Assembly: GCA_015075175.1 (NCBI GenBank)
Contig: JABTUV010000004.1
Location: 1 to 64,000, forward strand
DNA from: a bacterium
GTDB lineage: Bacteria > Hinthialibacterota > Hinthialibacteria > H5-UNCL2
Direction of reading: 5' to 3'
Length of the DNA stretch: 64,000 nt
A model generated the notes under the pieces. That model was not told the DNA's origin. It worked only from the letters and a program-made list of their open reading frames with translations, and made no database searches. Of the stretch, positions 1-64,000 are shown piece after piece (position 1 is the first letter of the stretch; every line of letters begins with the position of its first letter). Made by a program: the position numbers and the translations under genes.

Positions 1-624
1 GCCCCGATCAATAATGGCGATGCGGTCACAATTTTCCGCTTCCTCCATATAGTGGGTCGTCATGAAAATCGTTGTCTGGTGGCGCAACCGCAGTTGGTTC
101 ACGTACTGCCAGATGTAACTGCGCGTTTGGGGGTCAAGCCCGACCGTGGGTTCATCCAGAATGAGCACCTCGGGATCTCCCAGGAGCGCCTGCGCCAGCC
201 CGACGCGCTGCCGGTAGCCTTTGGACAGCTTGCGGATGGTCCGCTTGTATACGGCGGATAGGCCGCACTCCGAGACGACCTTGTCCACCTGCTTCTTGCG
301 CTCGCGGCTCGGCACCCCTTTCAGCTCCGCCACGAAGTAGAGATACTGGTCGGTGCGCATTTCAAGATAGAGAGGGACGTTTTCCGGCAGGTAACCGAGG
401 CGGCGGCGGACCTCCATGGATTGCTTGTCCACGTCGAAGCCGGCGACCCGCGCGTTGCCGGAGGTCGCGGGGAAGTGGCAGGTCAGGATGCGCATGGTGG
501 TGGTCTTGCCCGCGCCGTTGGGGCCCAGGAGTCCCATGATTTCCCCCTTCTCGGCACGGAAGGACACGTCGGACACGGCGGGGAACGTGCCGTAAAACTT
601 GGTGAGGTGATCGACTTCGATCAT
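1..624 (-). CDS. ABC transporter ATP-binding protein (3' end outside window)
   Basis: Cytoplasmic ATPase subunit of an ABC transporter, coupling ATP hydrolysis to movement of an unknown substrate. The reading frame starts at the ATG at 624, with a GGAGG ribosome site 6 bases upstream, and opens MIEVDHLTKFYG. Walker A (GPNGAGKTT, about residues 36-44), the signature LSKGYRQRVGLAQ, Walker B (VLILDEP) and the H-loop (MTTHYMEE) are all present. The protein runs off the left edge after about 208 residues, so only a C-terminal tail is missing. The order of motifs and the N-terminal MIEV(x)LTK style match the ABC-2 (NatA/CcmA-like) class whose permease usually follows directly; that gene would lie outside the window. 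Substrate cannot be told. Confidence 0.93.
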   Translation of the reverse strand, partial: MIEVDHLTKFYGTFPAVSDVSFRAEKGEIMGLLGPNGAGKTTTMRILTCHFPATSGNARVAGFDVDKQSMEVRRRLGYLPENVPLYLEMRTDQYLYFVAELKGVPSRERKKQVDKVVSECGLSAVYKRTIRKLSKGYRQRVGLAQALLGDPEVLILDEPTVGLDPQTRSYIWQYVNQLRLRHQTTIFMTTHYMEEAENCDRIAIIDRG

Positions 625-793
625 TCCATGCCTCCAAGCGAAATTTAAATTCTTAGGTCCGGCAAGCGTTGGCCATAACGACCCCCTGGCCTGGGAGCGC
701 CAAACAATGCTCCTAAACGCCGGACTCGGCCATTTGGACGACAAAAACGTTCAAGCGCCTGAAACGTTTTCTTGCGTCCCAAAGCAGCCTGTC

Positions 794-822
794 ACCATAG
801 GAAGGGGAGGTACGCTTGTCAA
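794..822 (-). promoter_or_regulatory. sigma-70-type promoter for the ABC ATPase gene
   Basis: On the minus strand TTGACA (817-822) is followed 17 bases later by TATGGT (794-799). It points toward the ABC gene and would leave a leader of about 160 bases. That leader contains a near-palindrome built from two AACGTTT-like arms at about 742-771, a possible operator or hairpin. Confidence 0.5.
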
Positions 823-853
823 GGCAATTAGAGTCGCGTCAAGGGGTTACGTC

Positions 854-940
854 CGGTTGTAGTTGCGCAGCGTGTTGCGCTTGCCGGCGGGGATGCCGGT
901 GTTACGCGGGCAGGCGCAACACGCTGCTCAACTACGGCCG
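854..940. repeat. long imperfect inverted repeat overlapping a stop codon
   Basis: Arms of about 32 bases at 854-885 and 909-940 pair with only four mismatches (some G-U compatible in RNA) around a loop of about 23 bases. The TAG stop of the SUMF1-domain gene (932-934) lies inside the right arm, so the transcript 3' end would fold into a strong hairpin. There is no clear U-run, so I call it a stem-loop rather than a textbook terminator. Confidence 0.6.
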
Positions 941-1825
941 GAGTTCCTCGACCACCCGCAAGCCCACGTGCGGCAGCTGATAGCTCTCCGGCACGGTCAT
1001 GCGCGCCGAGGGACGGCAGGCGGCGGCGAAATGCAGCCACGATCCGCCCCGCACCACGCGGTAACTTCCTTCCACCGCGCCCGTGGGGTCCGCCACCACC
1101 GCCGCGTCCGGATAGGGACCGTAATAATCCATGCACCACTCGGCCACGTTGCCCAGCATGTCGTGCAGGCCCCAGCGATTGGCCCGCTTGCCCGCGACAG
1201 GATGCGTTTTTCCATCACTGTTGCCGGCGTACCAGGCCCACGCGTCCAGATCCCGCCCCGGCCGCCGCCCATCGGCCCGGCAGGCGTATTCCCACTCCGC
1301 CTCGGTCGGCAGCCGGTAGGTCTTTCCCTGTCGGTCCGAGAGCCGCCGGCAGAACTCGACCGCGTCCCGCCACGAGATCATCTCCACGGGCAGGTCGTCG
1401 CCGGTAAAGCGGCTGGGCGTGCCGTCCATCACGTCGCGCCACTGCCGCTGCGTCACTTCCGTCGTGCTGATGCGAAAGGGGCGCGTGAGGGTCACTTTGT
1501 GCGGCAGTTCGTCGGCCATGCGCGCCCGATCGTCAAAGGGGGCGCCCATGAGAAACTCGCCCGCGGGAACATAGGCCATGCGCAGGCCGATGCCGGTGAC
1601 GACCACGTCGCCGGCCTTCTCCGCCGCCCATAAGGGGGCGATGAACGTCGCATTCAGTAGTAAGGCGACGAAAAAAGAATAACCGAGTCCTCGAGTAGCG
1701 GCCCGACGAGCGACTCCGATGGACTTGCGCTGTAACTTCGGGCCGCGTATCGAGAGGACGCTTGGAGGCAACAGACCTGCTTGAAGCCGCATGGCTGCGA
1801 TGTACATGGCCGCGTGGTTCTTCAT
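932..1825 (-). CDS. SUMF1/formylglycine-generating-enzyme-domain secreted protein
   Basis: A 297-residue protein with an FGE-sulfatase (SUMF1) fold. It shows the family landmarks MAYVPAGEFLMGAP, TTEVTQRQWRDVM, RLPTEAEWEYACR, NVAEWCMD and VRGGSW. A hydrophobic export segment (about residues 51-67, ending LWAAEKA) sits unusually deep because some 50 residues precede it, part of them encoded by a dispersed repeat (1681-1760). The ATG overlaps the stop of the upstream oxidoreductase gene by 4 bases (ATGA), supporting this start and translational coupling. Only one cysteine lies in the C-terminal region (AACRPS), so the two-cysteine copper site of true FGE is not visible. The family also includes many non-FGE members, and no sulfatase gene is nearby. 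I infer an extracytoplasmic binding or structural role, not sulfatase activation. Confidence 0.85.
   Translation of the reverse strand: MKNHAAMYIAAMRLQAGLLPPSVLSIRGPKLQRKSIGVARRAATRGLGYSFFVALLLNATFIAPLWAAEKAGDVVVTGIGLRMAYVPAGEFLMGAPFDDRARMADELPHKVTLTRPFRISTTEVTQRQWRDVMDGTPSRFTGDDLPVEMISWRDAVEFCRRLSDRQGKTYRLPTEAEWEYACRADGRRPGRDLDAWAWYAGNSDGKTHPVAGKRANRWGLHDMLGNVAEWCMDYYGPYPDAAVVADPTGAVEGSYRVVRGGSWLHFAAACRPSARMTVPESYQLPHVGLRVVEELRP
1681..1760. repeat. approximately 80-bp dispersed palindromic element, copy 1 (inside a gene)
   Basis: Shares both ends with 30653-30732: a left arm running GAGTCCTCGAGTAGCGGCCC and a right arm GGGCCGCGTATCGAGAGGAC, imperfect inverted complements of each other. The middle differs between copies. 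Here it lies in frame within the N-terminal coding part of the SUMF1-domain gene, just before the signal-peptide segment. Confidence 0.7.
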
Positions 1826-3042
1826 GCGTTTAGTCCCTCCAGCCGCGCGTCGATCTTCTCGTTTTCCTTCATCATCTCATCCCACGTGACTTCGCAGCGG
1901 CGATAGGCCGCGGTGCGACCCAGAATCGTCGTCAGGTTGCTGAGCACGCTGGGCGGCACGGTCTCATTGGCGAAGCGGCCCTTGGTGATGTTGTCATAAA
2001 ACGTCGCGATGTTGGCCACGGCCCCGTCGCGGTACAGGTTGCCGACGTTGCCGCCCTTGTAGGGGAACTCGCCCTTGATGGTGACATCGCCGAAATAATG
2101 CGTATCCACCGTGCCGCGCTCGCCGTAGAGGCGGCACAGGATGTCGTCGTAGCCGCGCCCGCACTGCTTGGAGCTGAACGAGACCGGCACGTCGCCGGGA
2201 TACATGTAAATGACCTGGAAATGGTCCCAGGTGTCGCCGTAGTCGCGCGTCGCCCGTCCGCCGACCCCGTAGGCATGGAGGGGCGCGGCGTCCAGCATCC
2301 AGGCCGCCACGTCGATGGCGTGGATGTTTTGTTCGGTGAGGATATCGCCGGAGAGCGCGCGGTCGTGGAACCAGTTCACGAGCCGGGACTCGGGGCCGGT
2401 ATCGCGCCAAGGCCGCCCCAGGGGGCCGCATTGGTAGCCCGCGTCGCCGCACACGATGCGCCCGATCTCGCCGAAGCGCACGCGCTTGACCGCCTCCTGA
2501 TAGAAGGGATGCGTGCGCGTCTGGAAGTCCACCAGATAACAGAGCTGCTTGCGCGTCGCCTTTTCCGCCGACTCGCGGACGAGCGTGCAGCCCGGCACAT
2601 CCACGGCGATGGGCTTGGCGAGATAGACGTGGCAGCCGGCTTCGACGCCCGCCGCGGCCTGCTCCGGATGAAAGTAGGAAGGCGTCTCGACCACGATGGC
2701 GTCCAGCCGGCCGTCGTCCAGCATCTGCTTATAGCCGGACAGGTGCGCGTAGCGTCGCTCCGGCGGCACCCCGTACTTGTCGCCGAAGCGCTCCGCGCGC
2801 GCGGGAAAATAGTCGCAGGCGGCGACGAAGCGGTAGCCGCCGTGTTCGGTGAAGAGATCAGCCAGCCAGTTTCCGCGCCCGCCGCAGCCGACGAGACCCA
2901 GCCGGATCTGCGAGTTGGCCCGGCTGCCGAAGGCCAGCTCCGGTCGCATGAACGAAAACGTCACGGCTCCGCCGGCGGCCGTCAGGAAACCCCGCCGGTC
3001 CAATTCTCTCTGGAGCTTTGCGTCGCGATTCATCTGATTCAT
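1822..3042 (-). CDS. Gfo/Idh/MocA family oxidoreductase with TAT signal
   Basis: A 406-residue predicted NAD(P)-dependent sugar or cyclitol dehydrogenase of the Gfo/Idh/MocA family. The N-terminus carries a twin-arginine signal (DRRGFLTAAGG, residues 15-25), so export as a folded, cofactor-loaded enzyme is likely. The Rossmann motif follows at about residues 48-58 (GLVGCGGRGNW). The usual EKP motif reads AKPIAVD (about residue 142), retaining the lysine and proline. The substrate domain contains HAIDVAAWMLD. It is the first gene of a coupled pair with the SUMF1-domain gene (4-base overlap). The substrate is unknown; paralogous TAT-exported members are typical of polysaccharide-degrading planctomycete-like bacteria. 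A second family member lies at 52723. Confidence 0.92.
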   Translation of the reverse strand: MNQMNRDAKLQRELDRRGFLTAAGGAVTFSFMRPELAFGSRANSQIRLGLVGCGGRGNWLADLFTEHGGYRFVAACDYFPARAERFGDKYGVPPERRYAHLSGYKQMLDDGRLDAIVVETPSYFHPEQAAAGVEAGCHVYLAKPIAVDVPGCTLVRESAEKATRKQLCYLVDFQTRTHPFYQEAVKRVRFGEIGRIVCGDAGYQCGPLGRPWRDTGPESRLVNWFHDRALSGDILTEQNIHAIDVAAWMLDAAPLHAYGVGGRATRDYGDTWDHFQVIYMYPGDVPVSFSSKQCGRGYDDILCRLYGERGTVDTHYFGDVTIKGEFPYKGGNVGNLYRDGAVANIATFYDNITKGRFANETVPPSVLSNLTTILGRTAAYRRCEVTWDEMMKENEKIDARLEGLNA

Positions 3043-3220
3043 GGGAATTCTCCCTGTGAAAAGAGCATCGTCGGCAAGATGGCGAGCATTGCCTGAGACT
3101 AGCCCGATCCGCCCGGACCGTCAACCGGCATGGCACGGCGTCCAGCCGCAAAAACTTACGGCTTCCGGCGCCGATCCACGTAGGTTCGCCGCTTAGTAAG
3201 CCACCGCCAGCCCAACGTCT

Positions 3221-3399
3221 CTGTCATTTCGACCGAAACTCCTTATCATTTCGACCGAGACTTCCTGTCATTTCGACCGAAACTCCCTGTCATTTCGACC
3301 GAAACTCCCTGTCATTTCGACCGAAGGGAGAAATCTTCCGCCTCGCACTCAACCCGCCGTACCGGCGGGAAAGATTTCTCCCTTCGGTCGCAATGACAG
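3221..3399. repeat. dispersed palindromic repeat with tandem head copies (copy A)
   Basis: Five head-to-tail copies of a 22-base unit beginning TGTCATTTCGACCGAA (from 3222) run into a larger inverted repeat whose arms read TTTCGACCGAAGGGAGAAAT and its complement, closed by a 35-40 base variable loop. The same family recurs at 12325-12442, 48170-48328, 51247-51342 and 60356-60513. It lies in the 500-base spacer between divergent genes. Confidence 0.85.
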
Positions 3400-3461
3400 C
3401 CTTGTCGGCGAGTGTAACAAATTGAATCTGCACCCATGACACGGCGCTTCCCCCGCGCGGC

Positions 3462-3491
3462 TAGACATCGACTGCGCCGGGATGCTATACT
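3462..3491 (+). promoter_or_regulatory. sigma-70-like promoter for the subtilase gene
   Basis: TAGACA (3462-3467) and TATACT (3486-3491) are separated by 18 bases, about 50 bases upstream of the subtilase ATG at 3542. Confidence 0.45.
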
Positions 3492-3541
3492 TAGCTCGCT
3501 TCAATGCCCCACAAACCGGTGAGATAGGTTCAGGAGCCGCC

Positions 3542-6500
3542 ATGCGCCGCGTACTCGCTCTCAGTCTTATGTCGCTTCTACTCTGCCCGATTCAGGCCAT
3601 ACCCAACGCTGCCTTGCACCGTCTCTCGCCCGCGCTGAAGCTCTTGGCGGAAAGACCCGGCGAGGAGCGCGTGCCCGTCACCGTAATGATGGGCGGCCCG
3701 GGCGATCCCTCAGCTTGGCTTGAAAACGCCCAGACGGTGGAAATCGCCGGCCTGCGCATGGTGCGGGGTCTGGCCTCGCCGCGGGTTTTGGCCAAGCTGG
3801 CCCAGGCGCCGGGCGTCGAAGCCGTATTGGACGCCGGCCCGCGTCCTGCACCCGTCCCGCCCGATCCCGACCTGCCCGTCGCCACCGCGCCCGTCGAGGT
3901 GAGCCGGCTCCGCCCCGCTCTGCACCGGGCGCCTGCTTGGAAGGCCGCCCCCTTCCGCCAAGCGCCCAAGACCGCCGTCGAAACTCCCGACAACTGGTGG
4001 GGCAACAGCGAGATCGGCGTGCCGGAAGCCTGGAACTTGGGCTACGACGGCACAGGTGTGAAGGTCGCCGTGATGGATACCGGCGTCGATTTCGCCCATC
4101 CCGACCTCTTGGGGACCATTGCCAGAGTCAATAATCCCGCTTCGCCGCATCACGGCTGGCCCATTTGCTTCGACGGCTACTGGATGAATCGCTACGCCAC
4201 GACGGGTCCGGCCGTGGGCGGGCGCTATGCGCCCACGGTCGCCCGTAGCGCCACGGTCCACGGCGCGACCGCGACGGCCCAGTACTCGACCTGGAGAAGG
4301 GACCGTTACGTGGAGCATACCTTCACCTTCCGCGCCGAGAGCGTGTCGGGCGTGTACCGCTTCGCCCACCATCCCGATACCTCGCTGGCCGAGATTCTGG
4401 GCGAATACGCGGCCGTGCGGTCGTCGATCATCCGATGCGGCGGGCCGCGGACCCGGTTACTTCGTTTACGTGGACCTGGACGCGGACTATGACTTCACCG
4501 ATGAAAGCCTCGCGGTGGAAGTGGCCTGGCGCGACGTGGGGACGCTACCGCGAACGCGCCGGGCACGGACGGCTATCCCGACCTGTCGGGCGGCATGGTG
4601 TATTACATCGCCGACGGGGTCCGGCCGATTCCGGCGGGCGACTGGCTCTACAACCTGTCCGTGCCCGCGGCGGGGACGCTGGTCTGTTTCATGCTTAACG
4701 ACGTCAACGGGACGGGCGGCAATCACGGCACGCAGTGCGCCTCGGCGGTCGCCGCGGGGGGCGTCATCAACGGCAATGCGCCGCCCTATAAACCCGCGTA
4801 CACCGGCCCGGGCAGCGGCATGGTGCAAGGCCCGGCCAGAGGCGCCGAGATCATCTCCATCGGCAACTACTACTCGGGCGGCTACTATCCCGATTACTAC
4901 CTCTTCTGCGCCCTGGGCTACGACGGTCAACCGGGCACGGGCGACGAACCCAACATCGTAAGCATGTCCTTCGGTGACGGCAGGACGGACAGCGACGGCT
5001 GGAACTTCGAGTCCCGCCTGATCGACTGGGTGGGACGGGCGCTGGCGCCGGACATCAGCTGGGTGATCTCCAGCGGCAACGGCGCTCCGGGCTATATGAC
5101 GCTGACCTCGCCCAATCCGCCGCGCGCCGTCAACGTGGGCGCTTCCACCCAGTACGGCTCGACGCTTACCTTCGACTCGATCGTGGGGCTGGACCAGATC
5201 AACGCCGGCGACGTGCAGAGCTGGAGCGGGACCGGGCCGGCCGCCAACGGCTACGTGGGCGTCAACGTATTGGCCAACGGCGCCTGGGGCACGGGCGACG
5301 TGCCGCTCAACGAGTCGCGCAACGGCTGGACCGCCTGGAATTCCTGGGGCGGAACCAGCCGCTCCTGCCCCGAGGCCGCGGGCGTGTTGGCGTTGGTCTA
5401 CCAGGCGTTCAGAGAAACCCACCAACGCTGGCCGACTGCCGAGGAGGCCAAGCGCATCCTGATGAATTCGGCCGTGGATCAGCACTATGACGTATTCCGG
5501 CAGGGCGCGGGGCGCGTGCACGCCGGTCGGGCCGTGAATCTGGCCGCCGGCGACGCGGGCGTCGCCGTCCATCCCCCCGAGTGGTGGGCGGGCGACTATC
5601 GCGGAACCAGCTATGACGCCTACGCTCGCCTGGTCGCTCCGGGGCAGGTCGTCACGACCAGCTTCACGCTCACCAACCACGGCGACCAGCCCCTCGTCCT
5701 GGACATCTCCGACGCGCAACCGTCCGAGATCGGCCGGACAGAGTTCGTCTTTCACACCATCAAAACGCAGAATGAAGACAAGGTTACCAGCAAGCCCGAT
5801 TACCTCCATCTCCTGCAAGGGCCGGGCGCCGACAACATCCCGCCCGACACCGACCTCATGACGCTGGAAGCGGTCTTTCCCTTCGCCGATTTCGATCTCA
5901 ACTACGTTCCGCACGCGACCGAGACCATCCGCCCTCCCTACGAAAACGGCTTTCGTCTGCTGGCCTACGACTGGACTACGACCGGACAGCGACAGGCAGC
6001 TTTGACGACACCATCGGACTGGTGACCGGCGTGGTGGAGCAGACCGAGATCGACGCGGGCGATATCTGCGGTTTAATTACGGATACACGATGCGCACCTC
6101 GCTGAAGTGTTTCGTGCGAGCCGCCGGCCCGGATGCACACCGGCCTGTACGTCAGGCCCAACGTCGCACAGGCCCACAGGAGGGGCGGGCGGTGGACGTG
6201 AAGGTGCGGGCGCGCTTTTTCGCTGACGCCGATTGCCCCTGGCTGGAACCGCTTTCGACCAGCCTGACCCTTCCCCCGGGCGGAAGCGCGCTTCTTTCGG
6301 CGCGCATTACGGTTCCCGCCACGCAACCCTATGGCAGCTATGGCGCCAAGTTGTTGCTTTCCCCTCGGGGAGCTCCGGCGACCCAGACCATCGTTCTGCC
6401 CGTGGGAATCAACGTGGCCGGCGCCCTGTCCGAGGCGCCTATCGCCCTGGGAGGCGGCTCCGGCGAACCGACCCCCTTCGACAACTACCGTGTGCGCGGA

Positions 6501-7736
6501 GACTTCTCCTGGAACGACCGCTCCGAATCCGGCGACGGCCGCCTCTATTTCATCGACGTGTCCGCCGCCTCGCCGGGACGCATGTGGTTGACGCGCACCG
6601 CTTGGCAGGACAGCGTTCCGACCGACGTGGACACGCTCATCTTCGGTCCGCAGCCCGACGGCTTCAGCACGCCCGGCGACAGCTATTATCTTCCCGTTTA
6701 CGGTCCCAATACGCTTGCGCCCGTGGGCGGAGAGCGCAGTCCGGGACGGCCCGACTGGCGGTTCCGCACCACGAGCGGCGGAACCGTCGATTACGCCGTC
6801 GGCCCCATGAGCGCGGGCCTCCATGCCTTCTTCCTGCACAACATTCTCTTCTCCGGCGAGGTCTTCGACGTGCCCCTGCGCGTGGACGTGGGCGCGCTGG
6901 ACGTGGCGCCCTATCCGCTCTCTTTTCGTTCCACCACTTCAAGTCTGGTGGGCGCGGTGACCCTCACCTCCAGCCTCGCCCTGCCCGACCTCTCCGTGAC
7001 CGTCTACGGACCCACGCGGGTCCAGACGTTTCGGAATCAGCCCATCGCGACCCGTGTCATCGGCTCCGTGCAGCCCAACTGGTTCCATCGCTTCCAGACT
7101 TCGGGCATCGGCAGAATCGACCTTGAGACGTTCGCCGCCTCGCCGGCCACGCACGACATCGACCTCTACCTCTACCGCGACGGGGCCGACGGCACTAATC
7201 CCGACGGCCAGTTTCGCTATCCGCAGGAGGTGGTCGCCTCGTCGATAGGTTTCGACGCGCACGAACGCATCACGCTCTCCCTGCCGCCGGACGGGGATTA
7301 CCTGGCCGGCATTTACGGTTTCACGGTGGACGACGTGGGTTATTTTGACTTCGCGGTGCGCAACGCGCAGGGGACGGGGCTGATAGAGGTCTCGCCGGCG
7401 GTTCTGGGCAATCTGGCGCCGGGGACGCCCAAGTCCTTTCAGATCAACGCGCCGTTGGGACAACCGGGCGACTACACCGGCTACATGTTGATCGGACCGG
7501 CGGAGTCGCCCCACGCCGCGGGCTTCTCGCTTCCGCTGGCGTTCTTTCTGGCGGGAGACGCGGACGGCAGCGGCGTCGTCGATGCGCGCGACTATCTTAC
7601 CTGGCCCCGCCATTGGCACGCCGAGCATCTCGTGCCCGCGGGCCTGGACGTGAACGGCGACGGCGTCTTCAACGCCGACGACGCGGTCCGCTTGATCGCG
7701 CCGGTCAGCGGGAAGCCCGGCCCAAAAGCTCGTTGA
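3542..7736 (+). CDS. secreted subtilisin-family (S8) peptidase with dockerin-like C-terminus; several frameshifts
   Basis: One locus of about 1,400 codons, broken by at least four frame changes (about 4440, 4555, 6000-6080 and 6100-6200). The ATG at 3542 follows AGGAG and opens a signal peptide (MRRVLALSLMSLLLCPIQA). The S8 triad is spread over the pieces: Asp in VAVMDTGVDFAHPDL (about 4070), His in GNHGTQCAS (about 4725) and Ser in GGTSRSCPEAAG (about 5350). The His lies some 200 residues after the Asp, so there is a large insertion between them. A long beta-rich region follows. The last 60 residues hold two EF-hand-like calcium loops (DADGSGVVDARDY and DVNGDGVFNADDA), the signature of a type I dockerin. 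Its 3' end overlaps the convergent kinase gene by 32 bases. Frameshifts are probably sequence errors, but decay is not excluded. Confidence 0.85.
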
Positions 7737-9481
7737 CCTTCTCTTTCAGCGCGCGCGGCGTGATGGGCTTCTCCAGGTAGGACTCCAGCGGCCCCATCTC
7801 CGCGTCGCGGAAGATCATGTTGTTGGCGAAGCCCGACATGTACAGTACGGGCGTATGCGGATAATCGCGCCGCAGGCGCGTCGCCAGGTCCCAGCCGGAG
7901 AGGCCCGGCAGCACCAGATCGGTGACGATCAAGGTCAGGCGCGGCGACTGCCGGTGGCAACACTCCAGCGCCGCTTCCGCGTTCGTGGCGGTCAGCACGG
8001 CGAAGCCCATCTCTTCCAGCATGGCGCCGACCACGCGCAACACCGCCTCCTCATCGTCAACCACGAGGACCGTGCCGCCGGGCTGCGGGGCGGGCGCCGC
8101 CGCCGCTTTCGCCGCCTCCTCCATCTCCGGCGTCAGCGGCAGATACACCCGGAAGGTCGTGCCACGTCCCGGCTCGCTGTACACGTGAATCGCCCCGCCG
8201 TACTGCCGCACGATCCCGTAAGTGGTGGTCAATCCCAGGCCGGTTCCGCGTTCCGGCGGCTTGGTGGTAAAGAAAGGCTCGAAGACGCGCGCCAGCGTCT
8301 CCTTGTCCATCCCGCAGCCGGTGTCCGAGACGCCCAAACCGGCGTAATCCCCCGGCTGCAGGTCCAGCTGCGAGAAGGCCTCATCTTCGTCGAGGTGGAT
8401 CACGTCCACGGAAATGTCCAGCTTGCCGCCCTCGGGCATGGCGTCGCGGGCGTTGATGGCCAGGTTCATGAGGACCTGCTCGATCTGGCCGGGGTCGGCC
8501 TTCACGCGCGCCGGCGACTGGGCGACGCGCGTGCTCAAGTTTACCGCCTTGCCGGTGATGCGCTCCAGGAAGGTCGCCAGGTTTCCTACCAGCAGGTTCA
8601 AATCGACGATTTCGACCCGCGCCGGCTGCCGGCGGGCGATGGTGAGAAGTTGCCGCACCAGCTTGGCGGCGCGCTCGCCGGCGGCGTGGATTTCGCCCAC
8701 GTACTCCGCCTCCTTGCTGCCGGAGGGAAGTATCGGCGCCAACAGCTCCGACAGGCCCATGATGGCGAAGAGCACGTTGTTGAGATCATGCGCGACGCCC
8801 GCCGCCATGCGCCCCACGGCGTTCATCTTCTCCTCCTGGAACATCTGCCGTTCGTAACTGTTTGTGTCGGTGATGTGGGACATGGCCTTCCACCGCCTCC
8901 AGCCCACTCGAGCCGTACACGCCCACGCCGTGCTCGGAGACCCACTTCTCCCCGCCGCCCGCGGCCTGGAGCCGATAATTGACCACGAAGGGCACGCGCC
9001 GCTCCAAGGCGTGCCGCTGGATGCGCTCCACGTCCGGGCGGTCCTCCTCGACGACCAAGTCGTTCCAGTTGAGGCCTCCCTCGACGAAATCCTCGGGCGC
9101 GCGGCCGGTAATCGCGCGGCAGGCTTCGCTCACGTACTCCATGGCGGGATCGGTCCCCATGCGACGGCGGTAGACCATACCCGGCAGGCTCCTGACCAAC
9201 GCGGACAACCGCCGCTCGGCCCGCTCCGCCGCGCTCCGCGAGTGCGCCGCCGTCTTCCAGTAATGTTCAATCAGCACGTAAAAGAAGATGCCGCTGCCTA
9301 CCACAAAGAACCAGCCCTTCGTGGTCTGCAGGCGGCTGACCGTCGCGGGCGCCGGCGCCAGGAGGTCCGCGACCCGGTCCGACAGGAGAATCCAGATCAC
9401 TCCGATTACCACGTACAGGATGGCGATGCGCAGCGCGGGCGAGTCGGCAGGATTGCGGTGCGACGGAGACGAGGCGTTCAT
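7705..9481 (-). CDS. membrane hybrid sensor histidine kinase (PAS-HisKA-HATPase-REC), one frameshift
   Basis: A 592-codon locus. Two transmembrane helices lie near residues 17-40 and 55-75, followed by a PAS domain (VRSLPGMVYRRR to GLEAVEGH). After a single frameshift near 8890-8910 come HisKA with the phosphoacceptor His (GVAHDLNNVL), the HATPase N, G1 and G2 boxes (NLAINARDAM, DTGCGMD, GTGLGLTTTYG) and a receiver domain (VLVVDDEEAV, phosphoacceptor Asp in TDLVLPG, Lys in YLEKPI). The likely role is a membrane sensor that autophosphorylates on His and passes phosphate to its own receiver. No separate response regulator is adjacent. It converges on, and overlaps by 32 bases, the subtilase gene. 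Confidence 0.9.
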
Positions 9482-9849
9482 CGGCGTCCCTCCAGCGGTT
9501 CCCGAATCAGTCCCAGCTATTCCGCTACAGATCGGCGGACCCTATCCGATGTGGCTGTCATATTACGTTGACAAGGTTTAGGTATAAAATACTACGGCGC
9601 GAATTACGATGTCGAGTCATAATTGCACCTCCCCGTACTTATTTTGGATCACGGATTCCGCCCGGTTCCCAACCATCATGGTTGATGTCGATCAACAAGG
9701 GTGTCGAGTCTGCCAGTGAATCGATTCTTGTACGGGTTTTTTCAGCCCATAGGAGCCGGCGGGGCTGGGACGGGGCAGAGATTAACGTTCACTGGCCGGC
9801 GGCCCGGGTCCGACGCGGGTGGCCCCGCGCCGGCCGCCGGGCGCAAGCA
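9482..9849. other. intergenic region, no gene recognised
   Basis: About 370 bases between the kinase start and the nagB stop. I see no convincing coding frame or RNA. A short perfect palindrome (CAACCATCATGGTTG) lies near 9669-9683 and could be an operator; otherwise nothing stands out. Confidence 0.5.
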
Positions 9850-10632
9850 TTACTTGATTTGCGGCAGGAGCGAGGCCGATTCCACGTCCAAGTACAGCCG
9901 GCAGGCCGGATGCTCGCGCATGATCGAGGCCGGGCAGGAGGTCGCAATCGGACCGCACAAGGCGTCGTGCACGGCCTCCGCCTTGCGCCGCTCGGGTACG
10001 ATCAGATACACCCGACGATACGCCATAAGCCCCGTGCAGGTCTGGCTCAGCGCCTCGCGCGGGACGGCGTCCAGCGTGGGAAACCAGCCCTCGCCCAACT
10101 GCTGCCGCCGGCATTTCTCGTCCAGCTTGACCCGCTTCACCCAGACGGGATCGCTGAAATCCGCGACCGGCGGATCATTAAACGCGATGTGGCCGTTCTC
10201 GCCGATCCCGATGAAGCCGATGTCGATGGGATACTGCCGCAACAGCGCCTCGTAACGGCGGCACTCGGCCTCCACGTCGGGCGCGTCGGCGTTGAGATAA
10301 TACACTTCGCCCGGATGCACGAAATCCACCAGCCGCTCGCGCAGGAAGCGCCGGAAGCTGGCGGGATGGTCCGGGCTCATACCTACGTACTCGTCCAGAT
10401 GAAAAGCTCGCACTTTCCCCCAGTCGAAGCCCTTCGCCTCCTTGATGGACTCGACGAAATCAAACTGTGAGGCGCCCGTGGAAAAGACCAGGTTGGCCCA
10501 CATCTTCTCCTTCTGAACGGCGGCGATGTCCGCGGCGGCGTCCGCCGCCGCCGCCGCCGACAGGCTTCTCTTGTCGGGAAAAACCTGCGCGGTGATCTTG
10601 CCCACGGTGAATGTCTTGAGTGGTTTCATCAA
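9850..10632 (-). CDS. nagB: glucosamine-6-phosphate deaminase family protein
   Basis: A 260-residue cytoplasmic enzyme converting glucosamine-6-phosphate to fructose-6-phosphate plus ammonia. Family landmarks are FHLDEYVGMSPDHPASFRRF (proton-transfer Asp) and IGIGENGHIAFNDPP with the catalytic Asp/His/Glu region. The length matches NagB (about 260 residues). The phosphate-loop region reads FSTGASQFDF rather than the usual LATGSTP, so the protein may be a NagB-like paralogue with altered substrate preference. It lies 24 bases downstream of the GT2 gene on the same strand, a probable operon. Amino-sugar catabolism fits a polysaccharide-degrading lifestyle; that link is inference. Confidence 0.88.
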   Translation of the reverse strand: MMKPLKTFTVGKITAQVFPDKRSLSAAAAADAAADIAAVQKEKMWANLVFSTGASQFDFVESIKEAKGFDWGKVRAFHLDEYVGMSPDHPASFRRFLRERLVDFVHPGEVYYLNADAPDVEAECRRYEALLRQYPIDIGFIGIGENGHIAFNDPPVADFSDPVWVKRVKLDEKCRRQQLGEGWFPTLDAVPREALSQTCTGLMAYRRVYLIVPERRKAEAVHDALCGPIATSCPASIMREHPACRLYLDVESASLLPQIK

Positions 10633-10656
10633 CGAATACCTCAGCGGAAAGCGTTG

Positions 10657-11520
10657 TCATGCCGGAGGATCGATCCGGGTTCGGCGCGCCAGGAGATCGG
10701 CCAGGAGGCCCAATAACAGCGTTTGCACGGACAGGAGCACAAGCACGGATACGGTAATGTCGGGAATCTGCGTATGCAGGACGAACTTGGATATGATGAG
10801 CACGGCCGCCGCCAGAGCAAAGAGGACAAGCGAAAGCGGGCCGAGAATCTTGAGCGGATTGAAGAGCAGAATGGTGCGAACGATCAGCATGAGAAAACGT
10901 CCCGGGTCGCGGCCGGCGGCGATCTTGCTCTTGCCCACGCGGGGACGGTACTGGATGGGCCGGTAGGCCACGTCGTAGCCGTTGCAGAGGAAGGCCAGCG
11001 TCACCGTGGTCGTCAGCGAGAAGCCGCTGGGCAGGAGATGGGCGAAGCTCCGCAGCACGGACGCGCGCATGAGCCGCAGCCCGGAATTGAGGTCGTCGAT
11101 TTTTTCTCCCGAGAGATATTGCGCCAGGAGTCGCAGGCAGGTCTTGGCCAGTCCGCGCGCGGCGGAATCCGTAGCGGCAGGGCGGGCGCCGACCAGCATG
11201 TCCGCCTCGGCCCGTGCCTCCCACAACGGCACCAGATCGGCGGGATGATAGGTCAGTTCGGCGTCCAGAATGGCGATACAGTCGCCCTTGGCGGCGGCGA
11301 CGACGCTCCGCACGGCCGCGCCGTAGCCGCGCCGGCGCCGGTGATGGAGTACCCGACAGCGTGGTGGAGGTGTAAAGTCCGACAGGCTGCCGTCGGTCGA
11401 GCCGTCATCGACCAGAATCACCTCGCAGGGGTCCAGCGACGCGGCCACCGACAGGAGTTCCGGCAGGAATTCCGGCAGCGCCTCGGCTTCGTTATGGACG
11501 GGAACCACGATGCTCAACAC
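10657..11520 (-). CDS. GT2 family glycosyltransferase (dolichyl-phosphate-mannose-synthase-like)
   Basis: A 287-residue GT-A fold transferase. It opens MLSIVVPVHNEAEALPEF and has VILVDDGSTDGSL and the nucleotide-sugar/metal motif AILDAELTYHPADL (about residues 92-105). The LNSGLRLMR segment is typical of polyprenyl-phosphate sugar transferases. Two C-terminal hydrophobic helices (about residues 222-250 and 255-278) anchor it in the inner membrane. The probable reaction is transfer of a sugar from a nucleotide donor to a polyprenyl phosphate, feeding cell-envelope glycosylation. The donor cannot be read from sequence. It lies directly upstream of the nagB-like gene. Confidence 0.88.
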   Translation of the reverse strand: MLSIVVPVHNEAEALPEFLPELLSVAASLDPCEVILVDDGSTDGSLSDFTPPPRCRVLHHRRRRGYGAAVRSVVAAAKGDCIAILDAELTYHPADLVPLWEARAEADMLVGARPAATDSAARGLAKTCLRLLAQYLSGEKIDDLNSGLRLMRASVLRSFAHLLPSGFSLTTTVTLAFLCNGYDVAYRPIQYRPRVGKSKIAAGRDPGRFLMLIVRTILLFNPLKILGPLSLVLFALAAAVLIISKFVLHTQIPDITVSVLVLLSVQTLLLGLLADLLARRTRIDPPA

Positions 11521-11574
11521 GCGGGCACTCTAACGTCCCCGTCTTGATGCGACAAGCGGAAAAAGCCGTAGGGT

Positions 11575-11655
11575 GCGCACCGCGCACCATGCACCATGCA
11601 CCATGCACCATGCGCCGCGCACCATGCGCCGCGCACCATGCACCGCGCACCGCGC
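11575..11655. repeat. 7-bp microsatellite (CATGCAC / CGCGCAC units)
   Basis: About eleven consecutive 7-base units alternate between CATGCAC and CGCGCAC just beyond the mscL stop codon. It would be prone to slippage. It lies between two convergently unrelated transcription units on the same strand and has no coding role that I can see. Confidence 0.8.
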
Positions 11656-11658
11656 AGC

Positions 11659-12117
11659 TCACGCCCCTGCCAGTTGCGACGTGCAATGCGGGCAGCGCTT
11701 GGCTTTCTGCGGAATCGACGAGGCGCAGAAGGGGCACTCCATGGTCAACGTCGCCGGCGCGGGCGCCTCCTCCTGCCGCCGCAGCCGGTTCATGGCCTTG
11801 ATGAGTAAAAAGAGCGCGAAGGCCACGATCAGAAAGCTGATGACCGCGTTGACGAAGAGTCCGTAATTCCAGGTCACGGCGCCCGCGTCCGCCGCCTCTT
11901 GCAGCGTGGCGTAGGGACCGGCGGCCTTGCTTCCCTCCTTCATCACGATGAAGAAGTTGGCGAAGTCCACGCCGCCCAGAAGCAGCCCGATGGGCGGCAT
12001 CAGCACGTTGTCCACGAGACTCTTGACGATGGTCCCAAACGCGCCGCCGATGATGATGCCGACGGCCATGTCCACCACGTTGCCCGTCAGCGCGAACTCC
12101 TTGAACTCCTTGAGCAT
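11659..12117 (-). CDS. mscL: large-conductance mechanosensitive channel with C-terminal zinc ribbon
   Basis: A 152-residue inner-membrane pentameric tension-gated channel that releases solutes on hypo-osmotic shock. The ATG at 12117 has AGGAGG 5 bases upstream, so longer upstream starts are not needed. MscL landmarks are [19 protein letters not shown] with TM1 continuing through [21 protein letters not shown], and TM2 [21 protein letters not shown]. The usual C-terminal helix is replaced or followed by a CPFC-x9-CPHC zinc ribbon (residues about 128-146), a variant known in some bacterial MscL proteins but not in the E. coli form. The 7-bp repeat starts right after the stop. Confidence 0.95.
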
Positions 12118-12324
12118 GAGAACCTCCTTGTCTGGGGCGCCGGGAGCGCGCCGGGCGCGACGCTGCCTGGAAATGACTGCGACCATGCTGTGCCCGGCGG
12201 CCGGGAAAATCAACCGCGCTTTTCCGTTGCGTGCATCCGCAGAGATTCACGGCTGCAAACCGCGCGGAACTACCCCAGGCGTTCGTTGCAGTTTCGGTAA
12301 AGTCGCCACGTCCCTTCCATCGAA

Positions 12325-12442
12325 GCACGCTGTCATTTCGACCGAAGCACGCTGTCATTTCGACCGAAGGGAGAAATCTTCCCCCCCGCCATCGCGGACC
12401 GGCTGCATGGCGGAAGATTTCTCCCTTCGGTCGAAATGACAG
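12325..12442. repeat. dispersed palindromic repeat (copy B)
   Basis: One extra head unit (GCTGTCATTTCGACCGAAGC) precedes the full inverted repeat, whose arms lie at about 12351-12378 and 12411-12441. The sequence upstream (12240-12300, GGCTGCAAACCGCGCGGAAC) resembles that at 60300-60345, so the repeated block is larger than the palindrome alone. Confidence 0.8.
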
Positions 12443-12658
12443 CTGCGATGCCGTGACAGCTGCGATGCCGTGACAGCTGGGATGCCGGGACAGCTGGGAT
12501 GCTGGGACAGCTGGGATGCCGGGACAGCTGGGATGCCGTGACAGCTGCGACGCCGTGACAGCTGCGACGCCGTGACAGCTGCGATGCCGTGACAGCTGCG
12601 ATGCCATGACAGCTGCGATGCCGTGACAGCTGCGATGCCGTGACAGCTGCGACGCCGC
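12438..12658. repeat. 17-bp minisatellite, 13 copies
   Basis: Thirteen uninterrupted 17-base units based on GACAGCTGCGATGCCGT run from 12438 to 12658, with a few substitutions per unit (GGGATGCCGG and CGACGCCGT variants). The first unit shares its GACAG with the end of palindromic repeat copy B, suggesting the array grew out of that element. There are no variable spacers, so this is not a CRISPR array. Confidence 0.9.
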
Positions 12659-12720
12659 ACGAAAGAGTGAACCTGCACCATGGAGCGAAGGCGAATTGCG
12701 CTTTCGGAAGCGGTTTCTTG

Positions 12721-12748
12721 TTGACACGGGGTCATTCCGTCATAAACT
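12721..12748 (+). promoter_or_regulatory. sigma-70-like promoter upstream of the beta-helix remnant
   Basis: TTGACA (12721-12726) and TAAACT (12743-12748), 16-base spacing, about 100 bases before the probable GTG start at 12849. Confidence 0.45.
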
Positions 12749-12848
12749 ACGTGATGTACCCGAAAAATCTGCTCAGGCGGCGTTGCGCCGTCAAGCTACT
12801 GTGCTCCTGCTTGCGAAACGTGGATATTCTACACCAGGAGGTGTTGTG

Positions 12849-13384
12849 GTGGATCGCAAGAGGTTCGTTTCAAGTCCCGCCTACCGTTTTGCCCCCCCCG
12901 GTTGATGCTTTTGTGCGTTTTGACGCTCCTGCCGTTTGATATGCTTTACGCCCAACCGTCCGAAAGACTCCAGAAGATCGAAAGTCTCCGCCATTGCTCG
13001 GGAGGCCAGAGCGCCATCTTCAACAATATCTTCTGGAACAACAAATACCAGGGTTCGACGTCCCACGCCTACTCGAATCTCTATCAATCCTCCACCCCAG
13101 CCTACTCCTGCATCCAAAATTGGACTGGTGGTGGGACGGGCAACATTACCAGTGACCCGGACCTCATCGATCCCACTAACGGCGACTTCCACCTCGGTAC
13201 CGATTCTCCCTGTATTAACGTGGGTCTTACCTTTCAGGGCTACTTCTATAAGGACATGGACGGCCACTACCGCGGAAACACGGTGGTTTATGGGTATTAT
13301 ACCGCGGGCCCACAGACAAATGGGTACCTGAATACGGGCTATGAGGCTGACATCGGGGCCGATGAGTATGCATGGCTGGAGTGA
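12849..13384 (+). CDS. truncated secreted parallel-beta-helix (choice-of-anchor Q type) protein
   Basis: A GTG start at 12849 follows AGGAGG. Reading one C fewer in the run of eight Cs at 12892-12899 joins it to a clear signal peptide (LMLLCVLTLLPFDMLYAQ). After about 20 residues the sequence jumps to the C-terminal end of a right-handed beta-helix protein: AIFNNIFWNN, DPDLIDPTNGDFHLGTDSPC, and GYEADIGADEY, a closing motif typical of that family. The normal central helix of several hundred residues is missing, so the gene looks like an internal deletion that kept both ends in frame. It would be exported; a function in that state is doubtful. It is followed 122 bases later by the large kelch-type gene. 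Confidence 0.65.
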
Positions 13385-13506
13385 GTGAGCGATATTCCTG
13401 TGAGTGGGGCGGGCATCTTGGCAGGTCAACCTGCTGGATGTCCGCCCTTGCGCTTATGCCGCTCCCCTTTTGTCTTGGCGTACGATACAATACAGGAGGA
13501 TTCCAA

Positions 13507-16269
13507 ATGAAACCCGTTACATGTGGCTACGCCTACCCGACATTCGCTTTTATGATATTTCTTATGATTCTTGTTGGGTCAGTCCCCCCTTCGCCGGCGG
13601 CTCAACAGATCCGGTTCAAAGAAGCAACCAACCTCGATCACTGGTCCCCACGTGCGGACATCTTTCTTACGAACTTCAACGGACAGGTGTTTCTCTATTG
13701 GACGGACCGCTATGATAACACCATGGGTTTATGGGGCGTAGTCCCTGGGGAGGTGTGGACTACTGTTGACGGGCGCACTTGGCGCAATCGCACCGATGAA
13801 GTGGAATGGGTGCCCTTAAGCGGCCCTTATTTGGATGGGCCCGTATCGCATCAGCAGCAACTCTGGGTTATGCACACCGGCAGAGACCCTGGCATCCGTT
13901 CCTCGACCGATGGCTTGCATTGGACGGTCGTGACGAACCAACAGCCTGTCGGTTCCAGTTTCGCCGCGTTCGACGGGCGTCTATGGATCGTGGGCTATAA
14001 CGGCACGTGGTCGTCGGTGGACGGTGTCACGTGGACAAAGAACAGCGACGGATTCCTTGACAATCAACAAGAAGCCGATGAGGGAACCGTCCTCGCGTTG
14101 GGCGGGAAACTCTGGCATTTGAATGAATACACCACTCGTGTTCGTTCTTCGACGGACGGCACCAACTGGACAGTCGTCGGCTCCCGGCCAGACACAGCAA
14201 CCAATTACTCAAGCACCATCGCCTTCGCGGGCCGCATCTGGCTCATGGGAGGGGCAGAAACGTTTTACAAACCTGTGAAGGATGTGTGGGCTTCTGAAGA
14301 TGGGACCCATTGGACCAGGATGCCCGCGCCGCCCTGGCCGGAGCGTTCCGGCTTCGCCGCCGTCGTCTTCGAAGGCAAGCTGTGGATTATGGGCGGTCGC
14401 GGAACCGACGCCAGACCCCTCAACGACATCTGGTGCACGGCGGATGGGGTCGAGTGGGAAAAGGTGAAGGACCCACCGATGTGGTCGCGGCGGCGGGCAC
14501 ACACGGCGCTGACCTTTGACGGCAAAATTTGGGTATTGGGAGGCCAGGCGTCCAATTATAACAGCCCGGTAACCCACACCTCCGACGCGTGGTACACGGA
14601 AAACGGCTTGGACTGGAACGTGGCGACCGGGGCAGCGCCGTGGTCGCCGCGCGCCTTCCATGCTTCCGTGGTCTTCAAGAACAAGATGTGGGTCATCGGC
14701 GGAACCAGGTTCGAGTATCCAGGCGGCGGCGTCTTCTATGAAGATCTGAACAATGATGTATGGAGTTCGCCCGACGGCACGAACTGGAGGCGCGAAGTCG
14801 AGCACGCCCCCTGGTCGCCGCGCGGCGAACACGTCGCGCTCGTCTTCCACGACCGAATATGGTTGATGGGCGGCGTGGACCGTAATCGCTACAACGACGT
14901 CTGGTCGTCCCCGGACGGCGTGAACTGGGTCGTGGAGAACGCCTCCGCGCCCTGGACGCCGCGTTCCGGTCACGCCGCCGTCGTCTTTAAGGACAAGCTG
15001 TGGTTGATCGGCGGGAGGATTAGCGGCCCCCAAATAGCTCTGAGTGATGTCTGGAATTCTGAGGACGGGCGTACTTGGGGACGCGTACTGGAAACGGGGC
15101 CGTGGGATTACGGCATTCCGCGCCAGAAACATGCCTGCCTCGTTTATGACAACAAGTTGTGGCTTGTGGGCGGCGAGCATCTCATGGGTTTCGCTGACGT
15201 TTGGTATTCCGAGAACGGCCTCCATTGGACCCGGGCGGTGGATTACGCGCCCTTCGGGTACCGCACCGACCACGCCATGGTCGTCTTCGCGGAACGCATG
15301 TGGCTCCTGGGCGGAAGGCTCCAGACGGCGGGGCTCGGCGCAGTCGAAGTCAATAGGAACGACGTCTGGTTCTCCTACACTTCCGACGTGCCCGACTTCA
15401 CTCCGCTCCCGACCCCCACCCCAACCGGCACGCCGACCCCCACGCCCACTCCCACCCCCGCACCACCCAGCGCGTTCGTCCTGGACGACTTCGGCGCGGT
15501 GCACACCGGCGGGGGGGCCAACAGCGTGGTCCGCACCGGCGGGCCGTACTTCGCTGGAACATCGCGCGCTATGGCGCTGAAATGGCCTGCCTGGGCGCTC
15601 AATGCGCAGCATCTTGGCGTCTACGTGCTGGACGGCTACGGCGGCGTGCACACTTACAGCGCCGCCCGCCCGCCGCAGAACTTCTACTTCATGCCCGACC
15701 CGGGCGACGTGGCCGTCGATCTGGAAGTCTTTCAAAAGGACCTGGCGGGCGTGCCCGGCGACGTGGGCTACTTCGTCTTGGACCGTTTCGGCAAGCTGTG
15801 GGCGGGCGGCCTCGCCGATCCCGCCGTCGCCTTGTCGGGCGGCGTCAATCCACCGCTCAACGGCGCCACGCAGTATGCGGTCGATCTTCTCCTGGCGGAC
15901 GCGAAGGGCAGGAGTGGCTGGATCATGGACAACATGGGTGCGGTGCATCCCTTCGGGGGCGCGGTTGATCCAGCGTTCCCCGTCTCCAGTCAGGACAACT
16001 GGGTCGCCCTCGCGCAAGTTGGGGATCAACTGGTGCGCATGGATACGACCGGCGCGCTGCAATGGAGCGGCGAGCCGCCCGACGGCTGGGAGCTGTCATT
16101 AGTCGATGGCGGCTTGATGATCGATCTTGCCGTGCAGGAGGGTTACGGGCTGATCGGGTTGGACCGCTTCGGGGCGTTGCACGCGACCAGCGGCGCCATC
16201 CTGCCGCCGCCCGGCAGCGGCCCGCCCTATTTCGGCTTCGAGGCCGCCCGCGACCTGGAGTTGAGGTGA
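13507..16269 (+). CDS. large secreted kelch-like propeller protein with Pro-Thr linker and VLD-x-FG-x-VH repeat domain
   Basis: A 920-residue predicted secreted protein. The start at 13507 has AGGAGG 7 bases upstream and a signal peptide ending PPSPAAQQ. Residues about 60-640 carry many tandem blades of the form 'FDGKIWVLGG ... DVWSSPDGVNW', the kelch/galactose-oxidase-like pattern, each ending in a short Trp-containing strand. A Pro-Thr linker (about residues 640-657) leads to a second domain with six repeats of VLDDFGAVHTGG / VLDGYGGVHTYS / VLDRFGKLWAGG / GLDRFGALHATSG type, probably another small propeller. No catalytic residues are recognisable. I infer an extracellular binding or adhesin role. 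No frameshift is needed, unlike many genes here. Confidence 0.85.
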   Translation: MKPVTCGYAYPTFAFMIFLMILVGSVPPSPAAQQIRFKEATNLDHWSPRADIFLTNFNGQVFLYWTDRYDNTMGLWGVVPGEVWTTVDGRTWRNRTDEVEWVPLSGPYLDGPVSHQQQLWVMHTGRDPGIRSSTDGLHWTVVTNQQPVGSSFAAFDGRLWIVGYNGTWSSVDGVTWTKNSDGFLDNQQEADEGTVLALGGKLWHLNEYTTRVRSSTDGTNWTVVGSRPDTATNYSSTIAFAGRIWLMGGAETFYKPVKDVWASEDGTHWTRMPAPPWPERSGFAAVVFEGKLWIMGGRGTDARPLNDIWCTADGVEWEKVKDPPMWSRRRAHTALTFDGKIWVLGGQASNYNSPVTHTSDAWYTENGLDWNVATGAAPWSPRAFHASVVFKNKMWVIGGTRFEYPGGGVFYEDLNNDVWSSPDGTNWRREVEHAPWSPRGEHVALVFHDRIWLMGGVDRNRYNDVWSSPDGVNWVVENASAPWTPRSGHAAVVFKDKLWLIGGRISGPQIALSDVWNSEDGRTWGRVLETGPWDYGIPRQKHACLVYDNKLWLVGGEHLMGFADVWYSENGLHWTRAVDYAPFGYRTDHAMVVFAERMWLLGGRLQTAGLGAVEVNRNDVWFSYTSDVPDFTPLPTPTPTGTPTPTPTPTPAPPSAFVLDDFGAVHTGGGANSVVRTGGPYFAGTSRAMALKWPAWALNAQHLGVYVLDGYGGVHTYSAARPPQNFYFMPDPGDVAVDLEVFQKDLAGVPGDVGYFVLDRFGKLWAGGLADPAVALSGGVNPPLNGATQYAVDLLLADAKGRSGWIMDNMGAVHPFGGAVDPAFPVSSQDNWVALAQVGDQLVRMDTTGALQWSGEPPDGWELSLVDGGLMIDLAVQEGYGLIGLDRFGALHATSGAILPPPGSGPPYFGFEAARDLELR

Positions 16270-16273
16270 GGTG

Positions 16274-16445
16274 GAGGGACAATCGCCGATTTCCGGCGGA
16301 AGTCCTCCAATCATGTGGAAGATTGACTTCGGAAATCGGGGCCTGTCCCTGGCACGTATGCAGGCGTGAGGGACAGTCACCCGTTTCCGAAGCGAGGCGT
16401 GCCCATTGCAGCGAGGCGCCCGGCGGCAACGGATGACTGTCCCAG
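16274..16445. repeat. pair of REP-like hairpins containing GGGACA...TGTCCC ends
   Basis: Two stem-loops follow each other: 16274-16352 (arms with GCCGATTTCCG and complement, ends GGGACA/TGTCCC) and 16368-16445 (arms GGGACAGTCACCCGTTTCCG and an 18/20 complement). They lie between the converging kelch and Ni-SOD genes. Elements with such ends are often mobilised by REP-associated transposases; no such gene is present here. Confidence 0.6.
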
Positions 16446-16564
16446 GGGCGCAAAGGACGGCGCCCAGCCGGAGCAGGCCGAAGCCTGTACTCCGGCGGTA
16501 CGCCGCGCACGGCGGGCCATAGGTCGCAGGCGTCTCATAGGTCCCATCCCGGCTATCGGCGCGC

Positions 16565-17050
16565 TCAGTGCGTGTGCTTCTCGTGGTCCTTGCCGAAGTA
16601 CATCGCGTAGAGCTGCCCGCGCAGCTCGCGCAACTTCTCCACCTGCGACTCGTCCGTGGTCTGCTTGCACTTGACAATGGTCACGAGCATCCCGTGGATC
16701 GTTTCCAGTTGCGCCAGGTAGGTCTTGTACGCCTCGCTGCCCTTGTCGGCGACCGGCTTGATGCGCTGGTCTAGAAAATAGACCACCAGAATCTCCCGCA
16801 ACTGCGCCGCGTGCTCCTCCTTATTGGCGACCCAGCGCACGATCTGGTTGTAGTCCTTCTCCGGCGAAGCCGACAGCATTTTGATCTGCGACATGCCCTT
16901 CTGGATGGTGGCCAGATGCTCGTCGATCATCTCGAAGCGGAGTTCGTCGCCGTAAATGCCGCAGGGGATTTCGCAATGGGCCGCAACCCGTCCGGGGGCC
17001 GCGACGACCCACAGGCAGACACCCGCCCAGGCCAACGTTTTCATTCTCAT
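16565..17050 (-). CDS. sodN: nickel superoxide dismutase with N-terminal signal peptide
   Basis: A 161-residue precursor. After a 24-residue signal peptide ending RVAA, the mature protein starts HCEIPCGIYGDE, matching the nickel hook HCxxPCGxY: His1, Cys2 and Cys6 (precursor H25, C26, C30) are the nickel ligands. The rest is the four-helix bundle (LRFEMIDEHLATIQKGMSQI, QIVRWVANKEEHAAQLREI). The enzyme dismutates superoxide to oxygen and peroxide. Classic actinobacterial and cyanobacterial enzymes need SodX to expose His1; here signal peptidase cleavage after AA would do so, placing the enzyme outside the cytoplasm. No sodX is nearby. The C-terminus is His-rich (KDHEKHTH). AAGGAG lies 7 bases before the ATG at 17050. 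Confidence 0.93.
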   Translation of the reverse strand: MRMKTLAWAGVCLWVVAAPGRVAAHCEIPCGIYGDELRFEMIDEHLATIQKGMSQIKMLSASPEKDYNQIVRWVANKEEHAAQLREILVVYFLDQRIKPVADKGSEAYKTYLAQLETIHGMLVTIVKCKQTTDESQVEKLRELRGQLYAMYFGKDHEKHTH

Positions 17051-17222
17051 AGCGTACTCCTTTCACGAAACCGTCTTGCGCTTGCGCTCTTGCCGGCTAT
17101 TCTACGGTGCGGCTGGCCGGGCGTCAAGGCGGGGCGGAATCCGGGTTGAAAAACCGCCGCGTCCGCCTATTATTTTCCCCAACGCGCTTATCCGGCGCGA
17201 GAGCAGGCGCAAGGAGAAGGTC

Positions 17223-18431
17223 ATGCGAGACACGGGCAGGTCCAGAACAGCCGGCGGGCACGCCAACCCCAGATGGTTCATCGCACTGGTCGTCGTGGTC
17301 GTGGTTCTGGGAGTGCTATTCTATTTCCGCCGCGCCCAGCCCATCGGCACGATCGGCATCCTGGGCAACCCTCCCGAGAGCGCCGAGCCGCTCTTGGCGC
17401 GCGACGGCCTTTCGACCGGCGACACACAGAAGATTCTCCGCTTTTCCGACGGACGCGAGCTGATCGCGGAGACCGGCGGGGTGCTGGACCTGAAGCGGTA
17501 TCCCAAGGGCCGGCTGGAACTGCGGCGGGGCGCCGCCTTTCTTTCCAGCGGCGCGGCGGAGCGAGCGCTGGAGGTCGCCGCCCCGCACCTGGCTTTCAGG
17601 TTGGAAAAGGGCCGGGTCAACTTGGCCGTCGGCGACGCCACGACCACGCTGGACGTGTTTTCCGGCTCGGTCGTGCTGGCCGACGGGCGCGCCGTCGCCC
17701 CGGGTCTTTCGGTCCATGCCGATGCCGCGACGCAGGTTCCCGCCGTGCGCGGCCACGGGGAGAAGATCGGTTGGATCGGCCGCCTGCTGTCCGATCCCGG
17801 ACGGGTGCGGCCCGATGTCGAAGACACCAACCTGCCGGGACGCATTTCCGGCATGGTCGTCGAAGCCGACAGTTGGAAGCCGGTCGCAGGCGCCATGGTG
17901 CGCGCCCTGCCCAACACCGGTGAGTTCGCCCCGCCTGCACCCGTGGCGACGGATGCAGCCGGCCGCTTCCACCCTGAGCGTCCTGACGACGGGCGCCTTA
18001 TTGCGCGCAAGGACAACCTCTATTCGCTGGGCGCTCACGACGACGGCCATCCCACGGTGGATTATCCCCCAATCGGGCCCTGCCATCCCCTGTTGATGCT
18101 CAAGCCGATCACTCCCTACCGCATCATCATCACCGACGAGCGCGACAAACCGCTGACGGGTACGACCGTCAGGATCAGGGGCGACGGTGCGATCGCTGAG
18201 GAGGAACGCACCGTGGAGATGGGCGAAAGGACCGAATTGGAGATCACTGCGTGGCGCGACTATCCCGTGCGCATCCAAGTCACCAAAGACGGTTTCCATC
18301 CGGGTACGGCCGGTTTTCAGGACGCCGATCCCGACCATCAGGGCGACGTGCAGACGGTGAAACTGCGGCGCCTCGCGCCCGAGGGCGAGAAACTCGAATC
18401 CGGTCCGTTCCCGCCGGTCATGCGCTTTTGA
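17223..18431 (+). CDS. membrane-anchored FecR-like / carboxypeptidase-regulatory-like domain protein
   Basis: A 402-residue protein with one N-terminal transmembrane helix (WFIALVVVVVVLGVLFYF, about residues 18-35), so most of it lies outside the cytoplasm. Residues about 75-160 look like a FecR-type beta domain (RFSDGRELIAETGGVLDLKR ... GRVNLAVGDATTTLDVFSGS). Residues about 200-260 resemble a carboxypeptidase regulatory-like fold (GRISGMVVEADSWKPVAGAMV ... ATDAAGRF), and a second such beta-sandwich follows. AAGGAG lies 8 bases before the ATG at 17223. No ECF sigma factor is adjacent, so classical FecR signalling is not supported. The function is unknown; a scaffold or ligand-binding role is inferred from the folds only. 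Confidence 0.7.
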   Translation: MRDTGRSRTAGGHANPRWFIALVVVVVVLGVLFYFRRAQPIGTIGILGNPPESAEPLLARDGLSTGDTQKILRFSDGRELIAETGGVLDLKRYPKGRLELRRGAAFLSSGAAERALEVAAPHLAFRLEKGRVNLAVGDATTTLDVFSGSVVLADGRAVAPGLSVHADAATQVPAVRGHGEKIGWIGRLLSDPGRVRPDVEDTNLPGRISGMVVEADSWKPVAGAMVRALPNTGEFAPPAPVATDAAGRFHPERPDDGRLIARKDNLYSLGAHDDGHPTVDYPPIGPCHPLLMLKPITPYRIIITDERDKPLTGTTVRIRGDGAIAEEERTVEMGERTELEITAWRDYPVRIQVTKDGFHPGTAGFQDADPDHQGDVQTVKLRRLAPEGEKLESGPFPPVMRF

Positions 18432-18461
18432 AGCTGGTGAAAGAAGCGACGGAAGGGAAAG

Positions 18462-18534
18462 TAGCGGGGGGTGGATTCGAACCACCGCATGGGGGCTTAT
18501 GAAACCCCTGCCTTAACCCCTTGGCTACCCCGCC
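18462..18534 (-). tRNA. tRNA with CAU anticodon (Met elongator or Ile2)
   Basis: A 73-base cloverleaf on the minus strand: acceptor GGCGGGG/CCCCGCT (G1 pairs with U72), D-arm GCC...GGC, anticodon arm GGGGT-TTCATAA-GCCCC, variable loop CATGC and T-arm GGTGG-TTCGAAT-CCACC. The anticodon is CAU. CCA is not encoded. It lacks the C1-A72 mismatch of an initiator, so it is an elongator Met tRNA or the lysidine-modified Ile tRNA; sequence alone does not decide. Confidence 0.9.
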
Positions 18535-18568
18535 ACGAGGAGAAATTTGACTCCAAATCTCCGCCCTG

Positions 18569-18991
18569 TCAACCCTGCGAGAAGATCTCGTCCGGCGAGA
18601 AGAATATCCCGATCTCGCGGCGCGCGCTCTCGGGCGAATCGCTGCCGTGCACGAGGTTCTCCGTAAAACTGTAGGCGTAATCCCCCCGGATGGTCCCCGG
18701 CGCCGCCTCGGTGTGTTTGGTCGCTCCGATCAGCGCGCGCATCAGTTCCACGCAGTCGTTTCCCTCCACGACCATGGCGACCACCGGCGAGCGGGTGATG
18801 AACGAGAGCAGGTCGGGAAAGAACGGCTTGGCCACATGATCCCGATAATGGACGCGGGCCAGCGCCTCGTCGATCCTGACCATCTTGAGCGCCGCGAGGC
18901 GCAGCCCCTTCTTTTCGATGCGCGAGATCACTTCTCCCACCAGGCCGCGCTCCACGCCGTCGGGCTTGACCAGAATCAGGGATTGTTCCAC
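18569..18991 (-). CDS. ndk: nucleoside diphosphate kinase
   Basis: A 140-residue cytoplasmic enzyme exchanging the gamma phosphate between nucleoside tri- and diphosphates through a phosphohistidine. It opens MEQSLILVKPDGVERGLVGE. Family marks are RDHVAKPFFPDLLSFI, GATKHTEAAPGTIRGDYA and the active-site His in NLVHGSDSPESA (about residue 116). Length matches the family (about 140). It lies between the CAU tRNA and the aminotransferase gene, all on the minus strand. Confidence 0.97.
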   Translation of the reverse strand: MEQSLILVKPDGVERGLVGEVISRIEKKGLRLAALKMVRIDEALARVHYRDHVAKPFFPDLLSFITRSPVVAMVVEGNDCVELMRALIGATKHTEAAPGTIRGDYAYSFTENLVHGSDSPESARREIGIFFSPDEIFSQG

Positions 18992-19028
18992 GTGACGACC
19001 ACCTTACATCTTGGATGTTACACAACAA

Positions 19029-19052
19029 CACCGAGGAGGGGGCTCCCCGGTG
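19029..19052 (-). terminator. possible terminator of the aminotransferase gene
   Basis: A 10-base stem (CACCGAGGAG with CTCCCCGGTG, one mismatch) closes a GGGG loop, followed on the minus strand by TTGTTGTTGTGT. It lies about 47 bases beyond the aminotransferase stop and before ndk. Confidence 0.45.
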
Positions 19053-19098
19053 CGTTTCTGTGCGGGCCGGATTATCTAACAGGACGCGGCGCGGGCTG

Positions 19099-20315
19099 TC
19101 AAGCCTTCGCGCCGGCGGTCGCCTTGGCGTTGCGCTTGATGCAGTCGGCCATGCGCGAAAGCCCCTCGTGGATGTTGTCGACCGAGGTGGCATAGGAGAA
19201 GCGGATGAAGTTCCCCTCGCCCGTGGAGGGGCCGAAGTGGATGTCGGCCAGCACCGCCACGCCGGCGTCGTAAAGCAGCATCTTGCGGAACTCCTCGGCG
19301 GTTTCGCAGCCTACCATGCGGCAGGCTTCGGTGACGTTGGGCCAGGCGTAGAAGGCGCCCCCCGGCGTCTTGCACGACACGCCTTCGATCGCGTTCAACC
19401 CGGGCACGATGATGTCGCGGCGCGCCTGAAACGAGGCCATCATCCGGTCCGCCTCGTCCTGCGGTCCCGTCAACGCCTCGATGGCTGCGTATTGCACCGG
19501 ATGCGAGGGACAACTGTCGGTGTTGGTCATCCAGGTAGCGAAATAAGGCGCCAGCGTGCGATTGGCGGCGAAGCCCATGCGCCAGCCGGTCATGGCAAAG
19601 GTCTTGGAGCAGCCGTCCAGCATCACCGTTCGCTCCGCCATGCCGGGAATCATGGCGATGCTCTGGAACTTTCCGTCGAAAACCATGCGCGAGTAGACCT
19701 CGTCGGAGAGAATCCACAGGTTGGGATACTTGGAAACGATCCTGGCGATCTCCTCCAGTTCGGTGCGGGAGAGCACGCCTCCGGTGGGATTCTGGGGCGA
19801 GTTGAGGATGAGCAGCCGCGAGCGGTCGGACAGCTTGCGAGCCAGATCGTCGATGTCAAAGACGAAGCCCTTGGCCTCGTGCAGCGGCAGGGCTACCGGC
19901 ACGGCGCCCTGCGCGCGAATCTGCGCGTCGTAGATGGGGAATCCCGGATTGGGATAGAGTACCTCGTGCCCCTTGCCGTAGTCCGTCACGGCGGCGATGG
20001 TGAACGCGATGAAGGGCTTAGCGCCGTTGGCGGCGACCACGTCTTCCGGCTTCACGTCACGCCGCGCGACTGCGAGAACCTTTGGGCGATGGCTTCCCGC
20101 AGCGCCGGAATGCCCGCCGACGGCGTGTAACCCGTCCTGCCTTCGTCAATCGCCTTCTTGGCCGCTTCTTTGATATTCCTGGGAGTATCGAAGTCCGGCT
20201 GGCCGATGCAGAAGTTGACGATGTTCTTGCCCTGGGCGATCAGCTTGTTGACCTCCGCCAAAACGACAAAGGCGTTCTCCGTACCCAGGCTGCGGGTGCG
20301 TTCCGAGATGAACAT
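19099..20315 (-). CDS. class I/II PLP-dependent aspartate-type aminotransferase, one frameshift
   Basis: A 405-codon cytoplasmic aminotransferase transferring amino groups between an amino acid (probably aspartate) and 2-oxoglutarate through PLP. The first 87 residues (MFISERTRSLGTENAF ... NFCIGQPDFDTP ... GYTPSAGIPALREAI) read in one frame; the rest, starting KPEDVVAANGAKP, reads in another. A single missing base near 20052-20060, where RGVDVKPEDV is expected, explains it. Conserved marks are LNSPQNPTGGVLS, SDEVYSRM, the PLP Lys in DGCSKTFAMTGWRMGF and FIRFSYATS. The frame break in a housekeeping-type gene looks like a consensus error. The exact amino-acid specificity is not decidable. Confidence 0.9.
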
Positions 20316-20357
20316 GAAACCGGTCCCTCCTGCGTGTTTGCGCCGTAACGGGCGAGG

Positions 20358-20386
20358 GATTTAGCATGACACAATCGAGGCGTCAA
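20358..20386 (-). promoter_or_regulatory. weak promoter candidate for the aminotransferase gene
   Basis: Minus-strand TTGACG (20381-20386) and TAAATC (20358-20363), spacing 17, about 45 bases before the ATG at 20315. Confidence 0.35.
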
Positions 20387-20498
20387 ATCAAAAACAAATA
20401 GCCTGGTACGGTATTTTTTCGTGTCGCGCGGCAAAGAGCGCTCACACTTCCGGGTCAGTGATGGGCCGTCAATGTCGTTAGGGGGATCGTGAAGCAAA

Positions 20499-22702
20499 TC
20501 ACGGCAACTGGGCCACGCGCCGCAGCAACCACTCCAGGCAGAATAGTCCCACGAGAAGGGCGAGGACCCACAGACTGCGCCCCACAAATACCGGCATGAC
20601 CGCAGTCGTCGTGCGCGGCTGATACTGGAACTTGGCCAGCACCGCCTCCAATGTGTCCGCCCGGGCGAAGGCGCCGCCGGTCGTCTCCGCCAAGCGCGAC
20701 AGGAGCGCGCGATCCATGGTGTGGTCCGCGTCTTCATCCCCCTCTTCGACCACGGAGAAGCCGCGCTCCACGGTTTCGCCGCCCTCCGCGTAGAGCACGC
20801 GATAGCCGCCCTGTTCGGCGGGGGTGTAGGTCGTCTGGTAGAGGCCGAGGTTGCGCCGCAGGAGCGCGGCGGAGAGCGCCTCGTCGCCGCCGGACGGACC
20901 TACTACGCGCAATTGCACCGACTCGGGCGGCCGGCTCTCGGCGCGTCCCACGTCTCGGAACAACCGGATTTCCACCGGCTCCCCCCGCGCCACGACGTTC
21001 TTGGGGATTTCCAGCCGCGACTCGAACCCACCGGGATCCTGCGCGGTAAAGTGCAGGAGCGACAGCCAGAACGTCTCCAGCACCCCCGGTCCGGACTCGC
21101 TCTTCTCGGCGTACATCTGCCAGCGCCAGGAATGCGCCATGGCCGACAAGAGGACGTGGCCCAATCCGAAACGCTGCATGAGCAGGAGGGGTTGCGGCGC
21201 AAGTCCCGGCGCCTCGCCCACGAGCAGCACGCGCGCCGCGGGCGCCGGCTTGCCCAGAAGTAAGTCGTCCTTGAGCTGCGGCTACTGCGCCCACGGAATG
21301 GAGGCCAGCATGGCCGACACGGGCAGGTGCTCGCTGCCGCTGGCCGGTCGTACCGTCAGCTGGTAAGGAAGGGAAGGCGGGGCGAAAGCGGCGGGCAGGA
21401 GCGTTCCCAGGTTGCGCGCGGCCGGCTGGGTGCGATCCCATCCCAGGACCAGGAGGGTCGCACCCTTTCCACCTGCTGGCGAGTCGCGCGGCGAACTCGG
21501 CGTCGACCATGCCACCGGGCCGGTACAGGACGATCACGTCGAAGCGGCCCAGCCGTCCAGCGCCGCGGCGCGGGTGAGCGGCGCGCGGCTGCGGTGGGAC
21601 TCTCGATTTCTTCTTCGGCGAAAAGCAGCAGCGTCTCCGCCGGCGCGGCCAGGGGCGGAGCGGCGGGGTCGATGCTGGGTGCGGCCGGAAAGAGGGGCAG
21701 GAGAAGCGACAGCTCGATGCGCGGGTCTCCGCCCAGATGCCGGCGGATGAAGCCCACCTCCCAGTCCAGCTCCTGCGCCGCCAAGAGCACGCGCAGCTTG
21801 GCCTTTTCGACTTGGATCTCGCGCTCGGCACGGTTGTTGGCGGATACGCTCTCCCCCAGCTGGGGGGCGACTTCGAGGCCCACTCGATAGGCGCCCGGCG
21901 CCGGCAGCCGCAAATCGAGCGCCCTTCCACCCGGGTTTGACCCTCGGGGAAGGACAGCTCGCATCGCCTCCACGGTCGGGAAATCGCATCCTCCGCTTGC
22001 GGCGCAATCACCAGCGTGGCATCGACCACGTCCTCGACGGGGCCTTGCCGGCTGACTTGCAGGGTGCAGGTGAACGTCTCATTGGCGTTGACGCGACGGG
22101 GCAGGGAGAACTGCTCGACGGCCAGGTCGAGGGGCAGCGATTCGGGCCGACGCCGACCGCCAAATGGGCTTCCAAATGCGGCGGCGGTAGCGGAGGTCGC
22201 CGTGGTCGCGTCCGTCGGAAATGAGAACCACGCCCGCCAGCCCTCGGGTTTCCAGATTTCGCTGCGCGCGCCAAGGCTCCGCCGATGTGCGTGGAGGGAT
22301 CGTCCGGCCGCTGGCGCTGGCGGGTGAGAGCGGCGACAGGTCGGAAAGCCGTAAGACGGGCGCCGCCAGCCGGCCGCCGGAAAGCCGTCCCGCCAGGCCC
22401 GTCGCGTCCCAAACCAGCGACGCCGCCTCCGCCGCGCGCGTCCCGCCTGCCGAACCGGCAAGTTGCATGCTCTTTGAATCGTCGATTAGAATGGGAAAGT
22501 AGCTGTGCTCTTCCTGCTGCATCGTCTCCTGCTGTGTCGGTCCCGAAAGCAACCAGACGATCAGGACGACCGCGCCCACGCGCAGAGCTACCAGCGCCAG
22601 CCAGCGCGAGCGTCCCACCTGTCCGCCCAGCGCAGCGTAACGATAGGTCCATAGGACCACCGCGAGGACGAAGAAAAACACAAACCAATCGCCGGAAGTC
22701 AT
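20499..22702 (-). CDS. membrane protein with von Willebrand A-like domain; multiple frameshifts
   Basis: A locus of about 735 codons recovered from several frames. The start (22702) encodes two transmembrane helices (WFVFFFVLAVVLWTYRYA and WLALVALRVGAVVLIVWLLSG). A VWA-like segment follows with a MIDAS-type loop ILIDDSKSM and VVLISDGRDH. A beta-sandwich stretch (LPRRVNANETFTCTLQVSRQ) and a Rossmann-like segment resembling glutamine-amidotransferase-like domains (VLLVGEAPGLAPQPLLLMQ) come next. The C-terminus has another helix (LWVLALLVGLFCLEWLLRR). This architecture matches the large BatA-like membrane proteins common in planctomycete-type genomes, often near MoxR ATPases; none is adjacent here. 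Frame breaks lie at about 22100, 21900, 21520 and 21260. Function unknown. Confidence 0.65.
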
Positions 22703-22748
22703 AGGTCTCCCTTAAATGGCGTATGCAAGCGCGAGCTTGGGAATCGCA

Positions 22749-22838
22749 ATCTTAATCTTACTCTTAATCTTAATCTTAATCTTGCTCTTGCTCTTAATCT
22801 TGCTCTTAATCGTAATCTTGCTCTTAATCTTAATCTTG
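22749..22838. repeat. hexameric tandem repeat (TTAATC / TTGCTC units)
   Basis: About fifteen 6-base units of CTTAAT or CTTGCT run between the VWA-type gene and the MFS gene. A short degenerate version (CTTACTCATAATCTCAATCT) lies at 61331-61373 between recN and rph. It has no coding meaning that I can see. Confidence 0.75.
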
Positions 22839-24132
22839 CCCCGCGCGTTCTTCGTGCAGGAACGCCCGTGCCGTCCCTGAATGTTCGACGTTATCACCCT
22901 GTTCGCCATTGAGAACTACCGCCGGACCCGCAAGCGCCGAAAGCATCGCGGCGCGCCGCGGCCACAGGCTGGCGGCCAGGAAAAACGCTCCCCAGGATCA
23001 TGCCTGCCCGCCGAAGAGGAACGGAACCGTGTGCCCTGCGCGGTCGTAGAGCATTCCTCCCACCAGCGGTCCCAGGATGCGGAGCCACGCTGGAGGCCGC
23101 CTGTGCCAGTCCAGCGATGGCCCCTTGTCTTGGGCTGAATCAACCGCGCGAGATCATGCCCAGGAGCGTCGGGTTGGAGAGGCCGACTCCAAAGCATACC
23201 GGCGCCAGCACAAGCAGCAGTTGCGGTACGCTGTGGACGGTCGTGATCAATAGCAAACCGGCTGAAAGTACCACGAGCCCGACCAGCAGCGTGGCCAGTT
23301 CGCGCATTCGCCGCACCAACCGTCCCACCAGGCTCCCCTGCACGATGGCGCCCAAGACCCCGATGTAGGCGAAGATGAAGCTGAAGTGCTCCACGTTGAT
23401 GCCCAACCGCCGCGACGAGAAGTAATAGAGGCTCACTTCCAGGTTGGCGAAGGCGAAGGTGACGAGGAAGAAGAGGAAAACCAGCATGACGACCGGCGGG
23501 TGCTGCCAGGCCATGGTCAGCTTGTCGAAGTTGAAGAGGCTTTTGGGGGGTTCTTTGCCGCGCCGCTCGGGCGGAAGGGACTCGGGCAGGAAGAAAAAGG
23601 CGAAGCCGGCGGCGCCTGCCGACAGGAGGGCGATGGCGACAAACGGCGCCATGAACCCGTATCCGACCAGAAGCCCTCCGATCACGGGGCCGACGGAGAA
23701 TCCCAACCCGAAAGCCGCGCCCACCAGCCCCATGCCCTTGGCGCGTTCCTCGGGAGGCGTCACGTCGGCGATATAGGCCTGTGCGGTTGCGATATTGGCC
23801 CCGAAGGCTCCCGCCAGCGCCCGAGTCAGGAGGAGGAAGCCGTAGCTGGGCGCAAACGCCGCCAACAGGTACGACAGGCTGTAGCCGGACAGGCTCACGA
23901 TCAACACCGGCCGCCGTCCGATCCGGTCCGACAAGCGGCCCCAGATGGGCGCGCACAAGAACTGCATGAAGGAGAACGCTCCCATCAACATGCCCAGGAG
24001 TTCTCCCTCCACGTGGGCGTCGATGGCCAGCGTCTTGGCATACGCCGGGATGATGGGAATCAGCATCCCGAATCCCACCAAGTCGATGAAGATGGTGAAG
24101 AAGATGATCAGCTTGGGCGGCAGCTGTCTCAC
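22830..24132 (-). CDS. MFS multidrug/tetracycline-type efflux transporter, frameshifted 3' end
   Basis: An inner-membrane secondary transporter, proton-driven export inferred. The likely start is the GTG at 24132 (VRQLPPKLIIFFTIFIDLVG) with AAGG upstream. TetA-type landmarks are TM1 FIDLVGFGMLIPIIPAYA, the A-motif GRLSDRIGRRPVLI in the TM2-3 loop, the B/C region LTRALAGAFGANIATAQAYIADVTPPEERAKGMGL and GFSVGPVIGGLL. Eleven to twelve helices can be traced. Past 23140 the frame breaks at least twice: LGPLVGGMLYDRAGHTVPFL and FFLAASLWPRR continue TM11-12 in other frames. The 3' end near 22830 is uncertain and would touch the hexameric repeat. Substrate unknown. Confidence 0.85.
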
Positions 24133-24235
24133 GACGGTCCTTCCCCGTGCAATTCCGCCCACTCTAGTGAACCCGGCCGGGCTTGACAAGGGCGACAACC
24201 GCCTCAGGGCGACAAACACCTCTCACCGACTGGGA

Positions 24236-24409
24236 GTGTATTTCCCCTCTCCCTGAGGGAGAGGTCGGCGCGAAGCGCGTTCTTCACCTCTCCCTTGAGG
24301 GAGAGGTCGGCGCGGAGCGCCGGGTGAGGGGGAAGGTCGCCTAAAGCGCGCCGCATCGATGCAGCGCGTTCTCCCCAAGCTCCCCCTCACCCTAACCCTC
24401 TCCCCAGGG
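24236..24409. repeat. GC-rich tandem array, left part
   Basis: One unit of the array described at 25753-26490: CTCTCCCTGAGGGAGAGG, GTCGGCGCG...CGCCGGGTGAGG, and the palindromic GCCGCATCGATGCAGCGC core (about 24350). The array is interrupted here by the IS4-family element. Confidence 0.8.
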
Positions 24410-25752
24410 GTATATGCGCTAACTTAAGTTGGAGAGAAGGCGAAGTGGGGTCGTTGCGCCATCTGTCGTTGGCGGCGGCGCGGGGGATCGCACAAGAAGC
24501 GCCCCAGCCGGGGCATCTTGCGTTGCAGCAGCGGCAACGTGATGGCGCCTTTCACCGTGCTCCGCAGCCAGTCCAACCAGAGGGCCTCCATCCGCCATGG
24601 GCTAAGCCGCTTCTGCGGAAAGGGGGAATCCCCAGGGAAAAAAAGCCAACGCCCCCCGTCATCTCCTCCACGATCACTGCCCCCAGTAACTTGCCAAACA
24701 CATAGGTACGGGCGAGATTCTCATCCTTGGCCCGCACATGGTCCAGGTGGTGGAGGCCCTTCAAGCGCTTGAACTCCATCTCGATCTGCCAGCGGAAGCG
24801 GTACAACTCCAGCGCCTGTGTCGCCGACAGCCCGTCTCCGCCAAGTCCGTGACGACCATCACGTAACCGGCCGCCCGTAAAGATCTCGGGTCCGGGGTAC
24901 GCCCCTTGCGCCTGGCCTCCTTCTCGATCTCTTCGCGCTCGCACTCCGCAGCTGGCGCGGACTTCTTAATCACAATCATGCGCATCGGAAAGCGATCCCG
25001 ACCATCCTCCACCACCACCGGCCAGTCTCCCACTTCGCCGTCCCCCACGAGGCTCATCAGGGCGATCGTATCCACCTTCTTTCCCCGCGCGCTCTTCAAT
25101 GGCAGATTCTGCCAATGCCCGCGCACCACCACATGCCCCTGTTGGCGAAGAATCGATGCGATTCCCGCGCCATGCGCGTAGCCGCGATCTCCCAGAACAA
25201 TCTCTCCTGCCTGCACCCGATGGCGCTTAAAGGTCTCTCCCCGGACGCGTCGGTCAGTTCCAGCGCGGAGAGCCGCTGCCCAGCCAGGTCAAAACTGGCG
25301 TGCAGGCGCAGGTCCGTGCCTTTACTGCCCGGGCGTTGAATCGTGGTCGCGTCCAGGATGCGCACCTGGCAGCCCGGTACTTGGCGTGTCACGCCCCGCT
25401 TTTGCAGCATCTGCAGAACCAAATGGCCCAACCGCCACTCCGACGCATGCCGCAAGCGTTTGAGGATCGCCACGTCCGACAGTTCCCCAAGCCCGGCCAC
25501 GGTGCTCCACGCCGCCAACTGGCGCAGTGACATGTCGCATAGGCTGTACCCCAGGCAGAGGCGCAACAGGTCCTCCGCGCTGGAAATCCGGCGCCTGCGC
25601 ACCAATGCTAACTTTTCTTCGCAACTGGCTTCCAGGTCTCCCGGCAGCAGGCTCAGCACATGCCGCCACTCTTCATTGATTAGATCTGTATTTTCCATGC
25701 AGCCAGCCTACCACTGCGCCGGCTTGCTGTCAATTCATTGTTAGCGCAAATG
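24410..25752. mobile_element. IS4-family insertion sequence, about 1,343 bp
   Basis: Ends are imperfect inverted repeats: TATATGCGCTAAC at the left (24411-24423) and CATTTGCGCTAAC (reverse complement) at the right. CCCCAGGG occurs on both sides (24402-24409 and 25753-25760), a probable 8-bp target duplication. It encodes one transposase on the minus strand. It sits inside a GC-rich repeat array, splitting one repeat's CCCCAGGG palindrome. Confidence 0.85.
24424..25698 (-). CDS. IS4-family transposase, frameshifted
   Basis: A DDE transposase of about 425 codons in at least three frame segments. It begins MENTDLINEEWRHVLSLL. The first catalytic Asp is in VRILDATTIQRPG, the second in EIVLGDRGYAHG, and the glutamate lies in the YREK-type motif LYRFRWQIEMEFKRLKGL that marks the IS4 family. 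The C-terminus (ITLPLLQRKMPRLGRFL) ends at 24424 just inside the left inverted repeat. Frame breaks lie near 25200, 24850 and 24600. The target duplication is still visible, so the insertion is fairly recent; the breaks may be sequence errors or true inactivation. Confidence 0.85.
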
Positions 25753-26490
25753 CCCCAGGGAGAGGGACCGAACCTCCCCAGGGAAGGGAACTGCACCCTC
25801 CCTGAGGGAGAGGTCGGCGCGGAGCGCCGGGTGAGGGGGCAGGTCGGCGCGCGCCGCATCGATGCGGCGCGTTCGCCGGGGAGAGGGCACCTTTCCCCTG
25901 AGGGAGAGGGAACTGCACCTCTCCCTGAGGGAGAGGTCGGCGCGCAGCGCCGCGTGAGGGGAAGTCGCCGCCAGCCCGCCGCATCGATGCAGCGCGCTCT
26001 CTCCCTTCCCCCTCACGCCCTCCCCAGGGAGAGGGACTCACCTCCCCGGGAGAGGGAACTGCACCTCTCCCCTCTGAGGGAGACGTCGGCGCGTAGCGCC
26101 GGGTGAGGGGAGTCGCCCGAGCGCGCCGCATCGATGGAGCGCGCCTCCTCAGCTTCCCCTCATTCTAACCCTCTCCCCAGGAGAGGGGGACCGAACCTCT
26201 CCCGGGAGGGAACCGCACCTCTCCCTGAGGGAGAGGTCGGCGCTTGCCGGGTGAGGGGGGTCGCCGCGCCGCATCGATGCGGCGCTCTCTCCCACGCCCC
26301 TCTCACCTAACCCCTCCCCTCTCCCCAGGGGGACCGAACCTCCCCGAGGGAAGCCTCCCTGAGGGGAGAGGTCGGCGCGAAGCGCCGGGTGAGGGGAAGG
26401 TCGCCCAAAGCGCGCCGCATCGATGCAGCGCCTCTCCCCACGCCCTCATTCAACCCTCCCCCAGGGAGAGGGACTGGGGGAGAGGGAACT
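25753..26490. repeat. GC-rich tandem array of about 125-150-bp units, right part
   Basis: About five units, each with CTCTCCCTGAGGGAGAGG, the block GTCGGCGCG-x-GCGCCGGGTGAGG and a palindromic core CGCCGCATCGATGC(A/G)GCGC. The ATCGAT cores lie near 25857, 25982, 26131, 26273 and 26418. With the piece at 24236-24409 it forms one array split by the IS4 element. A solo relative lies at 56643-56740. No real coding frame is present in this stretch. Confidence 0.85.
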
Positions 26491-26585
26491 CGCCGCTTGC
26501 TGGGCGACGACGCCCGTGGTCTGGCCAGCCGGGCTGCGCCATTGTAAGATCACGCGTCGAGTTTCACCTGAGAGGGAGGGACGCC

Positions 26586-27850
26586 ATGCCACGCGCCATC
26601 GCTTCTGCCGGTCGCTGGGGGTTTATGTTTTGCTTCCACTTATTATCGTTAATATCGCCTTCGCCGTGGAGTCCGCCACGCCTCCTTTTGAATCCAGCGT
26701 CCCCTGCCGGCAGATCACCTCCCCCGATCGTTCCCACTGGTTCGGCTATTACGACAAGGACCAGTTCGACGCCGCCGACCGCTACGTGCTCGGCCAGGCG
26801 GTCGAGCTCGACGACCGCATGCCCGCCGCCACCGAATCGGTCGAACTCGGCATGGTCGATACGCGCAACGGCGACCGCTGGATTCCCCTCGGTCGTACCC
26901 TCGCCTGGTGTTGGCAGCAGGGCTGCATGTTGCAGTGGCCGCCCGGCTCGGACGGCGAGATCATCTACAACGACCGGCGGAACGGCGCATTCGTGGCCGC
27001 CATCAAGGACGTCCTGACGGGCCGGAGCGCGTCATTCCACGCGCCATCTACTCCGTCGCCCTGACGGCAGGACCGCGGTCTCGCTCAACTTCTCCCGCCT
27101 CTACGACATCCGGCCCGGCTATAGCTACGTGGGCGTCGAGGATCCGTCGGTAAAAGAGCTGCATCCCGCCGATGACGGCATCTACATCATCGACCTGGAG
27201 ACGGCGCTTCCAGGCTCGTCATCACACTGGATCAGATTTACGCCTTCCAGCGCACGCCTGAGAGGGGCGAAGGCAAGCACTGGTTCAACTGCCTCCTGTT
27301 TGATCCTCCGGCAGGCGCTTCACGTTCCTGCATCGCTGGGTCCCGCCTGGGCATCGCTGGGTGTCGCGCTTCCTCACCGCCGACGTTGACGGCGGCAATA
27401 TCTGCGTCCTCAACGACCATCGCCGCTTCTCGCATTTCATCTGGCGCGATCCCACGCAATATTCTGGCGTTCTCCTGGAGCCGTCCGACGGCGGTAACGG
27501 CTGTTCTTTCATCTTTACCAAGACCGTACCTCCAACGTCCAGACCGTCGGCGCGGACGTCTTGAAGGAGGACGGCCATTGCACCTACTCGCCGGACAAGC
27601 AGTGGATTCTGGTCGATACCTATCCCGACAAGGACCGGATGCAGCATCTGCGCCTGTATCGCCCGTCGGACGGCAAACCGGTCCTGCTGGGCAGCGTTTC
27701 ACCTGCCGCCCTGCTACGGGGGAGAGTGGCGCTGCGACCTGCATCCGCGCTGGAGCTGGATGGACGGTCGGTGTGTATCGATTCCGGCCACACCGCCGCT
27801 GGCAGATGTATCTCCTGGACGTGAGCGGTATCGTGAAGACGGGCGCCTGA
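26586..27850 (+). CDS. secreted TolB/oligogalacturonide-lyase-like propeller protein, frameshifted
   Basis: A locus of about 420 codons. The ATG at 26586 follows GGGAGGG. A one-base shift in the run of five Gs near 26621 joins it to the signal peptide (VYVLLPLIIVNIAFAVES). The body reads RQITSPDRSHWFGYYDKDQF, LGQAVELDD, WQQGCMLQWPPGSDGEIIYN and, in other frames, RAIYSVALTA, GYSYVGVEDPSVKELHPADD, DGHCTYSPDKQWILVDTYPD and LHPRWSWDGRSVC. The HWFGYYDK opening and repeated SPDGRW-like strands define a six- or seven-bladed propeller family seen in planctomycete-type genomes. Frame breaks lie near 27030, 27060, 27230, 27340, 27540, 27700 and 27790. It may act on or bind a polysaccharide; no enzymatic assignment is justified. 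Confidence 0.7.
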
Positions 27851-27984
27851 CAAGGGGAGATCGACAGTCGCTGTTTTCCGCCGGCAAGCCCTCGGCAACG
27901 CGCGAGACCGACCTTGAAAATCGACGCCGGTCCCTGCCCGCGCTGATTGATTGACAGCGCACATGGCTCCATTATCATGACGCC

Positions 27985-30593
27985 ATGCCCAGGCCCCTGT
28001 CCGCTCCAGTCGAGACGCCCATTACCAAGGAGACCTACTGCGCGGGATGGCGCGGCTGCTGCCGTCGCACCGCGCGGGCGATTCCGGCCTGGAGACGGCC
28101 GCCAGATCGCGCGCCTGTCGGACGCCTGCCTCGCTTCTGCCTTCCAACGGGCGCTGGAGCAGGCCCCCGCCGTTGCCGCCCAGTGGCTGGCGGTCGCCCC
28201 TCGGCGGGTACGGCCGCCGCCAGTCAATCCCTGCTCCGACCTGGATATTCTCATCCTGCATCGCCCTGGCTACAGCGAGGAGGAAGAGGCGGTGATGAAG
28301 GCCTCTTCCACCAGTTGTGGGACATGGACCTTGGTTAGCCACTGACCCGCACGCCCGAGGACTGCGAGCGGGTCGTGGAGGAAGACCACGTCACCACCAC
28401 GGCGCTCCTGGAGCATCGCCTCCTCTGCGGCTCGCGCGCCATCTTCGAGGAGTTCCAGCGCAGGTTCTTCGACGCCCTGTCCGGACCGCGACTGGAGCGG
28501 TTCCTGGAGGCCAAGTTGCGCGAATTGGACGAACGTTGGCGGCGCTTCGGCTACGCCATCAACGTGGCCCAGCCCGACCTCAAGCTCTCGCCCGGCGGCC
28601 TGCGCGAGTACCACTTCGCCCTGTGGGTAGCCCTGGCCCGTTATCGCGCCCCCGGCTTGGAGCCGCTGGTCGAGCGCGGCGTGCTCTACCGAGGGCAACT
28701 GGCCGACTATGAGCGCGCGCTCGATTTCATTCTGCGCATGAGACACGAATTGCACTTCTGCGCCCGCCGTCCCACCGACCAGCTGGTCTACGAATGGCAC
28801 GAGCCGGTCGCGCAGGGCCTCGGCTACCGCGACGAGGGCCACGTGCTGGCCGAGGAACGCATGATGCGCAATTACTTTCGCGCCGCCCACCATCTTTATT
28901 CGCTCTCCCAAGTCGTCGCCAGTCATTGCCGGCACGCCGAAAGCGAGAGAACCACCGTCGTCTGCCGCGATCCCCGCGTGCCCGAAGGAACTGTCATCGC
29001 GGGCCGCGAGGTCATGCTGCCCGATCGCTTCTGGAACCTCCAGTCCAGTCCCATGCGGCTGTTTGATTTTCTGGAGTTCATGCACGACCATCCCGACCTG
29101 GCGCTCTCGGGAGTGAGCCGCTTTCGCGCCAGTGAAGCCGTGGCGGGCTTCGACTCGACGCTGCGCCTGCGCTCGCCGGTGGGCCAGCGGTTCTTGGCGC
29201 TGCTCTCGCCTCCCGTCGGCGCGGGGCGCAGCCTGCGTCTCATGCAGGAACTCGGCCTCCTGGAGCGGCTCATGCCTGCCTGGAAACGCGTGCGCAACCT
29301 CGTGCGGAAGGACCTCTACCATCATTACGCCGTGGACGAGCATCTGCTTCTGGCCGTCGAACTCTTGGAGAACATCCCGGAAGCCGCCGGACCCGAGGAG
29401 GCGCGCCTGGCCCGCCTCTGGAAGGCCGTCCCGCGCCGCGACCTCCTGCGTTTGGCGGTTCTCCTGCACGACGTCGGGAAGGGAAGCGGCAAGGACCACT
29501 CCCTCGAGGGGGCCTTCGTCGCCGAGCGTTTCGCCCGCGCCCTCGGCCTCTCCCAGCCCGAGAGTGCGCTGGTCAAGTGGCTGGTGGAAAACCACCTGCT
29601 CATGGGCGAACTGATCCGCAGCGCCGACCTTTCCTCCCACGACGTGCTGGTGGAATTCGCGCGCAAGGTCAAAAGCCAGGATTCTCTCGATCTGCTTTAT
29701 CTGCTTACTTACGTTGACATTCGCGCCGTGGCGCCCGGTATGATGACGGCCTGGAAGCTGTCACAGTTGGATCGACTTTACCGCAACGCCACGGAGCTCC
29801 TCTCCGCGGAACAGGTTCCCTCGCGCCAGGAGACCCGCGGGCGGCGCATCCAGGGCCTTCTGGAGAATCTCCCCGAGGGCGTCGAACTGGAGGTCCTGCA
29901 CAAGCACCTGGCCAACCTGCCCAAGGATTACGCCCTCTACACGTCGCCGGCCCTGGTCGCCCGGCACATCCACGCCGTCTCCCAGCATGCGCCCGGTTCC
30001 CCCGTTGTGCGCTTCTCCGGCAACGGCCACACCGAACCTCTCGAGATCATCGTCGTCACCGAGGACCGCATCGGGCTATTTTACCTCTTATGCAGCGCCT
30101 GCCTTTCCGAGAATCTTTCCATTCACGATGCGCGCCTCGATCACTATGACGACAACCTGATTCTGGATACATTGTACTGTTTTGCGCGTCCCGAGGGGAC
30201 GGTCATGGAGGGGAACGGCTGGCATTGGTGGAAGAGAAGATACGGCGCAACCTGGCGCGCACGCAGTTGCCCCTGGTGCAACGACCGGCGCCCGTCGCGG
30301 CCGTGGGAAAACGGGGCGTGCGCTTCAAGTTCCGCATGGGCGTGCGCTTGCGAAACGACATCTCGCGCGACTTCACCGTGCTGGAGGTGCGCACCCTGGA
30401 CCGCATGGGTCTCCTGCAGGCCATCGCGGGCACCCTGGTCCAATTCAACTGCAACATCCGCTTCGCCCGCATCAACACCGAGGGCCTTCGCGCCACGGAC
30501 TCGTTCTATATCACCGACCGCGAGGGCAGGCGCATTGAGGACTCCGCCCGCTTGAAGGCTTTAACCTCCGCGCTGGAGGAGATCCTCTCCTAA
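27985..30593 (+). CDS. glnD: [protein-PII] uridylyltransferase / uridylyl-removing enzyme, frameshifted
   Basis: A bifunctional nitrogen sensor that uridylylates PII under nitrogen limitation and removes UMP when glutamine is high. The nucleotidyltransferase core is LGGYGRRQSIP(x)SDLDILILHRPG (read from two frames, about 28205-28270), followed by the GlnD-specific LKLSPGGLREYHFALWV. An HD domain carries LLHDVGKGSGKDHSLEG. Two C-terminal ACT domains follow (EDRIGLFYLL and VRTLDRMGLLQAIAGTL). The long central segment 28375-30225 is one clean frame; breaks lie near 28050-28350 and 30225. Length of about 870 codons fits the family. The exact start is uncertain because of N-terminal frame breaks. 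No glnB or glnA is adjacent. Confidence 0.88.
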
Positions 30594-30652
30594 GGCGGCG
30601 CTCTTTGACTGCTGTCAAAAATGGGCCGCGACAGAGTTGCGAGAGAAAGAAG

Positions 30653-30732
30653 AACCGAGTCCTCGAGTAGCGGCCCGCCGAGATCCTCGTCTTGATGTGA
30701 GATGTTGCTTCGGGCCGCGTATCGAGAGGACG
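30653..30732. repeat. approximately 80-bp dispersed palindromic element, copy 2
   Basis: Same two end sequences as 1681-1760 (GAGTCCTCGAGTAGCGGCCC and GGGCCGCGTATCGAGAGGAC) with a different 27-30 base centre. It lies in the 300-base space between the convergent glnD and URO-D-family genes, which holds nothing else that I recognise. Confidence 0.75.
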
Positions 30733-30892
30733 GGCTGGATGCGCGCAGGCCGTTCTTGGAGCTGCCGCGGTTTACATGCTCTACGGTTGAGGCGATGCCT
30801 CGTGAGCGACTGTCCCTGCCGGGAGAAGTAGAACCGGAGAGGAGCGTGAGGGGTCTTTCCATCCCTCGCGGGCCTATTGGCGCCCGCCGGCG

Positions 30893-31933
30893 TTACGGCG
30901 TCGTATACCCCTCGCGCGTAAACGCTCTCGCCTCGTCAAACAATGCGACCGCATTTTCTGCGGGTACGTCCGGCTTGATGTGATGATCGGGCCCGCAGAT
31001 GTAACCGCCGCCGCGCCCCAGGTTCTCAATGCATCGCCGCACCTCATCGCGCACCTCATCCGGCGTGCGCCACGGCAGCCGCTGTGTGTTGACGCCGCCG
31101 AAGAACGTGATGTGTTTCCCGTATTCGGCCTTCAAGTGACTTGCGGATATGGGCAGCGTGTGGAGTTGCACGGTCTCCCACACGTCCAACCCGATGTCGA
31201 TCAGGTCCGGCAACACCTCGACAACGTTGCCGCAGGAGTGAAACCAGATGAACTTGCCGCGTCGCCTGCCAAGCTCGAAGAGTTTCGCATAACGCGGCTT
31301 TAGAAAGGTCCGCCAGTGGTCAGGCGAAATCATCATCGCCCGCTGTGTGGCGAAGTCATCGCCTAGGCAGAGAATGGGCATGGAGTCTCCACAGGCGTAA
31401 AGGAGCGCCTCACAGTATTGATACACGTGTTGGAACACGCCTTCCAAGGCCGCCTCAAAAAGGACCGGCTCGGCGATCATTTTCACCATGCCCTCCTCCA
31501 TGCCGAAGAGGTCGCACACGCGGCAAAAGAGTGGGACCCAATACGGCCCGCGCACGGCGTACTCTTGCGAGAGCTGTGCGGCTTCCCGCGCGGCGGCGGC
31601 GTAGTCGTAGTCGTCGACCCTTGGCCAGGCGTAGCTCTCGATCTCCTGCGTGGTGCTGGCGTGAGCGAGAGGATGCAACATGAGGCAGCCGTATCCGACG
31701 CCCGACAGCGTGCCCCATTCGGTCATGGGATGGCCGTCCGGTGTCGTCCGTGGATGAAGGCAGGGGGCGGACACGATGCGGCCGTCCAGCCCCAGGCAAA
31801 CCGGCACGGCCGTCGGATCGATCCCGAGCGCCGCGGCGATGGCCTCGCAGTTCTCGACGGCGATGGCGTCCACGGGAATCCGGTCGGGAATCTCGTGGCG
31901 TATCGCCGCCAGTTGCCGCTCGCGCGAATTCAT
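30893..31933 (-). CDS. uroporphyrinogen decarboxylase (URO-D) family protein
   Basis: A 346-residue URO-D-like protein, more similar in style to MtaA/CmuA-type methyltransferases than to HemE. The ATG at 31933 (MNSRERQLAAIRHEIPDRIP) is the natural start; a longer open frame upstream is Rhs remnant sequence. Features are EWGTLSGVGYGCLML, LGDDFATQRAMMISPDHWRTFLKP, WFHSCGNVVEVLPDLIDIG (the His-Ser-Cys-Gly segment conserved in this class) and FFGGVNTQRLP near the C-terminus (GGGYICGPDHHIKPDVP). HSCGN supplies a potential Zn ligand. Stand-alone members in polysaccharide degraders have unknown substrates. It lies just downstream of the Rhs array and may owe its 5' flank to that rearrangement. Confidence 0.88.
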   Translation of the reverse strand: MNSRERQLAAIRHEIPDRIPVDAIAVENCEAIAAALGIDPTAVPVCLGLDGRIVSAPCLHPRTTPDGHPMTEWGTLSGVGYGCLMLHPLAHASTTQEIESYAWPRVDDYDYAAAAREAAQLSQEYAVRGPYWVPLFCRVCDLFGMEEGMVKMIAEPVLFEAALEGVFQHVYQYCEALLYACGDSMPILCLGDDFATQRAMMISPDHWRTFLKPRYAKLFELGRRRGKFIWFHSCGNVVEVLPDLIDIGLDVWETVQLHTLPISASHLKAEYGKHITFFGGVNTQRLPWRTPDEVRDEVRRCIENLGRGGGYICGPDHHIKPDVPAENAVALFDEARAFTREGYTTP

Positions 31934-31935
31934 AT

Positions 31936-32125
31936 CACAGTGTGGTAATCGTGCGGAATGTAACTTCCGTCCTCCAGGTCCACGCGCTCCACCAGCCCGT
32001 CCAAGTCGTAGGTGTACTCGAACGAGGCAAACTCCTCCCCCGTCGCACTCTTGTTGCGCAGCGCCGTCAGGTACCCGTAAGTCTCGTCGTACTCGTATTC
32101 CACGTAAGCCCCGTTCTCCAGCTCT
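31936..32125 (-). pseudogene. Rhs core remnant (third copy)
   Basis: The minus strand encodes ENGAYVEYEYDETYGYLTAL, then a stretch ending VDLEDGSYIPHDY. The same block occurs within the Rhs-A core at about 35975-36125 with high nucleotide identity. It has no start, no toxin and no partner, and stops just before the URO-D gene. It is the distal scrap expected at the end of an array of displaced Rhs cassettes. Confidence 0.8.
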
Positions 32126-32178
32126 CGACACCTACCGGAACCGGACCGTTGCTGTCTTGGGGAAAGCGAATGTGACCT

Positions 32179-32928
32179 TCAGTCAACAACTAAGAGCGGC
32201 TCAAAGTACGCTCCACGCAGTTTCAACCGCTCATATTCAGACTTGAATCTCGAAGTAACGATCGTTATCCAACCCGCCTCGGCGCGAAAGATATCGAGTT
32301 GGACATTTGCGACCTTGCGGCGATAAAGCACGCGCCGCTTGGCCAACACCGTTCCGCCCAACCCGCACGCGCTGCACGGCGTGTATCTGCTGTACGACGC
32401 AGGCGCCAGCACGTCGTAATACGGTGAACTCAATTCCACGTACTTCCAAGGAAGCGCCCACTTTGAGCTTCCGGAAACAACATCGCATGGAACTGCAACA
32501 GGCAGGCGAAGCCCCGCTGATGTCAAGGCTTCGACCACGCCGGCATCGATTATGAAGCCGATCCCGATTCCGTCGAAGCACAACTCCACTGGCCTGCCGC
32601 GAGTCTTTCCTGCCAAGCTCCCAAACTCGACTCCCGGCACGATTAGTTCCGGAGGGACGACTCCCGCAAGCGAAGTCCGTATCTCGCAAAGCCGGTCCCA
32701 ACTCACCGCAATCGGCGAGTCTGGGGTCCTCGCAATTATCGCAGCCTGGGGAAAATTTCGAAGGTCCATTTCTGGAAAGACCCGCCCGGTCGCAAAACCA
32801 CGACGCCCGCAGGCAGGGCATTTCTCCAATACGGGAACTGTCCACGGTCGCATTGCGTTATGGAAGCATCCGCGGTCGATCAGCTCACCGTCGCCGCGCA
32901 ATTGATAGTAGTGGACTGCGTTCGTCAC
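32179..32928 (-). CDS. double-CxxCG-motif protein, probable immunity protein for the Rhs-A toxin (SitI6-like)
   Basis: A 249-residue soluble protein (MTNAVHYYQLRGDGELIDRG). It has two CxxCG zinc-type motifs, CPACGRRG (about residue 37) and CSACGLGG (about residue 187), the layout of the SitI6 / double-CXXCG immunity family paired with SitA6-type toxins in Myxococcus. It starts 12 bases after the stop of the toxin-domain frame, on the same strand, exactly where an immunity gene is expected. It has no signal peptide, fitting a cytoplasmic antidote. It is intact although its toxin gene is interrupted. Family assignment is from motif memory; immunity function is inferred from context. Confidence 0.75.
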   Translation of the reverse strand: MTNAVHYYQLRGDGELIDRGCFHNAMRPWTVPVLEKCPACGRRGFATGRVFPEMDLRNFPQAAIIARTPDSPIAVSWDRLCEIRTSLAGVVPPELIVPGVEFGSLAGKTRGRPVELCFDGIGIGFIIDAGVVEALTSAGLRLPVAVPCDVVSGSSKWALPWKYVELSSPYYDVLAPASYSRYTPCSACGLGGTVLAKRRVLYRRKVANVQLDIFRAEAGWITIVTSRFKSEYERLKLRGAYFEPLLVVD

Positions 32929-32940
32929 GCATGTTTCCTT

Positions 32941-33375
32941 TCAAAATGGAGATCCGCCAAACTCCTCTACCATCTCATCCCAGGTGCACTGGATGAATGC
33001 CTCGATTTCATCCTTGCTCGCGCCTCCCCTGTGCTCATCGATGAACTCCCTCCACGCACGGTTCCAACGGCCGCCCCTTCCCCCTGTCCCGTCTCCAAAG
33101 TGAATAAAATCGTTAAACTCTTTTGATACTCCCACGCAATAGTCGTCCACGTTAATTCCGCTCTTGTCGAACCAGTTGATATAGAACTCATTGCCCCTGA
33201 ACTCGGGCGTGAGGTGGTGTTTGATCTGGCCAGGCTTCAGATCCGCTTTGACGCCGCTCTTCTTTGCCCACGTCAGGGTGCAGCGAAGCCCGCCTTTCGC
33301 TCCCTTCTTCCCGACACCTTCTAGTATTTCGCGTCCGATCAACGTGCAGGCCTTCGCGCCCCCCTTGCATGCAAG
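32941..33375 (-). CDS. C-terminal toxin domain of Rhs-A (SitA6/DUF2380-like), detached by IS insertion
   Basis: About 133 residues from LIGREILEGVGKKG to the stop at 32941. It contains IKHHLTPEFRGNEFYINWF, KSGINVDDYCVGV, HFGDGTGGRGGRWNRAWREF and EAFIQCTWDEMVEEFG. This order (HH, a GI(N/D)xDD strand, IHxGDGxGG-WNxxWR, then an AxxMxxxFG helix) is that of the SitA6/TIGR02269 (DUF2380) polymorphic toxin domain; the His residues suggest a nuclease-like metal site. In the present sequence it lacks its own start and is separated from the Rhs core by IS copy 1. Conceptual removal of the IS joins it in frame to the core. Confidence 0.75.
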   Translation of the reverse strand, partial: LACKGGAKACTLIGREILEGVGKKGAKGGLRCTLTWAKKSGVKADLKPGQIKHHLTPEFRGNEFYINWFDKSGINVDDYCVGVSKEFNDFIHFGDGTGGRGGRWNRAWREFIDEHRGGASKDEIEAFIQCTWDEMVEEFGGSPF

Positions 33376-34753
33376 GGGCGTGCCCCCTGTAAACTTTACC
33401 AGTGGGAATGTTAGGATCTCCGGTCAACAGGAGGTCCAAGATGAAGAGGAGTTTGCGGTACAACGAGGAGCAGATCATCCGGATTCTGCGGGAGGCGGAG
33501 GCCAACGGTCGTCTGGTGGCGGAGGTGTGCCGCGCAGGGCATTAGCGAGCAGATCCTTCTACCGCTGGCGTCGGAGTCTCGGGGAAATGAGCGTCCCGGA
33601 GGCCTCGTCGGCTGCGGAACCGGAGCGGGAAAACAGTCAGTTGAAGCGGATGGTGGCGGAGCGGGACCTGGAGATCGAAACGATCATGGGCTGTTAAGAA
33701 AAAGTGGTAACGGCGCAACAGCGTCGCGAGAGCGTGGACTTCGCCGCTGACGCGGCTCTCCTCGAACGACGCGGTTGCGCCTTGTTTGAGATCAGCCGTC
33801 CCGGTTACCACTACCAGCCGCAGCGATGATACGGCCCCTGGCCAGGCGCTTCGCGAGATCGCCCGGGAGCGGTGGGCCGGTTATCGCACCGCCTGGGGAG
33901 TGCTGAGGCTGGAAGGAAGTCATCAACCCCAAACGGGTGCACCGGGTGTGGCGCTGAAGGCTTGTCCCAACCCAGGCGCAGGAAGCGCCGGCGACGTGGG
34001 GAGAGGAGTCCAACCCCCGGGCCGAGTATCCGGACCACGTCCGACCCACGACTTCATGGAGGATGCCACCGCGAAGGCCGCAAACTGCGGGTGCTGACGC
34101 TGGTGGATGAGTACACCCGCGAATGCCCGGTGATCGAAGGGATCGCAGGATGAAGGCCAAGGATGATCCGGTGCTGGAGAGGGTGATGAGTGGGGAGACG
34201 CCCCGCACCCGCGCAGCGACAACGGCCCGGAGCCCATCGCCAAGGCGCGCCTCGACCTGGCTGTCGAAGCGGGGCGTAGAGACACCACATCGATCCGGGC
34301 AGTCCGTGGCAGAATCCCTTCGGGGAGAGCCAACGGGCGGCTGCGGGACGAGTGCTTGAACCTGAACTGTTCCAGAATCTCTTGAGGCGAAGGTGGTCGT
34401 CGAGGAGTGGCGCAAAGATTACAACCTGGCCCGGCCGCACAGCAGCCTGGGTTACCGCACCCCGCGCAGCCCCGTGCCGCCTGGCTGAAGGATGGGGCCT
34501 GGCCCCTGAACCCCGGAGTTTATCGCTTTCCGGCCTCCGGAAGAGGGCCAACAAACGAAAGGCAGGGATGGACGTCCCCTGCCCCTCTCCGTACAGGCAC
34601 CGCCACGGCGCTCGGGTCGCTCCAGCGGGCTCATCCTCCGGGCCGGCAAGAGAACTCTATCACGCGGGAGATGAGGTCGACAACCCGCCCTGGTGGCGGC
34701 ATCATAACCCCGGAGGACTAACATTCCCGTGGTAAACAAAATGGGGCTGGACA
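33376..34753 (+). mobile_element. IS3-family (IS407-type) insertion, copy 1, in Rhs-A
   Basis: 1,378 bases, bounded by CAAG at 33372-33375 and 34754-34757 (4-bp target duplication, as IS407-type elements make). Ends are imperfect inverted repeats: GGGCGTGCCCCCTGTAAAC at the left and, in reverse, TGTCCAGCCCCATTTTGTTT at the right; a shared GGGAATGTTAG follows further in. It is more than 90% identical to copy 2 (37541-38928). It lies between the Rhs-A core and its toxin domain. Confidence 0.9.
33441..34488 (+). pseudogene. IS3-family transposase (orfA/orfB), many frameshifts, copy 1
   Basis: OrfA starts at 33441 (MKRSLRYNEEQIIRILREAE) after AGGAGG, with a helix-turn-helix (ASRSFYRWRR) and a leucine-zipper-like stretch (AEPERENSQLKRMVAERDL). 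OrfB fragments carry the integrase core: AGYRTAWGVLRLEG, the first Asp in LTLVDEYTRECPVIEG, and remnants of the SDNGPE and ES-x-NG-x-LRDE regions. At least six frame breaks beyond any programmed orfA-orfB shift are present, so no full transposase can be made as sequenced. Confidence 0.85.
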
Positions 34754-36801
34754 CAAGGCTTGCGGCGGCTTTGGCCCCGCTCAAGTCAGAAATCGCCATC
34801 GCCACATTAAAAACGAACGACCCGTACTCCTCATTCTGCCAGTTCTCAACCGCATCACGAGCCGGTCCAATGACAGGAATGAACCCAACAATATCCTCCC
34901 AGAATCCAGGCTTGTCTTCGGAGAGCCCCGTCAAATCGAGGAACATTACGGGATTGTTCGACGAAAACACGTACAAGTTGGAACCCTCGAATAATTCAGC
35001 GAAAACCGACGGATCCCCACTAATGAACCGCCCGAGTGCCGGCGCGTACCAACGCGCTGCGAAGTCATAAAGCCCCAAATCGGGATCGTACTGCTTGGCG
35101 GTGAGGCGACGTGAGGTTTTCACCAAGGCATCCGTAGGAACACCAAACGCATCGCAGGAATAACGACATCCTGCCAACAGCGATCCGCTGCCGCCAGTGA
35201 GCCCCGCGACGTCTCCCAGCCAACTGTAGTGAAAATACGTGTCCTCCTTTTCGGGGTTACTCGACGTATATGGTGTTGAATAGGTATAAAGGGTCTCCTT
35301 GTGAATCCGACCAACGTCACCGGGAGCGGTATACGTCACCCTCTCTGTCCGGTACGGATCCCCCTCGTCCAGTCCGTCCTGGTCCGAGTCGTACTTCTCA
35401 TCCACGCGCAACTGGTCTAGCCCCAGCGTCTCGTAGCGCAGCCATTTCGTCAGCGTCCAGTCCGGCGTCTCGCCGGTGCTCCAGTTGTCGTTCATGTATA
35501 CAACCTTCTGCGTCCGGTTGCCCCCGCACGCGGGACAGTAGTAGAACTCCACCCGCTTCCACGGCCGCAGATAGAGAAAGCCGGTATCATTGTACACCTT
35601 CCAATGCACGACCTGGATCAGCCGGTTTTCGTGGTCCCAGCTGTAATCCCAGCGCGCCATGGTCTCCCACCAACTCATCATGTCGGGATCGAACAGTTCA
35701 TCCTTGCGAGTCAGGTTCCCATTCAGGTCGTAGCTGTACTCCTCCTTATACCCGTCCGTCCCATCGTCCCACTCTCGCAGCGTCAGTTGATTCAGGTCGT
35801 TGTACGTCAGCGTGAACGTGGTCGCGTTGCTCACATCGTCCGTATGAATATGCTGCGTGCGATTGCCCGCGTTATCATACTGGTACTGATGGCGATAAAC
35901 GGTTGCCGCGCCGCTGGTTTTCTTCCACTCATCCGTCAGCCGGTTCTGGTTGTCGTAATCGTAAAGGATGTACGAATTGTCCTCCAAATCCACGCGCCCA
36001 CCAGCCCGTCCAGGTCGTAAATACTGAACGACGCAAACTCCTCCCCGTCGCGCTCTTGTTGCGCAACGCCGTCAGGTACCCGTAAGTCTCGTCGTACTCG
36101 TATTCCACGTAAGCCCCATTCTCCAGCATGACGGTCTCGACCGCCCCCGCCGCATCGAACGAATAACTCGCCAAAGGCAAGACCCCGTTATCCTGATACA
36201 CGCCCACTACGCGCTGCGCCATATCGTAACTGTAACTCAAACTGGTCTGCTTTTCGCTCTCTTTCATCCAGCTCAAGGTCTTCGTCCGCCCCATCGCGTC
36301 CCGCTGAAAGGAGATGCTCCCATACCCCACGCCCGACCGATACTGCAACCGCCCCAGTTTATCATAGCTGTAATGCACCTGCTCGCTGCATCCCCACGTG
36401 CAGTCCGACACAATGCTCGCCAACTGCCCGGCACTATTATACGCATACTCGACCGTCCCGCTCTGCGTCTGCCCGGTATAATACTTCTTCTGCGTCAACT
36501 TCCCCAAGAGATCATACGCGAACTCGGTTTTCGCCCCGTTGCAGTCAGTAAACGAATCCACCCGCCCCCAGGCGTCGTAATGGTACAGCTCGCCGGCGTC
36601 CGCGGTCGCATCGTCGCCGTAGAAGCTCCGCTGCGTCATGCGCCCCCAGGCGTCGAACTCGTACCCGATCCACTGCCCCAGCGCATCCGTCACGCTCGAC
36701 AACTGCGGCCCGTACTGCAACCGCCCGTAGCCATACGCCGTCGTCACCCCCTCGATCACATCTTCAGACCAGGTACACGCTCGAACATTTTTGGCGAGCG
36801 T

Positions 36802-37188
36802 TTATTCAAGTTCATGCCAGTCTGCAAACGAAAAATACGGTCCGAGCCCCATAGATTGCTGCTCATGCGTGAACACCATCGTCCACTCAAAATTAGCTTG
36901 CGTGATATACATGTCAATGGGTATCCCGGCCCCCGCAATAAACGTCCGTGCTTTCTCAACCGATGGCAATCTCCCCAGGCACTTAAGCACTCCGAGCGCC
37001 ACTTCGCCGACAAATACATAATACTCCTCGGCGTTCTTCAACCGAGTATATTCCTCTTCGGCGCGCGCACCCCGCAGGCAACGCGCGTGCCCATGGGAAA
37101 AAATGTGCCATGCAAAATCCCCGTGGACCCATTTTCCCTTCGCTCGGAGATTGTGCGCCGCAAAAACGCGACGCCAATGCAACCTCAC
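36802..37188 (-). CDS. DUF4275-like protein, probable immunity protein for the Rhs-B toxin
   Basis: About 128 residues. It reads WRRVFAAHNLRAKGKWVH, FAWHIFSHGHARCLRG, NAEEYYVFVGEVALGVLKCL, IPIDMYITQANFEWTMVFTH and MGLGPYFSFADW. The WHIFS, DMYI-x-NFEWT-x-THE and GPYF blocks match my memory of the DUF4275 family. It lies 80 bases after the stop of the Rhs-B toxin end on the same strand, the usual place for an immunity gene. The start is unclear: a GTG at 37188 gives this frame, and an AGGAGGTG site lies some 30 bases further upstream. Rhs-A core sequence resumes straight after its TAA stop. Immunity function is inferred. Confidence 0.65.
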   Translation of the reverse strand: MRLHWRRVFAAHNLRAKGKWVHGDFAWHIFSHGHARCLRGARAEEEYTRLKNAEEYYVFVGEVALGVLKCLGRLPSVEKARTFIAGAGIPIDMYITQANFEWTMVFTHEQQSMGLGPYFSFADWHELE

Positions 37189-37540
37189 TCACGCCGCCTC
37201 CATGCGTTGAAGGCTGAAGCACCGCACCTCCTTCAATGAGAAAACCCATCGCGCCCGGGACCAACATCATTCATCGCACTCAGTTACAATGATTTCTTCA
37301 ACATCTTCCACCGTTAGGGTATCTTCATCGAAAAGTTGCATTACGTCTGCGATATCTTGGAAAACTGACAGTGGATTACATAAATCGAGACCAAACGCAA
37401 TCCATTCATTCACCGTTCCCGTGCCCTCGGCATGGTGAGTAAATGATAAAGCAGCCGCAAAACTGTAAAAGACGTGTTGGTCACAACCGGGCTTCGGCAA
37501 TCGTGAGGATGATAATGTGGCCGCCCTCCCTCTCCGGCAG

Positions 37541-38928
37541 GGGCGTGCCCCCTGTAAACTTTACCAGTGGGAATGTTAGGATCTCCGGTCAACAGGAGGT
37601 CCAAGATGAAGAGGAGTCGGTACAACGAGGAGCAGATCATCCGGATTCTGCGGGAGGCGGAGGCCAACGGTCGTTCGGTGGCGGAGGTGCCCGCAAGCAG
37701 GGCATTAGCGAGCAGACCTTCTACCGCTGGCGTCGGAAGCTCGGGGAAATGAGCGTCCGGGAGGCCTGTCGGCTGCGGGAACTGGAGCGGGAAAACAGTC
37801 AGTTGAAGCGGATGGTGGCGGAGGGACCTGAGATCGAAACGATCAAGGGCTGTTAAGAAAAAGTGGTAACGGCGCAACAGCGTCGCGAGAGCGTGGACTT
37901 CGCCAAGCGACGCGGCCTCTCGAACGACGCGGTTGCGCCTTGCTTGAGATCAGCCGTCCCGGTTACCACTACCAGCCGCAGCGCGACGATACGGCCCTGG
38001 CCAGGCGCTTGGGCGAGATCGCCCGGGAGCGCAAGTGGGCCGGTTATCGCACCGCCTGGGGAGTGCTGAGGCTGGAAGGGGAAGTCATCCCCAAACGGGT
38101 GCACCGGGTGTGGCGCCAGGAAGCGCTTGTCCCAACCCAGGCGCAGGAAGCGCCGGCGACGTGGGAGGAGTCCAACCCCTTGCGGGGCCGAGTATCCGGA
38201 CCACGTCTGGACCTACGACTTCATGGAGGATGCCACCGCGAAGGCCGCAACCGGCGGTGTTGACGCTGGTGGATGAGTACACCCGCGAATGCCCGGTGAT
38301 CGAAGCGGATCGCAGGATGAAGGCCATGATGTGATCCGGGTGCTGGAGAGGGTGATGAGTGGGGAGACGCCCCGCAAGTACCTGCGCAGCGACAACGGCC
38401 CGGAGCTCATCGCCAAGGCGCTCTCGACCTGGCTGTCGAAGCGGGCGTAGAGACACACCACATCGATCCGGGCAGTCCGTGGCAGAACCTTCGGGGAGAG
38501 CCAACGGGCGGCTGCGGGACGAGTGCTTGAACCTGAACTGTTCCAGAATCTTTGAGGCGAAGGTGGTCGTCGAGGAGTGGCGCAAAGACTACACCTGGCC
38601 CGGCCGCACAGCAGCCTGGGTTACCGCACCCCGCGCAGCCCGCGCCGCCTGGCTGATGGATGGGGGCTCTGCCCCGAACCCCGGAGTTTATCGCTTTCCG
38701 GCCTCCCGGAGAGGGCCAACAAACGAAAGGCAGGGATGGACGTCCCCGCCCTCTCCGTACAGGCACACCGGCCACGGCGCTCGGGTCGCTCTCCAGCGGT
38801 TCTATCCTCCGGGCCGGCAAGAGAACTCTATCACGCGGGAGATGAGGTCGACAACTCCGCCCTGGTGGCGGGCATCATAACCCCGGAGGACTAACATTCC
38901 CCGTGGTAAACAAAATGGGGGCTGGACA
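37541..38928 (+). mobile_element. IS3-family (IS407-type) insertion, copy 2, in Rhs-B toxin region
   Basis: 1,388 bases with 4-bp target duplication GCAG (37537-37540 and 38929-38932). Terminal sequences match copy 1 (GGGCGTGCCCCCTGTAAAC at the left; GGGGGCTGGACA at the right). Both copies sit in toxin-coding parts of neighbouring Rhs genes, in the same orientation. Confidence 0.9.
37606..38656 (+). pseudogene. IS3-family transposase (orfA/orfB), many frameshifts, copy 2
   Basis: The better preserved copy. OrfA from 37606 reads MKRSRYNEEQIIRILREAEA, TFYRWRRKLGEMSVREACRL and RELERENSQLKRMVAEGPEI. OrfB pieces give LEISRPGYHYQPQRDDTALA, ERKWAGYRTAWGVLRLEG, LTLVDEYTRECPVIEAD, TPRKYLRSDNGPELIAKAL and RDECLNLNCSRIFEA, so all three catalytic D-D-E segments are recognisable but in different frames. 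IS407-type elements use one programmed shift between orfA and orfB; the additional breaks would inactivate it unless they are sequence errors. Confidence 0.87.
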
Positions 38929-40262
38929 GCAGACGGATGAGGATCATGGTGAATCGGTCGCCTTCCGCCCAACTTCCGTGGCGATTTCACATCAGCAAGT
39001 CTGCGATTCCCCCACAATAACGTCTTCGCCCGCCTTGGCTGCATCGACAACCTCGTCAAATCCCAATCCCTTCTTGATCACCTGAAGCCTCTTATCCCCA
39101 ACACAATGATCTTGCCAACGCCTTTCGTTACCACGTTGAGGCCTTCAAGGTCAATGTAAGTTACAGGATTGTTTAGGCAAACGTATAAAGCGCTTGTCCC
39201 TCCTCCAAGTCCGCAAGAGGGTACTGGTCTCTAGACATCAGCCGGCCTGTGCCAACATCAAACCAACGTCTCGAAAAATAGTAGAGATTTACGTCTAAAT
39301 CGAATTGCTTAGCGGTGATGCGACGTGTTGTTCTCGCGACTTCTCCGACGAATTGGCCAAACGCATCGTGGTGAAACCTTTGATCGCATATGAATGCACC
39401 ACTCGAGTTGCTAAGGGCGGACACAACCATGATCCGATCATAATGATAATAAATATCCTGCTTGTCCGGACTCGCCGCACTATAGGGTGAGGAGTAGGTA
39501 TAAACCGCCTCCATATTGATGTACCCAATACCAGGATAAGCAGTGTATGTCACCCTCTCCGTCCTAAACGGATCCCCCTCGTCCAACCCGTCCTGGTCCG
39601 AGTCATACTTCTCGTCCACCCGCAATTGGTCCAGCCCCAAGGTCTCGTAGCGCAGCCATTTCGACAGGCTCCAGTCCGGCGTGTCCTCGACGGCCCAATT
39701 GTCGTTCATGTAGACGACCTTCTGCGTCCGAGTCCCTCCGCACGCCGGACAGTAGTAGAACTCCACGCGCTTCCACGGCCGCATGTACAACATCCCCGTC
39801 TCATTGTACAACCTCCAATGCACAACTTTAATCAGCCGATTCTCATGGTCCCAACTGTACTCCCACCGCGTCCGCATCTCCCACCAACTCATCATCCACT
39901 CATCGTACAGTTCATCCTTGCGGATCAAGTTCCCATTCAGATCGTAAGTGTACTCCTCCTTATACCCATCCGTCCCATCGTCCCACGTGCGCTCGGTCAG
40001 TTGATTCAGGTCGTTGTACGTCAGCGCAAACGTCGTCGCGTTACTCACGTTGTCGGCGTGTACATGCTGCGTCCGGTTGCCCGGAGAACGGGGCAGGGAA
40101 GAAGGAGACGCGGTCAAAGACACGGCCATGACGTTGGCGCCCGGTACACGGAATGGGTCAGTACGGTGATGATAGTCCCGGAGGCCGGTGTGGCGCAACC
40201 TCTTTTGTGTATCAGTGGTTGGGTTGATTGCATGAAAAACCGGCGGGCGAAAGCGCCTTCAG

Positions 40263-40673
40263 CTACAGACCCAGCGCCGCCGCCAGCGGCTCGACATTCG
40301 CAGGCACGACCGTTGCAGGTTGACTGCCGGCCATCGCCGTCTCCGGGTCCTTCAACCCGTGGCCCGTCACGACCGCGACGACTTGCGCCGGTTGCCGGAA
40401 GAACCCGTCCCGCCCGAGTTTGATCAATCCCGCCACGCTCGCCGCCGACGCCGGTTCTACCGCGATCCCCTCCTCCTGCGCCAACAGCCGTTGCGCGGCG
40501 AGAATCTCCGCGTCCGACACGGCGGCGAAGAGACCCCCCGAGTCCTCCCGCGCCCGTAGGGCCCCCTGCCGGCTGGCCGGATTCCCGATCCGTATCGCCG
40601 TGGCCACCGTCTCCGGGTTCTCGACCGGACGCCCGCGCACCAGCGGCGCCCCAACGTCGGGACGCCGCCACAC
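40263..40673 (-). pseudogene. thrC: displaced 3' part of threonine synthase gene
   Basis: Encodes the C-terminal third of threonine synthase ([20 protein letters not shown] ... ATVVPANVEPLAAALGL, stop at 40263). Bases 40325-40650 duplicate 43447-43770 almost exactly. Only this copy holds the natural last 20-odd residues, and it lacks the PLP lysine region. It is the far side of the thrC gene split by the restriction-modification cassette. Confidence 0.85.
40325..40650. repeat. direct repeat (thrC sequence), left copy
   Basis: About 325 bases, roughly 96% identical and in the same orientation as 43447-43770; the two flank the XamI-type cassette. Differences include several one-base indels (for example CCCC here versus CCC at about 43590). 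Confidence 0.9.
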
Positions 40674-40761
40674 GCCTTAGGAAGCGCGACGGCGCCGTGC
40701 GATGCACTTGACGTTGCACGGTCGATGGGTAATCCTATCGCATTGCCGAAAGGTGGGCCTG

Positions 40762-41721
40762 ATGAAACCTCGACGGATCAACGCCGACAAGCCGCATCTC
40801 TGGAAGGCCGACATCGCCGCGTCCGTGGACCGGTTCAACGAATGGTTCATGAGTTTTGCCCCCGAAGCATTTCGGGCGACGCGGGTGGAGACGACGGAGC
40901 GGGTGAAGCGCGCGATCCTGGCAACCCACGATCTGCGAAACCTCGATGCAGCGACGTTAAGGGCGAACCCGGGGGCGCTGCCGACGCTTCGCATGTGTAC
41001 CGCACCGCCGCTCGCGGTCGACCGCCTGATCGGTTTGGCCTACGCCAGCAAGAATCTGATAGGTCGCATGGAGAAGGGAAAGCTGCCGGCCAAGATGCAG
41101 GGGGTCGAGCTCGACGCCGAGTTGGCGAAAGTCTGCGGCATCATCACGCGGCTCCTGGACCGCGACATCTTCCCCTGGCTCGACCATGGAACGGCTCCAA
41201 GCGGGCACGAGCGCGACCGAGCCTCCACCATCGTCGCCGACCGCTTGTGCAGTGCGGTAGCCAGCCCCATCGTCCGCAACGCGCAGGAGCAGCGCCAGCT
41301 CGCCATGATCGGCGACTATCTCGAAGGGCGGGGCTATCGCAAGCAAGCCCACCCGTCCGGCGCGCCGCTGAACGAGATGGAACCGGGCACGTACTGCCTC
41401 CGCATGAACGTGCCCATCGGGAGAACTCTCAGAGTCAATATTCCGGTCGACGTCGCAATCCAACCGCGACGGCCCCGTAGAGACCATCTGCCGATCCTGA
41501 TCGAAGCCAAGTCAGCCGGGGATTTCACCAACACGAACAAGCGCCGCAAAGAGGAGGCGATGAAGATCCATCAATTGCGGGCGACTTATGGAGAATCGGT
41601 TTGTTTCATACTTTTTCTCTGTGGATACTTCGGCAGCGACTACTTCGGCTACGAAGCTGCTGAGGGAATCGATTGGGTATGGGAGCACCGCATCGACGAC
41701 TTGGCGAAGCTGGGTGTATAA
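40762..41721 (+). CDS. XamI-family type II restriction endonuclease
   Basis: A 319-residue protein. The ATG at 40762 (MKPRRINADKPHLWKADIAA) follows AAGGTGG. The sequence matches my memory of the XamI family throughout: SVDRFNEWFMSFAPEAFR, NPGALPTLRMCTAPPLAVDR, TRLLDRDIFPWLDHGT, RASTIVADRLCSAVASPIVRNAQEQRQL and a PD-(D/E)xK-like segment LPILIEAKSAGDFTNTNKRR, where E-x-K lies in IEAKS. XamI is a SalI isoschizomer, so the predicted target is GTCGAC. The methylase starts 3 bases after the stop on the same strand. The cassette is inserted in thrC. A protective methylase is mandatory for survival if this enzyme is active. Confidence 0.9.
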   Translation: MKPRRINADKPHLWKADIAASVDRFNEWFMSFAPEAFRATRVETTERVKRAILATHDLRNLDAATLRANPGALPTLRMCTAPPLAVDRLIGLAYASKNLIGRMEKGKLPAKMQGVELDAELAKVCGIITRLLDRDIFPWLDHGTAPSGHERDRASTIVADRLCSAVASPIVRNAQEQRQLAMIGDYLEGRGYRKQAHPSGAPLNEMEPGTYCLRMNVPIGRTLRVNIPVDVAIQPRRPRRDHLPILIEAKSAGDFTNTNKRRKEEAMKIHQLRATYGESVCFILFLCGYFGSDYFGYEAAEGIDWVWEHRIDDLAKLGV

Positions 41722-41724
41722 CCA

Positions 41725-43324
41725 ATGATCGCGCGAAACGAAGGCTCCATTGAAGCGCGGCGGCAGGTCATACAGACCGCGCTTGACGCGCGCAAAGCAC
41801 CGGCCGAGAGGAACCGCTTGGGCCAGTTTGCCACTCCCTACACCCTGGCGGTCGACATCGCTGCGTACGTGCAGTCCGTAGCGGGCGGCAATCTTCAAGC
41901 GGTTCGCTTTGCGGATCCCGCCGTCGGCACGGGCAGCTTTTATTCCGCCGTGCTTGCCGTCTTTGGTCGTGAGCGGATCGAGAGCGCGATCGGCATTGAG
42001 CTGGACTCGGACTTTTGCGATGCCGCCCAAAGTCTCTGGTCGGAGTCCGGCCTCGAAGTGATAAGGGCCGACTTCACGCGCGTGGTTGCCAGCGCCCAGC
42101 GGCCCACGGCCCCCAACCTGATCCTGGCCAACCCTCCCTATGTCCGTCACCACCATATTAATCACGAGGACAAGGAGCGCTTGCAGTCGCTTACGCGCCG
42201 CACGACCGGCGTGAAGGTCCACGGCCTCGCCGGTTTGTACGTCTATTTTGTTCTGCTTGCCACGGAGTGGATGACGCCTGGCGGATACGCGGCCTGGTTG
42301 ATTCCGTCTGAATTCATGGATGTCAACTATGGCGCCGCGCTCAAAGAGCTTCTTGTCGAGGCCGTTACGCTGATCCGCACGCATCGCTTCGACCCGGATG
42401 ATGTGCAATTCGGCGACGCCTTGGTTTCCTCCGTCGTGCTCGTGTTTCGCAAGGCGCCCCCTCCGGTGGGACATGCAGTCGAATTCACGTTTGGAGGCAC
42501 GATCCGCGAACCCCACGCCTGCGATAGGATTCCGCTGGAAGTTCTGTGCGATTCGCGCAAGTGGACGGTCTATCCCAGCCATACTCGTAACGACCGTCGC
42601 CTGTCGGGCAACGGCGATGGTCCGACGTTGGGGGATATCTTCTCCATCCGGCGCGGGATTGCGACGGGTAATAACAAGTTCTTCGTGCTGGAGCGCCGTG
42701 AAGCCGAACACTACAACCTGCCAAAATGCTATCTGCGGCCGATCCTGCCCAGCCCGCGGTTTCTGAAAACCACTGTGATCGACGCGGACGACGACGGCTA
42801 TCCTTCTCGAACCTCAACTCTGCATCATCGATCGCGATCTGGCTGAGTCCGTGCTCCAGGCCCAATATCCGGCTTTGTGGAAGTACCTCGAGACTGCGAC
42901 GGCGTTGGGTGTGAAGGACGGGTATCTCGTTGGCAAACGGAGTCCATGGTACCAAACAGGAAGCGGCGCGATCCGGCGCCGTTCCTTTGCACGTACATGG
43001 GACGCGGCGCTGATGAGAAACGCCCCTTTCGGTTCATCTGGAATCGTTCGCAGGCCATCGCGACCAACCTCTACCTCATGCTCTATCCTGAGAACGGCCT
43101 GGAGAAGATGTTGCGACCACCCTGAACGCCAAGCGGATGTATTCAGCTGCTGGGTCAGGTAGCCAGGGCACGAACTGCGTGGGAAGGCCGCGTTTACGGC
43201 GGCAGCCTACAAGATCGAACCCAGCGAATTACCCGCATTTCCGCCGCGCCAATTGTCGAATGCTGGCCGAACTGCGGTCATCCGTGCAGCGGCAGGGGAA
43301 CTGTTTGGCGCAGGGAGAGTGTGA
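41725..43324 (+). CDS. adenine-specific DNA methyltransferase of the XamI/SalI type, frameshifted 3' part
   Basis: Cognate N6-adenine methylase. It has an N-terminal [19 protein letters not shown], the AdoMet motif [15 protein letters not shown] (about residues 62-76), IEL-x-D and the catalytic NPPYVRHHH (about residues 136-144), the Eco57I/SalI-like gamma order. The first 365 residues are in one frame; after about 42800 the frame changes several times ([49 protein letters not shown], then [13 protein letters not shown] to a stop at about 43324). All the expected C-terminal parts are present, so sequence errors are likely; a truly truncated methylase beside an active endonuclease would be lethal. 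It follows the endonuclease gene by 3 bases. Confidence 0.87.
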
Positions 43325-43446
43325 CTCCGCTGGTATGCGGCTGGCTGCGGTGCAAGATCGTACCGCTGGCGTCCCCGCCGGCTTCACCTACACCCTGCGT
43401 TCCCCACCACTGCCTCCACTTCCGCCCCTCACCACCGTCGGCCCTC

Positions 43447-43770
43447 CCTGCCGCCATCGCCGTCTCCGGTCCTTCAACCCGTGCCCGTCACGACCGCGAC
43501 GACTTGCGCCGGTTGCCGGAAGAACCCGTCCCGCCTGAGTTTGATCAATCCCGCCACGCCTGCCGCCGACGCCGGTTCTACCGCGATCCCTCCTCCTGCG
43601 CCAACAGCCGTTGCGCGGCGAGAATCTCCGCGTCCGACACGGCGGCGAAGAGACCCCCCGAGTCCTCCCGCGCCCGTAGGGCCCCCTGCCGGCTGGCCGG
43701 ATTCCCGATCCGTATCGCCGTGGCCACCGTCTCCGGGTTCTCGACCACGCCCCCGTGGACCAGCGGCGCC
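43447..43770. repeat. direct repeat (thrC sequence), right copy
   Basis: Partner of 40325-40650. It is the natural continuation of thrC from the right, ending where the inserted cassette begins (about 43446). Confidence 0.9.
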
Positions 43771-44456
43771 GCCCCTTCCGCTTGGAAGCCCAGCATCCGC
43801 GGCCGTCGGCTCACCTTCCCCGCCTCAAAGTAGCGGGTGAACCCCAGCCACGCCGCCGTGATGTTGCCCGCATTGCCGACCGGAATCGCCAGGAACTCCG
43901 GCGCATCACCCAAGGCGTCGCAAATCTCGTAGGCTACCGTCGTCTGGCCCGCAATCCGATCCGGGTTGACCGAGTTGACCAGCGCGACCGGGTACTTCTC
44001 GCACAGTTCACGCACCAACGTCAGCGCCCGGTCGAAGTTGCCCTCGATAGCTATTACCCGTGCCCCGTGGAGCAACGCTTGCGCCAGCTTGCCCTGAGCG
44101 ATCTTGCCCTGCGGAATGACGACCCCGCAGACCATCCCCGCCCGCGCCGCATAGGCCGCCGCGGAAGCCGACGTGTTGCCCGTCGAGGCGCACACGACTC
44201 GCGTATGCCCGCGCGCCTTCGCCCGGCTTACCGCGACCGTCATTCCCCGGTCCTTGAACGAGCCGGTCGGGTTCAAGCCCTCGCACTTGACCCACAAATC
44301 GACCAGGGGCGACACGCGCCGCGCCAGGCCGGGCGTGCGGATCAGCGGGGTGTTACCTTCCAAGAGCGTCACCACGCACGCCTCATCCACGGCGGGCAGA
44401 AAATTCCGGTAGTGGGCGATGATCCCCAGCCACTCGGTCGTCGCGGCGCCGGGCAT
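43447..44456 (-). CDS. thrC: threonine synthase, 3' end lost to the inserted cassette
   Basis: PLP enzyme converting O-phosphohomoserine to threonine. It starts [20 protein letters not shown] at 44456, 2 bases after the hom stop. The PLP lysine is in [12 protein letters not shown], the substrate region in [19 protein letters not shown] and the PLP phosphate loop in [12 protein letters not shown]. The frame is clean to about 43600, where one C is missing relative to the left repeat, and then homology to thrC continues in the next frame to about 43447. The last 20-odd residues are absent; they exist only at 40263-40325. The gene as sequenced would give a protein truncated at its C-terminus; whether it still functions is unclear. 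Confidence 0.9.
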
Positions 44457-44458
44457 CG

Positions 44459-45755
<1,297 letters not shown>

Positions 45756-45763
<8 letters not shown>

Positions 45764-46703
45764 GGCCAGTAATCCTTACGTTTGGGACTCGTCCGTTAAC
45801 CATCTGAGCAATCTGACGGCATCGTTGAAAGATACTCTCAGAACTGGCTCGACAAAGGCCGAGAAGGCTGAAATCTTGAACGGTATGCGACGCCAGCGCT
45901 GTGCCCATCCAGAGGGCCTCGCGAAGCCGCTCGAGCGACAGGTCTGGCCCTGACTGCGCCAAGTAACCGAGAAACCCGCCCGCGAAGGTGTCGCCTGCGC
46001 CGGTAGGGTCTTTGACGTCCCGTAGCGGCAACGCCGGCGCGGCCACGACGCCCTCCGCGCCGTGCACGGTCGCCCCATGCCCACCCCGCTTTAACACTAC
46101 GAAACGAGGCCCGTCTTTCAAAATCCGGTCGGCGGCCTCCGGTAAATTTTTAACACCCGTCAATTGCTGGATTTCAGCTTCATTGATGAATAACAAATCT
46201 ATCTTGGCGATTACGTCGTGGAGGAGGTCCGGCTGGATCTTAATCCAGTAGTTCATCGTATCAAGCGCAACAATTGTTTTTTCAGTTAGTTGAGAAAGTA
46301 CTCGGAGCTGCAGTGCCGGGTGGATGTTGCCCAGAAAGAGATACGGCGCTGAGCGATAGTCTTCAGGGATGTCGGGGCTGAAAGACTCGAATACACCCAG
46401 GTGTGTATCGACCGTGATTGCTCTGTCCATGGCCCCTTCGTAGTAGCCCTTCCAATGAAACGTGGTACCATCCTGCCTGTGCACGCCGGCCAGGTCGATT
46501 CCGCGAGAGGCCAAGAGATCGAGGTGGGCTTGGGGAAAGTCCCGCCCGATTACGCCCACGATGCCCACCTGGGTGAAGTAACTGGCGGCGACGCCCGCGT
46601 AGCAGGCCGATCCCCCCAGGATTCGCTCATGCTCGCCGTAGGGCGTGCGGACGGAATCGAGAGCGACCGAGCCGACAATTACGAGGTCCGGAGTCTTGCA
46701 CAC
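45756..46703 (-). CDS. PfkB-family carbohydrate/nucleoside kinase
   Basis: A 315-residue cytoplasmic kinase. It starts from GTG at 46703 (MCKTPDLVIVGSVALDSVRT). The PfkB signature DPTGAGDTFAGGFLGYLA lies near residue 240 and holds the catalytic Asp; GGSACYAGVAASYF is the N-terminal Gly-Gly substrate motif. The substrate may be a sugar or a nucleoside and is not readable. It overlaps hom by 8 bases (ATGAGTGA), so it is co-translated with the threonine genes, a context in which homoserine kinase is otherwise missing; a homoserine-kinase role is possible but speculative. AT-rich patches (about 46140-46310) interrupt GC-rich coding sequence as in hom. Confidence 0.88.
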
Positions 46704-46898
46704 GTGTCTTGCCTCGCGTTTACTGGATAGGGACGTCTCTTGTGTCTCCCGGCAACCGGCCGGGAAGCGGAATGAATCGAAATCAAGCCGCGATCATGGC
46801 CGAGCGGCGCGTCGGTTCCGCCGCCGGATAGGGGGAGAGGTATTCCGCCGGCGCCTTGGGGGGCCGGACGCCGGCTTGTCCAACGTAGGGATTCACGC

Positions 46899-47453
46899 TC
46901 ACTGCACGTCCCGCAGGATTCCCACCAGCGGGAGATTGCGATACTTCTCCGCGTAGTCCAGTCCGTATCCGACCACGAAGCGGTCGGGGACCGTGAAACC
47001 CACGTACTTGGGCTCGCGGATTTCGCTGGACCGCTGCTTCTTCTTGGAGCAGAACACCGCCGTCTCGAACGACGCGGGATTCTTGCGCGCAATCCACTGC
47101 TGCGCATAGGCGATGGTGTTGCCGGTATCCAGGATGTCCTCCACCAGGATCACGTCGCGCCCCTCGATGTCGTCCAGGCTGCGCTCACCGACCTTGGGGC
47201 GGATCAGCGGCTTGGTCCCGCGGCTGTAATTGGTGATGGTCAAGAAAGCAAACTCCAGCGGGAGATCAATCGACCGAACCAGATCCGACAGAAAGATCAC
47301 CGAACCCTTCAAGAGGCTGACCATCAGAAGGTCCTTGCCGGCGTAATCCTCCGTAATCTGGCGGCCCAGGTCCTTGATGCGCTTGATGATGTCCTTCTCT
47401 TCCACAAGCACTTTTTCAATGTCGTAAGTGAGAATCCCGGATTTCTTGTTCAT
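46899..47453 (-). CDS. hpt: hypoxanthine phosphoribosyltransferase
   Basis: A 184-residue purine-salvage enzyme making IMP/GMP from hypoxanthine/guanine and PRPP. It has the PRPP loop DVILVEDILDTGNTIAYA (about residues 98-115), the diphosphate loop LLKGSVIFLSDLVR and the flexible-loop region ITNYSRGTKP. The C-terminal PDRFVVGYGLDYAEKYRNLP holds the base-binding aromatic and Asp. Length is typical. It has its own good promoter (47549-47577). A small GC-rich hairpin lies about 140 bases beyond its stop (46748-46764). Confidence 0.96.
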   Translation of the reverse strand: MNKKSGILTYDIEKVLVEEKDIIKRIKDLGRQITEDYAGKDLLMVSLLKGSVIFLSDLVRSIDLPLEFAFLTITNYSRGTKPLIRPKVGERSLDDIEGRDVILVEDILDTGNTIAYAQQWIARKNPASFETAVFCSKKKQRSSEIREPKYVGFTVPDRFVVGYGLDYAEKYRNLPLVGILRDVQ

Positions 47454-47548
47454 CGTGGACGAAGACGCGGTCCCGCCTTGGCTCCCTTCGCATGGATGTT
47501 GTGAGGGCGTCGATATCGCCGACTCGGCCCGAAAAAGAGCGAACCACG

Positions 47549-47577
47549 ATTATATTGGGCAGGGATCTCCAAGTCAA
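47549..47577 (-). promoter_or_regulatory. strong sigma-70 promoter of hpt
   Basis: Minus-strand TTGACT (47572-47577) and perfect TATAAT (47549-47554), spacing 17, about 95 bases before the hpt ATG. The best sigma-70 match seen in the window. Confidence 0.7.
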
Positions 47578-47652
47578 GCGAAAAGCGGTATTAGCAGCGT
47601 CTTGGGAGTAGGCGCGGGGGCCGGCTGGCAGTTGGAGGATGTCGAAAAGCAG

Positions 47653-47681
47653 TTGATTTTGACTGGGGCGGAGACTATAAA
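47653..47681 (+). promoter_or_regulatory. promoter of tRNA-Leu
   Basis: TTGATT (47653-47658) and TATAAA (47676-47681), spacing 17, ending 24 bases before the first base of the tRNA. Confidence 0.6.
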
Positions 47682-47705
47682 ATCCGACGGTGTCGACGCC
47701 TCCCT

Positions 47706-47790
<85 letters not shown>

Positions 47791-47923
47791 CTTCTTATCT
47801 CGACCTGCGGGAATGTTTCTCAGCTCCAAGCGGCGCCTGACGTTGCTCATGGTCGAGCCGTTTGTGAGACTTAGTTGCACATTCCATGAGTGTCGTGTAC
47901 CTACATTGACGCATGGGAAATCC

Positions 47924-48054
47924 TGTGGATAATGTCTGGGCAGAATCTTCTCGGGCAGACCAATCCGTTCCATAACGCTAGGTATTTTAGGTACTTGCAT
48001 CGTTTAAGAATACCAGAAGCGACTTATCCACAAGCCGGTGTTTCACGTGAAACA
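47924..48054. other. candidate replication origin / partition region: two DnaA boxes and parS
   Basis: Two perfect 9-base DnaA boxes in opposite orientation (TGTGGATAA at 47924-47932; TTATCCACA at 48024-48032) flank a locally AT-rich stretch (about 47970-48015). A perfect 16-base parS palindrome, TGTTTCACGTGAAACA, lies 6 bases further at 48039-48054. The region is intergenic, between tRNA-Leu and lipBA. No dnaA, dnaN, parA, parB, rsmG or mnmG is in the window, so origin function rests on the sites alone. Confidence 0.55.
48039..48054. promoter_or_regulatory. parS centromere site (ParB binding)
   Basis: TGTTTCACGTGAAACA, identical to the consensus chromosomal ParB site. Such sites usually cluster near oriC. 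The MFHVKH peptide it encodes, often the start of rsmG, is not followed by an rsmG-like sequence here. Confidence 0.85.
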
Positions 48055-48169
48055 TTTGTCCGCAAACGGATCCTTTCCGGCATCGCAAGTGTTTAGGATC
48101 TGCCGCATGACGAGCCGTTGTCCGGCAATTGGGAAGTGCGGGGCGGTCTTTTGCCCTTGGCGGCGCACC

Positions 48170-48328
48170 TGTCATTTCGACCGAAGGGAGAAATCTTCAC
48201 TAGGCCGTCGAAGACGATAGTGGACGTGAAATCGGCGCACTTGGTCATTTCGACCGAAGGAGAAATCTTCATCCTTGCGCTCGACTGGCGGTAATGGGGA
48301 AAGATTTCTCCTTTCGGTCGAAATGACA
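48170..48328. repeat. dispersed palindromic repeat (copy C)
   Basis: Two forward heads (48171 and 48245) and one reverse arm ending at 48328, with spacers of about 45-50 bases. The surrounding 48060-48500 holds no gene that I can recognise. Confidence 0.85.
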
Positions 48329-48504
48329 ATCAATCCGCCGGAACCATAACGACCGCTTGGAGCAGTTCTGCAAGGTTTGCAGCCAGTTGTCATTGTGACT
48401 GTACCCGTCATTACGCGGCCCTTGATGGGCTTCCGGCGGTCCGCTAGAGTCGACCTCGAAGTCGAGCGGGGCGTTGGCCCGCAAAGAAGGGAGCAGGCTG
48501 CCGG

Positions 48505-50155
48505 GTGAGGCGGCCGGTGTCGATTATGAGCGTCTCCGCTCCAGCGCCTCAGTACGATGTTGCGGCTCGTCGGCTGCGCGTACTGCCGGTGGGCCGCGCC
48601 CCCGTCCTGCGGCTGGGAATCGTCGATTATCCCGTAGCGATGCGCCTCCAGGAGCGCCTGGTCGAACGCGTGATCGTGGGCGCCCTTCCCGGCGCCCTTG
48701 TCCTCTGCCAGCACCCGGCGACGGTCACGTTGGGCGCGGCCGCTGATGAGCGACCTCGTGACGGGGCGCCACGCGCTGGCGGCGCGCGGCATCGCCGTCT
48801 GCCAGACCAACCGCGGGGGCCAGACGACCGGCCACAATCCCGGCCAGCTGGTCGCCTATCCCGTTCTCTCGTTGCGCGCCTGCGGCCTGGACGTTGAGCG
48901 TTATCTGCGCCGGTTGGAAGCGAGCGTCGTTCAACTGCTGGCCGAACACGGCGTCTCGGCCCATACCATCGCGGGCAGGACGGGGGTCTGGGTGGGCGAG
49001 GCCAAGATCGCCAGCCTGGGCGTGCGGGTGCGGCGCGGCGTGGTCTATCACGGCGTCGCGCTCAACGTGGAGAACGACCTGTCGCTGTTCGACCATTTCG
49101 TCATGTGCGGCCTGCCGGAGGCGAAACCCACTCGGCTGTGCGACCTGGTTTCGCGCCGTATCGAGCTGGCGCAGCTGGAGCGGCGTTGGGCGGAAATCTT
49201 GATTGCGATGTTGAACCTCCAGGACTGCGTCGAGCCGGGGATGCTGGAGCTGGACTTGCCCATGCAGTCACAGGTGGCTGCCGGGCGGCGCGGGTATCAG
49301 GGGCCGAAGCCGCGCTGGATTCGCGCCCAACTGCCCGGCGGAGACAACTATCGCGAGTTAAAGGGCCTCATGCGCGGGGGCGGCCTGCATACCGTCTGCG
49401 AGAGCGCCCGCTGTCCCAACATCGGCGACTGCTGGGAACGCCGCACGGCGACCTTCATGCTCCTGGGCGATACGTGCACCCGCGCGTGCCGCTTTTGCGC
49501 CGTGCCCTCGGGACGTCCCGTCGGACTGGACGAGAGCGAACCGGTTCACGTGGCCGAGGCTGCGGTGCGCATGGGTCTCCAGTACGTCGTACTCACGTCC
49601 GTGAATCGCGACGATCTGCCCGACGGCGGCGCGCATGTTTTCGCCCGCACCATCCATGAACTAAGAAAGCACCTTCCCGGGTGCAAGATCGAGACCCTGA
49701 TTCCGGACTTCTGCGGCGACTGGGACGCCCTGCAAGAGGTCATCGAGGCCGGACCCGACGTGCTCAACCACAACCTGGAAACGGTACCGCGCCTCTATCC
49801 GCGCATTCAACCCAGATGCAACTACGCGGTCTCACTGGAACTCTTGTCGCGCGCCAAGGCGGCGGGCATGAAAACCAAGTCGGGCCTATTGGTGGGCATC
49901 GGCGAGCGCCAGGATGAAATCTTCTCGGTCCTCTGCGACCTGGCGGACATCGGGTGCGACATTTCCACCCTCGGGCAATACCTGCGTCCCACGCCGCAGC
50001 ACGCGCCGGTCGACCGGTATCTGAGCCTGGAGGAGTTCGAGCAACTTCGCTGTGTAGGCGAGAGCCTGGGGATTCCGCAGGTCTTCGCGGGCCCCATGGT
50101 TCGCAGCTCGTTTCACGCGGAGGAGGTTTACGCCCAACGGTCGCTGACGGGATAG
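48505..50155 (+). CDS. LipB-LipA fusion: octanoyltransferase joined to lipoyl synthase (one frameshift)
   Basis: One frame carries both steps of lipoate biosynthesis. The first ~230 residues are LipB-like (transfer of octanoyl from ACP to lipoyl domains): LCQHPATVTLG, RGGQTTGHNPGQLVAYP, the catalytic Lys in GEAKIASLGV, HGVALNVENDLSLFDHF and the catalytic Cys in VMCGLPE. A frame break near 48740 splits this part. From about 49260 the same frame continues as LipA (sulfur insertion, radical SAM): auxiliary-cluster CESARCPNIGDCW, SAM-cluster CTRACRFCAV, NLETVPRLY and the C-terminal RSSFHAEE serine ligand. No stop separates the domains. Start is the GTG at 48505 or the ATG at 48526. The LipB motif has GHN where YHG is usual. 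Confidence 0.88.
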
Positions 50156-50236
50156 GACGTATGGGACCCATAGGACCAATAGGACCTAAGGCAAATGGGG
50201 CTGAATCTCTCTGCGGCCTCTGCGTCTCTGCGCGGG

Positions 50237-51130
50237 TTATCGGCTTTGCCCTGTCCACCAGTACGCCAGCATCCGCGAGATGATCTTGCAGGCGGTGGTG
50301 TCGCAACCCGGAGGATTCGGGTCGGGGATGAACTCGACCAGGTCGGCGGCGCGGATGCAGCAACGGCGATTGGAGAAGAGCGCGCGCAATACGGCCATCG
50401 CTTCCTGCCACGAGAGGCCATCCGGCTGCGGCGTGCCCGTGCTCCAGATGACGGAGGGGTCCAGGCCGTCCACGTCGAAACTCACATAGACATCGCCCGT
50501 CAAGTCGGCCAGCCGCGAAAGGAGCGCCTGCCGGCGTTGATGCAGCTCATGCGCATAATAGATGTCGATATTGGGATTGCCCTGCGCAAGCAGGTATTCC
50601 TCTTTTGAGAGGCTGCGGACGCCGATCTGGATGAAGCGGCAACCGTGCGCCAAAAGGCGGCGCATGACCGTCCCGTGCGACCATTGCTCCCCTTCCAGCT
50701 GGTCGATCAGGTCGCAATGCGCGTCGATCTGCACGATGGTCAGGTCTCGCAGCTCATTCTCGGAGTAGAGTCCGCGCACGATTCCGTAGGTCACAAGATG
50801 TTCGCCGCCGACGGAGAGGAGAAAGCGGGCGGGCGGCAGGTCGCGTACGGCGTCGCTGACGCGGGCCAGGTAGCCGGTCGGCGGCTCGCCGTCGCGCGGG
50901 TGGACGGCGGGCGCGACAAAGATGCGCGGCGCTTCCGCAAAATCGACGTGCGTCTCCTCGTCGAAGGTCTCCAACTGGTAACTGGTCTCCAGTATCCGCT
51001 CCGGTGCACCGGCCGAGCCGCGCCCGTAAGTCACGGTCAGGTCAAAGGGGAGCGGCAGGAAAACGACCTGCGCCGCCTCCAGCGCGACGGGAGGAAGGCC
51101 GAAGAATTGATCGCGGAAGTATTCGACCAT
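50237..51130 (-). CDS. agmatinase/arginase (ureohydrolase) family enzyme
   Basis: A 297-residue manganese enzyme of the ureohydrolase family, hydrolysing a guanidino compound (probably agmatine) to urea and an amine. The ATG at 51130 (MVEYFRDQFFGLPP) follows GGGAG. Metal ligands are seen in SVGGEHLVTYG, IVQIDAHCDLID and SFDVDGLDPSVIWSTGTPQPDGL. The N-terminal FLPLPFDLTVTYGRGSAGAP is the agmatinase-type opening. Length is typical. It may belong to polyamine synthesis; no speA or speE is adjacent. Confidence 0.92.
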   Translation of the reverse strand: MVEYFRDQFFGLPPVALEAAQVVFLPLPFDLTVTYGRGSAGAPERILETSYQLETFDEETHVDFAEAPRIFVAPAVHPRDGEPPTGYLARVSDAVRDLPPARFLLSVGGEHLVTYGIVRGLYSENELRDLTIVQIDAHCDLIDQLEGEQWSHGTVMRRLLAHGCRFIQIGVRSLSKEEYLLAQGNPNIDIYYAHELHQRRQALLSRLADLTGDVYVSFDVDGLDPSVIWSTGTPQPDGLSWQEAMAVLRALFSNRRCCIRAADLVEFIPDPNPPGCDTTACKIISRMLAYWWTGQSR

Positions 51131-51246
51131 GTCAGGCGACTCCCAGGCTGATAGGGGATGCACGAACCTATCGCAATTGCGGTCGGGAATGAACCCACTT
51201 TTTGGCGCCCCCAAGGTACAGATTCAGTTCTTAGCACTTGCCCCCA

Positions 51247-51342
51247 GAGCTGTCATTTCGACCGAAGGGAGAAATTCAGCATGTGGCGCCCGACGACCGA
51301 GAGACGCCGACTAAGATTTCTCCCTTCGGTCGAAATGACAGG
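51247..51342. repeat. dispersed palindromic repeat (copy D)
   Basis: A single clean palindrome: forward arm at 51248-51275, reverse arm at 51315-51342, 40-base loop, in the 300-base space between divergent genes. Confidence 0.85.
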
Positions 51343-51434
51343 GCACTCGTCCCGCCAATTCCGCTTGTCCGGTTGTGCGGCCTCGTGGTAGGGTTTGGTC
51401 CGTGCCGGACTGCGTCCTGGAGGCTGTCGCGTAT

Positions 51435-52718
51435 ATGGATCGCACCGCATCGCCACGGTTGATCGTGCTGACGCTGGTCGTCGTCGCCCCCCTTGTTTTT
51501 ATATGGAGCCAACCCGCCATGCCTGGAACGCCCGACTCGCTGCCGATGAAACTGCTTGTTACGCCCGGCTTGTGGGGGCACGTGGATACGCCCGTCTCGT
51601 TGGCCGTCCCCGGACTACTGCGTTACGGCGGGCCGCTGGCGATGGAAGAGGAGAGGGACGGCAAGACGATTCCCACGCCCTGCCAGTTGACGGACGATGG
51701 GCGCCTCTACTGGCTACTTTCGGGCGTGACGCGGCCTGGAACACGGCGCACGTACTTCCTGCGAGCGGCTACGCCCGAAGTCGCCCCCATTGTCGCGGTC
51801 GCCGGCGACGGCAAGTACCTGGACGTCTCGCTGGGCGAGCGGTTGGCGTTGCGCTACCATTGCGCCGAAATTCCGCCGCCCTCCGGCGCTTCACCGCTTT
51901 TTGCCCGAAGCGCCTTCATTCATCCACTCTGTTCGCCCTCGGGGGAGGTCCTGACGGAGATCCAGCCGCCCGACCACCTGCATCATCTGGGCATCTTCGC
52001 GCCGTGGACGCGGACGCGCTTCGAGGGGCGGCAGGTGGACTTCTGGAATCTGGGCGCGGGGCAGGGAACCGTGCGGTTTAAGTCGGTCGAGAAGACCTGG
52101 AGCGGACCGGTCTCCGGCGGGTTCGTGGTGGTGCAGGAACACGTGGACCTGTCGGCGCCGGACGGCCCCAAGGCGGCGCTGGTCGAGTCGCTGGAAGTCG
52201 TCGTCTATCCGCTGCCGGCGCACGGCGATCGCAAGGCGTACCTGGTGGATTACATTTCGCGGCAGCGTTGCGCGACCAGCTCGGAGCTGGTTTTGGAGAA
52301 GTATCGCTACGGCGGCTTCGGCTACCGGGCGCGGGCGGACTGGAACTCGAAGAACAGCCGCATGTTGACTTCGGAGGGCAAGACGCGGGCGGACGCCAAC
52401 ACCACGCGCTGCCGCTGGTGCGACGTGTCGGGGGCCACGGGCGCAGGGCGCTCAGGCATCCTCTTCATGGGGGCGCCGCAAAACGCGCGCAGCCCCGAGC
52501 CGATCCGCGTTTGGCCGCTGGACAACCGGCCGGACCAGCTTTTCTTTAATTTCTGTCCGGTGCAGGAGGCGACGCAGGAGGAGATGCGGCTCGCGCCGGG
52601 CGTGACGTACACCTTCCACTACCGCATGTTGGTCTATGATGGAGAGATCGGCGCGGAAGAGGCGGACCAGGTGTGGCTGAGTTTCAACGATACGCCCCAA
52701 GTTCAAGTCGTGAGGTGA
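51435..52718 (+). CDS. PmoA-like (DUF6807) exported protein
   Basis: A 427-residue protein with an N-terminal hydrophobic export or anchor segment (LIVLTLVVVAPLVFIW, residues about 9-24). Its family hallmark is QPPDHLHHLGIFAPWTRTRF with FWNLGAGQGTV following, and the beta-rich body (VDYISRQRCATSS, YGGFGYRARADWN, PIRVWPLDNRPDQLFFNF). Members are labelled PmoA in databases but are unrelated in role to the particulate methane monooxygenase subunit of the same name. They occur in sugar-degradation gene sets with Gfo/Idh/MocA and ThuA proteins, as here (next gene 4 bases downstream). The catalytic role is not established; a polysaccharide-related function is inferred from company. Confidence 0.85.
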   Translation: MDRTASPRLIVLTLVVVAPLVFIWSQPAMPGTPDSLPMKLLVTPGLWGHVDTPVSLAVPGLLRYGGPLAMEEERDGKTIPTPCQLTDDGRLYWLLSGVTRPGTRRTYFLRAATPEVAPIVAVAGDGKYLDVSLGERLALRYHCAEIPPPSGASPLFARSAFIHPLCSPSGEVLTEIQPPDHLHHLGIFAPWTRTRFEGRQVDFWNLGAGQGTVRFKSVEKTWSGPVSGGFVVVQEHVDLSAPDGPKAALVESLEVVVYPLPAHGDRKAYLVDYISRQRCATSSELVLEKYRYGGFGYRARADWNSKNSRMLTSEGKTRADANTTRCRWCDVSGATGAGRSGILFMGAPQNARSPEPIRVWPLDNRPDQLFFNFCPVQEATQEEMRLAPGVTYTFHYRMLVYDGEIGAEEADQVWLSFNDTPQVQVVR

Positions 52719-52722
52719 AAGC

Positions 52723-54051
52723 ATGAGGCACGAGAAGAAGTCCAGGCAGGCAACGGGACGGCGCGACTTTATCCGCATCATGACGGCGGCCGCGGCGGCG
52801 CCGTATTTCGTTCCGTCCGCCGTTTTCGGGGCGACGGCTCCCAGCAACCGAATCACGGTAGGTGCGATCGGCACGGGACGGATGGGTCGCGGCGATCTGC
52901 AGGACCTCTTGGGTCATGGGGACGCACAGGTCGTCGCCGTGTGCGACGTGGACTCCAACCGGCTGGAGGACGGGCGCGCTTACGTCGAAAAGTTCTACGC
53001 GGAACGAAGCGCGGACGGCAAGGCCGCCGGCGTATCGATGTATCGGGACTATCGGGAACTGGTAGCGAGGGCGGACATCGACGCGGTGATGATCTGCACG
53101 CCCGACCATTGGCACGCGCTGCCGGCGATGGATGCGGCGCGGGCGGGCAAGGACATCTTCCTGCAGAAGCCGCTCACCTACACCCTGGAGGAGGGGCGGG
53201 CGCTCTCGGACACGGTGCGGCGCTATGGGCGCGTCTTTCAGGTCGGCAGCCAGCAGCGCTCGGGCGAGCAGTTTCGCACCGCCTGCGAGTTGGTGCGCAA
53301 CGGTCGCATCGGCAAGCTGGAGAAGGTGGAGGTGACGCTGCCGACCGATCCCGCCGGCGAGAATCGTCCCGTGATGCCCGTTCCCAAGCAGCTGGACTAT
53401 GAGTTCTGGCTCGGTCCGTGCCAGTGGGCGCCGTACACGGAAGAGCGCGTGCATCCCCCGGTAGGTTACGACCGGCCGGGTTGGTTGCGGGTGGAGGAAT
53501 ACTGCCTGGGGATGATTACCGGGTGGGGCTCGCACCACATGGACATCGCGCACTGGGGCATGGGTGAGAATGCGCCGCTGGAAGTCTCGGGTACGGCGAC
53601 GTTCCCGGAGACTGGAGTGTGGACGGTGCACGGCGAGTTTCGCATCGAGTATCTCTATCCCGGCGGTGTGACGGTGATCTGCCGGGGGCGGGAGGGCGCG
53701 TCCAACGGAATACGCTTCAGCGGGACGGAGGGTTGGGTTTTCGTCACGCGCGGACGGTTGGATGCCGAGCCCAAGTCCTTACTCAAGTCGGTCATCGGCC
53801 CCAATGAGGTCCATCTTTACCGGAGTCGGGACCACAAGGGCAACTGGCTGGAGTGCATCAAGTCGCGGGCGGAGACGGTCGCGCCGGTGGAAAACGGACA
53901 TCGCTCGTGCAGCGCATGTATCGTGGGGCATATCGCCATGAAGATGCAGGGGACCAAGCTACGCTGGGACGCGGAGACGGAGCGGTTTGTGGACAACGAC
54001 GCGGCCAACCGGATGCTGTCGCGGGCCATGCGCGGGCCGTGGCATTTGTAA
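52723..54051 (+). CDS. Gfo/Idh/MocA family oxidoreductase with TAT signal (second copy)
   Basis: A 442-residue TAT-exported predicted NAD(P)-dependent sugar dehydrogenase. The twin-arginine signal is GRRDFIRIMTAAAAAP (residues 12-27). The Rossmann motif GAIGTGRMGRGDLQDL lies near residue 48. The catalytic region reads ICTPDHWHALPAMDAARAGK and FLQKPLTYTLEEG (Lys-Pro retained). The substrate domain has ITGWGSHHMDIAHWGMG. It lies 4 bases after the PmoA-like gene and precedes ThuA, probably one transcription unit. It is only distantly like the copy at 1822-3042. Confidence 0.93.
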   Translation: MRHEKKSRQATGRRDFIRIMTAAAAAPYFVPSAVFGATAPSNRITVGAIGTGRMGRGDLQDLLGHGDAQVVAVCDVDSNRLEDGRAYVEKFYAERSADGKAAGVSMYRDYRELVARADIDAVMICTPDHWHALPAMDAARAGKDIFLQKPLTYTLEEGRALSDTVRRYGRVFQVGSQQRSGEQFRTACELVRNGRIGKLEKVEVTLPTDPAGENRPVMPVPKQLDYEFWLGPCQWAPYTEERVHPPVGYDRPGWLRVEEYCLGMITGWGSHHMDIAHWGMGENAPLEVSGTATFPETGVWTVHGEFRIEYLYPGGVTVICRGREGASNGIRFSGTEGWVFVTRGRLDAEPKSLLKSVIGPNEVHLYRSRDHKGNWLECIKSRAETVAPVENGHRSCSACIVGHIAMKMQGTKLRWDAETERFVDNDAANRMLSRAMRGPWHL

Positions 54052-54052
54052 C

Positions 54053-54160
54053 GGCGACCTCTGCTGGTCGCCAGTCGTATCCGGCATCCTGCCGACACGT
54101 GGGGCAAACTGTCAGGGCGCGGCGACAAAATGTGGCCGTGACCGGCGACCGCCGGTCGCC
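54053..54160. repeat. two hairpins sharing the stem GGCGACC/GGTCGCC
   Basis: The first stem-loop is at 54053-54072 (loop TCTGCT) and the second at 54144-54160 (loop GCC). They lie in the 156-base gap between the Gfo/Idh/MocA and ThuA genes. No T-run follows either, so they look like REP-type or mRNA-stability hairpins rather than terminators. Confidence 0.6.
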
Positions 54161-54207
54161 GCTACGTCGCGGAATCCAGCGCGGATAGGCGGATAGGGAG
54201 TAGGGTG

Positions 54208-55110
54208 ATGAAACATCTCTTCGTCGGCGTGTCCGTGGCGCTGTGCATCACTTCGAGCGGGGCGGCGCCGTCCGCCACGGAGATCGCCATGATCCGGGCC
54301 GCGGCGCCGGACCGCCCGTCCGCAGCGCCGCAGAAGCCGCGCAAGGTACTGGTCTTCTCCAAGTTTTACGGCTTCAACCACACCGCCGTGCCCTACGGCA
54401 CGGTGGCTTTTGAAGTCATCGGCAGCAAGACCGACGCTTACACGCCCATTGTATCCGACGACGACGCCATGTTCGAACCGGACAATCTCTCACAGTTCGA
54501 TGCGGTCGTGTTCAACAACACCAATAATGAGATATTTCTGCCCGAACCGTCGGTGTATGAAAAACTCTCTCCGGAAGAGAAGGCCAAGGCGGACGCGCGC
54601 GACGCCAGGCTGAAAGCGAGCCTGGTGGATTATCTCAAGCGGGGCGGTGGACTGGCGGTGCTTCACGCGGGGGTAGCCTCATTTCGCCAATGGCCGGAAT
54701 ACGGCGAGATCATCGGCGCGCGTTTCGACAACCATCCCTGGGTCGCCGGCTCGACCGTCACTTTCAGGATCGAGGAGCCGGAGCATCCGCTGGCGCGGGC
54801 TTTCCGCGGCCGGGAGTTCGTCGTGCAGGACGAGATTTACCAATTCAAGGAGCCGTACTCGCGCGATCTGGTGCGCGTGATCGTGAGCCTGGATACGACC
54901 AAGACGAACATGAACGTGCGGGGCGTTCATCGCACCGACGGGGACTTTCCCATGACGTGGGTGAAGCCTTACGGCAAGGGGCGCGTATTCTACTGTTCGC
55001 TGGGACACCAGCATGACATCTTCTGGAATCCGGTCGTTCTGCGGCATCTGTTGGACGGGGTGCAGTTCGTCCTGGGGGACCTTGTCGGACCGATTGAGCC
55101 GCGGCGGTAG
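54208..55110 (+). CDS. ThuA-domain exported protein
   Basis: A 300-residue protein with a signal peptide (MKHLFVGVSVALCITSSGAA). The ThuA/glutamine-amidotransferase-like fold is shown by KVLVFSKFYGFNHTAVPYG, FDAVVFNNTNNEIF, YLKRGGGLAVLHAGVASFRQW, NHPWVAGSTVTFRIEEPEHPL, FVVQDEIYQFKEPYSR and GRVFYCSLGHQHDIFWNP. ThuA proteins act in trehalose or related sugar utilisation in rhizobia and are widespread as exported proteins beside Gfo/Idh/MocA enzymes in planctomycete-like bacteria, matching this cluster. The ATG at 54208 is preferred over an adjacent GTG. The substrate is unknown. Confidence 0.9.
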   Translation: MKHLFVGVSVALCITSSGAAPSATEIAMIRAAAPDRPSAAPQKPRKVLVFSKFYGFNHTAVPYGTVAFEVIGSKTDAYTPIVSDDDAMFEPDNLSQFDAVVFNNTNNEIFLPEPSVYEKLSPEEKAKADARDARLKASLVDYLKRGGGLAVLHAGVASFRQWPEYGEIIGARFDNHPWVAGSTVTFRIEEPEHPLARAFRGREFVVQDEIYQFKEPYSRDLVRVIVSLDTTKTNMNVRGVHRTDGDFPMTWVKPYGKGRVFYCSLGHQHDIFWNPVVLRHLLDGVQFVLGDLVGPIEPRR

Positions 55111-55153
55111 GCCAGGAGCACCCTTTTGAGTACAAAAGGGTGGCGCCCGGGCG

Positions 55154-55621
55154 CTAGCGGTCGCGGGCCTTTTCCAAGAGGCGGTTGAGGCGGGCGACTT
55201 CTTCCGGAGTGAAATGCTGGAACTGCTGTTTGTGCATGGCGAGCAGGGGCGCCGCCAGCTTGGAGAGCAGCGCCAGACCTTTTCTCGTGATCGTGACGTG
55301 GACGACGCGGCGATCCTTGTCGCCGCGCTTGCGGGCGACCAGTTCGGCGCGCTCCAGGCCGTCGACCAGGCGGGTAATGTCGGGGACGCGGGCGATGAGG
55401 CGGTCGCGGATGGCCAGGCAGGGCAGGCTGCGGCCGGCCGCGCCCGCCAGGATGCGCAGGATGTTAAACTGCGCTTCGGTCACGCCGTATTGCTTGAAGA
55501 GGGCGGCGAACTCGGTCGCCAGGAGGTCGTGCGTGCGACGCAGGTTGAGATAGGCCTCCTGTTCCGGCACGGGCGCGCGGGGATGCCATTGCAACTCTTC
55601 CTGCAACCGCGAGGATTTCAT
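55154..55621 (-). CDS. MarR-family transcriptional regulator
   Basis: A 155-residue winged-helix repressor. N-terminal helices (LRRTHDLLATEFAALFKQYG) are followed by VTEAQFNILRILAG, the recognition helix (VPDITRLVDGLERAELV) and the wing RKRGDKDRRVVHVTITRKG, the MarR signature. AGGAGG lies before the ATG at 55621. Its own promoter (55645-55673) has two AACTAT direct repeats over the -35 region, a likely autoregulatory operator. The gene diverges from the HAD-family gene at 55793, which it may also control; that is inference. Confidence 0.93.
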   Translation of the reverse strand: MKSSRLQEELQWHPRAPVPEQEAYLNLRRTHDLLATEFAALFKQYGVTEAQFNILRILAGAAGRSLPCLAIRDRLIARVPDITRLVDGLERAELVARKRGDKDRRVVHVTITRKGLALLSKLAAPLLAMHKQQFQHFTPEEVARLNRLLEKARDR

Positions 55622-55644
55622 GCGCTGACTCCTCCTGGGCCGGC

Positions 55645-55673
55645 GTTGTAGCCCGTCCCAACTATTGTGTCAA
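55645..55673 (-). promoter_or_regulatory. marR-type promoter with putative operator
   Basis: Minus-strand TTGACA (55668-55673) and TACAAC (55645-55650), spacing 17. CAACTAT repeats at about 55660 and 55674 bracket the -35, and TTGTTGACACAA is a short interrupted palindrome over it. Confidence 0.55.
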
Positions 55674-55792
55674 CAACTATTTTTCTGCGCTGCGGGTTTG
55701 GCGTCGTTGGATGGACAAACGCGGGGAAACGTGGTACGCATAACCGCATCTCCCCGTCAAAGAGGCCGTGACAGGTTGGGAAGGATCGGGTC

Positions 55793-56626
55793 ATGAGTTT
55801 TACCGCGGACGGGCGGCGGGGGGACCTGCGCATCCGGGCGGTCGTGCTGGATTGGCTGGGCACGACGGTGGATTTCGGCGCGTCGGCGCCGGGCGCGGCG
55901 CTGGCGGAGGTCTTCAAGGCCGAAGGGGTACCTCTTTCCGCCGGTGAAACCCGCAACGTTCCCGGGCGGTCGGTGCGGGAGCAATTGTGGGCGCTGGTCG
56001 GAAATCCCTCCATCGCCGAACGCTGGCGGCGGGCGCATAGCCGCGACTGTTCGGAAGCCGACGTGGCGCGCATGGCGGACGCCCATTCGGCTGCGCTGGC
56101 TGCGTGCATTCCCAACCATGCCGAACCCATCCCCGGCGTGATCGACGTAGTGCGCGCGCTGCGCGTGCAGGGAATCAAGATCGGCTCGACCGCCGATTTC
56201 GACGCGAGCGTGGCGGAGAAGCTGGTGGCGGCGGCGGAGACGCGCGGCTACCGGCCGGACTGCATCGTGACGTTGTCCGACGTACCTGAGGGCCGGCCCG
56301 CGCCGTGGATGTGCTTTGAGTGCGCGCGCCGGCTCAACGTCTACCCGACCTTCGTGATGATCAAGGCCGACGACACGCTGGAAGGCATCGAGGAGGGACT
56401 TCACGCCGGCATGTGGTCGGTAGGCGTTGCGGCCACGGGGCGTGACCTGGGTCTTTCGCCGCGCGAGGCGATTGGCATGGCGCGGGCCGATTTCGACCGC
56501 CGCTTGAAGGATACTCGCGCGCGCATGAGGGCGGTGGGCGCCCACTTCGTCATCGATTCGCTGGCGGAGTTCCTGCCCTGCCTGGAGGCCATCCAGCAGC
56601 GACTTGCCCTGGGGCAGAAGCCGTGA
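55793..56626 (+). CDS. PhnX-like HAD-superfamily hydrolase lacking the Schiff-base lysine
   Basis: A 277-residue protein aligning along its whole length with phosphonoacetaldehyde hydrolase. The HAD nucleophile motif is VVLDWLGTTVDFGASAP. The cap, GIKIGSTADFDASVAEKLV, GYRPDCIVTLSDVPEGRPAPWM and IKADDTLEGIEEGLHAGMW(S)VGV all follow the PhnX order. At the cap position where PhnX has PMGLLKIDH with the lysine that forms an imine with phosphonoacetaldehyde, this protein reads VPGRSVREQL, with no lysine. Phosphonatase chemistry as known is therefore unlikely; a different phosphate-ester or aldehyde substrate is possible. No phnW or phosphonate transporter is near. The ATG at 55793 is divergent from marR. 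Confidence 0.8.
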   Translation: MSFTADGRRGDLRIRAVVLDWLGTTVDFGASAPGAALAEVFKAEGVPLSAGETRNVPGRSVREQLWALVGNPSIAERWRRAHSRDCSEADVARMADAHSAALAACIPNHAEPIPGVIDVVRALRVQGIKIGSTADFDASVAEKLVAAAETRGYRPDCIVTLSDVPEGRPAPWMCFECARRLNVYPTFVMIKADDTLEGIEEGLHAGMWSVGVAATGRDLGLSPREAIGMARADFDRRLKDTRARMRAVGAHFVIDSLAEFLPCLEAIQQRLALGQKP

Positions 56627-56642
56627 CAGCACGAGCGCGGTG

Positions 56643-56740
56643 CGCTGAGGTTCCCCCTCACCCGGCGCTTCGCGCCGACCTCTCCCACGGAGAGGCGAAG
56701 TCCCCTCTGCCTTAGGGAGAGGGTTAGGGTGAGGGGGTGC
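56643..56740. repeat. solo copy of the GC-rich CTCTCCC/GGCGCTTCGCGCC repeat
   Basis: CCCCTCACCCGGCGCTTCGC with CTCTCCC and GGGAGAGGGTTAGGGTGAGG, related to the array units at 24236-26490. It lies between the PhnX-like gene and the hydroxylase operon. Confidence 0.75.
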
Positions 56741-56845
56741 GGCTTGACACGGCGCGTTTGCGGCTCGTAGAATCCCATCGTGCTGCAATCTTCCACCGTC
56801 CTGCGCAGCCTCCCTCACGTCAACAAGTCACAGGAGGAGATCGTC

Positions 56846-57313
56846 ATGGACCTCCGATTCAAGCTGAACGGACGAGAGCAAAGCGTGTCCATCGCCCAGG
56901 ACCGGCGGCTCTTGTGGGTTCTGCGCGGCGAGCTGGGCCTTGTGGGCTGCAAGTACGGATGCGGCGAGGGATACTGCGGCGCTTGCACCGTGATCGTGGA
57001 CGGCGCGGCGGTGCGAGCCTGTCAGTTCCCCGCCCGCGAGGCGGCCGGGCGCGAGGTGCTCACCATCGAGGGCCTGGCCAAGGACGGCAAATTGCACCCC
57101 CTGCAACAAGCGTTCATGGAGCACGACGCATTGCAGTGCGGCTTCTGCACGCCGGGGATGATTCTCGCCGCATACAGCTTTCTCCTGAACAACCACAAGC
57201 CGGATCGCAAGGCGATTATCGCGGCGATGGAAGGCAACCTGTGCCGGTGCGGGTCATACGTGCGCATCGTCGCGGCGATCCAGGCGGCGGCCCGCCGGAT
57301 GTACGGAGGTTAG
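56846..57313 (+). CDS. molybdenum hydroxylase small subunit (two [2Fe-2S] clusters)
   Basis: A 155-residue electron-transfer subunit of the xanthine dehydrogenase/aldehyde oxidase family, closest in style to isoquinoline-1-oxidoreductase alpha. The ATG at 56846 follows AGGAGGAG. The plant-type ferredoxin cluster ligands are CKYGCGEGYCGACTV with a later CQF, and the second cluster is QCGFCTPGM and LCRCGSYVRIV. Length is typical (about 155). The Mo subunit begins 7 bases downstream. There is no FAD subunit gene, again as in the IorAB type, where electrons go to a cytochrome or membrane acceptor. Confidence 0.95.
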   Translation: MDLRFKLNGREQSVSIAQDRRLLWVLRGELGLVGCKYGCGEGYCGACTVIVDGAAVRACQFPAREAAGREVLTIEGLAKDGKLHPLQQAFMEHDALQCGFCTPGMILAAYSFLLNNHKPDRKAIIAAMEGNLCRCGSYVRIVAAIQAAARRMYGG

Positions 57314-57319
57314 CCAAGA

Positions 57320-59479
57320 TGCAAGACGAAAACTATGACTACATGCAACTGGACTTTGTCGATCTGGACGCGCCGCCGCCGATTACGCGACGGGACTTCT
57401 TCAAGTTCGCCGCCGGCGGGATCGTCGTTTATTTCGCGGCGGGAGAATTGACTCTTGCGCAGGAGGGCGGGCGTCGCGGTTTTCGACCGCAACTGCCGGA
57501 CGACTTCAACGCTTTTCTCCTGATCGGGGAGAATGGGCGCGTCTCCTGCTTTACGGGAAAGATCGAGATGGGGCAGGGAATCATCACGTCGCTGGCGCAG
57601 ATGCTGGCGGACGAGCTGGACGTGCCGGTGGCGTCGGTGGACATGGTGATGGGCGATACGGACCTGTGTCCGTGGGACATGGGGACGTTCGGTTCGATGT
57701 CCACGCGTCTTCGGCCCTCCGTTGCGGGCGGCGGCGGCGGAGGCGCGCGGCGTGCTCCTGCAACTGGCCGCGGAGGAGTGGCAGGTTCCCGTCTCACAAT
57801 TGAAGACGGACCAGGGTGCGGTGGTGGACTCGCTTCAACCTGACCGGCGCAGGAGCTACGCGGAGCTGACGAAGGGAAAGAAGATCGAGCGCCGGCTCAC
57901 CGAAAAGGCGGTACTGGAAAGGCGTCGGACTTCAGCATCGTCGGAAGTCCATGCTGCGCACCGACTCCGAGGCCAGGTGACGGGCCGGGCGCGGTTCGCC
58001 GGCGACATTCTCTTCCCCGACATCAAGTACGCGAGGATTCTGCGTCCGCCGGCGCACGGCGCGACGCTGCGGAGCGTGGATACGTCGGCCGCGGAAGCGC
58101 TCGAGGGTGTGCAGGTGGTGAGAGACGGGGACTTCGTCGCGGTCCTTGCGGACCATCCCGAGCTGGCGGAAAAGGCGCTTTCCCAAATCAAGGCTGACTA
58201 TGACAGGCCATCCAATACGGTGGATGACAAGTCTATATTCGATCATATTTTGAAGGCTGAAAGTCGAGGCAACACGGTAGCGCGGGGCGGGGACCTGGAG
58301 ACGGGCCGCGGCAAGGCGGTCAAGGTCGTCGAGAAGACGTATCTCAACAGTTACGTGGCGCACGCGCCGATGGAACCGCATACGGCGGTCGCCAAGTTTG
58401 ACGCGGACCGGATCACGGTGTGGGCCTCGACGCAGCGGCCGTTCGGACTGAAGGACGAGGTTGCGCAGGCGCTGGGGATGCCGGCGGAGAAGGTACGCGT
58501 GATCACGCCGTTCGTGGGCGGCGGGTTCGGGGGCAAGTCGCGGAACCTGCAGGCGGTGGAGGCGGCGCGGCTGGCCAAGCTGTCGGGCAAGCCCGTGCAG
58601 GTAGCCTGGACGCGCGCGGAGGAATTCTTTTACGACACGTTCCGGCCCGCGGCGGTCGTTAAGATCAGCGCGGGCATGTCGGTGGATGCTCGAATCGCGT
58701 TCTGGGATTACGGCGTATACGCGGCGGGGCAGCGCGGCTCGGAGCAGTTTTATGACATACCGCACCACCAGACGGTCGTATACGGGGCGGGATGGAGCGG
58801 CGGGGGCGGCGTGCATCCCTTCGGCACGGGGGCGTGGCGCGCGCCGGCGAACTATACCAACACGTTTGCGCGCGAGTCGCATATCGACCTGCTGGCGGCG
58901 GCGGCGGGTGTTGATTCACTCGAGTTCAGGTTTAAGAATCTCAAGGACGAGCGCATGATTGGAGTGTTGAAGGCGGCGGCCGAGAAGTTCGGGTGGAAGC
59001 CGGGCAAGGCGCCGAGCGGGCGCGGCTGGGGGATCGCGCTGGGTATTGATGCGGGGACGTATGTCGCCCACATGGCTGAAGTCGAGGTGGACAGGAGTAC
59101 GGGAGCGATCCGCGTCCAACGCGTAGTTTGCGCGCAGGACATGGGACTTTCGATCAATCCCGAGGGCGCGCGCATTCAGATGGAAGGCTGTATCACGATG
59201 GGGCTGGGATACGCGCTGGCGGAAGAGATTCACTTTACCGGCGGCGAGATTCACGATCTCAATTTTGACACGTATGAAATTCCACGATTTTCGTGGCTGC
59301 CGGAAATCGAGACGGTGGTCTTGGACAAGCGCGAGGCGGCGGCGCAGGGAGGAGGGGAGCCGGCGATCATCTGCATGGGCGCGGTAGTTGCCAACGCGGT
59401 CTTCGACGCCTGCGGGGCGCGGGTGCTGCAACTGCCGATGACGCCGGAGCGGGTCAAGGCGGCGCTGGCGGGGGGATGA
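57320..59479 (+). CDS. molybdenum hydroxylase large (Mo-pterin) subunit with TAT signal, one frameshift
   Basis: A 720-codon catalytic subunit of the IorB/aldehyde-dehydrogenase type. A twin-arginine signal (ITRRDFFKFAAGGIVVY, residues about 21-37) points to export with its Fe-S partner. Mo-pterin regions are GKIEMGQGIITSLAQMLADE, FVGGGFGGKSRN, GAWRAPANYTNTFARES and the catalytic glutamate in GGGEPAIICMGAVVANAVF. A one-base loss near 57705 breaks the frame; the expected joint reads STRVFGPPLRAAAAEARG. It oxidises an aldehyde or N-heterocycle by hydroxyl insertion; the substrate is unknown. It forms an operon with the small subunit. Confidence 0.9.
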
Positions 59480-59489
59480 TGCGCGCGCT

Positions 59490-60092
59490 TCAACGCCGCC
59501 GCAGGTACTTGGGCGTCCAGGCGAGCGAGCCGGCCAGCGCGCAAAGCGTGTCCTTGTGGGCGTCCCACATGTCGCCCTGCTGACCGTTGAACGCCTCGGC
59601 GAAATCGGGCGCCAAGAAGAGGGCCACGCCCCACTCGAACCACTCGTAGCATTGGCCCGTCGCCACGATGACCATGAGGGCGAGGATGAAACTGCGGCGT
59701 CGGCCGGCGGAATGCGTCCCTGCAAAGTACTCCGCGACGGCGGGCGTGAGGCAGACGCCGTACAGTGCGTGAACGAGTCGATCGAAGTGGTTTCTCTCCC
59801 AGCCCATCGCCTGGTTGAGCAAGAATCCAAGCGTGTTCTGGAGCCAGGCGTCGTAGGGAACGAACGAGTACAGCCAGCGCGCGGCGAAAGCGTGGACAGC
59901 GATGAAGACGCAAACCAGCACAAAATTGGCGTCACCGATGGGCCGTCGCCGCGCGTAAGTCCACAAGGCGACGATTGCCAGGAGGGTGAGGAGGCTGTGC
60001 AGCGCCTGTTCGCAAGGCCACGGCGGTTTCACCCACGTGGCAAGGAAGATCATGCCGACGAGAATGAGTGCGCTGCGTTTCGCGGCGTTCAT
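59490..60092 (-). CDS. DUF2238 (YjdF-type) integral membrane protein
   Basis: A 200-residue protein with about five or six transmembrane helices (ALILVGMIFLATWV, ALHSLLTLLAIVALWTY, NFVLVCVFIAVHAFAARWLY, FILALMVIVATGQCYEWFEW). Family motifs are GWERNHFDRLVHALYG, GQCYEWFEWGVALF and GQQGDMWDAHKDTLCALAG, the most conserved parts of DUF2238, with Asp, His and Trp in or near the membrane. Function unknown. It converges on the hydroxylase operon with 10 bases between stops and lies just downstream of tRNA-Pro. Confidence 0.9.
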   Translation of the reverse strand: MNAAKRSALILVGMIFLATWVKPPWPCEQALHSLLTLLAIVALWTYARRRPIGDANFVLVCVFIAVHAFAARWLYSFVPYDAWLQNTLGFLLNQAMGWERNHFDRLVHALYGVCLTPAVAEYFAGTHSAGRRRSFILALMVIVATGQCYEWFEWGVALFLAPDFAEAFNGQQGDMWDAHKDTLCALAGSLAWTPKYLRRR

Positions 60093-60142
60093 GGAAGACC
60101 CGCGGGAAAGATGCGACCTTTTTCGGGCGGGGTCGGCGCGGC

Positions 60143-60219
60143 TGGTCGGGGTGGCCGGACTCGAACCGGCGGCTTCCTGCTCCCAAAGCAGGCGCGCTGA
60201 CCAACTGCGCTACACCCCG
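60143..60219 (-). tRNA. tRNA-Pro (UGG), CCA encoded
   Basis: Acceptor CGGGGTG/CACCCCG, discriminator A, encoded CCA (60143-60145). The anticodon arm CCTGC-TTTGGGA-GCAGG reads TGG; the T-arm is GCCGG-TTCGAGT-CCGGC. Confidence 0.96.
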
Positions 60220-60355
60220 CGCGGACGCGTTAGTTGTATCACGAACGGCGGGCATGTGCAAGGCGGGGGCAGGCGGGGTTGCAGCCGTACAAACTCACGG
60301 CTGCAAATCGCGCGCAAGTGCTCCAGGCGGTCGCCGCGGTTGCGCGGAGGCTGAG

Positions 60356-60513
60356 CTGTCATTTCGACCGAAGCACACTGTCATTTCGACCGAAGCACAC
60401 TGTCATTTCGACCGAAGCACGCTGTCATTTCGACCGAAGGGAGAAATCTTACCCGCCGCCACCCCGGCTCGAGCCCGCGGCAGGAGATTCCTCCCTTCGG
60501 TCGAAATGACAGA
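60356..60513. repeat. dispersed palindromic repeat with tandem heads (copy E)
   Basis: Four 22-base head units (TGTCATTTCGACCGAAGCAC) precede the full palindrome, whose reverse arm ends at 60513. It is flanked by CACGGCTGCAAATCGCGCG (60300) upstream and ATCTGCACCCGGCAGG (60538) downstream, both resembling flanks of copies A and B. Confidence 0.85.
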
Positions 60514-60593
60514 TCCGCCGTCAAGGGCAAGAAATTCCATCTGCACCCGGCAGGCGCCGGTTGCGCGGAGGCGAGCCGCCGCCGTCCGGAGGG

Positions 60594-61316
60594 TTAGGAG
60601 AGCCCCAGCGCCTTTTTTTGCAGCAGGAAGAGCGAGCGCATGCCGCTCTCGGCCAGCTCCAACATGCGCAAGTGCTCCTCGTGCGTGAACGGCGCCCCCT
60701 CCGCGGTACCCTGGATCTCGATGAATTTGCCCGCTTCGGTCATCACCACGTTCATGTCCACGGAAGCGGCACTGTCTTCGCGATAGGAAAGATCCAGCAC
60801 GGGCACGCCGTCGCAGATTCCCACCGACACCGCGGCGACTAATCCCGTCATGGGCCACGTATCGATCAACTTGTTCTCCTTCATGAAGGTCAAGGCGTCA
60901 TGGAGCGCGACCGCGGCGCCGGTAATGCTGGCGGTGCGCGTGCCGCCGTCGGCCTGCAGCACGTCGCAGTCGATCCAGATGGTGCGTTGGCCGATGCGAC
61001 CCAGATCGACGACCGCCCTCATGCAGCGGCCCAGAAGGCGCTGGATTTCGTGGGTGCGCCCGCCCACCTTGCCCTGCGTCGATTCGCGCGGAACCCGCTG
61101 GCGGCAGGACTTGGGCAGCATCCCGTACTCGCCCGTGATCCAGCCGGTCCCCGAGCCGACCAGCCACGGCGGCACGCGGTCCTCCAGGCTGGCCGTGCAC
61201 AACACGCGCGTCTTGCCGAACTCGATCAGCGCCGAGCCTTCGGCGAACTCGATGAAGTTGCGCGTGATCTTGACCGGCCGCAGCTGATGCGGCAGCCGCC
61301 CGTCGGGTCTTGCCAT
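60594..61316 (-). CDS. rph: ribonuclease PH
   Basis: A 240-residue phosphorolytic 3'-to-5' exonuclease that trims tRNA 3' ends. It opens [20 protein letters not shown]. Conserved marks are [77 protein letters not shown] and [21 protein letters not shown]. The length is that of the family. It lies 55 bases after recN on the same strand, so it is probably the last gene of the uvrC-DUF374-recN-rph run. Confidence 0.97.
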
Positions 61317-61370
61317 GATTCCTCCAACTCATCCTTACTCATAATCTCAATCTTAAACTTGCTCTCACTC

Positions 61371-63108
61371 TTATTGCCTCTCGCGCCGTTCCTGCCCGGC
61401 CAGTTCCAGCATCTCGCGCGCCATCCGGACGGCCGTCTTCGAGTCGATCGACGAGCCAAGCAGGCGCACAATCTCACCTACTTTCTCTTTTCCGTCCAGT
61501 GCGGAAATGCGCACGACCGTGCCCTTGCCGGCGCGCTCTTTGTCGACGAAGAGGTTGTAATCCGCGCGCGCGGCGATGCCGGGCATGTGGGTGATGCACA
61601 GTACCTGGTGGTGTAGAGCGAGGGCGGCCAACTTGCGCGCGACGACCTCGCCGATCCGGCCGCCGATGCCGGCGTCGATCTCGTCGAAGATCATAGTGGG
61701 AATGCGGGCGGAGCGGGCCAAGACGGTCTTGATGGCGAGCATGACGCGGGAGATTTCGCCGCCGGAGGCGACTTGGCGCAGGGGCGCCGGCTGCGTGCCG
61801 TAGTTGACGGCCAGGCGAAATTCCGCCTGCTCGATGCCCGTTGCAAAGAGACGAACACGCCGGCCGACTTCAACTTCCACACCGTCGGGATCGTCCGTGG
61901 AATCGAGCTCGATCTTGAACTGAGCGTCGGGCATTCCCAGGAGGCGGATTTCGGCGGTAATCGCCCGGGTCAGCGCGGCGGCGACTTTGGCGCGCCGCCG
62001 CGACAGCTCGAGGGCCTGCTGGCCAGGCGCTGCTCCAGCCGGGACAGGGAGGTTCGCAGTTCCCTGCCGTCGCTCGTCGGAGTGCTCCAGGCTGTCCAAT
62101 CGGGCGCGCGCTTCGGTGATAGTACTGGAGCACGCGATCCAGGCCGCCGCCGCGCTTGTGCGCCAGGCCGGAGAGGACGCAGACGTTCTTCGGCAAAGAG
62201 CAGGCGTTGAGGATCGGCCTCCAGTTGTTCGGCGTAATCGAACATGCGCGGGCGATGTCGTCCAGATAGCCGCGCGCGGACAGGACGTCGTCGACCATCC
62301 AGCGGCAGGAGGCGTCCAGGGCGACCATGCCGTCCACGATGCGTTCCAGTTGGGAGAGGCGCGCCAGGGATGCCGCCGTCGCCGGACTCGTCGCCCTCCA
62401 CCAGCCGATGGATGGAAGCGGCGGCGGCGCGCAGTTCTCGACGTGGCGCAGGCGTTCGATCTCCTCGCGCAACGACTCGATCTCGTTCGGATCGTCGATG
62501 GCGGCTTTCTCGATCTCATCGACCTGGAAGGAGAGCAGGTCCAGTTCGCGCGCGGCCGCCTGGTCGCTCTCCAGCGCAGCGATGTCGTCCCGGAGGCGCC
62601 GGCGGGTGGCGTACAGCCTCGACTTCGCCTCGCGCGTCCTCCAGTTTCGCCGTAGGCGTCCAGGAAGCGCAAGTAGAAGTCGGGGCGCATGGAGCGATTG
62701 ATGCCGTGCTGGCCGTGCACGTCCACCAGCAGGTCGCCGAGTTCGCCAGCGTTTTCAGGACCACGGGGAGCCGTTGACGAAGCAGCGGAGGGCCGGAGGC
62801 GGCGACGGTGCGGCGCACGATGAGCCTGGCCGTCGGCGCTCCAGGCCCGACCGGGAGAGCAGGGCCTCGATGCTCCTGCCCGGCTCGCGCGTGGGAATGT
62901 ACTCGAAGACGGCTTCGACGCTGGCGGAGTCCGCCCCTTCGCGCACCAGGTTGGGACTGGCGCGTTCGCCCAGCACCAGCGAGAGCGCCTCCAGGAGGAT
63001 GGTCTTGCCCGCGCCGGTTTCGCCGGTAATGGCGACCAGGCCCGGCTCAAACTCCAGGTCGGCTTCGGCGATCAACACGAAGTTTCTAATCCGCAGGAAC
63101 TTCAGCAT
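61371..63108 (-). CDS. recN: DNA repair protein RecN, several frameshifts
   Basis: An SMC-like ATPase of about 579 codons acting in double-strand break repair. The ATG at 63108 opens MLKFLRIRNFVLIAEADLEF. Walker A is ITGETGAGKTILLEAL. The C-terminal lobe has RQVASGGEISRVMLAIKTVL (signature), TMIFDEIDAGIGGRIGEVVARKL (Walker B/D-loop) and VLCITHMPGIAARADYNLFV. The central coiled-coil part (about 62000-62870) is broken by five or more one-base shifts, whereas both ends are clean. Total length agrees with the family, so consensus errors are likely. The start overlaps the end of the DUF374 gene by 23 bases. Confidence 0.93.
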
Positions 63109-63760
63109 GGGGGCGGTCCCAGTAACGTTCGGCACGCAGGGTGAGCGCTGCGAGGGCGCGTTCCAGCTGGACGCGTTTCTCTTCCAGGCGCCGTTTGTCG
63201 CAACCGGAGGGTACTTCAATCGGCGCGCCGATCAAGAGGATTCCTTGGCCGTAGCCGCGGGGGAGGAGGAACCGGTCCCAGCTCTTCAGGCGCCAGGCGG
63301 GCCGGCAGTCGAAGGTCATGGGGAGGATGGCGGCGCCGGAGAGCGAGGCGAGTTCGATGATGCCGCCCTGTACGACTTCGCGGGGGCCGCGAGGGCCGTC
63401 CACGGTGAGGGCGCCGGGCCGGCCCTCGCGCACGCGGCGGGCCAGCGCCGCCAGCGCCGGAACCCCGCCGCGCGAGCTGGAGCCGCGCACCGCCTCGTGT
63501 CCGAACCAGCGCATGATCCGCGCGATGTACTCGCCGTCGCGGTTCCGGCTCACCATCACGCTCGCGCCCCGCAACAGCGGGCAGTAGCAGAGATACAGCA
63601 GCCGGCTGTGCCAGAAGGCGTAGACCACGGGCCGGCCCGCGTCCCGCAATTGCGTCAGGCGCTCCGCTCCCTGTGTTTGCACGCGCACAAACCGGCACAG
63701 CAGCCAGACCACGAGAGGTCCGAGCGTGGAAGCGAGCAGGCAGTAAAGGCGGTGCTTCAT
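63086..63760 (-). CDS. DUF374 lysophospholipid-acyltransferase-like protein
   Basis: A 224-residue membrane-associated acyltransferase-family protein. The N-terminal hydrophobic helix is LYCLLASTLGPLVVWLLCRF. DUF374 motifs are VYAFWHSRLLYLCYC, VMVSRNRDGEYIARIMRWFG, RGSSSRGGVPAL and LTVDGPRGPREVVQGGII. The FWHSRL histidine occupies the place of the acyltransferase HxxxxD His. Likely role in lipid or lipid A-like envelope assembly; the substrate is unknown. It overlaps uvrC by 4 bases (ATGA) and recN by 23, so it is translationally coupled. Confidence 0.92.
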   Translation of the reverse strand: MKHRLYCLLASTLGPLVVWLLCRFVRVQTQGAERLTQLRDAGRPVVYAFWHSRLLYLCYCPLLRGASVMVSRNRDGEYIARIMRWFGHEAVRGSSSRGGVPALAALARRVREGRPGALTVDGPRGPREVVQGGIIELASLSGAAILPMTFDCRPAWRLKSWDRFLLPRGYGQGILLIGAPIEVPSGCDKRRLEEKRVQLERALAALTLRAERYWDRPHAEVPAD

Positions 63761-64000
63761 GGGGCGCGCCGGGCGCCTTGCGCCAATTGAGCATGGATGC
63801 GTTGGGCCAGTTGGACCGAAATGCCGGGAACGCGGGCGATCTCGCCCGGGGTGGCGCGCGACAGTCCCTCCAGCGAGCCGAAGTGGCGGATGAGGCGCAG
63901 CTTGCGCGCACGCCCGACGCCGGGAACGGCGTCCAGGGTCGAGGCCTCGGTCAAGCGACGGCGCAGCGCGCGATGGTAGGTGACGGCGAAGCGGTGGGCT
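63757..64000 (-). CDS. uvrC: excinuclease ABC subunit C, C-terminal end (partial)
   Basis: Only the last 80 residues lie in the window: AHRFAVTYHRALRRRLTEAS followed by two helix-hairpin-helix units (LDAVPGVGRARKLRLIRHFG, ATPGEIARVPGISVQLAQRI). RFAVTYHRxLR is the conserved lead into the C-terminal HhH domain of UvrC, the dual-incision nuclease of nucleotide excision repair. The gene continues beyond the right edge. Its stop overlaps the DUF374 start by 4 bases. Confidence 0.9.
   Translation of the reverse strand, partial: AHRFAVTYHRALRRRLTEASTLDAVPGVGRARKLRLIRHFGSLEGLSRATPGEIARVPGISVQLAQRIHAQLAQGARRAP

What the first reader, a model, noticed from the sequence alone, without database searches (positions are those of the whole stretch)
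33372..34757. Removing IS copy 1 on paper recreates an in-frame Rhs-toxin fusion
The IS is bounded by CAAG on both sides. Joining base 33375 to 34758 gives, on the minus strand, one reading frame that runs from the Rhs-A core and pre-toxin segment (AISDLSGAKAAAS) through LACKGGAKACTL into the SitA6/DUF2380-like toxin domain (IGREILEGVGKKG). This shows directly that the detached toxin frame at 32941-33375 was the C-terminus of an Rhs effector, and that one transposition separated shell from toxin while leaving the immunity-like gene intact.
Basis: partly seen in the sequence, partly recalled or inferred. Interest (0 to 1): 0.85.

Follow-up and report, generated by a model that had tools for sequence, protein, structure and literature searches.

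The report
IS-split orphan Rhs toxin module
A jumping gene has landed inside the tail of an Rhs bacterial-warfare gene fragment and cut its toxin tip off from the Rhs part, while the matching immunity gene is untouched; the insertion is real, but the gene was already a shortened "orphan" copy, so this is a well-preserved example of known biology.

Summary
An IS3-family element at 33376-34753 is flanked by a 4-bp repeat, CAAG. Its ends are confirmed by other copies in the genome: matching 4-bp flanks occur at 5 of 8 insertion places. On the minus strand, the piece before the element ends in an Rhs core plus pre-toxin. The piece after it is open up to the junction and matches DUF2380/SitA6. The next gene is an intact SitI6-like immunity gene. 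A natural, uninterrupted Rhs-core-DUF2380 protein exists in candidate phylum UBP4, so the architecture is real.

The first interpretation needs one correction. The "shell" is not a full Rhs. It starts mid-core right after a DUF4275 immunity gene, its neighbour is also cut at the 5' end, and a third core scrap follows the immunity gene. This is a tandem array of orphan Rhs tip modules like one in a class relative. The IS therefore broke an orphan module, not demonstrably a working effector. The frame break at about 35.99 kb and the battered IS may be long-read errors in repeats. Known parts in a known type of locus; low to moderate interest.

The parts
33376..34753 (+). IS3-family insertion sequence, copy 1; transposase reading frames broken as written; transposase strand opposite to the Rhs module
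   Evidence: Ends from comparison of genome copies; HTH_Tnp_1 match at 33441-33545; fuller copy at C1:685086-686506 matches IS3 transposase above NCBIfam's cut-off, 243.6 against 160 bits
33372..33375 (.). CAAG, left copy of the 4-bp target-site duplication
   Evidence: Sequence; 4-bp duplications at other copies
34754..34757 (.). CAAG, right copy of the 4-bp target-site duplication
   Evidence: Sequence
34758..35993 (-). Rhs core C-terminal part with pre-toxin segment, module 1, downstream of the frame break near 35,990
   Evidence: TIGR03696 58.3 bits against a cut-off of 32.5; RHS_repeat
35932..36759 (-). Upstream part of the same Rhs core fragment (RHS repeats), in another frame; starts mid-core, with no N-terminal part
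   Evidence: PF05593 75.7 bits; DUF4275 gene directly before it
32941..33375 (-). Detached toxin tip, DUF2380/SitA6-type, predicted nuclease
   Evidence: PF09533 44.7 bits against 26.3; TIGR02269 51.1 bits against 85.75; alignment with SitA6-family tips
32179..32928 (-). Intact SitI6-like double-CXXCG immunity gene
   Evidence: PF09535 72.7 bits against 25; TIGR02264 80.9 bits against 100.15
31969..32122 (-). Third Rhs core scrap, 91% identical to 35979-36127
   Evidence: Self-comparison, alignment
36802..37188 (-). DUF4275 gene, probable immunity gene of the neighbouring module 2
   Evidence: PF14101 47.5 bits against 27
37541..38928 (+). IS copy 2, with GCAG on both sides; lies behind the stop-bearing tail of Rhs module 2
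39164..40084 (-). Rhs core fragment of module 2, 65% identical to the module 1 protein, also cut at its 5' end

Best explanation
This is an orphan Rhs tip module (core fragment, pre-toxin, SitA6-type nuclease tip, SitI6-type immunity gene) in a tandem Rhs array. An IS3-family element inserted once into the pre-toxin segment and left a 4-bp CAAG duplication. Shown: element, duplication, matching phase, families on both sides, intact immunity gene, truncated 5' end, repeated core scraps. Inferred: in its unbroken state the module served as a cassette that could supply a new tip to a full-length Rhs gene by recombination in the core, as orphan Rhs tips do in Salmonella. With the IS in place the tip can no longer be read from upstream core sequence, and the immunity gene is left as an orphan defence.
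For: IS ends and 4-bp duplications at five places; same phase on both sides; Rhs core, DUF2380 and Gmx_para_CXXCG matches above Pfam or NCBIfam domain cut-offs; a natural Rhs-core plus DUF2380 protein, followed by two CXXC-containing small genes, in UBP4 bacterium UBA6127; known pairing of PF09533 toxins with double-CXXCG immunity proteins (PMC12077181); 5' truncation and repeated core scraps; a tandem array of short Rhs-core-plus-different-tip frames in a class relative; orphan Rhs biology (PMC3967940).
Against: No relative without the IS is held, so the empty site was not seen. No full-length Rhs gene was found in this genome (84% complete), so a recombination partner is not shown. A T6SS sheath gene was not found either.
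Confidence: 0.8

Rival explanations
1. A full-length, working Rhs effector was split by the IS; the missing 5' half was lost later or mis-assembled.
For: The two sides of the IS fit in phase and domain order. The assembly is indel-rich in repeats, and class relatives have open frames of 1,600-2,700 codons at some Rhs matches.
Against: The Rhs fragment begins right after an open DUF4275 gene; module 2 is also cut at its 5' end; a third scrap exists. This is the usual layout of orphan arrays (PMC3967940).
Confidence: 0.12
2. The detached tip and immunity gene now act as a free-standing toxin-antitoxin pair, started from TTG 33342 and transcribed from within or next to the IS.
For: An open frame of 133 codons starts at TTG 33342, with the immunity gene directly behind it.
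Against: No sigma-70-like promoter at the junction (the scan covers only that promoter type); weak start codon; a conserved histidine of the second motif is Asn here.
Confidence: 0.05
3. The two sides were brought together by recombination between two IS copies, so the Rhs part and the tip never belonged together.
For: Several copies of the IS are present, two of them in this array and two places with tandem copies.
Against: Identical CAAG on both sides, same phase, and an independent natural Rhs-DUF2380 fusion.
Confidence: 0.03

Closest known systems
Orphan rhs-CT/rhsI modules (Salmonella Typhimurium LT2, PMC3967940)
   Same: Core fragment without its own start, toxin tip and immunity gene, further copies in one locus
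   Different: Here no main rhs gene was found, and an IS separates core from tip
SitA6/SitI6 toxin-immunity pairs of myxobacteria (PF09533/PF09535; PMC8546572, PMC12077181)
   Same: Same toxin-domain and immunity families, toxin next to immunity gene
   Different: Tip carried by an Rhs core, not by a lipoprotein escort domain; below the SitA6 and SitI6 equivalog cut-offs; one second-motif histidine is Asn
Rhs-DUF2380 protein of UBP4 bacterium UBA6127 (L020/L069)
   Same: Rhs core with DUF2380 tip in one open frame, two small CXXC-containing genes behind it
   Different: Uninterrupted; tip 31% identical over 65 residues; its neighbours match no Pfam or NCBIfam family

Membership tests
Rhs (RHS repeat-associated core) | Match to TIGR03696 above cut-off | tested here: met
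   58.3 against 32.5 bits
Full-length Rhs effector | Complete N-terminal part and shell in one gene | tested here: not met
   Starts mid-core after the DUF4275 gene; frame break near 35,990
Orphan Rhs tip module | Core fragment without own start, tip, immunity gene, several in a row | tested here: met
   a class relative looks the same
Orphan Rhs tip module | A main rhs gene to recombine with | tested here: inconclusive
   None found, but the assembly is 84% complete
DUF2380 (PF09533) | Gathering score | tested here: met
   44.7 against 26.3 bits, C-terminal part of the profile only
SitA6 lipoprotein toxin (TIGR02269) | Equivalog cut-off, lipoprotein and escort domain | tested here: not met
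   51.1 against 85.75 bits, positions 116-189 of the model only; carrier is Rhs
SitI6 immunity (TIGR02264 / PF09535) | Cut-offs | tested here: inconclusive
   PF09535 met (72.7 against 25); TIGR02264 not met (80.9 against 100.15)
IS3 family | IS3 transposase, short target duplication | tested here: met
   Fuller genome copy 243.6 against 160 bits; 4-bp duplications
AHH/HNH-type nuclease | Nuclease fold and activity | tested here: inconclusive
   HH..P motif kept, but the single-sequence model is poor, pLDDT 49; no solved relative by sequence

The most novel reading that the evidence does not exclude
SitA6-type nuclease tips and their CXXCG immunity proteins, described from myxobacterial outer-membrane exchange, are a wider cassette that moves between lipoprotein and Rhs carriers across phyla, and IS insertion in the pre-toxin is one way such a cassette becomes an immunity-only island.
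Probability: 0.4. Interest if true: 0.4.

Novelty: new member of a known kind. Interest (0 to 1): 0.27.

Why it matters
It places a SitA6-type toxin and SitI6-type immunity pair in an Rhs array outside the myxobacteria, and gives a clean case of how an immunity gene can outlive its toxin. It does not change how Rhs systems are thought to work.

Tried and rejected
Relatives of the tip by sequence: none in 193 held genomes apart from its own, in plasmids, genome contigs or viral contigs. A family alignment was too diverse for a collection scan. Solved structures: two chance-level hits. Structure model too weak to search with. The idea that both IS copies hit the same place in the tips was dropped: copy 2 lies behind the stop-bearing tail of module 2. 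T6SS sheath gene as delivery evidence: not found. An outward promoter at the IS end: none by consensus scan.

Full report
What is there. The element at 33376-34753 is bounded by CAAG at 33372-33375 and 34754-34757. Sixteen matches to it, whole or partial, lie in the genome. Full-length copies share the ends GGGCGTGCCC and (C/T)TGGACA, and matching 4-bp flanks are found at five of eight insertion places (CAAG, GCAG, GCGG, TATC, and TGAC around a tandem pair); three places show no match. The copy at C1:685086-686506 keeps two long transposase frames and scores as IS3 family. The copy in question is broken in many places relative to the others.

The two sides. On the minus strand, 34758-35993 holds an Rhs core and pre-toxin segment (TIGR03696 58.3 bits, cut-off 32.5). 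The frame at 32944-33375 is open to the junction and matches DUF2380 (44.7 bits, cut-off 26.3) and, below its equivalog cut-off, the SitA6 model. The gene at 32179-32928 matches Gmx_para_CXXCG (72.7 bits, cut-off 25) and, below cut-off, SitI6. Each frame starts a codon on the first base of its own CAAG copy, so the phases agree independently of the IS length.

Independent support. A search of 386 genomes with PF09533 gave a frame in which an Rhs core runs uninterrupted into a DUF2380 tip, with two small CXXC-containing genes behind it. The genome is UBP4 bacterium UBA6127. Its tip is 31% identical to ours over 65 residues. The pairing of PF09533 toxins with double-CXXCG immunity proteins is published for myxobacteria (PMC12077181), and the SitA6 alleles tested in PMC8546572 are described as AHH nucleases. 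In the alignment the HH..P motif and the last histidine are kept in the window tip, while the first histidine of the second motif is Asn. A nuclease activity is therefore inferred, not shown.

The surroundings change the story. The Rhs fragment does not have an N-terminal half. Its repeats begin near 36,759, directly after a DUF4275 gene that is a probable immunity gene of the next module. That next module has its own Rhs core fragment at 39164-40084, 65% identical and also cut at its 5' end. A third scrap at 31969-32122, 91% identical to 35979-36127, lies behind the SitI6-like gene. A class relative carries a similar layout: at least four short frames in a row, each a similar Rhs core with a different tip, some with small genes between. 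Open frames at some Rhs matches elsewhere in the class reach 1,600-2,700 codons. This fits orphan rhs-CT modules as described in Salmonella (PMC3967940). No main rhs gene was found in this genome, which is 84% complete.

Caution about the assembly. Differences between the two IS copies in the window are mostly indels (82 against 21 mismatches), as are those between the two threonine synthase copies (10 against 3). The frame break near 35,990 lies in a repeated stretch. Residual long-read errors in repeats are a plausible cause, so the decay of the IS and the frame break should not be over-read. The junction-flanking sequences are unique and open over long stretches.

Verdict. The insertion and the Rhs origin of the tip are confirmed. 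The claim that a complete Rhs effector was split is not; an orphan module was split. The parts are known families in a known kind of locus.

Noticed in passing
window 40324-43770: A XamI-type restriction gene (40702-41721) and an Eco57I-like methylase gene (41725-42846) lie between two copies of a stretch of a threonine-synthase-like gene (40324-40650 and 43448-43770, 96% identical), as if inserted with a long target duplication.
   Followed up: partly
window 28375-30593: A glnD-like gene changes frame near 30.2 kb, another sign of possible indel errors.
   Followed up: no
window 3214-3434, 12315-12447, 48151-48328, 51215-51343, 60356-60533: A dispersed, partly palindromic repeat family.
   Followed up: no
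window 12437-12657: A tandem array with a unit of about 17 bases.
   Followed up: no
window 24242-26475: Several related repeats of about 100-130 bases, with a relative at 56651-56717 on the other strand.
   Followed up: no
L064, L066: The same IS occurs as tandem head-to-tail copies on C49 and C23, one copy of each pair being truncated.
   Followed up: partly
L055: Another RHS-repeat gene on contig C23 without a recognisable Rhs core end.
   Followed up: no
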